Positions 1 through 51,455 of a stretch of DNA of 51,455 nt are shown in pieces. The stretch lies in contig CP070638.1 of NCBI GenBank assembly GCA_020354025.1, positions 1,078,795-1,130,249 of the forward strand, in the 5' to 3' direction. Within the stretch, counting starts at the first letter, position 1, and each line of letters begins with the position of its first letter. Source of the DNA: Fidelibacterota bacterium (GTDB taxonomy: Bacteria; Fidelibacterota; Marinisomatia; SCGC-AAA003-L08; TS1B11). The position numbers and the translations under genes were made by a program. Below the pieces are notes generated by a model. The model worked only from the letters and a program-made list of their open reading frames with translations. It was not told where the DNA came from and ran no database searches.

Positions 1-2
1 CT

Positions 3-413
3 ATTGTCCCCACCCTGGATCAGCTGGTCGGCAGACTCTACGAGAAAGCAGAGAAAACAGCGATAGAACAGATCGTAATAGACGTGCACCTGGAGACCGT
101 GCGGCGGTTTCATGCTCTAGGCGGTAGAGTGGCACTGGGCAACGACTACGCCAACGTCGGAATCGAGGCGGGAATGCCCATCATGGAGATGACCCTGCTG
201 GCAGAAGCAGGTCTTGCTCCCCTTGCGGTGATCGAGGGGAGTACACGAGAGGCGGCGGTTGTGTGTGGACAAGGGGAAACGTTGGGCACACTTGAGCCCG
301 GGAAGCTAGCTGACGTGATTGTCGTTGCCGGTGACCCGCTGCAGGATATTCAAGCCATGCGCGAGGTTGTGGTGGTTATCAAGGGTGGTGAGCTCGTGTA
401 TAAAAAGGACTGA
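3..413 (+). CDS. Amidohydrolase-family protein, C-terminal fragment
   Basis: This is the C-terminal part (about 136 residues) of a metal-dependent amidohydrolase of the imidazolonepropionase/adenine-deaminase-like group; the frame is open to the window edge, so the start is missing. Visible hallmarks are ALGNDYANVG, which carries the conserved late Asp of the TIM-barrel active site. The closing strand ETLGTLEPGKLADVIVVAGD is the usual return into the small composite beta-sandwich domain, ending at GELVYKKD. The N-terminal HxH metal ligands are outside the window, so the substrate cannot be deduced. The next gene is on the opposite strand, so this is the end of a transcription unit. Family membership is confident; specificity is unknown. 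Confidence 0.85.
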   Translation: MVPTLDQLVGRLYEKAEKTAIEQIVIDVHLETVRRFHALGGRVALGNDYANVGIEAGMPIMEMTLLAEAGLAPLAVIEGSTREAAVVCGQGETLGTLEPGKLADVIVVAGDPLQDIQAMREVVVVIKGGELVYKKD

Positions 414-488
414 GTCCGATATACCGGCAGAAAGCGGGCTGAGGGCCGGGCTGGCGGGCAGCCGACCGATGCAGTATGCGAAGGACGG

Positions 489-1010
489 TTAGTCGTTTTT
501 CAAGCCGGCAATTTCCAGATTGATCCGCCCCTTACGAGCTAAAGATGTGACAAAGTAGATCACGCTATCCCTGGAGAGCTTCACATGCTTTTCGATATCG
601 GCAACGGTACGCAGGGACTCATTCTCTATGCCGGTCGCGATCTCTTCCTCGATCTGCTGCTTCCACTCGTCGAATAGCCCACTCATCTCGGGAGTGACCA
701 GAGAGGCCTCGCCGGAGGGTGAGGCAGCCGATGACATCATTTGTTTGCACATTTCCATGGGATTGAAGCCGGTCTGCTCGCCCTGAGCATCGCCTCCCAT
801 CATCATGCGCATCATGCCGCCCATAGGACCACCACTTTCGCCCATCATCTGACCCATCATGCGGGGCATCATGGTACTCATCAGCTCCTGTTTCTCGTCA
901 TCGGTTAGGGACCCCAGGAATTGGTCCATCATCTGCTCCATCATAGCCTTTTTATCCTCAGAAGACATCCCGTCCATCATCGAGTTCATCATTTTTTCTT
1001 TCACACCCAT
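489..1010 (-). CDS. Methionine-rich protein with C-terminal helix-turn-helix-like segment
   Basis: A 173-residue protein of unknown function, second gene of a two-gene unit behind the ArsR-type regulator (43 bp gap). I count 28 Met, nearly all in the first 95 residues, as MM, MMxxMM and RMMM clusters mixed with Asp/Glu/Lys helices (for example KKAMMEQMMDQF, MMPRMMGQMM). One Cys sits in PMEMCKQMM. The last 60 residues are quite different: charged helices followed by VADIEKHVKLSRDSVIYF and LARKGRINLEI, which look like a winged-helix or short DNA/protein-binding fold. There is no signal peptide, so it is probably cytoplasmic. Met-rich clusters can bind soft metals such as Cu(I) or Ag(I); that role is inferred from composition and from the metal-sensor-type neighbour, not shown. 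Confidence 0.75.
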   Translation of the reverse strand: MGVKEKMMNSMMDGMSSEDKKAMMEQMMDQFLGSLTDDEKQELMSTMMPRMMGQMMGESGGPMGGMMRMMMGGDAQGEQTGFNPMEMCKQMMSSAASPSGEASLVTPEMSGLFDEWKQQIEEEIATGIENESLRTVADIEKHVKLSRDSVIYFVTSLARKGRINLEIAGLKND

Positions 1011-1052
1011 GTTCGTTCTCCTATTCTGATAGTAAACAGGTTAGGTACTTGA

Positions 1053-1406
1053 TTATCGGAACTTCTTTTTCCACATTGGAGGACAGTGAAACATCGGCTT
1101 GGTCCACCGGGTGTCCGCCAGCCCGCCGGCGATTTCGGAAAACAAACCGAGGGCATCCAGCAGACGCGGATTCTTGAGCCGGTGGTAGATGAACGGGCCC
1201 TTCCTGCGGGTCTCGAGGATCTGCCCTTCCCGCAAGGTTTTCAGGTGGTGCGAAACCAAGGGCTGTGACAAGCCGGTAGCCTGTACGAGTTCATTCACCG
1301 AGCACTCTTTGTCACCAATATGATTAATGATCCGTAGACGGTTGGTGTCACCCAACTGCTGGAAAAGTGTCTGTAGTTTCCGCGCTTCGTTCAAATCAAC
1401 ACCCAT
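1053..1406 (-). CDS. ArsR/SmtB-family transcriptional repressor
   Basis: A 117-residue winged-helix regulator, normal ArsR length. Residues 10-30 form the dimer helix, 36-60 the helix-turn-helix with recognition helix SQPLVSHHLKTLRE, and 62-76 the wing (ILETRRKGPFIYHRL). The only cysteines are C35 just before the HTH (KECSVNEL) and C108 in a C-terminal MFHCPPMW tail. The classical ELCVCDL metal site is reduced to one Cys, so the sensed ligand is uncertain; a thiol/methionine site using the C-terminal tail is possible. It is transcribed with the Met-rich gene from a promoter whose operator overlaps the start codon, implying autorepression. No Shine-Dalgarno is visible before the ATG, and the predicted leader is only about 14 nt. 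Confidence 0.9.
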   Translation of the reverse strand: MGVDLNEARKLQTLFQQLGDTNRLRIINHIGDKECSVNELVQATGLSQPLVSHHLKTLREGQILETRRKGPFIYHRLKNPRLLDALGLFSEIAGGLADTRWTKPMFHCPPMWKKKFR

Positions 1407-1428
1407 TGATATAAATGAGCATTGATAT
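1404..1428. promoter_or_regulatory. Probable ArsR operator (imperfect palindrome plus direct repeat)
   Basis: Positions 1409-1428 form a palindrome, ATATAAATG-AG-CATTGATAT, with 8 of 9 pairs matching. The half-site CATTGATAT is also present as an exact direct repeat at 1404-1412 and 1420-1428, the first copy including the arsR start codon. The element covers the predicted transcription start and touches the -10 box, the usual place for an ArsR/SmtB operator. Assignment to this repressor is inferred from position and symmetry. Confidence 0.65.
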
Positions 1429-1455
1429 GTTAAGGTAGCAGGAATCAGAAGTCAA
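1427..1455 (-). promoter_or_regulatory. Sigma-70-type promoter of the arsR/Met-rich unit
   Basis: On the minus strand the sequence gives TTGACT (1450-1455), a spacer of exactly 17 nt, then TAACAT (1427-1432). Start of transcription would fall near 1420, about 14 nt before the arsR ATG. Both hexamers differ from consensus at one or two positions and the spacing is ideal. Confidence 0.7.
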
Positions 1456-1550
1456 GCGATTTTCATGAACCCGTGATATGGACTGTCCAGGCGGGACGAT
1501 AACTCTTATCCGGGCGGGACTTATGGCGGGATGCGTGACTTTCTATCTAC

Positions 1551-1579
1551 TTGACACCTCAGGATTTTAGTAGTAAAGT
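1551..1579 (+). promoter_or_regulatory. Strong sigma-70-type promoter for the secreted-protein genes
   Basis: TTGACA at 1551-1556, a 17-nt spacer, and TAAAGT at 1574-1579. Transcription would start near 1586 and leave a leader of about 240 nt before the ATG at 1825. I see no recognisable riboswitch in that leader, only an A-rich stretch near 1727-1740. The open frames that cross the promoter and leader are not convincing genes. Confidence 0.55.
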
Positions 1580-1824
1580 AGAAACACAGTCTCCACAATC
1601 CATTTTCAAGGAGTGTCCTGATATCGGGGTGAATACTGAATATTCAACCAGCCTACTCCAAGCGCTGAGAAAGCATTTTTACCAATATTCCATTTCGTTT
1701 CTCCGTGCGCTTGCAGATTCTTTTCAAGAAAAAAAACACAGTAGTCGACATCTGTGTTTTGCAGGGAGCACTGTTCGACTTCTACCCAATCAGGTGCTTA
1801 ATCAAAGCTGAGGAGGGAATACCC

Positions 1825-2778
1825 ATGAGATTCAACTTCCTACTCATCATGATACTGCTGATGGCATCCGTCGCCGGTGCAAAGATCTGGCGCGTCAATA
1901 GTAATGCCGGTGCTGATGCTGATTTTACAGACATGCAAAGTGCCCATAACAATGCTACCTCCGGCGATACCATCTATGTCGAAGGATCGGCCACCAACTA
2001 TGGTAACTCGACGATTGCTAAGCAGCTATACATTTTCGGGCCGGGCTATTTTCTGAGTGAAAATCCCGAGACTCAGGTAAATACGGAGTCGGCGAAACTG
2101 TGGAGCACGACATTCACATCGGGCTCTGAAGGGACCATTGTCACCGGCTGCAATTTCTCCAACTACTGCTACGTCTACACTGACAGTATCACCCTTCGGG
2201 GGAATATATTCTGGTTCATGGTCTATATAGGTGACAACAGCGCCATTGATGAAGTAGTCTTCAGCCAGAATTATTGTGCCGAATACTCAATGGAGGTCCG
2301 AGCTAACGCTACCAACATCACGATTCGCAATAGCCATATACGCTACCTGACCGGGACATCGACCAGCTACCTCACCTTTTACAACAACGTTATCGAGGGC
2401 GATCTCACTGTTCATAATTCCGTTCTCAATAACAACATCATGAAGTGGGGTTCTTTCTCCGGAAGCAACAACATTTATAATAACAACCTCGCTAACGGCA
2501 CCCAGTTCGGAACGGATAACGGGAACCAGGCCAACGTTGTCATGGACAATATCGTTTTTGTTTCAGGGGGCACTACGGATGGGAAATTCCAACTGGCCTC
2601 CGGCTCTCCCGCTATCGAAGCGGGTATAAACGGTGAGGACTGCGGCATGTTCGGCGGCAGCACGCCATATGTCCTCTCCGGTCTAATGGATGTGCCCTCT
2701 ATCTGGTCCTTAGCCACCACAGGACCCGGTACGGCCGCAGGAGGGCTCAACGTACAGATCAAGGCAAAATCCAATTAG
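1825..2778 (+). CDS. Exported parallel beta-helix protein, unknown function
   Basis: A 317-residue exported protein. The frame is open further upstream, but the ATG at 1825 is chosen because AGGAGG lies at 1811-1816 with an 8-nt spacer and a clear signal peptide follows (RFNFLLIMILLMASVAGA). The mature part begins with KIWRVNSNAGADADFTDMQS and a SGDTIYVEGS motif, the usual opening of right-handed beta-helix proteins with a pectate-lyase-like fold. Asn-rich rungs follow, such as NITIRNSHIRY and YNNVIEGDL. Residues near 270-280 (ASGSPAIEAGING) match the closing motif of such proteins. It lacks the NYPNPFNP sorting domain of the next gene and ends in a Gly/Ala-rich tail. A gap of 79 nt separates it from the large surface protein; co-transcription is likely. 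Substrate or ligand unknown. Confidence 0.8.
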   Translation: MRFNFLLIMILLMASVAGAKIWRVNSNAGADADFTDMQSAHNNATSGDTIYVEGSATNYGNSTIAKQLYIFGPGYFLSENPETQVNTESAKLWSTTFTSGSEGTIVTGCNFSNYCYVYTDSITLRGNIFWFMVYIGDNSAIDEVVFSQNYCAEYSMEVRANATNITIRNSHIRYLTGTSTSYLTFYNNVIEGDLTVHNSVLNNNIMKWGSFSGSNNIYNNNLANGTQFGTDNGNQANVVMDNIVFVSGGTTDGKFQLASGSPAIEAGINGEDCGMFGGSTPYVLSGLMDVPSIWSLATTGPGTAAGGLNVQIKAKSN

Positions 2779-2857
2779 CCAGGGCTTGATTCAGCCTACG
2801 GATCAAGAGAGGCTCCGTGGAACCGGGCGGTATTAATCGGATAATCCCTCAGGTGCT

Positions 2858-5800
2858 GTGTTGAAAAAAGCAAGCAGCCTCATTGCCCTGGCCGGCCTTG
2901 TCCTGGCATCCTTGTCGGTGCTGCCAGCTCAGAATATCGTTCAATTAGAGTACTTTTTCGATAATGATCCCGGCTTTGGCCTTGGCACACAGGTATCGAT
3001 AACGCCCGATACGATCCTTGATTTGAGCTTTAACGCCAGTCTCGCTGAAGTACCTGACGGCTTCCATTACCTTTTCACGCGCGCCAGAGATGCCGATGGC
3101 CACTGGACGCAGCCCGTTATTCAGCCATTTCTCAAGTCAACCCTGGATACCACGCCAATTGTCAAGAGCTTCCCGGATATCGTTCAGTTGGAGTACTTTG
3201 TCGATACCGATCCGGGATTGGGACTGGCCACCCAGGTGCCATTTGTTCCAGATTCCTCTTTAGACTCAACTTTCAACGCGTCGCTGGCGAGTGTAGCGGA
3301 CGGCTTTCATTATCTCACTGTTCGAGGCCGGGCTGCCAACGGTTTATGGACACATTCCTGCATCCAGCCGTTTCTCAAGTCTACTCTGGACACCACCTCC
3401 ATTGTCAAGACCTTCCCGGATATCATTCAGTTGGAATACTTCATCGATACCGATCCAGGATTAGGCCTCGCTACACAGGTACCGATTACTCCGGACTCGT
3501 CCCTGGACTTAACTCTTAATGCATCTTTGGCCAGTGTCGCGGACGGCTTCCATTATCTGACTGTACGGGGCCGAGCCGCCAACGGCTTATGGACACATTC
3601 CTATATTCAGCCGTTTCTCAAGTCTACCATCAACTCAGAATCCCCTATCTCCCCTGAAAATATTATCTCAATCCACTACGGCATTGAACAGGAGGGGACA
3701 GAACTTCTTAGTGGAGTCTACACGAATTTTCTACCGACCACTAACCTTGATCTGGAGTTCAATATCGATATCGCAGGATTAGATGCGGATAGCAACTATG
3801 AACTCCACATTGCCGTTGAGGATGAGGGCAGCGACCAGAGCTTTGAGCATGTGGAACCGATTATCGTTATTAATTCCCTTCAGGCGATAAACGATACCCT
3901 GGTGATGGATGAGGATAGTTCGATAACCGCTGACGTTGTTGCCAATGATATTGACGCAGACGGAGATACCTTGTCCGTAATCCGAATTTCAGAGCCCCGC
4001 AATGGTGTCGCCGTTATTGGCACTGATACCAGCATTACTTACACGCCCAGCGAGCACTTCTTTGGTTCGGATTCCTTCATCTACGTGGCGCGTGATGAGT
4101 ATTACCAGGAAGACTCGGCGCAGATATGTATTACGGTCCTGCCAATCAACGATGCACCGGTGATCACCTCATCAGATATTGTTTATGCCAGTGAGTTTGA
4201 ATACTTCAAATATCAGGGGATCGCATCAGACGTAGACAACCCGATCCTGACATGGTCTTTTTCAGATCTGCCAAGCTGGCTATCCGCGATGACGGATTCC
4301 GGCAGCGTGGTCGGGACTCCTCATGATGGTGATCCGGACACGTCTTTCCAGGTAATGGTATCCGATGGAGAACTGACAGACACACTTCTTGTTCTCGTGA
4401 TTGTAAGACCTTTGAATACTCCCCCTGGCTCTTTCAGTCTGATTTCACCAAGCAACAATGCTGACGTAGCCACACAGACGCCGCTATTGGATTGGGCGCC
4501 CGCAATCGACCCGGATCTGGGCGATACAGTACGATATACACTGTATCTAGATACAAATGAAGAGGGTGGGGAATCTATCCTGACGGATACTTCGTCATCT
4601 TTCCAAGTCATTTCGCCGCTGACCGACAACACTACCTACCACTGGAGGGTCGCAGCCCGCGATCTGGCGGGAGCCACCACGGAGAATACCGGAGGGTACC
4701 ACAGCTTCCGGGTGAATACGGAGAACGACCCGCCTTCGGAGTTTGCCCTGTTGAGCCCTTCTGACGGTGCCATGATAGTGGACTTGACACCTGGATTCCA
4801 CTGGCAGGAGTCGGTGGATCCGGATGATCCTTTGGGAGTCTCCTACCGGTTCTATCTGGACACCGATTCCCTGTTTTCGGGTACTGTTCCCGTAACGATG
4901 GATTCCACCGATTATGCCCTATTCACGGACCTGCAGGAGGACCAGGTCTACTACTGGAAGGTTATGGCCGTTGATGTCTCCGGAGGGGAGACGGCATCCC
5001 AGGTCTGGTGGTTCTGGACCAACAGTGTGAACAGTCCGCCGGAGGAGTTCGTCCTGGCAACTCCTGTGGATGATGAAGAACTGACCACCTTAACTCCGAC
5101 ATTCAGATGGGAGGCTTCCGGGGATCCGGACATCGCTGACTCGGTGACCTATGCTCTGGAACTGGGAGCTGTTGTAGATAACCTAGCGGCGGTGTACGCC
5201 GGAAAGGATACCGTCCACACTCCAGCTGCTCCTCTGACTGATAATACCACCTACTACTGGAGGGTTGCAGCCCGTGATCTGGCGGGAGCCACCACGGAGA
5301 ATACCGGAGGGTACCACAGCTTCCGGGTGAATACGGAGAACGACCCGCCTTCGGAGTTTGCCCTGTTGAGCCCTTCTGACGGTGCCATGATAGTGGACTT
5401 AACACCTGGATTCCACTGGCAGGAGTCGGTGGATCCGGATGATCCTTTGGGAGTCTCCTACCGGTTCTACCTGGACACCGATTCCCTGTTTTCGGGTACT
5501 GTTCCCGTAACGATGGATTCCACCGATTATGCCCTATTCACGGACCTGCAGGAGGACCAGGTCTACTACTGGCAGGTTGTGGCCGTCGATGTCTCCGGAG
5601 GGGAGACGGCATCCCAGGTCTGGTGGTTCTGGACCAATAGTGTGAACAGTCCGCCGGAGGAGTTCGTCCTGGCAACTCCTGTGGATGATGAAGAACTGAC
5701 CACCTTAACTCCGACATTCAGATGGGAGGCTTCCGGGGATCCGGACATCGCTGACTCGGTGACCTATTCTCTGGAACTGGGAGCTGTTGTAGATAACCTA

Positions 5801-6883
5801 GCGGCGGTGTACACCGGAAAGGATACCGTCCACACTCCAGCTGCTCCTCTGACTGATAATACCACCTACCACTGGAGGGTCGCAGCCCGTGATCTGGCGG
5901 GGGCTATTATGGAGAACACCGGGGGATTTAATCGGTTTGCCACGAACCTCTCGAATGAACCACCAGAGCCAGCTTTCCTAGTAACTCCAACAGACAGCAG
6001 TCTTGAAGTTGACCTTACACCGTTATTCTATTGGACGAAGAGCATAGATCCCGATCCAAATGATATCGTTACTTATCAGCTTTTCTGTTGGCCTAGCGCT
6101 CAGATTGTCCCAACAGATTCCGTCACTATAGACTCGAACTCTGTTGAGATCACGACACCACTCCTTGACAACACCGAATTCCTATGGAGTGTTAAGTGTA
6201 TTGATAATCACGGGTTGGCACTCATGACTGAACCAGTACTTTTCTGGACAGACGCGTTCCCTGAAGCACCACTCCCATTTGCTGCGATTTCTCCATCTGC
6301 TGATTCAACCGGGCTACCAACTGAGGTAGAATTCATATGGAATTCCACAAAAGATCCAGATCCTGTGGATCTCATAACCTATAGGGTAGTGCTGGCAGCT
6401 GATTGGAATGATAGTAGCACGTATGAGTGGCACGACAGCATTGCCGATACCAGTATCATATTATCGCTAGAACAGAATACGGTATACTACTGGCTGGTTG
6501 AGGCCATTGACAAGGACAGTCTTATTACTTTCAGCAACGAGGGAATACCGATTCGATTTGCTGTCGGTCAGCCCCTCAGTCTTGTTGGATGGAATGCCAT
6601 CCCTGAAGAATTTGCTCTATACCAAAACTATCCAAATCCCTTCAATCCCACTTCAACCATCCGCTATGATCTACCTCAGGGGAGTACCGTCTCGCTGGTA
6701 GTGTATGACATCACCGGGCGGGATGTAGCAAGATTGGTGGACCAGCACATGGAACCGGGTTACCATCAGGTGGTCTGGGACAGCCGGGATAAATATGGAC
6801 GCGAGGTCCCCTCTGGCATCTATATCGCCCGGTTATTCACACCAGAACACATCAAGTCCATCAAGATGGTGTTGCTGAAGTAG
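2858..6883 (+). CDS. Large multidomain cell-surface protein with C-terminal sorting domain
   Basis: A 1341-residue secreted protein. Start codons GTG 2858 and TTG 2861 are both possible; TTG is better spaced from AGGTG at 2851. Order: signal peptide (1-25, ending LPAQ); three 81-residue repeats beginning at about 26, 107 and 188 (IVQLEYFxDxDPGxGLxTQV); a cadherin-like segment (DVVANDIDADGDTLSV); a putative Ig/cadherin module (NDAPVITSSD...WLSAMTDSGSVVGTP). Then come fibronectin-III-like modules of the type PPxxFxLxSPxD...TPxFxW...YxWxVxAxD. The last 85 residues (LYQNYPNPFNPTSTIRYDLP to SIKMVLLK) are a type IX-like secretion sorting domain with a FlgD-like Ig fold. Role: probably adhesion or surface scaffolding; no catalytic motif is visible. 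Two modules are nearly identical DNA copies (separate entry). Confidence 0.9.
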   Translation: MLKKASSLIALAGLVLASLSVLPAQNIVQLEYFFDNDPGFGLGTQVSITPDTILDLSFNASLAEVPDGFHYLFTRARDADGHWTQPVIQPFLKSTLDTTPIVKSFPDIVQLEYFVDTDPGLGLATQVPFVPDSSLDSTFNASLASVADGFHYLTVRGRAANGLWTHSCIQPFLKSTLDTTSIVKTFPDIIQLEYFIDTDPGLGLATQVPITPDSSLDLTLNASLASVADGFHYLTVRGRAANGLWTHSYIQPFLKSTINSESPISPENIISIHYGIEQEGTELLSGVYTNFLPTTNLDLEFNIDIAGLDADSNYELHIAVEDEGSDQSFEHVEPIIVINSLQAINDTLVMDEDSSITADVVANDIDADGDTLSVIRISEPRNGVAVIGTDTSITYTPSEHFFGSDSFIYVARDEYYQEDSAQICITVLPINDAPVITSSDIVYASEFEYFKYQGIASDVDNPILTWSFSDLPSWLSAMTDSGSVVGTPHDGDPDTSFQVMVSDGELTDTLLVLVIVRPLNTPPGSFSLISPSNNADVATQTPLLDWAPAIDPDLGDTVRYTLYLDTNEEGGESILTDTSSSFQVISPLTDNTTYHWRVAARDLAGATTENTGGYHSFRVNTENDPPSEFALLSPSDGAMIVDLTPGFHWQESVDPDDPLGVSYRFYLDTDSLFSGTVPVTMDSTDYALFTDLQEDQVYYWKVMAVDVSGGETASQVWWFWTNSVNSPPEEFVLATPVDDEELTTLTPTFRWEASGDPDIADSVTYALELGAVVDNLAAVYAGKDTVHTPAAPLTDNTTYYWRVAARDLAGATTENTGGYHSFRVNTENDPPSEFALLSPSDGAMIVDLTPGFHWQESVDPDDPLGVSYRFYLDTDSLFSGTVPVTMDSTDYALFTDLQEDQVYYWQVVAVDVSGGETASQVWWFWTNSVNSPPEEFVLATPVDDEELTTLTPTFRWEASGDPDIADSVTYSLELGAVVDNLAAVYTGKDTVHTPAAPLTDNTTYHWRVAARDLAGAIMENTGGFNRFATNLSNEPPEPAFLVTPTDSSLEVDLTPLFYWTKSIDPDPNDIVTYQLFCWPSAQIVPTDSVTIDSNSVEITTPLLDNTEFLWSVKCIDNHGLALMTEPVLFWTDAFPEAPLPFAAISPSADSTGLPTEVEFIWNSTKDPDPVDLITYRVVLAADWNDSSTYEWHDSIADTSIILSLEQNTVYYWLVEAIDKDSLITFSNEGIPIRFAVGQPLSLVGWNAIPEEFALYQNYPNPFNPTSTIRYDLPQGSTVSLVVYDITGRDVARLVDQHMEPGYHQVVWDSRDKYGREVPSGIYIARLFTPEHIKSIKMVLLK
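2933..3628 (+). repeat. Three in-frame 243-bp repeats in the large surface protein
   Basis: Three tandem copies of an 81-codon unit, each starting IVQLEYF or IIQLEYF and containing DGFHYL and IQPFLKS. Copies two and three are most alike (shared TVRGRAANGLWTHS); copy one has diverged (TRARDADGHWTQP). Base-level identity is lower than in the 615-bp repeat, so this duplication is older. Confidence 0.85.
4619..5910 (+). repeat. Near-identical 615-bp tandem duplication within the surface-protein gene
   Basis: The stretch beginning CTGACCGACAACACTACC at 4619 recurs at 5234 (offset 615 bp = 205 codons), and a third partial copy starts at 5849 and fades after about 60 bp. Copies one and two differ at only a handful of positions that I could find by reading, several of them synonymous (TTGACA/TTAACA, TAT/TAC, AAC/AAT) and a few not (Lys/Gln, Met/Val, Ala/Ser, Ala/Thr). 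Each unit encodes two fibronectin-like modules. The near identity implies recent duplication or gene conversion and makes copy number an assembly risk. Confidence 0.95.
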
Positions 6884-7161
6884 GAAAAGTCAGAATTAAA
6901 GTCGTTTCACTGGGTACAGGTTGAACGCGGACTTTCAATTCTTGAGAGGTGTGCGTACAACTCAAAAGCCGGTTGTTGGCTGAACGCTAACCGCTGACCG
7001 TTGATCCGCCAGCTGACGGGGAATCCCCGCCGATGGTGGGAGACCCCCGCATGCTGCGGAGTGCAATCCGTTGGCCGGGAAAACGAAAAGGCCCCGTTAC
7101 CGACGCACTTTGAATTGCGGGGAGCCATCGGTAGCTGAGCCTTCAATCATCACAGTGCGTT
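6884..7161. other. Convergent intergenic region with repeat modules
   Basis: No gene supported. It contains GGGGAATCCCC within a degenerate stem (about 7006-7036), a short CCGCA-TGC-TGCGG hairpin at 7047-7059, and a 6-bp stem TACCGA/TCGGTA near 7098-7133. Part of it (7045-7073, and the GATCCGCCAGC tract at 7003-7013) is shared with the 3' end of the delta' gene near 11.66 kb. No run of T typical of a strong terminator follows the stems. Confidence 0.6.
7045..7073 (-). repeat. Dispersed intergenic repeat module, copy A
   Basis: This 29-bp stretch (plus strand CCCCGCATGCTGCGGAGTGC followed by AATCCGTTG) matches 11661-11689 at 25 of 29 positions. The neighbouring tract at 7003-7013 (GATCCGCCAGC) is also present next to copy B, but on the other side of this module, so the modules are arranged in a different order. 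The family is unnamed to me; it resembles REP-like palindromic intergenic elements. Confidence 0.6.
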
Positions 7162-8001
7162 TCAGGGACGGACCCAGCTCGAGATGAACTCCTGGAACTC
7201 TCTCCGATTGGCAGCTGCATTCAAATCAAAGGCGAGAAGCTCTCTGAGTGAGTATTTCTTATTCAAATATTTGAGGTACTCATATCCGATGAGGTAGCCG
7301 ATGTTCTCATGATTCACGTTGTATCGGGTTGTGAGATAGAACTTATGATACTCATTCATGACCTCGAGTTTTTCCCCGGCGTCAGCGGCAATCTTGTCCC
7401 TGTTGGCATCAATCCAATCCAGGCAGCTATTGTACATCTCCCTGCTCATGTGAAGATATTCTTCATCGCTATACCCCGGTACGAGTACGGAGGAGACGTA
7501 GGTCGCATGGCCCTCGTTATAGAATCCGTCGAGCACCGTACTCCAATCAATCTCGCTAATAGCATGGCCTATTTCATGGGCCAACAGGATCTCGATGTTC
7601 CTATTCTCAGGAAGGCGCTCCAGTGCGAGGCAAACGTAATGTTTGTCATCCACATCCTGCGCCCAGCCAGCGTTCGCATAAAGTCCAATGCAGGGCACGA
7701 TCAAAACCTCAGGGATGTTGCTGCCATAGGCACGGTTCATACTCTCGATGGCTTTTTCTTTCGCTTCCGAATAGCGCTCATAATTTGACAGGATCAATGC
7801 CTTGTCTTCCAGGTAACGCGAGTAATTCTCGCTAACCAATTCCCCGAGCGTATCTTTCTTGTAGCTGTAGACCGCCTGTTCAATGTTGCTATTCAATATG
7901 GCCTTATTGGCGTTAAAATATTGCACCAGGTCTTGCTCGGTGAGAGTTCCACTGGTCAATAGGGTGATGATTTTCCCGATGATAACGATCTCTTTGATCA
8001 T
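7162..8001 (-). CDS. Putative zincin-type metalloprotease, HEIGH motif
   Basis: A 279-residue protein. HEIGH at residues 142-146 within EILLAHEIGHAISE is an HExxH zinc site. A downstream YNEGHATYVS (E163) is well placed to be the third ligand, as in gluzincins and DUF2268-like predicted Zn proteases. The region before the motif, PEVLIVPCIGLYANAG...HYVCLALERL, is a beta-sheet typical of zincin folds. The N-terminus (VIIGKIITLLTSG) is mildly hydrophobic but is not a clear signal peptide, so the protein may be cytoplasmic. The gene stands alone, convergent with the large surface protein and divergent from the oxidoreductase. Substrate unknown; it could also be an inactive structural relative, although all three ligands appear present. 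Confidence 0.75.
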   Translation of the reverse strand: MIKEIVIIGKIITLLTSGTLTEQDLVQYFNANKAILNSNIEQAVYSYKKDTLGELVSENYSRYLEDKALILSNYERYSEAKEKAIESMNRAYGSNIPEVLIVPCIGLYANAGWAQDVDDKHYVCLALERLPENRNIEILLAHEIGHAISEIDWSTVLDGFYNEGHATYVSSVLVPGYSDEEYLHMSREMYNSCLDWIDANRDKIAADAGEKLEVMNEYHKFYLTTRYNVNHENIGYLIGYEYLKYLNKKYSLRELLAFDLNAAANRREFQEFISSWVRP

Positions 8002-8088
8002 GACCTCATATCCCTTCAGCGGTGGCTTCCGTGTTTAGGGCGTGCCGGTTCAAAGCCTCCCAGACATTCAAGGTTAAAAACTAATAGA

Positions 8089-8180
8089 TGCATTTCGCTG
8101 TTCCAAGGTATAGTTCACGCCTTTTCCGAATCATCCCCAGCTTGATCACTTAGCCTTTCCCTACTTCAGCAGCGGCCCCG
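8089..8180 (+). repeat. Dispersed intergenic repeat, copy 1 (pair with 37.58-37.67 kb)
   Basis: GGTATAGTTC at 8107 and TCAGCAGC at 8166 are 59 bp apart. In the gap near 37.6 kb the same two blocks are again exactly 59 bp apart (37596 and 37655), with scattered matches between and before them (GCAT at both left ends). Identity over the whole is roughly 60 to 65 percent by eye, so this is an old, diverged pair. Confidence 0.6.
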
Positions 8181-8310
8181 CCTTTGGCGAGCCGGAATCC
8201 CGAGGTAGCCGGATCAGGTAGACCTCATCCCTGGCTATTCCCCACCGTTGGAGGGGCAGGCTGTGGCTTCCCTCCTCATGCAAGAGCGGGAATAAAGGGA
8301 GCCTCAGACC
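8161..8310 (-). pseudogene. Possible decayed secreted-protein C-terminus
   Basis: Read on the minus strand, this 50-codon stretch is open and ends VYLIRLPRDSGSPKAGPLLK-stop. That resembles the final strands of a sorting domain (GIYxARL...SIKMVLLK) without the upstream NYPNPFNP part. There is no start codon context and the upstream end closes with a stop near 8314. The resemblance is short and may be coincidental; it is reported because it coincides with the dispersed repeat. Confidence 0.3.
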
Positions 8311-8482
8311 AACCTACCAGGTCAATGGCAAGCTCGCTTAATATAGGGTGCCCCTCAAGATCCGCAGATCCCGACTATTTGGAAAAGCGAACAAATGCGG
8401 TGGTGTTCTGTGCCATATTTTTTTAAACTTTAAACAATTCGAACCCGATCATATACAAGTCAAACCAGAAGGGATATCAGTC

Positions 8483-10012
8483 ATGGCAGAAAGCGAGAGA
8501 CAGAAAGGCCAAGGCGATTCAGCCATGTCGCGTAGCCATTTCATCGGCACGGCGGCCGCAGCAGCGGCGGCTTTCACCATTGTGCCCCGGCACGTACTGG
8601 GTGGTCCCGGTTACCGTGCCCCGAGTGATATGGTCAATGTCGCCGGGATAGGAGTTGGAGCTCAAGGAGGGGTAGACATACAGAGGATAAGCGACCCGGA
8701 CGAAACGGTCGTAAGGCCGCAGAGATCCCAAACGGGCCAGCCACTGACTCCCGAGCAGATTGCAGAGCAACAGGCCCGGTGGGCTGAGATGATGGCCGAA
8801 TTCGCCGCCGAACGGGGTGACCAGGGACCTCCCGCGTGGGCTCGAGAGGATCAGGAGCCCAGGAAACTGGCCAACATCTATGCCTTGTGTGACGTGGACT
8901 CGGAATACGCCGGTTACCTTTTCAAGGGTTATCCGAAGGCCAAGACCTACAAGGATTTCCGCCGGATGCTGGACCGTGAGAAGGAAATTGACGCAGTCGT
9001 TATCGCCACGCCGGACCACAGCCACGCAGCGATCGCGGCACACGCTATGAAGATGGGCAAGCATGTGTACGTCGAGAAACCGATGTGCAAGACGATATAC
9101 GAGGCCCGGGAGCTGACCCGCATTGCTAAAGAGAACAAGGTTGTGACCCAGATGGGGAACCAGGGACACGCAACCGAGGAAGCCAGGTTGATCAATGAAT
9201 GGGTCCAATCGGGCGCAATCGGTCCTGTTCGAGAAGTCCACTGCTGGACAAACAGGCCGATCTGGCCGCAGGGAGACCTGCCACGTCCGAAGGGAGTACG
9301 CGTGCCGAGGAACCTGGACTGGGATATGTGGCAGGGTCCCGCCCAGGTAAAGTCGTATCATCCGGACCTCTGCCATTTCAACTGGCGCGGACTGCGGGAC
9401 TATGGGACCGGAGCCCTAGGGGACATGGGCGCGCACATATACGACCATCCATTCTGGGCGCTCAAACTCGACCGGCCAATCAAGATCCATGCGAGCTCTA
9501 CGCCATACAGTGATGAATACTGGCCGCAGGCTGAGATCATCACGTATGAATTTGCCGCCCGTGATGATATGCCGCCAGTCAAGGTGACCTGGTTCGACGG
9601 CGGCCTTACGGCCCCCCGCCCAGCAGAATTAGAGGATGGGCGAAGGTTACCGGGCAGCGGCGTTCTCTACTATGGTGACAAGGGCGTTCTAATGCATACT
9701 GACTACGGTGGTTCACCACGGCTAATACCCGAGACGGCTATGAAGGAATTCAAGCGGCCCGAACCCTGGATCCCACGCACCGGGGATATCCAGGAGGACT
9801 GGATCAACGCGATCAAGAACGGCACCAAGTCCACGACCGACTTCTCCTATTCGAGCAAACTGGTTGAGACAATGATGCTTGGGAACATCGCGGTACTTAC
9901 GGGGAACCGGACTAACGCGCTGGAATACGATGCAGAGAAGATGGAGTTCACGAATCTTCCCGAGGCGAACGACCTGTTCCATTACGAGTACCGCAAAGGC
10001 TGGAGTCTGTAG
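8483..10012 (+). CDS. Gfo/Idh/MocA-family NAD(P)-dependent oxidoreductase, exported type
   Basis: A 509-residue protein. The ATG at 8483 is chosen for the AGAAGGGA Shine-Dalgarno 8 nt upstream; ATG 8525 is an alternative. Residues 16-41 are a leader, SRSHFIGTAAAAAAAF then IVPRHVLGG, as in the Tat-exported branch of this family, but the twin arginine is reduced to a single Arg. The Rossmann glycine motif is GIGVGAQG (55-62). Residues 70-127 are an extra charged insert (Gln/Glu/Pro-rich). ATPDHSH (175-181) and VEKPMCK (197-203) are the conserved dinucleotide-site and catalytic EKP motifs. The C-terminal half is the GFO_IDH_MocA alpha/beta substrate domain (WTNRPIWPQG, GTGALGDMGAHIYD). Likely a sugar or cyclitol dehydrogenase in the periplasm; exact substrate unknown. 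Monocistronic by context. Confidence 0.88.
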   Translation: MAESERQKGQGDSAMSRSHFIGTAAAAAAAFTIVPRHVLGGPGYRAPSDMVNVAGIGVGAQGGVDIQRISDPDETVVRPQRSQTGQPLTPEQIAEQQARWAEMMAEFAAERGDQGPPAWAREDQEPRKLANIYALCDVDSEYAGYLFKGYPKAKTYKDFRRMLDREKEIDAVVIATPDHSHAAIAAHAMKMGKHVYVEKPMCKTIYEARELTRIAKENKVVTQMGNQGHATEEARLINEWVQSGAIGPVREVHCWTNRPIWPQGDLPRPKGVRVPRNLDWDMWQGPAQVKSYHPDLCHFNWRGLRDYGTGALGDMGAHIYDHPFWALKLDRPIKIHASSTPYSDEYWPQAEIITYEFAARDDMPPVKVTWFDGGLTAPRPAELEDGRRLPGSGVLYYGDKGVLMHTDYGGSPRLIPETAMKEFKRPEPWIPRTGDIQEDWINAIKNGTKSTTDFSYSSKLVETMMLGNIAVLTGNRTNALEYDAEKMEFTNLPEANDLFHYEYRKGWSL

Positions 10013-10132
10013 CCAGGGTACCAGTGCTAAACAAAGTGGTTTTAGGGGCGTCTCAGGGCACATCCTGACAGATATGAGACGTCTGCTCGGGTAGTGCAAC
10101 TTTTATGGAATACTAAATAAAAAGGAGCATCA

Positions 10133-10324
10133 ATGAAAGCCAGACAACTCCTCACTGAAGCGGCCACTTTCTTTGTGATAGTATTTGTTGCCACCTTAAT
10201 TGTGAGTTTTATATATACCCTTCTGGACAAGGGCTCAGGCGAAGTGGATTGGGAACTGGCTATCCGCAACGGCTTCCTGTTCGCCCTGGTATTCCCAACC
10301 TACCATCTTCTGAAAAAGAAATAG
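10133..10324 (+). CDS. Small two-helix membrane protein
   Basis: A 63-residue protein with a good Shine-Dalgarno (AAGGAG, 7 nt before the ATG). Residues 10-32 (TFFVIVFVATLIVSFIYTLL) and 46-58 (NGFLFALVFPTY) form membrane segments; it ends in LLKKK. An acidic loop (GSGEVDWE) separates them. No family recognised. The good ribosome site and membrane-protein composition argue for a real gene. Confidence 0.65.
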   Translation: MKARQLLTEAATFFVIVFVATLIVSFIYTLLDKGSGEVDWELAIRNGFLFALVFPTYHLLKKK

Positions 10325-10557
10325 GAACACCCACCACCTGACAGACGTAGACCTGAGCACGAAACGCTGAGGGCTTCCTCCAGCTTAACCGGTGCCGTGC
10401 AGAAAGAAAAAAGCAACAGACAGGCGGGGTAAAATCAAGCGACGAACGCTTCAGGAAGGTATCAGTTAAATCCCGGAAATGCGAAAGGTATCTCTCAGTT
10501 CAAGTATGAACAGCTAACATCAATTTTATGATATACAGTCAACTAGAGGTATAAAGG

Positions 10558-11607
10558 ATGAGAAGAAGAACATCGACCAGGTTTTTGCATGGCCTTGTAA
10601 GTGTCATCATCGCGGTCGTCATCACAGCCAGTCTCCTGACGAACTGTGCATATCGAAAGTCGACGAGACTTCGCATCATAAATCCATACGCAAATGTGGA
10701 CTGGGTGACGCACGGCCAATACAAGGCAAATTTCCACACACATACAACAATAGGCGATGCGGCGGCCACACCGCAGGAGGTGATTGACCAATACCTGGAG
10801 GCGGGATATTCGATTCTGGCGCTCACCGATCACGACACCAACGGTCCGGAAGAACCGACGTGGCCGTGGCAGGCATACGATAGAAGCCCGGATTCACTAG
10901 GCATGGTGGCCATACAGGGCAACGAAATATCAGAGGAAAACCATATCGGTAGCCACTTCAACGACTACGGTAATCCTGACATCCAATCGGAAGAAGAGGC
11001 AATCAAAGAAATCGGACAGAGAGGCGGCCTGGCGCTACTTCACCATCCGGGCCGGTACGACAGGACCCTGGAATGGTACCTCGACCTGTACAGGCGCTAT
11101 GATCATCTCATCGGTCAGGAAGTATATAATCAGATTGACCGTTATCCGGGAGACCGGGCAAAGTGGGACTCGATTCTGACCGTGTTACTGCCCGAACGAC
11201 CGGTCTGGGCATTCTCCAATGATGACATGCACAATCCGGAGAAAAATCTTGGGTTCAGCTGGAATGTGATAATCGCGCCGGAATTGACCAGTGACTTGGT
11301 CCGCCAAGCGATGGAAGAGGGATGCTTTTTCTTTGTGCACGCGCCCAAAGGCTACGACGAGATGACCGTCCCGGTTATTGATGCGATCATCGTGAAGAGA
11401 CGCCCGGGAAGCCTTCGTATCAAGGCCTCCGACTATGAGTTTATAGAATGGGTGTCCCAGGGTGAGATTGTTCACCGGGGAGACCGGTTGAACCTGGCCG
11501 ATTTGCCTGATACGAACAAATACATAAGGGCGGAAGTTTTCAGTGCCGACAGCGTCGTCGTCGGAACGCAGCCATTCCTGATCCTTCGTCCGGAACCCAA
11601 GGAATAG
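10558..11607 (+). CDS. PHP-domain phosphoesterase, membrane-anchored or exported
   Basis: A 349-residue protein. The leader is RRRTSTRF plus a hydrophobic stretch to LLTNC, where Cys could be a lipidation site although LTNC is not a classical lipobox. Metal-binding PHP motifs are FHTHTTIGD (first HxH), ALTDHDTN, LLHHPGR and FSNDDMHN, in the expected order and spacing, so the trinuclear site appears intact. The start ATG at 10558 has AGAGG 8 nt upstream. The C-terminal 60 residues form a small beta domain. Relatives hydrolyse phosphoesters, but no substrate can be assigned. The 230-bp upstream region has no clear promoter or riboswitch. Confidence 0.85.
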   Translation: MRRRTSTRFLHGLVSVIIAVVITASLLTNCAYRKSTRLRIINPYANVDWVTHGQYKANFHTHTTIGDAAATPQEVIDQYLEAGYSILALTDHDTNGPEEPTWPWQAYDRSPDSLGMVAIQGNEISEENHIGSHFNDYGNPDIQSEEEAIKEIGQRGGLALLHHPGRYDRTLEWYLDLYRRYDHLIGQEVYNQIDRYPGDRAKWDSILTVLLPERPVWAFSNDDMHNPEKNLGFSWNVIIAPELTSDLVRQAMEEGCFFFVHAPKGYDEMTVPVIDAIIVKRRPGSLRIKASDYEFIEWVSQGEIVHRGDRLNLADLPDTNKYIRAEVFSADSVVVGTQPFLILRPEPKE

Positions 11608-11649
11608 CGTACGACTGAATGAGACCAGCGGGAGGGAGCCGCCTGCTTA

Positions 11650-12855
11650 CTAAGGGGCATCCCCGCTTGCTGAGGCGTACAATCCGTTGCTTACCGCTGA
11701 TCCGCCAGCCGGCGGGTTGATAGCCTCCCGCACGTCCAGGATCATGTTCGTCAGCGCCAAGGTGGGATTGATGTTGCGCTCCAGGTAGCCCAGGACCTGC
11801 TCGATGGCCGCGGTGGCAGCACCCCAGTCGGCCTCGGGCCAGGCTTCGATGTTACGCCGGAGGTCAGTCAGCCGCCGGGTGAATACGATCTGTCCCCCAT
11901 CTCCCGTCTTCTGTAATACCATCAGATCCCGCAGCCAGGTCTGGAGCAGCTGGAGCCGGTAGGTGAACTCGAGGGAGCGGTTACGATGCAGGAGGGCCAG
12001 GTCACTCACCAGCCGTTGCCAGTGGGTCGGTTCGGCGGCCAGTAGGCTGCCCGCGAGCTCCTCCAGGTCCTGCAGCGGCTCCTCCCCTGCTTCCGCCAGT
12101 TGCCTGGCCTGGGGCAGGTTGCCGCTGGTCACCTGGGCCAGGATGCGGGCCTGTTCTTCATCCAGCCCATGCTGCCCGATCAGGTAGCCTGCCACCTGGT
12201 CGTCCGTCAGCTGCGGGAAGTAAAGCCCGAGGCACCGCGACCGGATAGTGGGCAGCAACAGATGGGGCCGGTCGGTCACCAGGACGAAGACGGTCCACTC
12301 GGGGGGTTCCTCCAGCAGCTTGAGCAGGGCGTTGGCGGCGGCTCCTTCCCCGGTACAGAGTTTCTCCGCCTCGAAGATGAGGATCGCGCGCCAGCCATGC
12401 TCACCGGGTTTGAGGTAGGCGACGCGGCGCAGCTCCCGGATGCTGTTGATCAGGATAGACTTCGCCCCCTTCACGCGAATCGGGAAGTACGGATCACGTG
12501 CCTTGGACGCGATCTGGTCGGTAAGGTCATCCAGCTCGGCCGGTTTCAGCGCCTTGAGGGGGGGATCGTCCTTTTTAATAGTAACGCTCCGTGGCAAGGG
12601 AACCACCAGCTGGATGTTGGGATGCTGCAATCCCTGCACTTTCCGGCAGGACGGGCACCGGCCGCAGGCTCCACTGGCTCCCTGCCTATCAGGTTCCAGG
12701 CAGTTCGCCAGGGCAGCTAGCTCTATCGCGTGGGCTTCCTTGCCATTGCCGGCGGGGCCGTAAAACAGATAGGCGTGAGCCAGCCGCTTCTGGTCAAAAG
12801 ACTCCACCAGCCGGCACCACTGGTCGCTGTGCAGGATCAGGTCTGAATAGATCAT
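11650..12855 (-). CDS. holB: DNA polymerase III delta' subunit
   Basis: A 401-residue clamp-loader subunit. The frame is open upstream, but the ATG at 12855 (MIYSDLILHSDQW) matches the family start; the upstream extension overlaps the EnvC-like gene and is not conserved in character. AAA+ features: GPAGNGKE (33-40) in place of Walker A, with Glu instead of Thr/Ser, as in non-hydrolysing delta'. Then a zinc module C52, C64, C67, C70 (GACGRCPSC), IFEAEKL in the Walker B position, LLKLLEEPP, and TIRSRC (arginine finger). The three-helix C-terminal domain follows. Downstream of EnvC-like by 25 bp. The last about 22 residues (NPPAGGSAVSNGLYASASGDAP) are encoded by a dispersed repeat module, so the native end was probably shorter. 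Confidence 0.85.
   Translation of the reverse strand: MIYSDLILHSDQWCRLVESFDQKRLAHAYLFYGPAGNGKEAHAIELAALANCLEPDRQGASGACGRCPSCRKVQGLQHPNIQLVVPLPRSVTIKKDDPPLKALKPAELDDLTDQIASKARDPYFPIRVKGAKSILINSIRELRRVAYLKPGEHGWRAILIFEAEKLCTGEGAAANALLKLLEEPPEWTVFVLVTDRPHLLLPTIRSRCLGLYFPQLTDDQVAGYLIGQHGLDEEQARILAQVTSGNLPQARQLAEAGEEPLQDLEELAGSLLAAEPTHWQRLVSDLALLHRNRSLEFTYRLQLLQTWLRDLMVLQKTGDGGQIVFTRRLTDLRRNIEAWPEADWGAATAAIEQVLGYLERNINPTLALTNMILDVREAINPPAGGSAVSNGLYASASGDAP
11656..11720 (-). repeat. Dispersed repeat module inside the 3' end of the delta' gene, copy B
   Basis: 11661-11689 matches 7045-7073 at 25 of 29 positions, and GATCCGCCAGC at 11699-11709 matches 7003-7013. The element carries a CCGCC-AGCC-GGCGG hairpin at about 11703-11716. 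Because it lies before the stop codon at 11650, it is translated as the C-terminal tail of delta'. Confidence 0.6.
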
Positions 12856-12880
12856 GAAAGGCGGCCGGGCCTTGCCGCTG

Positions 12881-14095
12881 CTAGGGGAGCTGCACCAGCC
12901 ACGCCGTGGGATCCATCTTCTGCTGGTTGGCCCATAATTCGAAATGCAGCCGGGAGTCGTTGAGACTGCCCTTGCCCCCCACCCGGGCGATAACCTGGCC
13001 CTGGTCAACATATTGGCCCTCAGTCACCTCCACTTCCTCCACTAGGGCGTATACGGTATACAGGTCTTTCCCGTGATCGATGATCACCGTGGTGCCGTAT
13101 CCCCGGAGATAAGTGACGGTAGTGACCAGTCCATCGAGAACCGATCTCACCGGGGACTCGGAGCCGGTCCAGATATCGATGCCGGGATTCTCGGTAATGG
13201 TGTTCAGTTGGGGATTACGCTGCCGCCCGAATCGGGCAACTATTCTGCCACTGGCAGGCCAGGGAAGTTTGCCTTTATAATAAGTGATGTTAGCCACGAC
13301 GGCCAGATCACGCTTGCGCCGCATTTCGGCCAGCTCATCGGCCCGTTTTTCCCGGTCAAATTCCAGGCTGGCTATAATCCTCTGAAGGTCCACGGCTGCC
13401 TGTTTTTTCTGCAAGAGCAGCCGCTCGTCGCTTCGCCGGTCCTGCTTGATATTCTCAATCTGGGCCTGGCGTCTCTCCTTGTTGATCCGCAGCTGGGCTT
13501 CCTCCCGTTCCTTCTCCCCCAGCAGTTCCTGCTTGCGGGCTCGATCCTTGGCCAGCTTCCTGCGCTGTCGCTCCAGCCGTTGGATTTCCGCCTTCACTTT
13601 GCCGGTGAGGTAACGATCATAGTCGGCGGCTGTCTTCAGATACCTGGCACGGTAGGCGGCCTGGTTCCAATTGTCAGAAGTAAGAATCAATTCCAGGACA
13701 GAAGCCCGTTTCTGTTTGTACACGTGAATGAACCGGGCGGCAAGCTTCCTTTTCAGGGCGGCGATTTCCTCCTCACTCTCCCGAATTGCCGTCTGAGTCA
13801 TATTTATGGCCTTGGTGAGCTGCTGGTTTTCACCCTCCAATGCCTTGATCAGCCGGCTGGTGAGTGAAATGCGCTCCTCCACGTTAAAAAGGACCTTCAG
13901 GGCGTCCTTCTCTTCCTGTTCCTGCCTGGCAATGCGCCGCTCAAAGAGGCGAATCTCATCCCGGAGACGTTCCAGCTCTCCCCGCCTGGCCACAATCTGC
14001 CGGTCCAGCGCCTCCAGATCCTGTGAGCTCTGCCCGATCAACGGAGCAAAGGCGACAGCTATCGCTAGAAATATCTGTCCGAGAGAAAAACGCAT
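12881..14095 (-). CDS. EnvC-like murein hydrolase activator (coiled coil + degenerate LytM)
   Basis: A 404-residue exported protein. ATG 14095 is preferred over ATG 14119 because it begins directly with a signal peptide (RFSLGQIFLAIAVAFAPLIGQ). Residues about 25-270 are long Arg/Glu/Lys-rich coiled coils, then a linker (GKLPWPASGRIVARFGRQRNP) and a LytM/M23 domain. Active M23 enzymes need HxxxD and HxH. Here the first His is Asn (NPGIDIW), YAHL is YALV, and the HLHFE motif is RLHFEL. Two zinc ligands are therefore missing, as in E. coli EnvC, which activates amidases rather than cutting peptidoglycan. Upstream of the delta' gene with 25 bp between, same strand. Function as a division-related activator is inferred from architecture. 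Confidence 0.82.
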   Translation of the reverse strand: MRFSLGQIFLAIAVAFAPLIGQSSQDLEALDRQIVARRGELERLRDEIRLFERRIARQEQEEKDALKVLFNVEERISLTSRLIKALEGENQQLTKAINMTQTAIRESEEEIAALKRKLAARFIHVYKQKRASVLELILTSDNWNQAAYRARYLKTAADYDRYLTGKVKAEIQRLERQRRKLAKDRARKQELLGEKEREEAQLRINKERRQAQIENIKQDRRSDERLLLQKKQAAVDLQRIIASLEFDREKRADELAEMRRKRDLAVVANITYYKGKLPWPASGRIVARFGRQRNPQLNTITENPGIDIWTGSESPVRSVLDGLVTTVTYLRGYGTTVIIDHGKDLYTVYALVEEVEVTEGQYVDQGQVIARVGGKGSLNDSRLHFELWANQQKMDPTAWLVQLP

Positions 14096-14376
14096 GATAT
14101 AAAATAGATCGTCCTGCATCGGTTAAGCAACGGTTTTAGGTCCCGACGTTCAAAAGCAATTTCAACAGAAAATGATTGCATTCCCAAAAGATTCTTAAGG
14201 AGCCGGATAGTTCCCCCGGTACTGCAATTTCATCGCCCTATTTTATCATTAACGGGAGAACGGCACCTGCTGATCCCGAGCAGTCTGCGAGTAGCGCAGC
14301 TCCGTCTACTGGCATATCTGCGCCCTTCACGCAGCACAATCCCAGCACTACCGATTACTATCGCCCGCTCCCACCA

Positions 14377-14392
14377 TGTGACGCACATCACA
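14377..14392. promoter_or_regulatory. CRP/FNR-type palindrome upstream of HD-GYP gene 1
   Basis: TGTGA-CGCACA-TCACA: both half-sites match the CRP consensus TGTGA-N6-TCACA exactly. It lies 163 bp upstream of the ATG and has an exact counterpart (different 6-bp centre) before the paralogous gene. The regulator is not in the window; cAMP-CRP or a related CRP/FNR-family protein is inferred. Confidence 0.65.
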
Positions 14393-14516
14393 CTATACTA
14401 ATAAATCACTCCAAAAGACTAAATATTTTGTAACTTTTCCATATACTCCCGTCTCCATTAGTATGCCTTAGATCATTATTCCTGGTGGTTTGATGATAGG
14501 AGACCGGAACCACCAA

Positions 14517-14551
14517 CCATTTGAATCATTCTTATACTGACCGGAAAATGG
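14517..14551 (+). promoter_or_regulatory. Possible start-proximal hairpin in the HD-GYP gene 1 leader
   Basis: CCATTT (14517-14522) can pair with AAATGG (14546-14551), closing 4 nt before the start codon with a 23-nt loop. The paralog has CCGTTT (15848-15853) and AAATGG (15877-15882), again a 23-nt loop; the A-to-G change keeps the pair as G-U. One position of wobble-compatible change is weak support only. Confidence 0.3.
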
Positions 14552-14555
14552 CATC

Positions 14556-15611
14556 ATGATCAAGAAAATTAGAACAGAGGACCTGAAAGTCGGCATGTAC
14601 GTTATGCTGGGGCAGTACTGGCTGCGGCATTCCTTCATGAAGCCGAATTTTAAGATTACCTCAGAAAAACAGATCGAGAAGATCATCTCCGACAAAATAC
14701 CAGTAGTCAAGGTCGACACATCCAAAAGTGATGTGATCGAGGAGGAGGGCCTATCCCGGGAGATACCAGAGTCCCGGGATGAAGATACCGGTCAAATCCC
14801 GAAAGAGGCTCTCCGACCCGACAGCCAGATTACGGCAGAGATCCCAACACCTGAGCCAGGGGAATTAAAGCCGATAGATCAGATATCGAAGGAATTGCGC
14901 ACTACGATTGAAGATACCAGCATGCCCCCACAGATCAAGGCCAAAGCCGTTTATAATCACTCCATCAACATGATGTCAAACATCCTGAAGGAACCCAATG
15001 CTGAGAATATCCAATTTGGGAAAAGGATTGCATACGACATCGTTGACCACATCCTAGCCAATGATGAAACCGCCAACTGCATGACCCTGATCACCTCTCA
15101 CGACTACTACAACTTCACGCATTCGGCGAATGTAGGGATGTTGTCGATCTTGCTGGCCAAATCGGTGTTCAAGGGTCGCCACGGACTGAACATGCAGGAA
15201 ATTGGCGCAGGATTTTTCCTCCACGACCTAGGCAAGTGCGACATACCACACTACATAATGAATAAGCCCGGCAAGTTGACTCCCGAAGAGTGGAATTTGA
15301 TACGAAAGCATCCGCCCTATGGCGAAAAGATACTAAAGGCAACTGGGCACCTCACCAATGAGTGTAAAATAATTACCACGCAGCATCATGAACGGGAGGA
15401 TGGCACCGGCTACCCCATGGGACTCAGCAAGTCTCATATCCACACCTTTGCTCACATCTGCGCCCTAGCCGACGTCTACGATGGTCTTACCTCAATGCGC
15501 CCGTACAAGCAGAATGTCACCACTTTCGAAGCTCTCAAGATCATGAAGGATGAAATGATCGGCCACTCTAACAGCGACATTTTCGAGAAGTTTGTCCTGA
15601 TGTTCAGATAA
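14556..15611 (+). CDS. HD-GYP domain protein 1, predicted cyclic-di-GMP phosphodiesterase
   Basis: A 351-residue protein. Residues 1-55 (IRTEDLKVGMYVML...PNFKITSEKQI...VKVDTSKSD) are the DUF3391-type N-terminal module. Residues 60-110 are an acidic, Pro-rich linker. The HD-GYP domain carries HS (189), HDLGK (223-227), HP (252), HHE (277-279), DGTGYP (282-287) and ADVYD (305-309). All metal ligands of the family are present, so it is predicted to hydrolyse cyclic-di-GMP to pGpG or GMP in the cytoplasm. Transcribed alone; strongly similar to the next gene over its whole length and leader. No Shine-Dalgarno is visible, and the region just before ATG can pair with an upstream segment (14517-14522 with 14546-14551). 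It has no sensor or receiver domain, so control is probably transcriptional. Confidence 0.9.
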   Translation: MIKKIRTEDLKVGMYVMLGQYWLRHSFMKPNFKITSEKQIEKIISDKIPVVKVDTSKSDVIEEEGLSREIPESRDEDTGQIPKEALRPDSQITAEIPTPEPGELKPIDQISKELRTTIEDTSMPPQIKAKAVYNHSINMMSNILKEPNAENIQFGKRIAYDIVDHILANDETANCMTLITSHDYYNFTHSANVGMLSILLAKSVFKGRHGLNMQEIGAGFFLHDLGKCDIPHYIMNKPGKLTPEEWNLIRKHPPYGEKILKATGHLTNECKIITTQHHEREDGTGYPMGLSKSHIHTFAHICALADVYDGLTSMRPYKQNVTTFEALKIMKDEMIGHSNSDIFEKFVLMFR

Positions 15612-15886
15612 CTACTTCTCTCAGTTATGGCATCAATAACAGATCCGGATTGCGGCTTAATACGGGACGCAGGACAATCCCAGCAACACCGATCACCACG
15701 CCCCTCCATGTGATGGATATCACAGCTCACAAACAAGCCATCCATTATGGTCGAATTCTTCGTAATTTTCGACAACCTCCTTTCTCCAGCAGCTTTTCTT
15801 AGACGGTTATTATTGATGGCTTGAGGATAGGGGATGGGAACCTCCAACCGTTTGAATAATATCTACATCGAGCGGTAAATGGCATC
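15612..15886 (+). promoter_or_regulatory. Leader of HD-GYP gene 2, duplicated from gene 1
   Basis: From about 15671 this leader parallels 14334-14555: shared GGACAATCCCAGCA/CACAATCCCAGCA, ACCGAT, CCATGTGA...ATCACA, CTTAGA, GATAGG, AACCxCCAACC, TTTGAAT and AAATGGCATCATGATCAAGAA. The duplication therefore included the control region as well as the gene. No promoter hexamer pair is conserved well enough to call. Confidence 0.65.
15709..15724. promoter_or_regulatory. CRP/FNR-type palindrome upstream of HD-GYP gene 2
   Basis: TGTGA-TGGATA-TCACA, again both half-sites perfect. The 6-bp centre differs from that at 14377 (CGCACA), while all ten half-site bases are kept in a leader that has otherwise diverged, which suggests selection on the site. 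It is 162 bp upstream of the ATG, almost the same distance as in gene 1. Confidence 0.65.
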
Positions 15887-16945
15887 ATGATCAAGAAGGT
15901 GAAGACAGAAGATCTGAAAGTCGGTATGTATGTCATGCTGGGGCAGTCCTGGCTGCGGCATTCCTTCATGAAGCCTAATTTCAAAATAACCTCCGAAAAG
16001 CAGATCAAGAAGATCCTTAACGATGGAATCAAAGAGGCAAAGGTTGACACATCCAAAAGTGAGGTGATCGAGGAACGGGACCTGTTTCGGGACGTGCTGG
16101 GCTCCCGGGACGAAGATACCGGTCGAATCCAGGAAGAGGTTCCCCGACCCGACAGCCAGACAGGGACAAAGATCCCGCTGCCCGCGGAAAAAGAATTCAA
16201 TCCGATAGACCAGATCTCGGAGGAATTGCACGAGACGATCAAGAATACCAGCATACCTCCACAGACCAAGGCCAAAGCGGTCTATAATCACTCTCTCAAA
16301 ATGATGACCAATGTGCTGGAAGATCCCAGGGCCGGGAGTATTGAGAGCAGTAAGAAAATGGTCTATGACATCGTCGACCATATCCTGGCCGACGACGAAA
16401 CTGCCGAATGCATGGCCCTGATCACTTCACACGATTATTACACCTATACGCACTCGGTGAACGTGGGTATGCTTTCCGTGCTGCTGGCCAAATCGCTGTT
16501 CAAAGGCAGTTATGACCACAATATGCGGGAATTGGGCGCCGGTTTCTTCCTGCACGACCTGGGCAAGTGCGACATACCGAACGACCTAATCAACAAACCC
16601 GGGCAATTGACCAATGAAGAGTGGCAGCTGATGCGCAATCATCCCCAAAAGGGTAATTCAATTCTGGTTGATACCGATCAGCTCACCCTGGAGTGCGGAT
16701 TGATTGTCATGCAACATCACGAGCGGGAGGACGGCAGCGGTTACCCCTTCGGGCTTAGCAAGGACGAGATCCATCCCTATGCCCGCATCTGCAGCATTGC
16801 CGATGTGTACGACGCCCTTACTTCGACCCGCGCCTACAAGAAGAAGATGCCGACGTTTGAAGCACTCAGGATCATGAAAGAGGAGATGATCCAATTTTTT
16901 AATCGGGAGATATTCAACAAGTTCGTTATGATTTTCCAGGAGTGA
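15887..16945 (+). CDS. HD-GYP domain protein 2, predicted cyclic-di-GMP phosphodiesterase
   Basis: A 352-residue paralog of the preceding gene with the same order: DUF3391-type module (1-55), acidic linker, HD-GYP domain. Motifs HDLGK, NHPQKG, QHHEREDGSGYP and IADVYDALTS are intact, so it should be an active phosphodiesterase. The N-terminal 50 residues are almost identical to gene 1 (IKKVKTEDLKVGMYVMLGQS), while the linker has diverged. This fits duplication followed by divergence of the connecting region. It is followed by convergent leuB; no strong terminator hairpin is evident in the 150-bp gap. Expression is probably tied to the CRP-type site as for gene 1. Confidence 0.9.
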   Translation: MIKKVKTEDLKVGMYVMLGQSWLRHSFMKPNFKITSEKQIKKILNDGIKEAKVDTSKSEVIEERDLFRDVLGSRDEDTGRIQEEVPRPDSQTGTKIPLPAEKEFNPIDQISEELHETIKNTSIPPQTKAKAVYNHSLKMMTNVLEDPRAGSIESSKKMVYDIVDHILADDETAECMALITSHDYYTYTHSVNVGMLSVLLAKSLFKGSYDHNMRELGAGFFLHDLGKCDIPNDLINKPGQLTNEEWQLMRNHPQKGNSILVDTDQLTLECGLIVMQHHEREDGSGYPFGLSKDEIHPYARICSIADVYDALTSTRAYKKKMPTFEALRIMKEEMIQFFNREIFNKFVMIFQE

Positions 16946-17098
16946 ATCCCCGACTCCGCTCAAGCAGTGGACCCGCCTATCGCCGCCCCGCTTCCATCAT
17001 TCAGCCGCAACAGTTGCCTTGCATTCAATACCTGCAGCAAGACTCCCCTGTTAAACGGGTGTCAACGAAACCTGAATTGCTGACTTTCTCGTACTGAT

Positions 17099-18196
17099 TT
17101 ATCCGCCCGATCCCGAGTGGCGATAGCGGTCATATTCCTCGTCAAAGGCCTCGATGATCCTGTCCCTCATCTGGTCGGTTGACACTACGGTTGAATCAGT
17201 GGTGGCTATATCGGCGGTACGGAAGTCGTCAGCCAGGGTCCGGTCAATAGCCCGGTCCAGCACCCGCGCCGCCTGTGGCAGGTCGAGAGTAGTCGTAAAC
17301 ATCATTCCTACCGAAGCAATCATTGCCAGTGGATTGGCCTTGTTCTGTCCCGCGATATCCGGTGCGCTGCCATGCACCGACTCGTACAGGGCGTGCCTGG
17401 CCCCCAGCGAAGCCGACGGCAGCATGCCCAGGCTGCCCGAGATCATTGCCGCCGCATCGCTGAGGATGTCGCCGAACATGTTCTGGGTAACGATCACGTC
17501 AAACTGGCCCGGGTCACGTACCAGCTGCATGGCGGCGTTATCCACGTACATTTCAGACAGGGTGATAGATGGGTATTCCCGGTGGACTTCCTGGACAACC
17601 TCCCGCCAGAACTGGGAGCTCTCCAGGATGTTGGCCTTGTGTACGTTGGTGACATGCCCCCGCCGTTTTGCGGCGAGGTCGAAGGCCACCCGGGCGATGC
17701 GCTCGACCTCGGGCCGGGTATAGACCAGGGTATTCCACCCACGTTCCCGATCATAGCCCCTGGGCTCGCCGAAGTAGATCCCCCCCGTGAGCTCCCGTAC
17801 CACCAACAGGTCAATGCCGGTCACCACCTCGGGCTTAAGAGTGGAGGCCTCTACCAATGAGTCGTAGACCTTGACCGGCCGCAGGTTGGTGAATAATCCC
17901 AACGCTTCCCGCAGTTTTAACAGGGCCCGTTCCGGTTTCTGATCGTGGGGCAGGTCATCCCACCGGGGGCCGCCGATCGCCCCCAGCAGCACTACGTCAG
18001 CATCGAGGCACGCCTGGAGGGTCTCGTCGGTGATCGGTACGCCGCAGTCGTCAATGGAGACACCGCCCGCCAGCCTGGTGGTTGACTGGAAATCCACCTG
18101 GAAGCAAACTGCCATGTGCTCCATGACAGCAACGGCGGCGTCCATCACCTCCGTGCCAATCCCGTCACCAGGCAATATGGTCACTCGAACACTCAT
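17099..18196 (-). CDS. leuB: 3-isopropylmalate dehydrogenase
   Basis: A 365-residue enzyme of leucine biosynthesis: oxidises and decarboxylates (2R,3S)-3-isopropylmalate with NAD+ in the cytoplasm. Motifs: LPGDGIG (8-14), LLGAIGGPRWD, the substrate loop LLKLREALGLFTNLRPVKV, VVRELTGGIYFGEPRG, the catalytic lysine segment TNVHKANIL, and VTQNMFGDILSDAAAMISGSLGMLPSAS. The NAD-site ending is HGSAPDIAGQNKANP. The REALGLF.NLRP pattern fits LeuB rather than isocitrate or tartrate dehydrogenase. Length is normal. No other leu gene is in the window; it sits between HD-GYP genes 2 and 3, 78 bp downstream of HD-GYP gene 3 in transcription terms in reverse order (leuB is upstream). Confidence 0.95.
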   Translation of the reverse strand: MSVRVTILPGDGIGTEVMDAAVAVMEHMAVCFQVDFQSTTRLAGGVSIDDCGVPITDETLQACLDADVVLLGAIGGPRWDDLPHDQKPERALLKLREALGLFTNLRPVKVYDSLVEASTLKPEVVTGIDLLVVRELTGGIYFGEPRGYDRERGWNTLVYTRPEVERIARVAFDLAAKRRGHVTNVHKANILESSQFWREVVQEVHREYPSITLSEMYVDNAAMQLVRDPGQFDVIVTQNMFGDILSDAAAMISGSLGMLPSASLGARHALYESVHGSAPDIAGQNKANPLAMIASVGMMFTTTLDLPQAARVLDRAIDRTLADDFRTADIATTDSTVVSTDQMRDRIIEAFDEEYDRYRHSGSGG

Positions 18197-18274
18197 GGAT
18201 TAATTTTCCTTCCCCCGGCCGGAGAGTCCACCGGAGTATGAGGCGAATGCAGCTTGAGCCAACCGCTCAGCTGC

Positions 18275-19222
18275 CTACTGAAACAGCAGGACAAACTTCT
18301 CGAACAGGTCCCGGTTGAAGTGGCTGATCATTTCATCCCGCATGATCTTAAGTGCCTGGAAAACGCTGAGATTCTTCTTGTATGGGCGGATTGAAGTCAG
18401 AGCATCGTAGACATCGGCAAGAGCGCAGATGTGCGCGTAGACATGGATGCGGTAGCCGCTGAGTCTGTTAGGGTAGCCGGTGCCGTCCTCCCGTTCATGA
18501 TGCTGTAGGACGATTAGACTGCACTCACTGGTGAGATGACCGGTCTCACTCAGGATCCTTTCGCCATTGGCTGGATGCTGACGCATCAGGTCCCACTCTT
18601 CTTCGGTCAATCTCCCCGGTTTGTTGATGACGTAGGAAGGTACTTCGCACTTGCCCAGGTCGTGCAGGAAAAACGCGGCCCCCAGTTCGCGCATGTCGTG
18701 GTCAGCGTGGTCGCTAAAGGCGGCCTTAGACAGCAGAACCCCGAACATTCCCACGTTCACCGAATGAGTGTAGGTATAGTAATCATGGGAAGTGATCTGT
18801 GTGAGGCAGTCGGCCGTTTCATCATCCGCCAGAATAAGGTCCACCATGTCACCAACCATCTGTTTTCCGCTGAGGATGCTATCATGGGTGGGTGTCTCAA
18901 TGACGTGTTTCATCATTTCGATGGAGTGGTCATAGACGGCTTTAGCCTTTTCCTTCGGTGGGGTTCTTTTGTCTTCGATGGTTTCCCGAAATTTCTTACT
19001 GATTGTATCTAGCTGGTCGAAATCCTCAATGACCGGGACATCCACTTCACTTTTTTCCGTATCGACGTCGACGAGCGCGAGTCCCTTATCGATGATATTT
19101 ACGATCTGCTTTTCAGAAGTTATCATGAAATTTTCTTCGAAGAGGGGCAGCAGGTGGGCTTGTTCGCCCAAAGTTACGTACATGCCAATCTTCAGGTCTT
19201 CGACTTTTACTGGCCTAAGCAT
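18275..19222 (-). CDS. HD-GYP domain protein 3, predicted cyclic-di-GMP phosphodiesterase
   Basis: A 315-residue paralog on the opposite strand. The N-terminal DUF3391-type module (VKVEDLKIGMYVTLGEQ...ENFMITSEKQI...DVDTEKSEV) is clear, but the linker is about 35 residues shorter than in the other two. HD-GYP motifs are complete: HS in YTHSVNVG, HDLGKCEVP, RQHPANGE, QHHEREDGTGYP and LADVYDALTS. It lies upstream of leuB on the same strand with a 78-bp gap, so read-through into leuB is possible. Its leader lacks the TGTGA-N6-TCACA site of genes 1 and 2, so its control is likely different. No Shine-Dalgarno is visible. Confidence 0.9.
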   Translation of the reverse strand: MLRPVKVEDLKIGMYVTLGEQAHLLPLFEENFMITSEKQIVNIIDKGLALVDVDTEKSEVDVPVIEDFDQLDTISKKFRETIEDKRTPPKEKAKAVYDHSIEMMKHVIETPTHDSILSGKQMVGDMVDLILADDETADCLTQITSHDYYTYTHSVNVGMFGVLLSKAAFSDHADHDMRELGAAFFLHDLGKCEVPSYVINKPGRLTEEEWDLMRQHPANGERILSETGHLTSECSLIVLQHHEREDGTGYPNRLSGYRIHVYAHICALADVYDALTSIRPYKKNLSVFQALKIMRDEMISHFNRDLFEKFVLLFQ

Positions 19223-19396
19223 GGCAATGAATCATCATCTGTAAATTGTTTCTCTTGTTAAGGTGACATTTATCGTATCGGCGTTGTGCCGCAAGGATGC
19301 AAAAATACAATCATACTGGTGGAAAACCAACTATTGAAATTGACTTGCAGCCGTCGGTGATCCGATGTCTATGGCATACTACCAGCTGCTGAACAT

Positions 19397-20074
19397 CTAT
19401 TGCCTACTGCCACTTCCATCGCCACTTTCCGAGCCGGCTTCAGGCAGTTCCAGGCTACCTCCCTGAGTCTTATCGTAGCGGAAGCGATGGCTTCCCCTTG
19501 ATAGGGCACCGCCAGAGATGAGCAACTTGAAACCCTCTTCGATGGACAGGTCAGCCTCAATAGTGTCCTTCTGAGCCATGAAGACCACGTATCCCGATGT
19601 GGGATTGGGGGTAGTGGGCACGAAGATGTTGTAGTGGGATTCACCGTCCTCGGATTGCGAGGTGCCGGTGACAAAGCCCAAGGCCCACAGACCCTGCCGG
19701 GGGTACTGCAGCCATACTACCTTTAGAAAGGCGCTGCGCTGATCGCGGGAGAAGGTCTGGACGATCTGCTTAGCGAAACTGTAGACGTTCGATGCGATGG
19801 GGATTCTGACTACGATCTTCTCGAAGTAGCCGTACAATGCCCGGCCGAGGAAGTTGGTTACGAAGAGCCCCAGCAGGAAGAGGGCGATGATCATCATGAC
19901 CAGACCCAAGCCGGGGATGCTGAATCCGAGATAATGTATGATGATCGGTTGAACGACGGGCGCGAGGAACCGGTCCATGAACTGGAAGATAATCTCCAAG
20001 ACCTTGTAAGTGACATAGACTGGTATGGCCGTAAAGATGCCCGCCAGGAAAATGCGACGAAGTTTAGCTCCCAA
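19397..20074 (-). CDS. DUF502-family membrane protein
   Basis: A 225-residue inner-membrane protein with two hydrophobic helices near residues 8-35 (IFLAGIFTAIPVYVTYKVLEII) and 52-75 (PGLGLVMMIIALFLLGLFVT). The soluble part has the family hallmarks RIPIASNVYSFAKQIVQTF, GFVTG and FVPTTPNPTSGYVVF. It ends in a Ser/Gly-rich tail. DUF502 proteins are widespread and of unknown function. It begins 2 bp after the M32 carboxypeptidase stop, so it is the last gene of the alkA-like/ogt/M32 operon. Confidence 0.9.
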   Translation of the reverse strand: MGAKLRRIFLAGIFTAIPVYVTYKVLEIIFQFMDRFLAPVVQPIIIHYLGFSIPGLGLVMMIIALFLLGLFVTNFLGRALYGYFEKIVVRIPIASNVYSFAKQIVQTFSRDQRSAFLKVVWLQYPRQGLWALGFVTGTSQSEDGESHYNIFVPTTPNPTSGYVVFMAQKDTIEADLSIEEGFKLLISGGALSRGSHRFRYDKTQGGSLELPEAGSESGDGSGSRQ

Positions 20075-20076
20075 GA

Positions 20077-21609
20077 TTAATTGATCCCACTTATAGCGCC
20101 ATAAAGTTCGCCATACTTCTGCTCCAGGTAGTGGATAAACGGCTCGGCAGAGAGAGGCCCACCGGTGAGTTCCCTCACAAGCTCGTCCGCTGTCTTAGCC
20201 CGGCCCACCTGGTGGATGTTCTCCCGGAGCCATTCCCGTAAGCTTCCCAGATCACCCATGGCAATCTTCTCCTCCAGATGGGCGATCTGATCCTTGGCAG
20301 CCTCGTAGAACTGGAGACCGTACAGGTTGCCCAGAGTGTAGGTGGGAAAATAGCCGATGGCCCCCATACTCCAGTGAATATCCTGGAGTACACCCTCGGC
20401 ATCGTTCTGGGGCCTTACGCCCAGGAACTCTTCCATTCCCTTGTTCCACCGGGCTGGCAGGTCGCTCGCAGCCACGCTGTCGTTAATCATGGCCTGCTCC
20501 AGCTCAAACCGCAGCATGATATGTAGGTTGTAAGTCACTTCGTCGGCCTCCGTGCGGACCGTAGAAGGCGCAACCGCGTTGACAGCGGCGTAGAAGTCTT
20601 GCAGGGAAACGCCATTCAGCTGGCCGGAGAACCGTTGCTGCAGGCGAGGATAATAGTATTTCCAGAAGGGGCGGCTCCGCCCCACGTAATTCTCCCACAA
20701 CCGGGACTGGCTTTCATGGATCCCCAACGAGATCGACTCGCACAGTGGCGTACCGAAGTAGTCTTCGTTCAGCGCCTGCTCATATAGAGCGTGCCCTCCC
20801 TCATGCAGGGTACCGAACAGGCTGAGGGTCAGATCGTCGCGGCGCAGACGGGTGGTAATGCGTACATCGGAGGGGTGGAAATTAGTGGTGAAGGGATGCG
20901 CGGAATGATCCCGGCGCCCCCGAGTGAGGTCATAGCCCATATCACGGAGGATATCCATTCCGAATTCCTGCTGGGCGGCCTCGTCGTAGTCCCGGGCCAG
21001 GACATCGGGCCGAGCCGCGACATCCGTGGCCTGAATACGGGTCACCAGATCAACCAGTGCCGGCCGCAGCGTATCGAACAGCACCTGAAGCTTTTCAGTG
21101 GTCATGCCGGGCTCGTAGCCGTCGATTAGGGCGTCGTAGGGTACTTCATCATAGCCCAGGTAATCGGCTTCGTCGCGCTTCATGGAGATAATCTTTTCAA
21201 GGTACGGAGCCAGCAGACCGAAGTCGTTCTTTCGTCGGGCCTGTTCCCAGATGTGCTGGGCTTCAGCGGTAAGGCGTGCCAGTTCACCCACGAATTCAAC
21301 GGGCAGTGCGGTGGCGCGCCGCCAGTCACGCCAGGTCATCTCCAGCAGCCGGACTTCCTCCGGTGCCAGGTCGTCTTCGAAGACTTTGCCCGTGGGCAGG
21401 TCCACCAGGGTACTCAAACTGTGCCGGAAATCGGGACCGATGAACCGAGCGTGGGACATACTCAGAATAAGGGATATCTGGTTGGCCCGAGCCCGGGCGC
21501 TCCCGGGCGGCATATAGGTCTCCTGGTCCCAGCTGAGGACGGCGGCTACACTGCGCAGCTGGGTGATAATCCGCATCTCGCGGATGAGGATATCAAGGTT
21601 CCGGTTCAT
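20077..21609 (-). CDS. Thermostable-type carboxypeptidase, M32 (Taq) family
   Basis: A 510-residue cytoplasmic metallocarboxypeptidase of usual M32 length. It shows AAVLSWDQETYMP near residue 22, the family motif HPF (238-240) with DVRITTR (248-254), the zinc motif HEGGH (269-273) with following ALYEQ, and the downstream ESQSRLWEN motif holding the third ligand. Also present are YNLHIMLRFELE and GAIGYFPTYTLGN. It removes C-terminal residues broadly, excluding Pro. The start overlaps the ogt stop by 4 bp (ATGA), indicating translational coupling, so a peptide-processing enzyme is co-expressed with alkylation repair. The reason for that pairing is not evident from the sequence. Confidence 0.93.
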   Translation of the reverse strand: MNRNLDILIREMRIITQLRSVAAVLSWDQETYMPPGSARARANQISLILSMSHARFIGPDFRHSLSTLVDLPTGKVFEDDLAPEEVRLLEMTWRDWRRATALPVEFVGELARLTAEAQHIWEQARRKNDFGLLAPYLEKIISMKRDEADYLGYDEVPYDALIDGYEPGMTTEKLQVLFDTLRPALVDLVTRIQATDVAARPDVLARDYDEAAQQEFGMDILRDMGYDLTRGRRDHSAHPFTTNFHPSDVRITTRLRRDDLTLSLFGTLHEGGHALYEQALNEDYFGTPLCESISLGIHESQSRLWENYVGRSRPFWKYYYPRLQQRFSGQLNGVSLQDFYAAVNAVAPSTVRTEADEVTYNLHIMLRFELEQAMINDSVAASDLPARWNKGMEEFLGVRPQNDAEGVLQDIHWSMGAIGYFPTYTLGNLYGLQFYEAAKDQIAHLEEKIAMGDLGSLREWLRENIHQVGRAKTADELVRELTGGPLSAEPFIHYLEQKYGELYGAISGIN

Positions 21610-22106
21610 GCTCCGTGCGACTCCAGCAGCAGCAGCTCTTGCTTAAGGTTCAATCCACCACCGAAACCGGTGAGAGACCCGTTTGAGCCTACAATCCGAT
21701 GGCAGGGGATGACCAGGGGCAAAGGATTGGCGGCCACGGCCCGGCCAACGGCCCTGGCGGCGTGAGGGCGGGCTACCCGCCGGGCGATATCGGCATAGCT
21801 AGCTGTCTCACCGTACGGCACCCGGCAGACCTCCTCCAGAACCTGCAGGGAAAAAGGAGTATTGCGATGATCAAGAGAAAAAGTGAAGATAGTCCTGCCG
21901 CCGCTGGTGTACTCCTGAAGTTCCTGACGTTCCCGCCCGAAGGGTGCCGAGGCGGGATGCAGTGCTTCCCCAGGGAAACGCCGGTTTGCCCATATCTGCA
22001 CCCTGCTCATAGTTGCGGACGGGAGGCCGATAAAACATACTCCCCGCTCGCTTTTCACAACGGTTAACAGGCCGATATTAGTGTTGAAGCTGTCGTAAGT
22101 CAGCAT
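21606..22106 (-). CDS. ogt: Methylated-DNA--protein-cysteine methyltransferase
   Basis: A 166-residue suicide DNA-repair protein that takes the alkyl group from O6-methylguanine (and O4-methylthymine) onto its own Cys. PCHRIVG (134-140) holds the acceptor Cys135. The helix-turn-helix with arginine finger is TASYADIARRVARPHAARAVGRAVAANP. The tail TGFGGGLNLKQELLLLE is typical. There is no Ada-like N-terminal methylphosphotriester domain, so the Ogt form is chosen. It is 5 bp downstream of the glycosylase gene and overlaps the carboxypeptidase by 4 bp. Confidence 0.93.
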   Translation of the reverse strand: MLTYDSFNTNIGLLTVVKSERGVCFIGLPSATMSRVQIWANRRFPGEALHPASAPFGRERQELQEYTSGGRTIFTFSLDHRNTPFSLQVLEEVCRVPYGETASYADIARRVARPHAARAVGRAVAANPLPLVIPCHRIVGSNGSLTGFGGGLNLKQELLLLESHGA

Positions 22107-22111
22107 TGGAT

Positions 22112-23044
22112 TTACCCTAATTTTTTGTTATTAGGTATGGTTGCAGTCGCAGTAGCAGCATTTTCAGCGTCTTCCTGGTGCCAGAGGTAGAATGTAACCA
22201 ATCCACGCCAGGGAGACCAGTCCCGTCCGATCTTTCGCACCAGGTCTTCGGTGGGTCGCTCGGCCAGGCCGTAGACCTGCTGCACCATGCGCATCAGGCC
22301 GATATCTGCAGCGGGTAAAGTATCGTTCAGACCCAGGCCCATCATCGCGGCGTATTCCGCCGTCCATCGGCCGACTCCCCTGAGATTGCAGAGCCGCTCA
22401 ACGATTTCTTCATCGGTACCGTTGAGGGACTCCCAGTACGGCTCAGCCAGGAAGCGACGGGCCAGGTTCACGATATAGTTGCTCTTGCTGCGGCTGAACT
22501 GCATGGGGTGGAGTGCGTCGGGTTCAAGGCTGGCGAGCTCTTCAGCCAGGGGAAACAGCCAGAGTTCATTACCATCCACCCGATAGAGTCGGCCGTATGC
22601 ATTCAGGAGTCGGTGCTTCAGGCGGGCGGCGAATGCCACGTTCACCTGCTGATCGATAATGGCCAGAGAGAGGGCCTCCAGGAGGGTGTCTTTGAGAATA
22701 GGCCGCAGCCCTGCTTGCCGGGCCGGCAGCCGGGCCAGGGGGGGCAGCCGCTTCACAAAGCGGTAGAAGGCAGGGAGGTCCAAGTCCAGGGAGAACTTGC
22801 GGCGCAGGGCAGCAGTAACGGTTGCTTTTGGAGGCAGAGGGGTATCCTCCGCCGGTGAAATCAGGAATTCGAGCCCGTCGTCCGCCAAGGAGCCAACGCG
22901 GATAATTACCGGTGAGCCGGCTATGCGGGCAGCCCGATAGAGCAGCCCATCGGCGAAGGCTACCCGATCCGATTGATTTTCGGTCACCGGCTGGTTGCAG
23001 CGAGCCAGGTCGGTGGGGCCTTTGCTACGCAGCTTGAGAATCAT
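22112..23044 (-). CDS. DNA-3-methyladenine glycosylase II (AlkA-like, HhH-GPD)
   Basis: A 310-residue base-excision glycosylase that removes alkylated purines. Residues 1-100 form an AlkA-type N-terminal beta domain. The helical part starts SLAIIDQQVNVAFAARLKHRL (126-146). FSRSKSNYIVNLARRF precedes the helix-hairpin-helix LRGVGRWTAEY (221-231), and the catalytic Asp is D247 in LPAADIGL. The C-terminus has WSPWRGLVTFYLWH. It is first in the alkA-like/ogt/M32/DUF502 operon, so both direct-reversal and excision repair of alkylation damage are expressed together. There is no AraC-like Ada regulator in the window. Confidence 0.9.
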   Translation of the reverse strand: MILKLRSKGPTDLARCNQPVTENQSDRVAFADGLLYRAARIAGSPVIIRVGSLADDGLEFLISPAEDTPLPPKATVTAALRRKFSLDLDLPAFYRFVKRLPPLARLPARQAGLRPILKDTLLEALSLAIIDQQVNVAFAARLKHRLLNAYGRLYRVDGNELWLFPLAEELASLEPDALHPMQFSRSKSNYIVNLARRFLAEPYWESLNGTDEEIVERLCNLRGVGRWTAEYAAMMGLGLNDTLPAADIGLMRMVQQVYGLAERPTEDLVRKIGRDWSPWRGLVTFYLWHQEDAENAATATATIPNNKKLG

Positions 23045-23113
23045 GGACTACGAGTTAATATTTCCTATATTTCCAGCCTCTAGCAAAAAGTTAGCAGCCA
23101 CGAACATCCGACC

Positions 23114-24034
23114 TCAGCGTCGGACAAGCATCCGTGCATAGCGCCGGGCATCGGTGAGGAAAATGCCGAACAGCACCAGGAACGCGCCCAGGAAGACGGT
23201 AGATGACAGGAGCTCATTGAGTACGATCATGCCCATGAACGTGGCGATGACCGGGGCAATGAATCCCACAAAGGAGAGTTTAACCACCTCCATGTGTTCC
23301 AGCAGATAAAAGTAGGCTACCCACGCAAATACCGTCCCAAAAACGGCCAAGAAGAGGATGATGCCAATGTTCAGCGGACTCCATATCATCTGGGAGGGAG
23401 ACTCCACGGTGAAGCTGCCCAGCAGGGTAGTGAGTCCGCCGATGCCGGTGGCTATGGCTGTGAGGACGATGGGATTGGCGCGGGCTGCGCGACGCTTCAA
23501 GTAAACGCTGGGCCAGGTAGCTGCCAGGACCGCACCCATGACCAGGATCATTCCCAACAGCAGGTTTTGGCTCTTACCGAAGCCATAGCCTACGAAGATA
23601 AGCACCACACCGCCAAATCCTACCAGAATGCCCAATCCTTTCCTGAAGGTCAGCGGTTCGCTGGGCAGGGCGAAGTGGGCAACCAGAGCCGTGGTGATAG
23701 GAATGGAAGCCCACAGCAGGGCAGAGATGTTGCTGTAGATAAACTGGGTACCGGAATAGGTTAGAGAGTAGCTCAGGAAGAAATCAAGCAATCCCACAGT
23801 GAGGTATTGCTTTCGGGCCAGCCGGTCGAAGGGAATGGGGAGCTTGCGCCAGTAGATAATCAGGAACAGGATCAGAGAGGCCAGAAGATTGCGCAACGCA
23901 ACTCCCAGCAGAGGCGGTGTCTCCTCCAAACCGGTCTTGAGGGCAACAAAGGTAGAGCCCCAGATCAGGCACATACAGGTGAAGACAAGTCCGACCCGAG
24001 GCCGGGGATTCATCCCCGCCGTTGGCGGGGTCAT
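23114..24034 (-). CDS. EamA/DMT-family transporter
   Basis: A 306-residue polytopic inner-membrane protein with about ten hydrophobic helices in two EamA repeats. Repeat one starts VGLVFTCMCLIWGSTFVALK and repeat two LLGMILVMGAVLAATWPSVY. Family motifs: IWGSTF, LRNLLAS, ALLWASIPITTALVAH, LGILVGFGGVVLIF, and PVIATFMGMIVLNELLS near the end. Likely an exporter of metabolites or amino acids; substrate not predictable. It overlaps the purA stop by 4 bp (ATGA), so it is translationally coupled to purA, suggesting but not proving a link with purine metabolites. Confidence 0.9.
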   Translation of the reverse strand: MTPPTAGMNPRPRVGLVFTCMCLIWGSTFVALKTGLEETPPLLGVALRNLLASLILFLIIYWRKLPIPFDRLARKQYLTVGLLDFFLSYSLTYSGTQFIYSNISALLWASIPITTALVAHFALPSEPLTFRKGLGILVGFGGVVLIFVGYGFGKSQNLLLGMILVMGAVLAATWPSVYLKRRAARANPIVLTAIATGIGGLTTLLGSFTVESPSQMIWSPLNIGIILFLAVFGTVFAWVAYFYLLEHMEVVKLSFVGFIAPVIATFMGMIVLNELLSSTVFLGAFLVLFGIFLTDARRYARMLVRR

Positions 24035-25293
24035 AGGGTAAGGATCTGGCTCCGCTCAGCCCCGATAGACACCTTTACGAAGGGAACTTGGACGAGCTCT
24101 TCGAGCCGTTGGATATAATCTCGCGCTTCGGTCGGGAGCGCTTCGGCGGACTTGAGGTCCGATGTATCGGTGCGCCAGCCTGGTAGCTCGGTGTAAACCG
24201 GTTTTACCAGGTCCAGCTGATGGATGGCTGCCGAAAATCCGGGCAGAGTGTCACCGTCCAGCTCATAGGCGGTGCAGACCTTGATGGAGTCAAATTTGTC
24301 GAGTACATCGAGCTTTGTCAGGGCCAGTTCCGTGAAGCCATTGATCCGGCAAGCATAGGCTGCGGCAACGGCGTCAAACCATCCGCAACGGCGCTTACGG
24401 CCGGTGGTTGCGCCAAACTCGGCCCCTTGCTCCTGCAGTCGTTCCCCTACTTCATCGTTCAGCTCGGTGGGGAAGGGCCCTTCACCGACCCGGGTGGTAT
24501 AGGCTTTGAATACTCCCATCAGCCGGTCAATATTCTTCACGGGGAAACCCAGTCCGGCGGCGATGCCTCCTACGGTGGGATGAGAAGAGGTCACGAAGGG
24601 ATAGGTGCCCATGTCAAGGTCCAAAAGCGTGCCCTGGGCTCCTTCGATGAGGATGTTCTTGCCGCCATCCATAGCCTGGTGGATGGAGGCAATGGTATCG
24701 GTCAGCATGGGGGCCAGCCGGTCGGCGGCGTAGAGGAAAGATTGCATCTCATCGCGTATTGCATCCAGCTCATCGGCTTTGAATTCCCCCTGCTGGACAC
24801 CGATTTTCAGCCGGTCGATGAGGTACTGACCCAGGCGGGTGATATCCAGCATGTCCACGGCCTGGATACCCAGCCGGCGGGCCTTGTCGGCGTAGGCGGG
24901 ACCGATCCCCCGGAGGGTTGTGCCAACGATGTGGCCGGTAGCCCGATCCATGGCCTTATGTATCGGAGTAACGATATGGGCCGTATAACTTATCTGAATC
25001 CGGCCGTCCGTGCTGATGCCGTACTGTTCCAGGGCATCCAGCTCTTCGGAGAGGGCGGAAGGGTCCACCACCATGCCGTGCCCCAGGATACAGATACAGT
25101 CGGGGCGAAGGATGCCTGAAGGGACCTGGTGGAGGATTATCGTATCGCTATCGATTTTAACGGTATGACCGGCGTTGGCACCCCCCTGGTAACGAGCCAC
25201 AACATCCATATCTTCACAGAGCAAATCGACGAGTTTGCCCTTGCCCTCATCGCCCCATTGACCTCCTATGACAGCAGTAACCGGCATAATCAC
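24031..25293 (-). CDS. purA: Adenylosuccinate synthetase
   Basis: A 420-residue enzyme making adenylosuccinate from IMP, Asp and GTP, the first committed step to AMP. Motifs: GQWGDEGKGKLVDLL (GTP and catalytic Asp), the second GANAGHT motif, GTTLRGIGPAYADKARR (IMP site), ILIEGAQGTLLDLDMGTYPFVTSS, GEGPFPTEL, TGRKRRCGWFDAVAA and LTKLDVLD. Full length for the family. The start could be the second Met (MPVTAVIGG) two codons in. Gene order: transcribed before the DMT permease it overlaps and after secF with 53 bp between. Confidence 0.96.
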   Translation of the reverse strand: MIMPVTAVIGGQWGDEGKGKLVDLLCEDMDVVARYQGGANAGHTVKIDSDTIILHQVPSGILRPDCICILGHGMVVDPSALSEELDALEQYGISTDGRIQISYTAHIVTPIHKAMDRATGHIVGTTLRGIGPAYADKARRLGIQAVDMLDITRLGQYLIDRLKIGVQQGEFKADELDAIRDEMQSFLYAADRLAPMLTDTIASIHQAMDGGKNILIEGAQGTLLDLDMGTYPFVTSSHPTVGGIAAGLGFPVKNIDRLMGVFKAYTTRVGEGPFPTELNDEVGERLQEQGAEFGATTGRKRRCGWFDAVAAAYACRINGFTELALTKLDVLDKFDSIKVCTAYELDGDTLPGFSAAIHQLDLVKPVYTELPGWRTDTSDLKSAEALPTEARDYIQRLEELVQVPFVKVSIGAERSQILTL

Positions 25294-25346
25294 CGAGATG
25301 GGATAAGAGATGCATCCTGAATCAATGCGGTGAAGCGAGTGCTCAC

Positions 25347-26246
25347 TTACTTGCCGCTCCGGGCCTGAGCCCTCACCTCCAGAGAGGCCATCAGCGGACT
25401 GGCAACATAGATAGAGGAGTAGGTTCCCACCAGAACGCCCACAATTAGAGCGAAAGCGAAATACTTGATAACCTCGCCGCCAATCAGATATAAAACGAAC
25501 ACTACAATGAACGTGGTGAAGGATGTGATGATGGTGCGGTTGAGGGTCTGGTTGACGGATCTGTTTACGGTAGCGAAGAAATCGCTCTTACGGTGGATCT
25601 TAACGTTCTCTCGAATGCGGTCGAAGACCACGATGGTATCGTTGAGGGAATAACCCACGATGGTCAGAAAGGCGGCGACAATGGCCAGGTCCAACTCAAG
25701 GTTGAGGATGGAGAAGACGCCCAGGGTGATAAGCACATCGTGTGCCAGGGCGGCCACCGCCCCCAGGGCATAGTAGCGGTCGAACCTCAGGGAGATATAG
25801 ATCAGGATGCCAAGAAGGGCGAAGAGGACGGACTTGAGCACTTTACCTCGCAGCTCTCCACCGATTTTGGGGCCGACCGATTCCAGCCGGCGGGGATTGT
25901 CCTCCGTTAGAGGCAGGTCTTGGAGTGCCGCAAGCAGCTGGTCGGTGAAATCCTCGCTGATCTGCTCAACCGGCACCCGAACGATGATCTCTTCCTCGCT
26001 GCCGAACTGCTGGATAGAGGGTCTGTTGAACCCATAGTCCAGCAGACGGTCACGTATCTCACCCACATCAACAGGGGTGGAGAACCGAATCTGGGCCAAG
26101 GTGCCGCCGGTAAAGTCGATGGCCAAGGCCGGTCCTCCTTTGATAAGCAAAGATAACAGACCGGCTAGGATAACCACACCGGAGGAGACAGCGGCAATCT
26201 TACGCTTGCCGAGGAAATCAATGTTAACATCTTTAAGCAGGCGCAT
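25347..26246 (-). CDS. secF: Protein translocase subunit SecF
   Basis: A 299-residue inner-membrane protein. The frame extends upstream, but ATG 26246 gives the normal SecF start (RLLKDVNIDFLGKRK). The first helix is followed by the P1-like periplasmic domain with IDFTGGTLAQIRF. Then come five helices including GILIYISLRFDRYYALGAVAALAHDVLI, IVGYSLNDTIVVFDRIREN and LNRTIITSFTTFIVVFVLYL, all SecF signatures. It works with SecD and SecYEG, using the proton gradient to help pull proteins across. It lies 124 bp downstream of secD; yajC is not adjacent. Confidence 0.95.
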   Translation of the reverse strand: MRLLKDVNIDFLGKRKIAAVSSGVVILAGLLSLLIKGGPALAIDFTGGTLAQIRFSTPVDVGEIRDRLLDYGFNRPSIQQFGSEEEIIVRVPVEQISEDFTDQLLAALQDLPLTEDNPRRLESVGPKIGGELRGKVLKSVLFALLGILIYISLRFDRYYALGAVAALAHDVLITLGVFSILNLELDLAIVAAFLTIVGYSLNDTIVVFDRIRENVKIHRKSDFFATVNRSVNQTLNRTIITSFTTFIVVFVLYLIGGEVIKYFAFALIVGVLVGTYSSIYVASPLMASLEVRAQARSGK

Positions 26247-26370
26247 GACGATCACTCGGTTCTGGTTGCTCGATATTGGACTATGGATTCTGGTGGTCCG
26301 CTGTCCGCAGTTGAATGCTTTCGTGACAGACAACCGACGACCGGCCAAGAACTATATACTGCCACTGCCA

Positions 26371-28248
26371 CTAGATACTCAAAGTCTTGACTTTAGGACT
26401 TTGGGTTATTGTCATAAAAATGGTCCGGGTCATGAAGATGGCGGTAAACATGGATGCCAGGATGCCCCAGAAGAGGGTTATGGCGAAACCTTTTATCGGC
26501 CCGGTACCAAACTGGAAAAGGACCAGTGCCGCCAGGATGGTAGTGACATTGGCATCGATGATGGTGATCGTAGCCCGTCCGTAGCCGCTGTCAATGGCAG
26601 CCCGGACGGACTTGCCCTTGTCCAGTTCCTCCCGAATGCGCTCGAAAATGAGTACATTGGCGTCCACGGCCATGCCTACCGTGAGGATCAAGCCGGCAAT
26701 GCCGGGCAGGGTTAGGGTGGCTCTGAGTGAGGCCAGCGCCGCCAGAACCACCAGGATGTTCAGCACCAGGGCCAAGGTGGCTAGCAGACCGCTGGCTTTG
26801 TAATAGAATACCATGAAGCCGATTACCAGCAGGCTCCCGATGAGGGCGGCGTTGATGCCGTGCTGGATAGAGTCATGCCCCAGGCTGGGCCCGATGGAAC
26901 GCTCTTCGATGATGTCCACCGGAGCGGGGAGGGACCCAGCACGCAGGACGATGGCGATGAGCTTGGCCTCGTCCATGCTTTCCATGCCTTCGATCACGGT
27001 CTGGCCGCCGGGGATTTTGTCGCGGATCACCGGCGCCATGTGGATTTTCTTATCCAGCACTATAGCCACCCGGCGGCCTACGTTAGCCCCGGTGAGTCGG
27101 GCCCATATTTTTGATCCCTCATTATTCATGGCCACGTTAACTACCGGCTGGTTGGCTGACGAGGAGCCCATAGCCCCGAGGTTGGCCTTGGCCTCAGTGA
27201 TCACGCCACCTGTCAGGCCCGGTTCGCGGTAGAGATAGTATAGATAATAGAATTCTTCATTCGTCCCGGTAACTGGCAGGGTCTCGGTGCGGTTGCTCCA
27301 CAGGAAAATGCCGTCATTGGGTATTGCGGTCTGTACTTCCGGCTGTGCCAGGAGGGATTCGACGGCATACCGATAGCGCGCCGGGACCACCAGGTTATTA
27401 CCGGCAGCTTGGATATAGCCGGTGAAGGGATGTTCGCCCAGGATCTCCCGGGAGACGGTAATACCTCCAGGGACTGCGGCAGTGTCGGTTCTGCCACCCA
27501 GGACCGCGGCCAGGGCATCTTCCAGGGTATCGGCCGGGGCAGTTGCTGTGTCACCCTCGGCGAGCTCAACAGAAGCACCCGATGAGCCCAATACCTCGTC
27601 GAGCTTGAGCATGACGTCACGGGCTGCGGTCAGATCCTGGAGCAGGTTGAACTCCAGCAGGGCTGTGTTCTGGATAAGGTTCCGAGCCTGTGCGGGGTCC
27701 TTGATACCGGCCAGCTCGACGATGATGCGGCGGCCGCCGGCCTTCTGGATGGTGGGCTCGGCCACGCCGAACTGGTCCACCCGGTTGCGGATTATCTCCA
27801 GCCCCCGGTTTACCGCGTCATCGGCCTCAGAGCGCAGAGCGGTAATGATGTCAGGCACCTTAGTGCCGTAGCTGGAAAAATAACGGATAAGGCGGAGGTT
27901 GGTATCGTCGGTTCTCCGCCTGAAGACAGTGAAGAAGTCAGCGTCGGTAGCCTGGATTTCCTCACTGGTCTGAGCCAGAACCTCCTCAAAACGGTCGTCC
28001 TTATTCTCAGCCAGGTTGCGGACGAGAGTGGGAATGTCCACTTCCAACACCAGGTGGATACCGCCCTGCAGGTCCAGCCCCAGGTTGATGATCCGTTGTT
28101 CCAGGGCTGCCATAGTCCCTTCAGAGCGGCGGGCATCCTTCTCTTCATCGGACAGGTTCCTGTATTCGAGGGTAGGTAAGAGAGCCCAGACCACCCAAAG
28201 AAAGACGATGCCGATAATCGCGAAGCGCAGCGATGGTCGATTCAACAT
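26371..28248 (-). CDS. secD: Protein translocase subunit SecD
   Basis: A 625-residue RND-type membrane protein. It has an N-terminal helix (FAIIGIVFLWVVWALLPTL), LGLDLQGGIHLVLEV (the D1 Gly-rich motif), a long periplasmic region (about 60-440), and a C-terminal block of five helices with GRAT, AGLILTVGMAVDANVLIFERIREEL and DSGYGRATITIIDANVTTILAALVLF. The periplasmic region includes VDQFGVAEPTIQKAGGRRIIVELAGI and an Ala/Asp/Thr-rich insert around 225-260 that is more variable. A duplicate function in this secretion-rich organism is to help Sec export the sorting-domain proteins before outer-membrane passage (inference). Confidence 0.95.
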   Translation of the reverse strand: MLNRPSLRFAIIGIVFLWVVWALLPTLEYRNLSDEEKDARRSEGTMAALEQRIINLGLDLQGGIHLVLEVDIPTLVRNLAENKDDRFEEVLAQTSEEIQATDADFFTVFRRRTDDTNLRLIRYFSSYGTKVPDIITALRSEADDAVNRGLEIIRNRVDQFGVAEPTIQKAGGRRIIVELAGIKDPAQARNLIQNTALLEFNLLQDLTAARDVMLKLDEVLGSSGASVELAEGDTATAPADTLEDALAAVLGGRTDTAAVPGGITVSREILGEHPFTGYIQAAGNNLVVPARYRYAVESLLAQPEVQTAIPNDGIFLWSNRTETLPVTGTNEEFYYLYYLYREPGLTGGVITEAKANLGAMGSSSANQPVVNVAMNNEGSKIWARLTGANVGRRVAIVLDKKIHMAPVIRDKIPGGQTVIEGMESMDEAKLIAIVLRAGSLPAPVDIIEERSIGPSLGHDSIQHGINAALIGSLLVIGFMVFYYKASGLLATLALVLNILVVLAALASLRATLTLPGIAGLILTVGMAVDANVLIFERIREELDKGKSVRAAIDSGYGRATITIIDANVTTILAALVLFQFGTGPIKGFAITLFWGILASMFTAIFMTRTIFMTITQSPKVKTLSI

Positions 28249-28473
28249 ACAGCGTTGCTTATTGAAAGGTCATGAATGGGAACGTAATAAACCACAGCTA
28301 GAAACCAGCGGGGAAGTTACTTCCTGGTTCATGTCCCAACAACTTGAAAGCGGGATTCAGCTCGTAGCAGGTGACGGGGGCACTTAATAATTGACAATTG
28401 ATTCGTCAGCTGACTGGTTGAAAATTGAAGGCGATGAAGGTTAGCTACTAACTGCTGATTACTGCCACTCGGC
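28249..28473. other. Short gap downstream of the small unknown gene, upstream of secD
   Basis: About 225 bp. AATTGACAATTGATT and GAAAATTGAAG occur as AT-rich patches near 28388 and 28420, but I see no promoter with two convincing boxes and no hairpin with a T-run. Listed only to record that nothing firm was found. Confidence 0.4.
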
Positions 28474-28905
28474 CTATTGGTGCAGGCGTGCTGTGACCCC
28501 TAATATGGCACGCTTGAACTTCTCCACCTGATTCTGGGTGTAGAACAGGTCATCCACCGGGTGTAATACATCATGCGGATACACGTCGGAATCGAGTTCG
28601 AGCAGGAACGTAGACTCCATTCTCAGCTGGTAGTCCCTCAGAATTTCCCGGGCTACCTGCTTTTCTCTCAGATAATTAACGAATAGCTTGATCTGCCCAT
28701 AAGTGGTCAGATTAAATAAGGGCAAGACACCCTCATCTGAACGGACCTTATAAGTCACCATACCGGTCTCATCCCCCCGACCCCAACTGACCATATCGGC
28801 TTCCCGGGTGGTGAAGTTCACCAGGTCTTCCAACACATTCACCACGTGTGCGGGGCACTGGGCCTTGGCAAATTGAATAAATGTCTCGGGATTCCACTTA
28901 GCCAT
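28474..28905 (-). CDS. Conserved-looking small protein of unknown function
   Basis: A 143-residue soluble protein with no signal peptide and no recognised family. The pattern W...F..FA......V...LEDLV.......SWGRGDETG...Y.VRSD.GVLPLFNLTTYGQIKLFVNYL looks like a compact alpha/beta domain in which a WGxGxxTG turn precedes a beta hairpin (PLFNLTTYGQIKLF). The C-terminal third is helical (VEKFKRAILGVTARL). The start ATG at 28905 follows an AAACCGATGG context without a strong ribosome site. It stands alone between secD and transketolase on the same strand. Confidence 0.7.
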   Translation of the reverse strand: MAKWNPETFIQFAKAQCPAHVVNVLEDLVNFTTREADMVSWGRGDETGMVTYKVRSDEGVLPLFNLTTYGQIKLFVNYLREKQVAREILRDYQLRMESTFLLELDSDVYPHDVLHPVDDLFYTQNQVEKFKRAILGVTARLHQ

Positions 28906-29108
28906 CGGTTTCCCAGGTCTGTCTGAATCTGGCGATCAGCCGCCGGACTGCTTTTGAAAATTGAAATAATGACACTTTGAGTGGTATAAAAGTTAATCAA
29001 TCCGGGAGCGGTTGTCCGTACCTAATTCGGCGCAACGAAGCAGCAGGCCGTATTCATCGGGACGACATTCATTTCAGGGATGTTGTACTATACCTCAATC
29101 GTACACAC

Positions 29109-31076
29109 TCAGCCTAAAGCTTCACGAATACACCCGGCTACCTGGCGGTCGGTCAGGCCCAGCTCAGCTCCTACCTCTTTTGCTGGTCCTGAAGCTCCGA
29201 ACCGATTAATCCCAAAGTTGAGCCCCCTGGGGCCGGTGAACCGCTCCCATCCCAGTGTCGTCCCTGCTTCCAGGGATACTCGCAGGCTACCATCATCGGC
29301 CATGACAGTTTGCTGATATTCCTCCGGCTGCTCGAAGAACAGCTCCCAGCAGGGAATACTGATGACGCGAACGGCCAGGTCGTTCAGGAGTTCGCTCACG
29401 GACAAGGCCAGAGCCACCTCGGAGCCGGTTGCAAAGACAGTAACCTGAGCAGTAGCGGGTGTGTCCTGAAGAATATAACCCCCGCGAGTAACTCCGATCC
29501 GGGCAATCTGGTGCAGGTGTTCAGGCAGAACCGGTATCCCCTGGCGAGTGAGCAGCAGGGCCGAAGGGCGGGTTGTTTGCTGCAGAATCAGTTCCATGCA
29601 GGCCGCCGTCTCCACCGCTTCCGCGGGACGGAAGACCAGCATGTTGGGTATGGTACGCAAAGCCATGATGTGCTCCACCGGCTGGTGGGTAGGGCCATCC
29701 TCACCGACAAAGATCGAATCATGGGTATAGACCGCCAGGGCAGGAAGTTTCTGCATCGCCCGCAGTCGCAGGCTGGGCCGCTCATAATCGGAGAAGACCA
29801 GGAAAGTAGCGTCGAATGGCAACAGTCCCCCGTGGAGGGCAATGCCGTTATTGATAGCACCCATGGGAAATTCCCGCACGCCGTAGGCCAGTGAGCGCCC
29901 GACACGGTTATCATGGCTGAAATCACCATAGGCCTTGGCAAAGCCGGCGGTGTTGTTGGAGGGTTCCAGGTCCGCCGAGCCGCCGACCAGACTGGGGACA
30001 CCCTGGGCCACCGCCTCCAGCACTTTGCCGAAAGCCTTGCGGGTGGCCATGCTGGTACCGGCCTCAAACTCCGGCCAGGTAACGCCGCCAAGGTCCAGCT
30101 GGTCGAAGAAGGACGACCACAAACTGTCAAAGTCGGAGTCCTGCCGCTGTTCCTTCAGTTGAGACTTCCAATCGGCGACCTGCCGGCGCAGCCCGTCGTG
30201 CCGTTGGCGAAAAGTGCTGAGGGTTTCAGGCGACAGGTGGAAGGTCTTATCGGGATCCAGCCCCAGTTTGGTTTTAGTGGCGGCAATCTCATCAGGCGGC
30301 AGGGGGGCGCCGTGGGTGTCTGGAGAGCCTTCCATGGTCGCCGTCCCGTGGGCCATGATGGTGTGGCCGATAATAAGGGTTGGCTGAGTGTCGTTGGCCT
30401 TGCCTGAGGCAACCGCCTCCTTGATGGCGCTGTGGTCGTGGCCGTCGACGTCGAGTACCTGCCAGCCGAACCCATCGAACACCCGGTCAATCGCCGTAGA
30501 ATCCACCCGGCTGGTCAGGCCGGAAATCTGCACCTGGTTGCTGTCGTAGAACATGATAAGCCGGCCCAGCCGCCAGTGGCCGGCCAGCGCCGAGGCACCC
30601 AGGGCCACCGGCTCCTGCAGGTCGCCATCGCTGCACAGGCAATAGGTCGCGTGGTTCACTGCGTCCGCTCCCAGGCGGGCCCGGAGCATCTCCTCGGCTA
30701 CCGCCATGCCGACGGCCATGGCCACCCCCTGGCCCAGGGGTCCCGTAGTGGCCTCTACACCGGTCGCCTGGTCAACCTCCGGATGGCCGGGAGTGCGACT
30801 GCCCAGCTGGCGAAAATTGAGCAGGTCATCCAGCTCCATGTATCCCACCAGGTATAGCAGGGAGTATAGCAGGGCCGATTCGTGGCCCGCTGAGAGGACG
30901 AAGCGATCCCGGTTTAGCCACTGGGGGTCGTCCGGGTCGTAGGTAAGTATATCACGGAAAAGCAGACCGGCGAAATCGAGGGATGAGAGGGCACCGCCAG
31001 TATGGCCTGAATCGGCCTTGCGGACCGTATCCATGATCAGTCCCTTGATCTCATTGAAGGCTTGGGTGGTATTCAT
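29109..31076 (-). CDS. tkt: Transketolase
   Basis: A 655-residue thiamine-diphosphate enzyme of the pentose phosphate and sugar interconversion pathways. Motifs: the N-terminal KADSGHTGGALS (His of the active site), SAGHESALLYSLLYL, TGPLGQGVAMAVGMA, and the diphosphate/Mg motif SDGDLQEP...MFYDSNQVQISG. The middle Pyr domain has FVGEDGPTHQPVEH and the glutamate-bearing VREFPMGAINNGIALHGG. The C-terminal domain has LLLTRQGIPVLP and FGINRFGASGPAKEV. The motif reads GDLQEP where many enzymes have GDxxEG, a small deviation. Full length. Divergent from the M28 peptidase gene. Confidence 0.94.
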   Translation of the reverse strand: MNTTQAFNEIKGLIMDTVRKADSGHTGGALSSLDFAGLLFRDILTYDPDDPQWLNRDRFVLSAGHESALLYSLLYLVGYMELDDLLNFRQLGSRTPGHPEVDQATGVEATTGPLGQGVAMAVGMAVAEEMLRARLGADAVNHATYCLCSDGDLQEPVALGASALAGHWRLGRLIMFYDSNQVQISGLTSRVDSTAIDRVFDGFGWQVLDVDGHDHSAIKEAVASGKANDTQPTLIIGHTIMAHGTATMEGSPDTHGAPLPPDEIAATKTKLGLDPDKTFHLSPETLSTFRQRHDGLRRQVADWKSQLKEQRQDSDFDSLWSSFFDQLDLGGVTWPEFEAGTSMATRKAFGKVLEAVAQGVPSLVGGSADLEPSNNTAGFAKAYGDFSHDNRVGRSLAYGVREFPMGAINNGIALHGGLLPFDATFLVFSDYERPSLRLRAMQKLPALAVYTHDSIFVGEDGPTHQPVEHIMALRTIPNMLVFRPAEAVETAACMELILQQTTRPSALLLTRQGIPVLPEHLHQIARIGVTRGGYILQDTPATAQVTVFATGSEVALALSVSELLNDLAVRVISIPCWELFFEQPEEYQQTVMADDGSLRVSLEAGTTLGWERFTGPRGLNFGINRFGASGPAKEVGAELGLTDRQVAGCIREALG

Positions 31077-31339
31077 AGAATCAGTATCTCGCTGGCTTAA
31101 TTATCAGATAGACGGCAAATACCGCATTTATGGTAGCGGGCAATTTACCTCCGCTACGATGAGGATGCCAATGCGGGATAGGGGATTCCCCCTAATCCGG
31201 TCGCAGACGGCGCGGCGGTTACTATTACTACCACCTCCCCAGACTCCCAGCAGCCCCTAGCCCTGAGACGCAAATTCAATGTACATTCCCAGCCATCAGC
31301 AGTACCTAATCCATGATATTCAGCTGTCCAGGAGTAGCC

Positions 31340-32758
31340 ATGCACCGTTTCTCATACCTAACCCTGTTCTACGCATTCTGTACTCTCTATGGGATAGGAC
31401 CAATCGCGGCTCAGGAACCGGCGCCTGACACGGCCGCTGTTACGCTCCCGGCAGCTGCCCAGACCACGGTGAACGCCTACCGGGATGCCGCCGACCGTAT
31501 CATCGCAGCGGCCCTGGCCGACAGCTTCGCATATCAGCGGTTGGCCTTGCTGGTGGATACATTCGGCCCCCGGTTTTCCGGCACGCGGAACCTGGAGGAT
31601 GCCATTGACTGGATTCTGACCCGAATGATAGCTGACAGCCTGGAGAACGTTCGGGGCGAGGAGGTAATGATACCCCGGTGGGTGCGCGGAGAGGAGTCGG
31701 CCGAATTGTTGGTCCCCCGGGAAATGGCGCTGAGCTTCATCGGCCTGGGGGGCTCAGTAGGCACTCCGCGCCGGGGGATCACCGCCGAGGCACTGGTGGT
31801 AAGCAGCTTCAGCGACCTGGAAGCCCGTGCCTATCAGGCCCGGGGTAGGATCGTCGTTTACAACGTCCCTTTCACCACCTACGGAGAGACGGGTACCTAT
31901 CGCTGGGACGGGGCCAGCGCGGCAGCTAAGGTTGGGGCCGTGGCCAGCCTGGTGCGGTCGGTTACACCCCACTCCCTGAACACACTCCATACCGGAGGTA
32001 TGGGTTACGACGAGGGCGTTCCCAGAATCCCCAACGGGGCCATTACGGTGGAGGATGCTTTACTGCTCCAGCGGTTCCAGGACCGGGGGGAAACGATCAT
32101 CATCAAGCTGAAAATGGGCGCCCACTATCGCGGTGATGTACCCAGCCGGAACGTGGTGGCCGAAATCGCAGGCCGCGAGCAGTCAGAGGAGGTGGTCGTC
32201 ATGGGCGGTCACATTGATTCATGGGACGTGGGCCAGGGAGCCATGGACGACGGCGGTGGCTGCGTAGCCACCTGGGAGGCTCTGCGCCTGCTGCAGAATC
32301 TCGACCTGCGCCCCCGGCGCACCATCAGGGTGGTCCTGTGGACCAACGAAGAGAAAGGCCTGCGCGGTGGGCGGGCCTATCGCGACAAATACATCGACCA
32401 GCTGGATAACCACATTCTAGCCATAGAATCCGATGAGGGCGTATTCAAGCCCCAGGGCTTCGGCTTCAGCGGTTCACCGGAGGCCCTGGCAATCCTCAGG
32501 GACATCGCTTCTCTCCTGGAGCCTATTGGAGCTGACAGCATCGCTGAGGGCGGCGGGGGTGCCGACATCGGCCCCATCATCAAGATGGGCGTACCCGGTA
32601 TGGGTCTTAAAGTGGACGACACCAGGTACTTCTGGTACCACCATTCCAGCGCCGATACAATCGACAAGCTGAACCCCCACGAGTTGAACCTATGCGTGGC
32701 GGCCCTGGCGGTAATGGCCTACGTGGTGGCAGACATGCCGGAGCGGCTGCCGCGATAG
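31340..32758 (+). CDS. Exported M28-family aminopeptidase/carboxypeptidase Q-like
   Basis: A 472-residue secreted zinc peptidase. ATG 31340 is chosen for the AGGAG 5 nt upstream and the signal peptide that follows (HRFSYLTLFYAFCTLYGIGPIAAQ). An N-terminal PA-like insert (VVSSFSDLEARAYQARGRIVVYNVPF) is followed by the M28 core: GGHIDSWDVGQGAMDDGGG (first two ligands and bridging Asp), LWTNEEKGLRGGRAY (catalytic Glu pair), AIESDEGVFKP (Asp ligand), and WYHHSSADTIDKL (final His). All five ligands are visible, so it should be active, releasing amino acids or dipeptides in the periplasm or outside. First gene of a likely plus-strand unit with the next two. Confidence 0.92.
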   Translation: MHRFSYLTLFYAFCTLYGIGPIAAQEPAPDTAAVTLPAAAQTTVNAYRDAADRIIAAALADSFAYQRLALLVDTFGPRFSGTRNLEDAIDWILTRMIADSLENVRGEEVMIPRWVRGEESAELLVPREMALSFIGLGGSVGTPRRGITAEALVVSSFSDLEARAYQARGRIVVYNVPFTTYGETGTYRWDGASAAAKVGAVASLVRSVTPHSLNTLHTGGMGYDEGVPRIPNGAITVEDALLLQRFQDRGETIIIKLKMGAHYRGDVPSRNVVAEIAGREQSEEVVVMGGHIDSWDVGQGAMDDGGGCVATWEALRLLQNLDLRPRRTIRVVLWTNEEKGLRGGRAYRDKYIDQLDNHILAIESDEGVFKPQGFGFSGSPEALAILRDIASLLEPIGADSIAEGGGGADIGPIIKMGVPGMGLKVDDTRYFWYHHSSADTIDKLNPHELNLCVAALAVMAYVVADMPERLPR

Positions 32759-32808
32759 AGCTCTAGGGGGAAGCAATCGGCGGCTGAAGTTAACCGGGGA
32801 GGCGTAAC

Positions 32809-33030
32809 ATGCGAATACAGAGAGAGACAAGACGAAAGCCGGGAGGCCTGGGCATCGGCGGACCGGCCCTGCAAATCTACGAATTCGCGAACCTGGGCAT
32901 CTGGGCCGTGGTGTTCGTAGCCGCCGGGATAATCCTGGAGAAGGAACCTTTCAACACCCTGGCCCCTTTCCTGGCATTCGGGATGGTCCTATCCACTATG
33001 GTGGTGCACTGGGCGCGGAGGAAACGGTAA
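32809..33030 (+). CDS. Small two-helix membrane protein
   Basis: A 73-residue protein with GGGGAGG 7 nt before the ATG. The basic N-terminus (RIQRETRRKPGG) is cytosolic by the positive-inside rule. Two membrane helices follow, LGIWAVVFVAAGIIL (29-44) and LAPFLAFGMVLSTMVVHW (51-68), then RRKR. It sits 50 bp after the M28 gene and 5 bp before the M23 gene, so it is probably part of the same transcript. No family recognised. Confidence 0.65.
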   Translation: MRIQRETRRKPGGLGIGGPALQIYEFANLGIWAVVFVAAGIILEKEPFNTLAPFLAFGMVLSTMVVHWARRKR

Positions 33031-33035
33031 GGGAT

Positions 33036-33641
33036 ATGAGCATAAGCGAATCCACTGCACCTCGTAAAGACAGTGGATTCATGACAATCCTTGCCACCCT
33101 CGGTTTCCTCCTCATATTTTACGGATGTCAGAACAATCCAACCTCCGACGCGGACACCTTCCAGTTCCCCCTGGCCAGCTACCGTATCTGGCAGCCTTTC
33201 GCCAACAAGAATCCCCAGTTCAATTCCAAATATCACTGCGCCGAGGATGCTTACGGTGATGGCGGTACCGAGGTCTATGCGATTGCCGATGGGAAGATCA
33301 GCTATTCCGGTTCCATGCTAGGCTACGGCTGGCTCATAATTGTCGACCATCCCGGTCACAAGGTCTACTCGCTCTACGGCCACCTGAGCACCAGGCGGAC
33401 CAAGGCCACATCCGGCGAAGTGCAGAAAGGCGAGGTCATCGGTTACCTGGCCGACGACGACGAGGACGGCAGCGGCGGTACTTACCCCGACTGGGGCCCC
33501 CACCTCCACTTCGGTCTCCGGCAGGGCAGCCGGGCCGACTACCCAGACAGCGGAGACGACCGCTGGATGGCCGGGTACACCGTTGCCCATCCCAACGATC
33601 TGGGCTGGCTGGAGCCGACCGTGTTTATCGAAGAACACTGA
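33036..33641 (+). CDS. M23-family (LytM) peptidase, predicted lipoprotein
   Basis: A 201-residue protein whose leader TILATLGFLLIFYGC ends in a lipobox-like Cys. The LytM domain has a complete zinc site: YHCAEDAYG (HxxxD type), YGHLS and GPHLHFG (HxH). In contrast to the EnvC-like gene it should be catalytically active, cutting peptide cross-links in peptidoglycan, or a related peptide. The core starts PLASYRIWQPFANKNP and contains VYAIADGKISYSG and VYSLYGHL. A DDDEDGSGG loop before GPHLHFG is an acidic insertion. It starts 5 bp after the small membrane-protein gene. Confidence 0.88.
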   Translation: MSISESTAPRKDSGFMTILATLGFLLIFYGCQNNPTSDADTFQFPLASYRIWQPFANKNPQFNSKYHCAEDAYGDGGTEVYAIADGKISYSGSMLGYGWLIIVDHPGHKVYSLYGHLSTRRTKATSGEVQKGEVIGYLADDDEDGSGGTYPDWGPHLHFGLRQGSRADYPDSGDDRWMAGYTVAHPNDLGWLEPTVFIEEH

Positions 33642-33821
33642 CCGGACAGCAGATACTGAAATGCTCCACCATGGTAGCGCACTTCACCGAAGGGAGGCGT
33701 TGAAGGACTAGCGGCAGCGGGCAGCTCGCGCAGCATAACGTAAAGATAGCCGGATGACATTTGGCATGGACAGGGACTACATAAAGTTCTTCGACCGCTC
33801 ACTAGCTGTTATTAGATTTAG

Positions 33822-33827
33822 TATAAT
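33822..33827 (+). promoter_or_regulatory. -10 box of a candidate mscS promoter
   Basis: A perfect TATAAT at 33822-33827 in an AT-rich stretch (ATTAGATTTAGTATAATACAAT). No good -35 hexamer lies at 16-18 bp (best is TCACTA at 33799). Transcription from here would leave a leader of only about 11-17 nt before the mscS start. Confidence 0.4.
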
Positions 33828-33844
33828 ACAATAAACGAAGTAGG

Positions 33845-34756
33845 TTGATATTGCTTAACAAGCTGCTCACATCAATCCTGGTGATCGTAGCCATCTGGTT
33901 GCTGCGCTACCTGGTCATTCAGCTGGTATTACGACGCGTTGAGGATCCCAAGCTGCGCTATCAGTGGCGCAAGACAGCCAACTATGTAGCCTTCGTGATC
34001 GGTGTACTGTTGGTAGGCCGCATCTGGATTGAGGCCTTTCAGACCCTCTCCACATTCCTGGGCTTGCTTTCAGCCGGCATCGCAATTGCCCTGAAGGAAC
34101 CCCTCTTGAATATAGCTGGATGGGCTTATATCATATGGCTCCGGCCTGTGAAAGTGGGCGACCGCATTCAGGTCGGGGACCAAGCCGGAGACGTGGTGGA
34201 CCAAGGTCTTTTCCAATTAAGCGTGATGGAAATCGGCGGGCAGCTAGAAGGCGAAAGCCCGACCGGCAGAATCATATATATCCCCAATGGCGCCATTTTC
34301 AGCCAAGGGCTGGCAAACTACAGCCATGGATTTCCCTACGTCTGGAACGAAATCCCAGTGACCATCACCTTCGAGAGCGATTGGGAGAAGACGAAGGATA
34401 TACTGGAAAAGATCGCCAAAGAGCATGGCGAGACGGTGAGCCAGTCGGCCGAGAAAGCGCTGCGGAAGACATCTCACAAGTTCCTAATTCACGAGCATCG
34501 CTTTCAGCCACGGGTTTTCACCGAAGTCAGAGAGAACGGAATTAACCTGACCATTCGCTACATGTGCGCTCCCCACGAGCGCCGGGCTACAGTGCATGCC
34601 ATCTGGGAAGACATCCTCATCGAGTTCGCCAAGCATGACGACATTGCCCTGGCCTATCCGACCACTCGTATTTATCGCGAGCCGGAAGAAGGAATCGAAG
34701 CCAAAAAGCCCGGGAAAAAAGCACCCAGCAGGAAATTGCCCCGGGCCCACGACTAG
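33845..34756 (+). CDS. Small-conductance mechanosensitive channel (MscS family)
   Basis: A 303-residue inner-membrane channel. TTG 33845 or TTG 33851 is the likely start; the second is better placed behind AGTAGG. Hydrophobic helices cover residues 5-25 and 42-58. The pore-lining helix (FQTLSTFLGLLSAGIAIALKEPLLNIAGWAYII) keeps the Gly/Ala pattern typical of MscS TM3. The cytoplasmic beta domain has VKVGDRIQVGDQAGDV and IIYIPNGAIFSQGLANY. The C-terminus is a Lys/Pro-rich tail (KKPGKKAPSRKLPRA). It opens under membrane tension to release solutes in osmotic downshock. Transcribed alone. Confidence 0.93.
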   Translation: MILLNKLLTSILVIVAIWLLRYLVIQLVLRRVEDPKLRYQWRKTANYVAFVIGVLLVGRIWIEAFQTLSTFLGLLSAGIAIALKEPLLNIAGWAYIIWLRPVKVGDRIQVGDQAGDVVDQGLFQLSVMEIGGQLEGESPTGRIIYIPNGAIFSQGLANYSHGFPYVWNEIPVTITFESDWEKTKDILEKIAKEHGETVSQSAEKALRKTSHKFLIHEHRFQPRVFTEVRENGINLTIRYMCAPHERRATVHAIWEDILIEFAKHDDIALAYPTTRIYREPEEGIEAKKPGKKAPSRKLPRAHD

Positions 34757-35036
34757 CCCATTAAAGCGGGGATACCAGCCCCAGGTGCCACGTCCGCCCC
34801 ACATCCAGCGCCTCGCTCGCCCCGCCGAGCCCACGACGCAGGTGCCTGGATTCCATGGCTATGACTCCCTCTACCGTCGGAATTTCCATCCAGCGCCAGG
34901 CAACCAAACATTCATAAAGTGAGTCGAATGGTTGAATGACAAAGTGTATACCCAAGCCAGTTGGAGATCCCGGAGCCAACCGTAGCAGTCACACTGAGTA
35001 TCGTTCTGCATTTGCGGGCAAGGAAGGAAGAAATCC

Positions 35037-36311
35037 ATGATTACACAAAAATTCCCAAGTCTGGTGATCATTCGCTCCATTTCCATTGCACTGTTGACAC
35101 CACTGCTGTTGATAATCCCAATCCTGGCAAAATCTGGTCCTGCTCCCGGTTTCCAGATCCCCGAGCCAACAGGTCCTTACAAAGTAGGCACACGATACCT
35201 TTATTTCGCCGATACCAGCACCCCGGACTCCTATACGCCGGACCCGAACGATTATCGCGAGATTTCCGTACAGTTCTGGTATCCTGCGAGAGTGAGCCGA
35301 AGAGCCACACCCATACCGTACCTTAATAAAGAAGCAGTAGAGCATTTTTCCAAGTACTTCAATAGTAGTCCAGAGCAGAACCGCCCGCTTGCTGAAGCCA
35401 GCACACATGCGTACCTGAACGCCCCGGTGGACAAGAGGGGCGCACCCTATCCCGTCGTCCTCTATTCACCCTCAAGCCAGATGTCCGAAAATACAGCCCT
35501 GTACGAGGAGCTGGCCAGTCACGGCTATATCGTTGCCGTTGTCGGTAGTCCTCACTGGGTGATCATCCGCTTCGGCGACAAGGGTGAAAACGTACTTCTG
35601 GACAAGAATGATGAGTCAAACCAAAAGATGTGGGCCGAGGAAAATCTGCCAGAGGTCAATAGTACGAAGGAGGTGCTCACCGCGGCACCCACACTGGAAG
35701 CGAAAGTCAACGCACAGCTGCGCCTTAACCAGCTGATGACCCTGGAAATTGCGGATATTCGTTTATGGGCGGGTGACTTGAGTGCTGTAGTTGATAAACT
35801 GGAGGAGCTTAATACTGGAGAAGGATTTTTCTCTAGCAAGATTGATCTTGATGCCATCGGTTCCATCGGTTTTTCCAAAGGCGGCGCAGCCTCCGGTCAG
35901 TTCTGCGTAACCGACGACCGCTGCCGGGCGGGTGTAAACCTGAGTGGTTTCATGTTCGGCGATATTGTGGAAAGGAATGTCTCCGTACCCTTCATGATCC
36001 TGGAGAGTATAGAGCCCTGGTGTGAAAACTGCCGCCCCATCTGCGACGTGATCTACAGTTATGCTGAAGATAGCGCCTATATACTGCAGGTACAGGGCGC
36101 ACGACATGGAAACTTCTCCGACTGGTCCATGCATGAGATTTTGAAGGAATTTGGCATGCTGGGTCCAATTGAAGCTCAACGGATGATACAGATTCAGAAT
36201 ACCTACGTTCTCGCATTCTATAATCGACACCTTAAGGACCATCGTGTTCCGCTGCTGGATGCTCCATCATCGGAATATCCGGAGGTCTTATTTGAATCAC
36301 AGCACCCCTGA
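35037..36311 (+). CDS. PAF-acetylhydrolase-like alpha/beta hydrolase, exported
   Basis: A 424-residue protein with a signal peptide (IIRSISIALLTPLLLIIPILA) and an AAGGAAGGAAG ribosome site. The start of the mature part, PTGPYKVGTRYLYFADTSTPD and VQFWYPA, is characteristic of the platelet-activating factor acetylhydrolase (isoform II) family. PVVLYSPSSQMS marks the oxyanion strand. The nucleophile elbow is IGFSKGGAAS (GxSxG form), and GARHGNFSD supplies the catalytic His. The enzyme would hydrolyse short acyl esters in the periplasm or outside. Two Cys pairs (CVTDDRC, CENCRPIC) may form disulfides. A strong terminator follows about 100 bp later. Confidence 0.85.
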   Translation: MITQKFPSLVIIRSISIALLTPLLLIIPILAKSGPAPGFQIPEPTGPYKVGTRYLYFADTSTPDSYTPDPNDYREISVQFWYPARVSRRATPIPYLNKEAVEHFSKYFNSSPEQNRPLAEASTHAYLNAPVDKRGAPYPVVLYSPSSQMSENTALYEELASHGYIVAVVGSPHWVIIRFGDKGENVLLDKNDESNQKMWAEENLPEVNSTKEVLTAAPTLEAKVNAQLRLNQLMTLEIADIRLWAGDLSAVVDKLEELNTGEGFFSSKIDLDAIGSIGFSKGGAASGQFCVTDDRCRAGVNLSGFMFGDIVERNVSVPFMILESIEPWCENCRPICDVIYSYAEDSAYILQVQGARHGNFSDWSMHEILKEFGMLGPIEAQRMIQIQNTYVLAFYNRHLKDHRVPLLDAPSSEYPEVLFESQHP

Positions 36312-36412
36312 ATCTGCCATATATCACTTTTCAAAGCAAATACTGATGGGGACTCTTTGAGCCCGGAGTTGATCGCGACTATTGCATCGGAGAAGCCCTC
36401 GTTTTAAAAAAC

Positions 36413-36444
36413 AAGGACTTAGGAGAAATCCTAAGTCCTTTTAG
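36413..36444. terminator. Strong bidirectional terminator hairpin
   Basis: A perfect 12-bp stem, AAGGACTTAGGA with TCCTAAGTCCTT, closed by a GAAA tetraloop at 36425-36428. A short T-run follows on the plus strand and A-runs lie on the other side (TTTTAAAAAAC). It sits between the convergent PAF-hydrolase-like and DUF362 genes and can serve both. Confidence 0.9.
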
Positions 36445-36523
36445 TTTGCGTGCAATCGGCTGTAAGAGCCCGTACTGCCCGGTTTTCCCCATACTACGGG
36501 TGTGCGTTAGTCATCACTATTCA

Positions 36524-37417
36524 TCAGATGGCGAATTCGCTTATATTAAGATCTGATAGATCATAGGTGCCCAGGCCTCTTTTGTGGGCGGTTCTCAGGT
36601 GCGCGATATCGGCGCCGCGGCAATTCAGCAGCATGGCAGCGCGGGCATCGACAGCGATCATGTCACTGCCTGCTATGATGGTTCTAGTGAGGTCCGTATC
36701 CCCGACGTTGCCTCCGGACGGCCCATTGCGTGCCAGTATGCGGTATCCGTCGGCGATAGTGAGTCCGGGTTTGAAAAAGGCGGCCAAATCGGAGATGTTT
36801 TGATTAAGTCGCAGGTGAAGCAGTTTTCGGAAGCCTCCGCACAGCCCCAGCAGGTTCTTCGTGCCTGCCGAAACACGGGTCAGAGAGTGGTGCTTGACTA
36901 CCGGAACGTTGATAATCACGTCCGCGTCCAGAGCGCCTCTGAACACCGGCCATTTTCCCAGTGCCCGGCCTCCCAAATCAACCCTGGTAAACTCATCCTT
37001 GCTATTCAGCAACAGCTCACCGCCCGCAGACCGGGTGGCGGCGGCAATCCCACTGAGCCGGAATGATCTCTCGTAGTCATGCAGGGTATGGTCGGCTACC
37101 ATTACCCGGGCAGCACCAGCCTCGCGGCACATGGCAATGATCGTTCCCACGACAACCGGATTGGTATTCGCGGCCTGCTCGGGAGTGCGCTCGAAGCTGG
37201 CGTTGGGCTTAACCAGCACCGTAGCTCCAGGCTTGACGAACCTTTCCATGCCTCCGATAGCCATTACTGCCTCGCGAGTTGCCTGGGAGGGATCATCGCC
37301 CCGCACCACCGCCAGATCGGCTAGGGGATCGGCAAGCACACGCGGACCGATGATGGCCATACCCAACCCACCGGCCACTGACCGGAAGATAAAATCCTTT
37401 CTTGTAATCGCTTTCAT
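36524..37417 (-). CDS. DUF362-domain protein with Tat-like leader
   Basis: A 297-residue exported protein. The N-terminus ITRKDFIFRSVAGGLGMAIIGPRVLA is Tat-like, with Arg-Lys in place of Arg-Arg. DUF362 hallmarks: KPGATVLVKPNASFER, VVVGTIIAMCREAGAARVMVADHTLHDYERSF, and DADVIINVPVVKHHSLTRVSAGTKNLLGLCGG. There is no 4Fe-4S ferredoxin motif, unlike some DUF362 proteins. Function of the family is poorly defined; association with redox processes is known but unproven here. Convergent with the PAF-hydrolase-like gene across the hairpin terminator. Confidence 0.88.
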   Translation of the reverse strand: MKAITRKDFIFRSVAGGLGMAIIGPRVLADPLADLAVVRGDDPSQATREAVMAIGGMERFVKPGATVLVKPNASFERTPEQAANTNPVVVGTIIAMCREAGAARVMVADHTLHDYERSFRLSGIAAATRSAGGELLLNSKDEFTRVDLGGRALGKWPVFRGALDADVIINVPVVKHHSLTRVSAGTKNLLGLCGGFRKLLHLRLNQNISDLAAFFKPGLTIADGYRILARNGPSGGNVGDTDLTRTIIAGSDMIAVDARAAMLLNCRGADIAHLRTAHKRGLGTYDLSDLNISEFAI

Positions 37418-37765
37418 CTGCCTCTTATCATGCTGATTGCGGCTATTCGATAAATCCCATGTTCCAGAAAAATGCCCTTTTCGATATGATCTCCGGGCTC
37501 ACTCTACGCCAGACTACCAGGCGAATTTAGCATAGGTCTTCAGAGCTTTTCGGACACTTCCTATCAAAACCAAGAGTCGCATCCTGCAGTTACCTGGTAT
37601 AGTTCGCGCTCCATCTTAGGCGCCTTCTTCGTAGTCAGCTGGCTCTTCCCTGCCTCAGCAGCACCCTCTCTTTCATCCCACCCTGCAGACAGTTGTCGAA
37701 AGAGCAGCAGAATTGAAGCTCATCGTTGCAGAAAACCGGTGAATCTCGTAGAGTTGCGTATCGTA
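37418..37765. other. Gene-free region with dispersed repeat copy 2
   Basis: About 350 bp between two minus-strand genes. No promoter or hairpin that I trust; it holds the second copy of the 8.1-kb repeat (separate entry). Confidence 0.5.
37578..37668 (+). repeat. Dispersed intergenic repeat, copy 2
   Basis: Pairs with 8089-8180: GGTATAGTTC at 37596 and TCAGCAGC at 37655, 59 bp apart in both copies, with scattered matches between. Copy 1 contains an LLK-stop codon set on the minus strand; in copy 2 the equivalent codons read through (CTGCTGAGGCAG), so it is not coding now. Confidence 0.55.
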
Positions 37766-38998
37766 CTAGAATTCAGGCTCAAAATTCGGCCACTGGTATT
37801 CGGTAGCGATGGCATTAATGATTTCCTGGGCGAGTTCCATACCATTGTCCGAGTTAGTCATGACCACGGCACCCTCACCAATCCTGACATAGGCATACAG
37901 CAGACACCGGTATCCCTCATTACCGCCATTATTGGTAAACCATGCTTCAGTTCCCGCTCCCCTCACCAGCAGTCCTAGAGAGAAGCTCCCAAAACGTGGA
38001 GTAGCGAGGTGTTCGATTGTCCCGGTTGACACCAGCGCTTTTTTTCCTCCAGCAACAGATTCCTCAATCCCCATAGCGAAGCGAGCAAGATCGGCAGGAG
38101 TAGTCCAGAGGCCGGCAGCAGCCATCTCGGGATATGTATGCCATCCACCTGGAACAACTTCGCCGGAAGCATTATGCCCCATCGCAGCAGAACTGAGGAG
38201 CTCAGCAGGCAAAGGCTGTTCAAAGGTACTATTCTGCATTACCAAAGGTTGGAGCACCAGACTTGTCATGAGCTCAGGGAAACCTTCGCCGGTGATCTCC
38301 ACCATAAGCTGCTGGATAATGCAGTAACCTCCCCCGGAATACCTCCAATCTGAATCGGGTTCCAATATCACCCGGATCGGTTTTGTATTGGCGGGTGGTG
38401 TACCATTCAGAACATCAAGCAGGGTTGGGATGATTTCGCCGCGGGCATATCCCGGGAAGCTAGACACATTGATACCACCCGTATGGCTGAGGAGGCGTGT
38501 CAGGGTTACATTTTTATCAGCCTTGAATTCGTTTTCAGGGAGCTTCCAAGCTTTGAGTACCTCGTTTACGTCCCGGTCCAGGTGGAGTTTACCTTGCTCA
38601 ACCAGCACCATTACCGCAAGCGCTGTCAGTGGCTTGCTAATCGAAGCGGCCTGAAAGAGAGTCTGAGCGGTAATTACTTGCTCTGTTCCAACCTCGGCGG
38701 CACCATAACCACGTGCCCAGTTAATACGACCTTCATGAATGACCGCAATACTGACACCGGGAACATTATAATGCGCCATCCGATCATCGAGCGTGAAGGT
38801 AGAAAAGGTTGTATCGTTCAGGGTTCCACTTGGCCGAAGACCTGCCAGAATCCTTTCTATACGAACTTCAGGCTCAATCCGCCTGTCGGTGGTCCCTCGC
38901 GGTTTCGCGCATTGGACGAACGAGCAGACAACTATGCTGAACAGGACCAGGCAGAGCCTTGCCACGTCATTATCCCCTGCTTCCTTCCAAGGCATCAT
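37766..38998 (-). CDS. Class C beta-lactamase/serine hydrolase-family lipoprotein
   Basis: A 410-residue predicted lipoprotein. ATG 38998 (or 38995) is chosen over a TTG start 21 bp upstream; no clear ribosome site helps. Leader VARLCLVLFSIVVCSFVQC ends in a Cys after a hydrophobic stretch. The core has the penicillin-binding fold signatures FQAASISKPLTALAVM (SxxK), YSGGGYCIIQQLMVEITG (YxN position, with Gly for Asn) and NNGGNEGY near the end (KTG-like position). The usual beta-lactamase family ABC-C form (EstB/LACTB-type) hydrolyses esters, peptides or lactams. The Asn-to-Gly change at the second motif argues for an esterase or peptidase, not antibiotic resistance. Confidence 0.85.
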   Translation of the reverse strand: MMPWKEAGDNDVARLCLVLFSIVVCSFVQCAKPRGTTDRRIEPEVRIERILAGLRPSGTLNDTTFSTFTLDDRMAHYNVPGVSIAVIHEGRINWARGYGAAEVGTEQVITAQTLFQAASISKPLTALAVMVLVEQGKLHLDRDVNEVLKAWKLPENEFKADKNVTLTRLLSHTGGINVSSFPGYARGEIIPTLLDVLNGTPPANTKPIRVILEPDSDWRYSGGGYCIIQQLMVEITGEGFPELMTSLVLQPLVMQNSTFEQPLPAELLSSAAMGHNASGEVVPGGWHTYPEMAAAGLWTTPADLARFAMGIEESVAGGKKALVSTGTIEHLATPRFGSFSLGLLVRGAGTEAWFTNNGGNEGYRCLLYAYVRIGEGAVVMTNSDNGMELAQEIINAIATEYQWPNFEPEF

Positions 38999-39263
38999 GC
39001 TGACCGATTGTATTATCAATATGCGAGTACATTACTCCTAAAAATGCCCTTGGCAATCAAACATCCTCATTCTTCTATTCTCGTTTGAAGTTAGTATTTC
39101 GGACTACTGAAACTAAAACAACTCTATACGATTCGCCTCACATCGGTCACCGTTGGTCAAACCCATGCTCCCTACAAGTCCGCTAAAGATACGATTTCAA
39201 GGCAAGGGGAATTGGGTGCCAGAAAGGATGGTTTCAGAACGCTGGTTAATTCCCATTCTTCCT

Positions 39264-39340
39264 CTACATCAGAAGCACCATCTTGATCGATCTGGTTTAC
39301 TCTGGCGTCGCTAAGCGGACGATGTAGATGCCGGCGGGAC
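39264..39340 (-). pseudogene. Fossil C-terminal sorting domain, disrupted by a stop codon
   Basis: Read on the minus strand this gives PAGIYIVRLATPE-stop-TRSIKMVLLM-stop. It aligns residue for residue with the intact ends in this window (PSGIYIARLITPEY...SIKMVLLK and SGIYIARLFTPEH...SIKMVLLK). TAA (39297-39299) replaces the expected Tyr codon TAC. No upstream NYPNPFNP segment survives, and the preceding gene ends in another frame at 39344, so this is a remnant and not part of that gene. Confidence 0.8.
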
Positions 39341-39343
39341 ATA

Positions 39344-39934
39344 TTACTCGACCAGAATATCCCACTCTCCATGCCCGATGGGATATACCGTCGCCTTCCT
39401 GTGCTTATATATACCTGCCAGCAAGCCCACAACCGAGCCTGCACCACCGCCGCATACCCCGTAGATGACTGTTGTCATAGGCACAAAGAGCAATGACAGG
39501 GACTCCATTGCTGTTCCAATGTACAGGAAATCACTTTCATCTCCGCTGTCTGCAAGCCAGAATGTGGATATCGACAGCAGCAATCCAGTTGTCGCCCCAG
39601 CCAACACTCCATAGACCATGCCCTTGTTTGTGTAATACCATAATCGTCGTGCTTCCCCGTGGTGGAGGATCCCGATCTTGCTGATAGGGACCATCAACCT
39701 GGTCCCCTTATCGGACTGGACATAGATGCGGCTGCTGTCCCAATCGGCCAGCCTGCCTGCTGCCAGAACCACCTCCCCGCCATTTCGAGAAACGGCTAGC
39801 CAGTCCCCAATACGGATTGTCACTACATCATTTCCCTTCCGAAGGACCAGGGCTCTGACCTCCTCCTGTCCACACAAAGGTCCTGTAATTGAGGAGCAAA
39901 GGTAGTATAGAAGGATCATACTACTTGCTTTCAT
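39344..39934 (-). CDS. Exported or membrane protein of unknown function, glycine-rich helices
   Basis: A 196-residue protein with a signal peptide (ASSMILLYYLCSSITGPLCGQ). The first half is a beta-rich segment (VRALVLRKGNDVVTIRIGDWL...GEVVLAAGRLADWDSSRIYVQ) that looks like an SH3-like or LSm-like barrel. The second half has two Gly/Ala-rich hydrophobic hairpins (GMVYGVLAGATTGLLLSIS and YGVCGGGAGSVVGLLAGIY) as in glycine-zipper membrane proteins. GGGGGAG lies before its ATG, and it begins 9 bp after the stop of the 883-residue secreted protein, so the two are one operon. No family recognised. Confidence 0.75.
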   Translation of the reverse strand: MKASSMILLYYLCSSITGPLCGQEEVRALVLRKGNDVVTIRIGDWLAVSRNGGEVVLAAGRLADWDSSRIYVQSDKGTRLMVPISKIGILHHGEARRLWYYTNKGMVYGVLAGATTGLLLSISTFWLADSGDESDFLYIGTAMESLSLLFVPMTTVIYGVCGGGAGSVVGLLAGIYKHRKATVYPIGHGEWDILVE

Positions 39935-39943
39935 GACTCCCCC

Positions 39944-42595
39944 TTACTTCAGCAGCACCATCTTGATCGATTTGGTGTACTCTGGTGTGATTAAGCGGGC
40001 GATGTAAATGCCGGAAGGAACCTCACTCCCATCGGCGGCGTGACCGATCCAGGTTACCTGATAGTATCCTGGTTTCCGGTGGCCTTCCATGAGGCGGACA
40101 ATCTCCCGGCCAATGAGGTCGTATACCACAAAGCGTATATCCGCAGCTACGGGCAATTCGAACCGTAGGATTGTAGTCGGATTAAACGGATTCGGGTAAT
40201 TTTGGTACAGCCGGAATTCGCCGGGCAGACCTTGTTTGGCGGCAATACTGGAAATAAATCCATTTCCGAACAGCATCTTCATCTGATCCGTGTTGGCCTG
40301 CAACTCAGCCAATCCGTCCCCGATGACATAACCGACGACTACCCGCACCGAATCCAAAACCGGGATACTCATCGGTCCAACTGATAAAAGTATCCGATAA
40401 TCGCCAACCGATTCGGGAGCGCTGACGTTGGGAGGATCGGAGAGCAAGTTGAACAAAGTCTCCTCATCACCTACGTCGGGATCACTCCCAATCTCCCACC
40501 AGGATAGATGGACATCGAGATCAGCGGGTGACAGAAGCGCCATGCCGATGTAACCCGGGCTCTGAAGGGTTCCCAGATCATCAGGCTCGCCAGTATCATC
40601 TTCGGGTATAGCCGGATTATCGCCATCAAACATGAAGATCAAGTCTCTCGAATAGTCAAAGCCGAGTGTATCATCAACGGCGGGAAAATCCGATCCGGGA
40701 AAATCAGATACATCAAAGTCAGACCATAATCCGAAATAGACACTGTCCAGTGGTCCGGATTGACCGCTGTTGTAGATCGTGTAGTCCAGCACGATGAAAT
40801 CCCGGGAAAGGGAATCCGCCCAGGAGTAGCCTCGCTGATCAACTTCGACTCCGATAGGATTATCCGCATATTCATCGTTGAAACGGATCCGCAGATCCTT
40901 ATCAGAAGTGTCGTTCCCCACTTCCAGATTTGTCAGAGCATTCCAATCCGTATAATCGTAGTACTGTATACTCACCGCCGGCATATGATCCACTTTCGCC
41001 CCTACCCAGAAACCACCCGTAAAGAGATAATTGTTCCCCGAACCGCCCGGCCATTCCATCGAGGGTCTACCAACATCCATAGTGCCAATCTCTCCCGTGC
41101 TGTTGTAGATCGTCCATAGGTTACCGCCATCCTGAACCTCGCTGATGGTCAGGTAGTAGGGATCTAGGGGAAAAGACAGGCTGTTGCCATCCAGATCCGC
41201 AAGCTTGACTTGAAGGACAATCTCAACCTGTGTCATAAATGAACCTATCTCGGTGGTGTAGACATTGTCAGCCGGATTTTCGTCTTCATGAGTCCCGTCA
41301 TCGTACATCATCGCATCGGGCTGGGAGATTTCATCAATGGAGTAGACCAATTCCACGGATGTCAATTGATCTTCATCATACGCCTCGACCATGACCTTTT
41401 GCGCGTCCTCACCCACGACCCCAGGGAAGACCGAGGGAAACAAGGCATATGGAGGGGCGTTTGCGTCCGAGGTTTGGTAGATATCTCCCAACCAGATGCC
41501 CGACCAGCCTTGGCGGTAGACCGATTTCCATGCGATGAGCATCCGTGATCCCACCTCCAGAAGTGATGGATATAAATCGCTACCCGCATAGTCCGTGAAC
41601 TTGGACGGAGGATCCCAACTCGCACCGTTGTCACCGCTCTTGGAATACCACAGGTTGTAGCCAAACCGAGTACCACGGACCGAACTGAATACCAGCCATG
41701 CTGTATCTGCCGAATCCACGTACAGATAGGTATCCCGATCGACGCCAGGATCGGAGAACAGTGTGTCCTCCCCGGTCCACGTCAAACCGTTATCGTAACT
41801 GAACTGCATCAGAATCTCTCTGTTGCCGCTGACTCTCCCTGAGTAGACCAGCAGCAGGGTGTCATTGGTAAGTGAGTACACCCTCCCGCTGCGGGTCTGG
41901 TCTGCAAAGGTGGAATTCAGGCTGATCTCCTCACCGAAACTGCCGTTTTGGAACCTTCTTAGTATGTGTCCTCCTTGTTCAGTGAGGATGAAGTTGAACC
42001 AGATAGAACCGTCAGCCACAGTACTGGCCGCCAGGTAAGATGAGCTGGGTGTACTGGAGAACGTATAGATTGCCTCAACCGGATCCCAGGTCACGCCACG
42101 GTCGGCACTGGAAGTATGATATATTTCTTCACCGGCAATGTAGTAAACTTGGATTGTCCCGCTCGTGTCCGCAAACGCCGAGGGGCAAACGCCGCACCAG
42201 ATCTCCCAATCAACAAGTGATGGCTCCCAACTTACACCGCCATTAATCGACAACCTGGTAGCCAGATTACCATAGAGTGCGTAGACCACAAGAACCGAGT
42301 CCCCGCCAAGCCGGATCAGGTTAGGACTGTATGCACTGGCCCCAGGATCAGAAATGGGGGTGGGCTCGCTGAAATCCGCCGTGTTTGTGGGATGAGCAAA
42401 AGAGAAGGGCATTAGTTCACGCCCGGTTGAAGCACTAGATCCCGGCAGCTGGTATTGCCCCGCGCTGGAGATGCTTTTTCCCTTTCCGTCATATCGGCCT
42501 TTCGGATGCTCTTTCCCTAATAGCGAACTCTGCATGAGTGTCAACCAGCCAAGTGCAACAGCGATCATGATTGCCTGGTATCTGAGTGTCTTCAT
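39944..42595 (-). CDS. Secreted BNR/sialidase-like repeat protein with C-terminal sorting domain
   Basis: An 883-residue exported protein. Signal peptide: YQAIMIAVALGWLTLMQSSLLG. Residues about 70-400 contain Asp-box-type beta-propeller strands: INGGVSWEP, ADRGVTWDP, YDNGLTWTGED, SGDNGASWDPP. A bridge region (APPYALFPSVFPGVV...AYDEDQLTSVELVYSI) follows, then a beta-rich part that resembles other Bacteroidetes/FCB secreted proteins (GGFWVGAKVD, RIRFNDEYADN, SDFDVSDFP). The last 85 residues (LYQNYPNPFNPTTILRFELP to SIKMVLLK) are the type IX-like sorting domain. There is no complete sialidase catalytic set (no RIP or FRIP motif), so binding rather than hydrolysis is likely. Operon with the small membrane protein. 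Confidence 0.9.
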   Translation of the reverse strand: MKTLRYQAIMIAVALGWLTLMQSSLLGKEHPKGRYDGKGKSISSAGQYQLPGSSASTGRELMPFSFAHPTNTADFSEPTPISDPGASAYSPNLIRLGGDSVLVVYALYGNLATRLSINGGVSWEPSLVDWEIWCGVCPSAFADTSGTIQVYYIAGEEIYHTSSADRGVTWDPVEAIYTFSSTPSSSYLAASTVADGSIWFNFILTEQGGHILRRFQNGSFGEEISLNSTFADQTRSGRVYSLTNDTLLLVYSGRVSGNREILMQFSYDNGLTWTGEDTLFSDPGVDRDTYLYVDSADTAWLVFSSVRGTRFGYNLWYSKSGDNGASWDPPSKFTDYAGSDLYPSLLEVGSRMLIAWKSVYRQGWSGIWLGDIYQTSDANAPPYALFPSVFPGVVGEDAQKVMVEAYDEDQLTSVELVYSIDEISQPDAMMYDDGTHEDENPADNVYTTEIGSFMTQVEIVLQVKLADLDGNSLSFPLDPYYLTISEVQDGGNLWTIYNSTGEIGTMDVGRPSMEWPGGSGNNYLFTGGFWVGAKVDHMPAVSIQYYDYTDWNALTNLEVGNDTSDKDLRIRFNDEYADNPIGVEVDQRGYSWADSLSRDFIVLDYTIYNSGQSGPLDSVYFGLWSDFDVSDFPGSDFPAVDDTLGFDYSRDLIFMFDGDNPAIPEDDTGEPDDLGTLQSPGYIGMALLSPADLDVHLSWWEIGSDPDVGDEETLFNLLSDPPNVSAPESVGDYRILLSVGPMSIPVLDSVRVVVGYVIGDGLAELQANTDQMKMLFGNGFISSIAAKQGLPGEFRLYQNYPNPFNPTTILRFELPVAADIRFVVYDLIGREIVRLMEGHRKPGYYQVTWIGHAADGSEVPSGIYIARLITPEYTKSIKMVLLK

Positions 42596-42683
42596 TGTCC
42601 TATTCCCTTATTTTACTTCACCATGAACGTTATCGAGTATAGACTACACTTGCATCAGTACAGCTAAATCACGGATGTCCCTC

Positions 42684-42815
42684 TTATCCTTGTTGATCAT
42701 ACATCATTTTCTTTAGAAGCATAGCAATGGTATATCCTGCCACCACGAAGCCGCCATCGCTGGTCTGCAGGACGGAGTTACCGCCATCATTGAGACTTCC
42801 GCCGTCAGTGCGGGT
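42684..42815 (-). pseudogene. Fragment of a secreted DGG-repeat protein
   Basis: Between two stop codons on the minus strand lie 43 codons including TRTDGGSLNDGGNSVLQTSDGGFVVAGYT. SVxQTSDGGFVxAGYT is the signature repeat of large secreted beta-propeller-like proteins common in Bacteroidetes/FCB genomes. Here only about one and a half repeats remain, with no start, signal or sorting domain. It lies upstream, in minus-strand terms, of the 883-residue secreted protein. Confidence 0.7.
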
Positions 42816-43368
42816 TCAGATGTTGTTACTCTGGGCATTAATAAAGTGAATCGTACAAATGGGAGTAATGGAGAAACGGCAAAGATGATTCATGGCTCAA
42901 TCCCCCAGCCAACAAGAGTTAAAAAGGAGGCATTTGAGTTCCCCAAGGCATCCGTCATATCGAGATGATTACAGATGCGAAGCTTGATTAATCGGGCGGG
43001 ACGATGACCAGTGTCTCAGTGGCACTGTTGTCAATCAATTAACTCTGGAGCCTTCGAGGGAAGACCTCCAGTCCAAAGTACGTTATGCTTTGTATAGTAG
43101 CAAGCTAATTAAGGAAAATATCATACAGCCATACATAGTTGCACAGGTGGGGATTTAGCTCGTCGACACACCATACGCACCGGGCACAAGACAACCGGCT
43201 CCCCGGATCGTAGCTTTCGGCCGTTATGGAATCGGCAGCTCATGCCGCCTTTGTCCCTCCCGGTTCAGCCGGACCGGCGTCTAAAATCCTACTGGAAACG
43301 AGGCCGCCTGTGATCCAAGGGGGGTACTCCCTGGAGTGATACCACGGCCTACGTCGGAAACCTTGGTA

Positions 43369-43412
43369 CTAGCGTGGTGCTATCGTGATACTATCGTGAT
43401 ACTATCGTGATA
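43369..43412 (+). repeat. Tandem 11-bp repeat array upstream of rpmB
   Basis: CTATCGTGATA occurs three times in perfect tandem (43380-43390, 43391-43401, 43402-43412), preceded by a degenerate copy CTAGCGTGGTG (43369-43379, 8 of 11 matching). Each unit contains the near-palindrome TATCGTGATA, so the array presents the same face of the helix roughly once per turn. No function known. Confidence 0.75.
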
Positions 43413-43594
43413 CCGGTTTGATCCTGCCGTGAGCGGTTCTTTGACAAAATCCATACCGGCGGCCGGGCTATTTTTAAATCCAAGACTCAATATCTAATTG
43501 CCTGTACACCATTCCCCCTTTGCGCCTGGCCTGCTTCCAACTGTATATTTGGCCTCGCTTTTAGGACTGGCAATTAAGGATTGACAAGTAGAAA

Positions 43595-43831
43595 ATGAGC
43601 AAGTACTGTCAGGTAACGGGCCGCAAGCCGTCGTTCGGCAACAAAGTGAGTCATGCCCATAACAAGACTCGCCGCCGGTTCGACCTCAACCTGCAGCGTA
43701 AGCGCTTCTGGCTGGAGAACGAGCAGCGCTGGGTAACCCTGCGCGTCTCATCCAAGGGTCTGCGTATCATCGACAAGAAGGGCATCGACACGGTGGTGCA
43801 GGAACTGCGCACCCGGGGCGAGAAGGTGTGA
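43595..43831 (+). CDS. rpmB: 50S ribosomal protein bL28
   Basis: A 78-residue ribosomal protein. The sequence [30 protein letters not shown] and [28 protein letters not shown] is the standard bL28 pattern, full length, ending LRTRGEKV. A single Cys is present. The Shine-Dalgarno AAGGA is 14 nt from the ATG, an unusually long spacer. It faces the dcw cluster, and a bidirectional terminator follows. No rpmG lies next to it here. Confidence 0.95.
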
Positions 43832-43907
43832 TAGACACTCCATTTCCTTCCTTCCGAGCGCTCATCTGAGCTCACGCCCAAGGCTCAGGGCAATTCTCGA
43901 GTATTAA

Positions 43908-43950
43908 AAAAGCCCCCTCACGCTTCGACCTCGCATGAGGGGGCTTTTCC
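43908..43950. terminator. Bidirectional terminator between rpmB and ftsZ
   Basis: AAAAGCCCCCTCA (43908-43920) pairs with TGAGGGGGCTTTT (43936-43948), leaving a 15-nt loop; an A-run on one side and T-run on the other let it work in both directions. It separates two convergent genes. Confidence 0.9.
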
Positions 43951-43973
43951 TATCGGGAGCCCGTCTGCCCCAT

Positions 43974-45185
43974 TCACACAGACGGCTGGCTCCCCGCTCG
44001 GGAGGAAGCTTGTGATCGCAAGATAGTCGGTACCTCGAGGTCATCGCTGAAAACTATCGCCTCCTCTTCCTCGCCATCTACCACGGCCATACCCTCACCA
44101 TCCTTTGGCGCCCTGCGGCGCAGGCGGAAGAAAGGTTCCACGGCGAGCGGATCCCGGATACCGAAGGGAGTGCCCTGAGCAGAGACAGTGCCAGCCACAT
44201 CCACATTAGACGGCAGCTGGTCCTGGGGCATGTTGAAGCCGGTGGCGATGACGGTAACCCGGAACTCATCCGACAAGTTGCCATCGATGACGGCGCCGAA
44301 AATGACGTTGGCATCCATGCCGGCCTCCTCATTGATGATGGAAGTGGCATCGTTCACCTCGTGAAGGGTCATGCTGGGGTCACCGGTAACGTTGACCAAT
44401 AGTCCCTGGGCGCCCTGGATATTGCAGTTGTGCAACAAGGGAGAGGAGATGGCCTGCTGGGCTGCCAGGATAGCCCGCTCTTCGCCGCAGCCAATGCCCG
44501 TGCCCATGATGGCGTCGCCCATGTTCAGCATGATCGTCCGCACATCGGCAAAGTCCAGGTTGATCAGGCCGTGAATATTGATGAGGTCGGAGATACCCCT
44601 GGTGGCCTGGTGCAGGATGCTGTCGGCCAGCCTTAAAGCGTCGGCAAAGGTGGTGTCCGGATCGGTGATCCGCAGGAGGGTTTCGTTGGGGATTACCAGG
44701 GATGTGTCGCAATATTGGCGTAGCTCCTCGATGCCCACCTCCGCCCGCTGGGCGCGGTGTCGTCCCTCAAAGGCGAAGGGCCGGGTAACGATACCCACAG
44801 TCAGGGTGCTCAGTTCACGCGCGATGCGGGCAATGCGCGGAGCGGCGCCCGAGCCGGTGCCGCCGCCCATACCGGCGGTAATGAATACCATGTCGGCACC
44901 CGACAGGGCTTTCTCGATGAACTCGTGGTCCTCGTCAACAGCCCGGCGGCCGATGTCAGTATCCGCTCCGGCACCGAGACCCTTGGTGAGGGACTTGCCG
45001 ATCTGGATCTTTACTTCGGCCAGGTTGCTGTCCAGGTCCTGAGCATCGGAGTTCACAGCGATAAACTCCACGCCCATCAGATTATCTTCAATCATCCGGT
45101 TGATGGCGTTGCCACCCGCGCCGCCAACTCCCACCACCTTTATCTTAGCCTTCATCAGGTCATAGTCATCGAATTCGAAGAACAT
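43974..45185 (-). CDS. ftsZ: Cell division protein FtsZ
   Basis: A 403-residue tubulin homolog that polymerises with GTP to form the division ring. The GTPase core shows IKVVGVGGAGGNAINRM, FIAVNSDAQDL, GADMVFITAGMGGGTGSGAAP (signature GGGTGSG), NGDxxD-type NLDFADVRTIM and GMDANVIFGAVID. The C-terminal tail keeps a DDLEVPTILR peptide, the site that binds FtsA and ZipA-like partners, followed by 14 residues rich in Ser. A strong ribosome site (GAGGAGAGGAG, in minus-strand sense) precedes the ATG. Last gene of the dcw cluster, 20 bp after ftsA. Confidence 0.97.
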   Translation of the reverse strand: MFFEFDDYDLMKAKIKVVGVGGAGGNAINRMIEDNLMGVEFIAVNSDAQDLDSNLAEVKIQIGKSLTKGLGAGADTDIGRRAVDEDHEFIEKALSGADMVFITAGMGGGTGSGAAPRIARIARELSTLTVGIVTRPFAFEGRHRAQRAEVGIEELRQYCDTSLVIPNETLLRITDPDTTFADALRLADSILHQATRGISDLINIHGLINLDFADVRTIMLNMGDAIMGTGIGCGEERAILAAQQAISSPLLHNCNIQGAQGLLVNVTGDPSMTLHEVNDATSIINEEAGMDANVIFGAVIDGNLSDEFRVTVIATGFNMPQDQLPSNVDVAGTVSAQGTPFGIRDPLAVEPFFRLRRRAPKDGEGMAVVDGEEEEAIVFSDDLEVPTILRSQASSRAGSQPSV

Positions 45186-45205
45186 GATCGGTCTCCTCTC
45201 CTCGG

Positions 45206-46477
45206 TTAAAACAACTCTTTGAAAAAGTCTTTCACCTGGCTTACCAGGTTTCTAAGGAACATGGCAACTCCCCCGGATCGTTTAGAGATACCGTAGGTCT
45301 CTTCGTGCCCCAGTCCGTAAAGCAGCAGGCCGATGGCGGTGGCGTACTCGGGTGAGCTTACCATGTCCTCCAGGCCAGCCACATGCAGGGGATAGCCAAT
45401 CTTTATATCAGCGTTGAACACCTCTCCGGCCTTTTCCTCCATCTCCTTAAGGAGCACACCACCGCCGGAGAGCACTACCCCGAACGTGAGTTTGTCTCCC
45501 ACCTCGCTTTTGCGAATCTGGTTGCGGCACAGCTGCAGGATTTCCTCCAGACGAGGTTCAATAATTGCCGACAGGCCGCGCCGGGTAGTGTTCTGGGGCT
45601 GGCGGCCAGCAATACCATCAATGGTGATATCGTTGTCTTCCACTGTGGCAGGAAACTTGGCGTAGCCGTATTCCTTTTTCAGCTCCTCCGCTTTCTCGAA
45701 GGTCGTATGTAGAATCTGGGCAATATCGTTAGTGATCCGATTACCGCCGAACGGGATAACGGCCGTATGACGCACCCCGTCGTCATAGAACACGATAATC
45801 TTCGTGGTGTCAGCCCCGATGTCGATCAGCACTACTCCCTGTTCCTTTTCCGTCTGCTCAAGAACCGCGGCAGACGATGCCAGGGGCGCGAGAACCAGAG
45901 CTTCTACATACAAGCCCGCTGCATCCACGCACCGCAGGATATTCTGAGCAGCCGAACTATCAATGGTCACCAGATGAACCCTGGCTTCCAGACGGTGGCC
46001 GATATGACCGAGCGGGGTTTTAATGCCGCCTAGGTGATCCACCTTGAATTCCTGCGGCAGCGCATGCAGAATCTCACGGTCATCAGGCAGAGTTATGGCC
46101 TTCGCCTGTTCCAGAACCCGCTCTACATCATCCTCGGAAATCTCCTGAATATCGGTCATCAAGGACTCACCGCGACTGACGGTGATGACACCAGTATTGT
46201 TAATACTGCGGACCTGCTCACCAGAGATGGCCACATAGATACTATCCATCTTCATGTCTGCCTGGGTCTCCGCTTCATTGACCGCCGCTTCGATGGAGGC
46301 AATGGTCTCTTTCACATTCACTACCATGCCCTTGCGTATGCCTGTTGAAGGAGCATTTCCCACACCCAGGAGGTGCAGCTTGCTGTTTTCGTCTACCTGC
46401 GCGATAATAGCGCAGACTTTGCTGCTGCCAACATCCAGAGCAGAAATCAATCTTTGCTGGGTATCATGTGATGTCAT
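45206..46477 (-). CDS. ftsA: Cell division protein FtsA
   Basis: A 423-residue actin-like ATPase that tethers FtsZ to the membrane. ATG 46477 gives the typical SALDVGSSKVCAIIAQ start; an upstream GTG would overlap ftsQ. ATPase motifs: ALDVGSSK, the SHS2 domain with VYVAISGEQVRSIN, VVLIDIGADTTKIIVF (phosphate 2) and FGVVLSGGGVLLKEME. The C-terminal amphipathic helix MFLRNLVSQVKDFFKELF is the membrane-targeting sequence. Located 20 bp before ftsZ and 4 bp after ftsQ. Confidence 0.95.
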   Translation of the reverse strand: MTSHDTQQRLISALDVGSSKVCAIIAQVDENSKLHLLGVGNAPSTGIRKGMVVNVKETIASIEAAVNEAETQADMKMDSIYVAISGEQVRSINNTGVITVSRGESLMTDIQEISEDDVERVLEQAKAITLPDDREILHALPQEFKVDHLGGIKTPLGHIGHRLEARVHLVTIDSSAAQNILRCVDAAGLYVEALVLAPLASSAAVLEQTEKEQGVVLIDIGADTTKIIVFYDDGVRHTAVIPFGGNRITNDIAQILHTTFEKAEELKKEYGYAKFPATVEDNDITIDGIAGRQPQNTTRRGLSAIIEPRLEEILQLCRNQIRKSEVGDKLTFGVVLSGGGVLLKEMEEKAGEVFNADIKIGYPLHVAGLEDMVSSPEYATAIGLLLYGLGHEETYGISKRSGGVAMFLRNLVSQVKDFFKELF

Positions 46478-46481
46478 TGTC

Positions 46482-47273
46482 CTAGGCCCGTTCACGTACA
46501 ATTACCTGCCGTTCATAACGTAGATCGATGTAAGAATAGTCCATAAGGCTCCGTTTCCCTGAAATAGTGAGTAAGAACGCATCCAGCATGGCGATACGCC
46601 GCTCCAGGTCATGACCACCCAGACGAACCGCCGTTGAGGTTTCCGCCATATACAGGGTGATCTCTCCATTATCAGCGAAAACCAGTTCACTCAGATCCCG
46701 GTACAGGTTCGGAAAGAACCCGTGGAAGTAATTAAGGATCTCCCAAGCCTGCCTGAGCTGCTCGTGTTCTCCAACGTGGCCGGCTGTCAGGGCGTTGAGG
46801 GTGGAGTCTGCTCCTGATACGGTAGGCAGTTCCAGGTCAAATCGCCTGTGAGGCAGCGGAAGAGTCTCCCCTTCAGCGGTGAGAATGTAATATTCTGGCG
46901 CAGCCACATAAGCCATGGGCTGGTTTTCTACTATGTCAATAAATAGGGTATGAGGGAGCTTTCGCCCCAACCTAACGCCGTAGACGTAATTGAGCACCTC
47001 AACGCGCTCCTGGACAGCAGACAGGTTAACTTCAAATACGCTCCCGATGAGGGGGAGTGCCATGGCATCCACTACTTCTGCCCGGGTCAGTATGTTGTTG
47101 CCCCGTACCTCAATCCGCCTCAAATCGAACATCCCCATTGCGCGGGCATAGCTGAGAATGCCTTTGGTCATAAACCATCCCGCTACCGATACCCCAAAAG
47201 CCGTCACTGCCAGACGGGCCCATTTCCCAAGATGCTTTAGACGGTATGGATTTTTACCCGGCAAGTCCTTCAT
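46482..47273 (-). CDS. ftsQ: Cell division protein FtsQ
   Basis: A 263-residue bitopic protein. A basic cytosolic start (NPYRLKHLGKWARL), one membrane helix (AVTAFGVSVAGWFMTKGIL), then a POTRA domain (FDLRRIEVRGNNILTRAEVVDAM) and FtsQ beta domain (LPHTLFIDIVENQPMAYV, LELPTVSG, DLSELVFADNGEITLYM). It links FtsA/FtsW-side division parts to the periplasm. It overlaps murB by 20 bp at the start. Family-level identity is confident although sequence conservation of FtsQ is generally low. Confidence 0.9.
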   Translation of the reverse strand: MKDLPGKNPYRLKHLGKWARLAVTAFGVSVAGWFMTKGILSYARAMGMFDLRRIEVRGNNILTRAEVVDAMALPLIGSVFEVNLSAVQERVEVLNYVYGVRLGRKLPHTLFIDIVENQPMAYVAAPEYYILTAEGETLPLPHRRFDLELPTVSGADSTLNALTAGHVGEHEQLRQAWEILNYFHGFFPNLYRDLSELVFADNGEITLYMAETSTAVRLGGHDLERRIAMLDAFLLTISGKRSLMDYSYIDLRYERQVIVRERA

Positions 47274-48198
47274 CCTCCCAGTATCCGGGTTGAAATCCCA
47301 AGGTCCTGATCTCCAGTTCCAGCTGGGTACCGAACTGCTGTCTGACTGTCCGGGTAGCCAGCTTGATCAGGAAAGCAATATCTTCGGCAGTGGCCTTGCC
47401 GTAGTTGACAAAGAAGTTGCCGTGTTTGACGGATATCTCGGCATCGCCGCGTTTGGTACCCTTCAGACCGGCTTTGTCAATAAGCATCCCTGCTGTCAGG
47501 TCTGATGCCGGATTCTTGAAGACGCTTCCCGCTGACCGCTGTTTCAAAGGCTGGCGTGCTTTCCTTTCATTCAGGAACCGCTGCTGCAGATCAGCGATGG
47601 TTTCCGGGGGCCCGGCCTTCAAATGGAACTCAGCTTCAAGTATGATCTCATCAGGCCGGAAGCCGGAGCTGCGGTAGCCGAACTGCAGGTCCTCCCGCCG
47701 GTAGATCCGCTCCTTGCCATCAAGGGTTAAAGTACGCACCCGGTCCACATGAGTCGAGATTTCCCCGCCGAAGGCGCGGGCGTTCATTATCAGGGCTCCT
47801 CCAACGGTTCCTGGTACGCCGACTAGGTTCTCGACCCCGACCAGCCCGGCCTGAAGACATCGGTTTACCAGATAACCGAGTGTAACCCCGGCCCCAGCCG
47901 TCACGCTGCTGCCATCGATGTGGAAGTTGTTCAGGCAGTCCGCTAGAGAGATAACGATACCTGGTACTCCCGTGTCGCTCACCAGGCAGTTGCTGCCCGA
48001 ACCCATGACAGTCACAGGGATAGCCTCCTGTGAAACGATCCTTAGCATGCGAGCCAGTTCCTTGTTGTCTCCCGGCAAGAAAAAGGCCTCTGCGGGACCG
48101 CCGATCCCATATGATGTATGCCGGCTGAGAGGCTCATCAAACAGTATCTGGCCTTTGCTGACACAATCACTGATCGCAGTTTGCTGCTTCGGGTCCAT
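47254..48198 (-). CDS. murB: UDP-N-acetylenolpyruvoylglucosamine reductase
   Basis: A 314-residue FAD flavoprotein that reduces UDP-GlcNAc-enolpyruvate to UDP-MurNAc with NADPH. FAD-domain motifs: RHTSYGIGGPAEAFF, GSGSNCLVSDTGVPGIVISL and LVGVPGTVGGALIMNARAFGGEIS. Catalytic part: FGYRSSGFRPDEIIL, QRSAGSVFKNP (Ser proton donor) and KHGNFFVNYGKATA. The short form lacks the extra loop of the E. coli type I enzyme (type II-like). It overlaps the murC stop by 1 bp (TAATG) and ftsQ start by 20 bp. Confidence 0.95.
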   Translation of the reverse strand: MDPKQQTAISDCVSKGQILFDEPLSRHTSYGIGGPAEAFFLPGDNKELARMLRIVSQEAIPVTVMGSGSNCLVSDTGVPGIVISLADCLNNFHIDGSSVTAGAGVTLGYLVNRCLQAGLVGVENLVGVPGTVGGALIMNARAFGGEISTHVDRVRTLTLDGKERIYRREDLQFGYRSSGFRPDEIILEAEFHLKAGPPETIADLQQRFLNERKARQPLKQRSAGSVFKNPASDLTAGMLIDKAGLKGTKRGDAEISVKHGNFFVNYGKATAEDIAFLIKLATRTVRQQFGTQLELEIRTLGFQPGYWEDEGLAG

Positions 48199-49610
48199 TA
48201 TCGCTCTGCTGCTCCAGTTGCTGCCCCGCGGGCGATCACTTCGGCATAGGCATTTCGAATCTTCTGGTTGTAGCTGGTAATATCTCCGGCACCCATGGTA
48301 ATGACCATATCACCCGCTTTGATCAGACCGGCCACTATAACGGGCAAATCGTTCTTATCCGGTGCATAGGTGACCTGCTTGTGGCCGAAACATACCGCAT
48401 CGTTCGCAATCAGTTCCCCGGTGATGCCTTCGATGGGGTCTTCCCGCGCAGGATAGATATCGGTGACTACCAGCTCGTCGCTGGCCAGAAAGCTGCGGGC
48501 GAAATCTTTGTGGAAGTCCCGCGTGCGAGTGTAAAGGTGAGGCTGGAAGACAGTAACCAGCCGTCGGTCCCAACCCTGGCGGGCCGCCTGGAGAACTACG
48601 GCCGCTTCCCTTGGATGGTGAGCATAATCGTCCACGAAGATGACATCACCGATAGTCTCCATGATCTCAAAACGGCGGTTCACACCGGTAAATTGGGCCA
48701 GACCTGAGAGAGCTTCCACCAGAGGTACTCTCAGCTCCAGGCCTACCGCTACGGCGGCCAGAGCATTCTTGACATTGTGCTCGCCGGGTACCTGCAGCTT
48801 TGCCTGGACCGGTTCTTCGTCGGGGACGATCAATTCAAACTCGACACTGGTTTCATGGTATACCGCTTTTCGCGCCCGAACGTCCGCCTGGGGTGCCATG
48901 CCGTATGTCGTAACCGGCCGCTGCAGCTGTGGCAGGAGCGCCTGAATGCTGGGCTCGTCCAGACAGACCACCACCCGGCCATAAAACGGCACGGTGTTGG
49001 CGAATGAAGCAAAGGCCTGACTGAGTTCGTCAAGGTTCCTATAACAGTCCAGGTGTTCCAGGTCAAGGTTGGTAATCACAGCCACCGTGGGTCGTAGGGA
49101 GAGGAAGCTGCGATCAAACTCGTCAGCTTCCACGACGATGATGTCTCCCTGGCCACGGCGGGCGTTGGTGGCCAGGCTTCTCACAATACCACCAATGACC
49201 ATGGTGGGATCACGGTGGGCAGTGGTAAGCATCGCCCCGATCATGGATGAGGTGGTGGTCTTGCCGTGTGTCCCTGCTACCGCAATGCTGGTTTCGGCGA
49301 CCTTGAGGAGTTCACCCAGCATCTCGGCCCGCCGGATGACCGGGATATTACGGCTGTGGGCGGCCTCGATCTCAGGATTGTCAGGTCTGACCGCCGAGGA
49401 ATAAACCACCATATCACAATCGTCGATATTTTCAGGATGGTGCCCCTCACAGAAGCGGATGCCGGCCTGTTCCAGTTTGTCAGTGATTTCCGAGCGACGC
49501 AAGTCAGAGCCGGAGATCTTAAAGCCTAAAATATGCAACAGCTCGGCCATGCCGCTGATGCCAATACCTCCCAGGCCGATGAAATGAATCTTTTTAATAC
49601 GACCGAACAT
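48198..49610 (-). CDS. murC: UDP-N-acetylmuramate--L-alanine ligase
   Basis: A 470-residue cytoplasmic Mur ligase adding the first L-Ala to UDP-MurNAc with ATP. Motifs: IHFIGLGGIGISGMAELL at the start, AGTHGKTTTSSMIGAML (P-loop), VVEADEFDRSFL, NLDLEHLDCY, GEHNVKNALAAVAVGLEL, and DDYAHHPREAAVVL near the C-terminal domain, typical of MurC. It overlaps murG by 1 bp, keeping the dcw cluster tightly coupled. Confidence 0.97.
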   Translation of the reverse strand: MFGRIKKIHFIGLGGIGISGMAELLHILGFKISGSDLRRSEITDKLEQAGIRFCEGHHPENIDDCDMVVYSSAVRPDNPEIEAAHSRNIPVIRRAEMLGELLKVAETSIAVAGTHGKTTTSSMIGAMLTTAHRDPTMVIGGIVRSLATNARRGQGDIIVVEADEFDRSFLSLRPTVAVITNLDLEHLDCYRNLDELSQAFASFANTVPFYGRVVVCLDEPSIQALLPQLQRPVTTYGMAPQADVRARKAVYHETSVEFELIVPDEEPVQAKLQVPGEHNVKNALAAVAVGLELRVPLVEALSGLAQFTGVNRRFEIMETIGDVIFVDDYAHHPREAAVVLQAARQGWDRRLVTVFQPHLYTRTRDFHKDFARSFLASDELVVTDIYPAREDPIEGITGELIANDAVCFGHKQVTYAPDKNDLPVIVAGLIKAGDMVITMGAGDITSYNQKIRNAYAEVIARGAATGAAER

Positions 49611-50737
49611 TATTTCTCAGCCAACTCCAGGATATGTTTCACGATAGTCTCAGCGGCATCGGGCCGGGCCAAGCTCTGAGCCCGTTTCCCCATGGCCTTC
49701 AGTTGATCGGGATGCTTGATAAGCCGTTTGACTTGTTCTTCCAGCTTGCCACGGAGCAGATCACTCTGGGGAATCAGCCGTGCTGCTTTTTTCTTTACCA
49801 GAACCTGGGCGTTTAGGGTCTGGTGGTCAGCGGCAGCAGTTGGCAGGGGGATCAGGACAGATGGGCGGCCGAGATAGGTGAGTTCGGCGAGGGTCATGGC
49901 TCCCGCCCGGCTCACAATCAGATCAGCAGCCATGAATGCGGCGGCCATATCATTGATAAACGGGACAAGGGTCACCCTTTTATCGGTACCGATTGCCTTC
50001 CTGAGACGTTCGAAGTGAGCCGACCCTGTCTGCCAGAATAGATACGCCTTCATCTTTTCAGTGTAGGTGGACCAGTGAGTCAGGAAATGGTTATTTAAAG
50101 GTCGGCTACCCTGGCTACCGCCGAGGATAAAAACCACCTGTCCCCGTATTGGCAGTCCCAGCTGCTCCCGAGCCGCCCTCCGATTGGGGAGATGGTTGCT
50201 GTTAAATCGGACAGGATTGCCAGTGAGCACCCACTCACAGGCCTGGAAGTACTGGGCCGATGATTTATAGGTGAGGCAAACCAGCTCAGCTCTTCGTGCC
50301 AGCCGCCGGGTGGTCATACCGGGATAGGCGTTCTGTTCATGAACCAGGGTTGGTATCCCCCGTCCCTGGGCTACCATGAGTGGCAAGCCGGAAGCATAGC
50401 CACCCGTCCCTACCACTACATGTGGTTCAAACTCATTCATGATCTGGCGGCAGCGCCGTCGAGAGACCGCGAACCTCCAGGGGAAGATGAGATTGCGCCC
50501 GAGAGACACCGGCCCCAGGCCGCGCTGAATGCCGCGAATATTCAGAGGATAGAAGACCTCGTTCTCCCCCGACAGGACACGCGCTTCCAAGCCGTACCGG
50601 GAGCCCACAAAGCGGATATCGCAGGTTTGGTCTACTGCTCTCAAGCCCCGGGCAATGGCCAGTGCCGGAAAAAGATGACCACCTGTGCCGCCGCCAGCCA
50701 ACAAAATACGCAGCCTCTTATGATCTCGCTTTGGCAT
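49610..50737 (-). CDS. murG: Undecaprenyl-PP-MurNAc-pentapeptide GlcNAc transferase
   Basis: A 375-residue GT28 glycosyltransferase producing lipid II from lipid I at the inner face of the membrane. Motifs: LAGGGTGGHLFPALAIA (the first G-loop), VVGTGGYASGLPLMVAQ, LVHEQNAYPGMTTRRLAR, VFILGGSQGSRPLNN (second G-loop), and DLIVSRAGAMTLAELTYLGRPSVLIPLPTAAADHQTLNA (UDP site). Full length. The start overlaps ftsW by 20 bp, and the end overlaps murC by 1 bp. Confidence 0.96.
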   Translation of the reverse strand: MPKRDHKRLRILLAGGGTGGHLFPALAIARGLRAVDQTCDIRFVGSRYGLEARVLSGENEVFYPLNIRGIQRGLGPVSLGRNLIFPWRFAVSRRRCRQIMNEFEPHVVVGTGGYASGLPLMVAQGRGIPTLVHEQNAYPGMTTRRLARRAELVCLTYKSSAQYFQACEWVLTGNPVRFNSNHLPNRRAAREQLGLPIRGQVVFILGGSQGSRPLNNHFLTHWSTYTEKMKAYLFWQTGSAHFERLRKAIGTDKRVTLVPFINDMAAAFMAADLIVSRAGAMTLAELTYLGRPSVLIPLPTAAADHQTLNAQVLVKKKAARLIPQSDLLRGKLEEQVKRLIKHPDQLKAMGKRAQSLARPDAAETIVKHILELAEK

Positions 50738-51455
50738 GAACCAGGTTCCGATCCCACCGTCTCCGGCGGGTTGCAGATGAAATGTTCAATAATATCCCCA
50801 GGCTGATCAGAGTGAAAACCATATGGGTGCCTCCGTAGCTGATAAGCGGCAAGGGAATCCCGGTGTTGGGAAAAACTTCCGTTACTACGGCCGCGTTAAC
50901 CAATACGTAGGTCATGAGGTTGAACACGATGCCCAGGGCCAGGAACATGCCGAACCGGTCGGGGGCATTTCTGGCGATAACAATACCCCGTTGAAAGAGC
51001 CAGAAAAATGCTATTAGCAACAGTATAGCTCCCACAAAGCCCAGCTCTTCACCAACGATGGCGAAAACAAAGTCGGTGTGCGGTGCCGGCAGAAACAGCT
51101 TCTTTTCTACGCTGTTACCCAGTCCCTGACCCAGCCAGCCGCCGTTGCCCAGACTGATCAGTGACTGGGAGATCTGGTATTCTGCTTTGGGCGAATCTAT
51201 CAATCCCAGGAATGTTTGGATTCGCACCAGGCGATAGGGCTTTATTATCATAATCAGCGTCAACAGAGGCAGTGATATTGCCGAGAGGCTGGCCAGATGC
51301 TTCCCCCGCACACCTCCCAGAAACAGCATCGTGAGCCCCAATAATCCTAACAGAGCGGCCGTCGAAAAATCGGGCTCCAGAATAATAAGCAACATTGTGC
51401 ATCCGATAACCACTACCGCAGGTAAAAAGCCGCGACCTAAATGTGTGATGTGGGC
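50718..51455 (-). CDS. ftsW: Peptidoglycan glycosyltransferase FtsW, C-terminal part
   Basis: The frame is open to the window edge, giving the last about 245 residues of a SEDS-family division glycosyltransferase. Visible: ILEPDFSTAALLGLLGLTMLF, the periplasmic region before GGWLGQGLGNS (a SEDS signature), PAPHTDFVFAIVGEELGFVG, and PNTGIPLPLISYGGTHMV (the invariant PxxGxxLPxxSYGG motif). About five membrane helices are present. The position before murG in the dcw cluster favours FtsW over RodA. The N-terminal half is outside the window. Confidence 0.93.
   Translation of the reverse strand, partial: AHITHLGRGFLPAVVVIGCTMLLIILEPDFSTAALLGLLGLTMLFLGGVRGKHLASLSAISLPLLTLIMIIKPYRLVRIQTFLGLIDSPKAEYQISQSLISLGNGGWLGQGLGNSVEKKLFLPAPHTDFVFAIVGEELGFVGAILLLIAFFWLFQRGIVIARNAPDRFGMFLALGIVFNLMTYVLVNAAVVTEVFPNTGIPLPLISYGGTHMVFTLISLGILLNISSATRRRRWDRNLVHAKARS

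Follow-up and report, generated by a model that had tools for sequence, protein, structure and literature searches.

CRP-type palindromes conserved upstream of tandem HD-GYP genes point to a CRP-family regulon in Candidatus Neomarinimicrobiota

In the window, i.e., the whole stretch of 51,455 nucleotides that was analysed, two tandem genes for predicted cyclic-di-GMP (c-di-GMP) phosphodiesterases are each preceded by a perfect TGTGA-N6-TCACA palindrome:

14377..14392, no strand assigned: CRP-type palindrome TGTGACGCACATCACA, 163 bp 5' of the ATG of HD-GYP gene A
14556..15611, plus strand: gene A, DUF3391 plus HD-GYP, predicted c-di-GMP phosphodiesterase, 351 aa
15709..15724, no strand assigned: CRP-type palindrome TGTGATGGATATCACA, 162 bp 5' of the ATG of HD-GYP gene B, kept in orthologues
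15887..16945, plus strand: gene B, DUF3391 plus HD-GYP, predicted c-di-GMP phosphodiesterase, 352 aa, 66% identity with A

A pattern scan of the window returned TGTGACGCACATCACA and TGTGATGGATATCACA as the only exact matches, each with two exact half-sites at 6-bp spacing. The first-pass annotation had placed exact palindromes at these positions, 162-163 bp before the start codons (ATG at 14556 and 15887) of paralogous HD-GYP genes, and all of this was borne out. Both proteins lie above the cut-offs of the HD_5 and DUF3391 profiles, and the HD...HHExxDGxGYP residues together with the metal ligands are retained in A, B, and eight orthologues (alignment of 10); A and B would accordingly be expected from their sequences to cleave c-di-GMP.

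Several further HD-GYP genes were encountered. A third DUF3391 plus HD-GYP gene (18275-19222, minus strand) lies beyond leuB and has a leader without the palindrome, and in five relatives (G002, G003, G004, G005, and G009) a further HD-GYP gene is located immediately 5' of the B orthologue. Nearly all close relatives that carry a name are metagenome-assembled genomes (MAGs) of Candidatus Neomarinimicrobiota, e.g., CP070656.1 with an HD-GYP protein of 74% identity, and on this basis the genome of the window is presumed to belong to the same phylum. Contig JACZSS010000309.1, filed as part of a Heimdallarchaeota MAG, contains an HD-GYP gene with 60% identity to B and is probably a contamination from a Neomarinimicrobiota genome.

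The retention of all ten half-site bases in two otherwise diverged leaders had been read in the first-pass annotation as a footprint of selection. Between the A and B leaders, identity amounts to 33/42 positions just 5' of the palindrome, 10/10 in the half-sites, and 3/6 in the centre, followed on the 3' side by 26/49, then 33/50, and finally 50/65 near the ATG. The half-sites are indeed kept and the leaders have diverged, but since the latter are still 53-79% identical outside the half-sites, the argument from two copies is weak, ten unchanged bases would be only mildly surprising, and the footprint becomes convincing only through the orthologues. A second block 5' of the palindrome, running from ACGCAGnACAATCCCAGCA to ACCGAT, is about as strongly conserved between A and B as the palindromes themselves:

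14329..14357, plus strand: shared leader block, 5' of the palindrome in the A leader
15667..15698, plus strand: same block, B leader

This block was considered as a second operator and rejected, as it is non-palindromic and was not found complete in other leaders. The overall similarity of the two leaders and the retention of blocks other than the palindrome would fit palindromes without any function that persist merely through a recent leader duplication. Such an origin is nevertheless highly improbable, as it is contradicted by the orthologous leaders of other species and genera, in which the site is kept and its surroundings are changed, and by the genome-wide enrichment of sites with a consistent extended form.

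For the comparison of orthologues, the best match was searched in the 420 bp 5' of each gene with a score matrix from which the HD-GYP sites had been left out; G001 and G010 were left out due to a truncated gene or a contig end. Relatives of the same genus and the same family retain the palindrome, which is found 146 bp before the ATG in G002, 153 bp in G003, and 157 bp in G007 copy 3, and with one mismatch 142 bp before the ATG in G007 copy 1, so that the span including A and B is 142-163 bp. Outside the palindrome these leaders have diverged so far that they cannot be aligned, and dinucleotide-shuffled leaders matched the observed score in only 0-6 of 2000 trials. In G005 the site is reduced to a degraded copy with two mismatches (TGAGATTAATATCACT, 144 bp before the ATG). 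It is absent from the 420 bp searched before the HD-GYP orthologues (60-66% identical) of G004, G006, G008, and G009, which are more distant members of the family, yet these four genomes encode the same regulator. Conservation across orthologous leaders thus held for part of the relatives, and because of the four orthologues without the site, palindrome control of the HD-GYP genes, as judged from the leaders, is specific to a subclade.

The genome of the window (G000), a single contig of 3.4 Mb, was scanned with the same pattern, and expected counts were derived from a dinucleotide model of the window. Two exact palindromes in the window compare with 0.044 expected (P for at least two, about 1e-3), and 12 exact TGTGA-N6-TCACA sites genome-wide with about 2.9 expected; the reversed control pattern had no match in the genome-wide scan. 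E. coli CRP favours a pyrimidine immediately 3' of TGTGA and a purine immediately 5' of TCACA (TGTGATCTAGATCACA). The corresponding form TGTGAY-N4-RTCACA is present in 12 of 12 exact genome sites vs 0.76 expected (P about 4e-11, with sites taken as independent even though two pairs are paralogous). About ten of the 12 sites are independent, the HD-GYP pair and the L006/L007 pair being duplicates. Eleven are intergenic, mostly located not more than about 165 bp from a gene start, and the twelfth overlaps the prfA/prmC junction. In the relatives G002 and G009, most exact palindromes lack the Y/R centre edges, and the enrichment, clear in the window's own genome, is weaker in the relatives. Sites nevertheless recur in relatives beside the same homologous genes for at least four more targets (L002 in G002, L009 in G009, L010 in G001, and L008 in G007), and the palindromes therefore represent a regulon rather than an isolated pair.

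With respect to individual targets, the divergent intergenic region L010 (G000:C1:2116570-2116614 and 2116779-2116794), located between the genes for a secreted protein resembling cadherins and for a membrane protein with a PDZ domain, harbors two exact palindromes 29 bp apart and, about 180 bp beyond them, a third copy with one mismatch. G001 likewise has two sites beside the homologues of these genes, and L010 is probably the strongest CRP-type target in the genome. The duplicated TonB-receptor-like genes L006 and L007 (G000:C1:1635238 and 1637890), which have a carboxypeptidase-regulatory-like domain, share one and the same palindrome, TGTGATTGAAGTCACA, in their leaders.

Any palindrome is open to folding in RNA and the leaders are long, so TGTGA/TCACA might also act as a small hairpin in the 5' untranslated region. 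It is the letters themselves that are conserved, however, with no compensatory changes among the leaders or the 12 genome sites, and the palindrome also precedes unrelated genes. There is no Rfam match, and the leader alignment folds weakly; a role in RNA is thus barely credible. A riboswitch or other structured leader was rejected on the same grounds (no Rfam match at E<=1; the seven-leader alignment folds at only -6.2 kcal/mol).

The genome encodes four cNMP-binding proteins, only one of which has a Crp helix-turn-helix. This regulator, L014 (G000:C1:667636-668316, 227 aa), is the genome's only CRP/FNR-type DNA-binding protein, with profile scores of 85.2 bits for PF00027, 51.4 bits for PF13545, and 36.7 bits for PF00325. 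A second Crp-type regulator was excluded, as the sole further PF13545 match is below threshold and lacks a cNMP domain. The recognition helix of L014, SRETVSR (R-E-x-x-x-R), is identical in 30 of 30 orthologues inspected. E. coli CRP recognises TGTGA through R180, which contacts G2, and through E181 and R185, which contact the G4:C4 pair (PMC11253593). The alignment places equivalents of all three residues in L014. An FNR-type operator was likewise dismissed, given the single CRP/FNR-type DNA-binding protein and the CRP-type arginine at position 180 of its helix. L014 shares 30% of its residues with E. coli CRP and scores 112.9 bits with the NCBIfam CRP equivalog NF008732, for which the cut-off is 266; because the score is far below that value, L014 is assigned to the CRP family and not to CRP proper.

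A match to L014 occurs in 53 of 60 relatives, some of which have merely distant family members; the closest relatives have clear orthologues, as do 10 of 10 relatives of the same family. L014 is missing from five small genomes that belong to a single genus (G041, G045, G047, G051, and G055) and contain 0-1 palindromes each. In G048 and G053, a palindrome lies 65 bp 5' of the regulator's own gene, which suggests autoregulation of crp in these two genomes; no palindrome precedes crp in the window's own genome. The first-pass annotation had proposed that cAMP-CRP or a related CRP/FNR-family regulator controls c-di-GMP breakdown. Control of the HD-GYP genes by a regulator of this family gains support from the orthologue sites and from the single matching regulator, and the cleavage of c-di-GMP is predicted from the proteins.

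The position of the palindromes bears on the direction of control. A candidate promoter element of the TAnnTT form follows the palindrome in both leaders:

14431..14438, plus strand: candidate promoter element TAACTTTT (TAnnTT form), first base 39 bp past the palindrome end, A leader
15763..15770, plus strand: candidate promoter element TAATTTTC (TAnnTT form), first base 39 bp past the palindrome end, B leader

The offset is 39 bp in A, B, G003, and G007 copy 1 and 41 bp in G002, i.e., in five of seven leaders, and we infer from this recurrence that TAnnTT may be a promoter element. Activation is the likelier effect, since the palindrome would be centred near -58 to -60, close to the class I position of E. 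coli CRP, if TAnnTT were a -10-type element, and a site 39-41 bp 5' of TAnnTT suggests class-I-like activation. The opposite effect, repression by a regulator that blocks a promoter overlapping the palindrome or lying 5' of it, is possible but rather unlikely: the conserved spacing of TAnnTT on the 3' side is the layout expected for activation. A scan of the A and B leaders for sigma-70 promoters on the correct strand found none, which would fit repression, although the consensus may not be that of the phylum. A precedent for such an effect is found in Vibrio cholerae, where CRP acts as a repressor of cdgA, a gene for a diguanylate cyclase (PMC4545359).

The ligand of L014 is a separate issue. 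Equivalents of E72, R82, S83, and R123, which form the phosphate/ribose pocket of E. coli CRP, are retained, and seven class III cyclase domains are encoded in the genome. Because S-D replaces T127-S128 in the C-helix and A replaces S62, cAMP binding by L014 is not certain. The same sites and regulator might therefore operate with a ligand other than cAMP, through either ligand-free DNA binding or a response to a different nucleotide, e.g., cGMP or c-di-GMP. The changed residues are those that contact the adenine in E. coli CRP, the CRP-family protein DdrI uses TGTGA-N6-TCACA without cAMP (PMC11253593), and Clp serves as an effector of c-di-GMP (PMC11139211). With a Clp-like response to c-di-GMP, as in Xanthomonas and Lysobacter, the breakdown of c-di-GMP would be under direct feedback. 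However, DdrI has lost several of the pocket residues that L014 keeps, and with the seven cyclase domains in addition, a ligand other than cAMP is unlikely. The more specific proposal that the altered S-D pocket senses a non-cAMP nucleotide, perhaps c-di-GMP, and thereby exerts direct feedback on the HD-GYP genes in Neomarinimicrobiota is very improbable.

On the side of c-di-GMP, three GGDEF domains and six HD_5 proteins above cut-off were detected in the genome, and no EAL domain protein was found there, which leaves HD-GYP as the only family of c-di-GMP phosphodiesterases detected. Of its six members, two belong to the palindrome regulon.

Overall, we consider it very likely that the palindromes are operators of the genome's single CRP-family regulator, which, probably loaded with cAMP, would activate A and B and thus lower c-di-GMP. 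A homodimer of L014, most likely carrying cAMP from a class III cyclase, would bind each palindrome via the R-E-x-x-x-R recognition helix and most likely recruit RNA polymerase to a promoter with TAnnTT as its -10-like element, which starts 39 bp 3' of the site. A high ligand level would thereby result in transcription of A and B, whose HD-GYP proteins, if active, would lower c-di-GMP; with a rise of the ligand, two of the six HD-GYP proteins would be raised.

With these findings, Candidatus Neomarinimicrobiota, a little-studied phylum for which our literature search found no relevant regulatory studies, gains a transcriptional regulon that can be tested, and CRP-type regulation is linked with c-di-GMP signalling in a genome in which HD-GYP proteins were the only c-di-GMP phosphodiesterases detected. 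The kind of gene control is ordinary, but it is newly seen in this phylum. The operators resemble those of E. coli cAMP-CRP in their half-sites, spacing, and T/C and A/G flank preference, and the regulators share the R180/E181/R185 residues; the differences lie in the phylum, the partly changed cAMP contacts, and the HD-GYP phosphodiesterase targets. By sequence, the nearest solved relatives of L014 are GlxR/M. tuberculosis Crp and the CRP-family regulators of Thermus, which have the same domain layout and S-R-E-T-V helix but differ in regulon and organism. GlxR-type proteins use TGTGA-N6-TCACA.

CRP-type regulators acting on genes for c-di-GMP synthesis or breakdown have previously been reported in Gammaproteobacteria, e.g., for cdgA of V. 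cholerae (PMC4545359), for c-di-GMP genes of Klebsiella pneumoniae including the EAL gene yjcC with a TGTGA-N6-TCACA site (PMC5025149), and for lrbR of Shewanella (PMC12415220). The perfect-site target in Klebsiella is an EAL gene, whereas the targets here are HD-GYP genes in a genome of Neomarinimicrobiota in which no EAL gene was found. The wiring of CRP to c-di-GMP enzymes is thus known from Gammaproteobacteria, and what is new is its occurrence in Neomarinimicrobiota.
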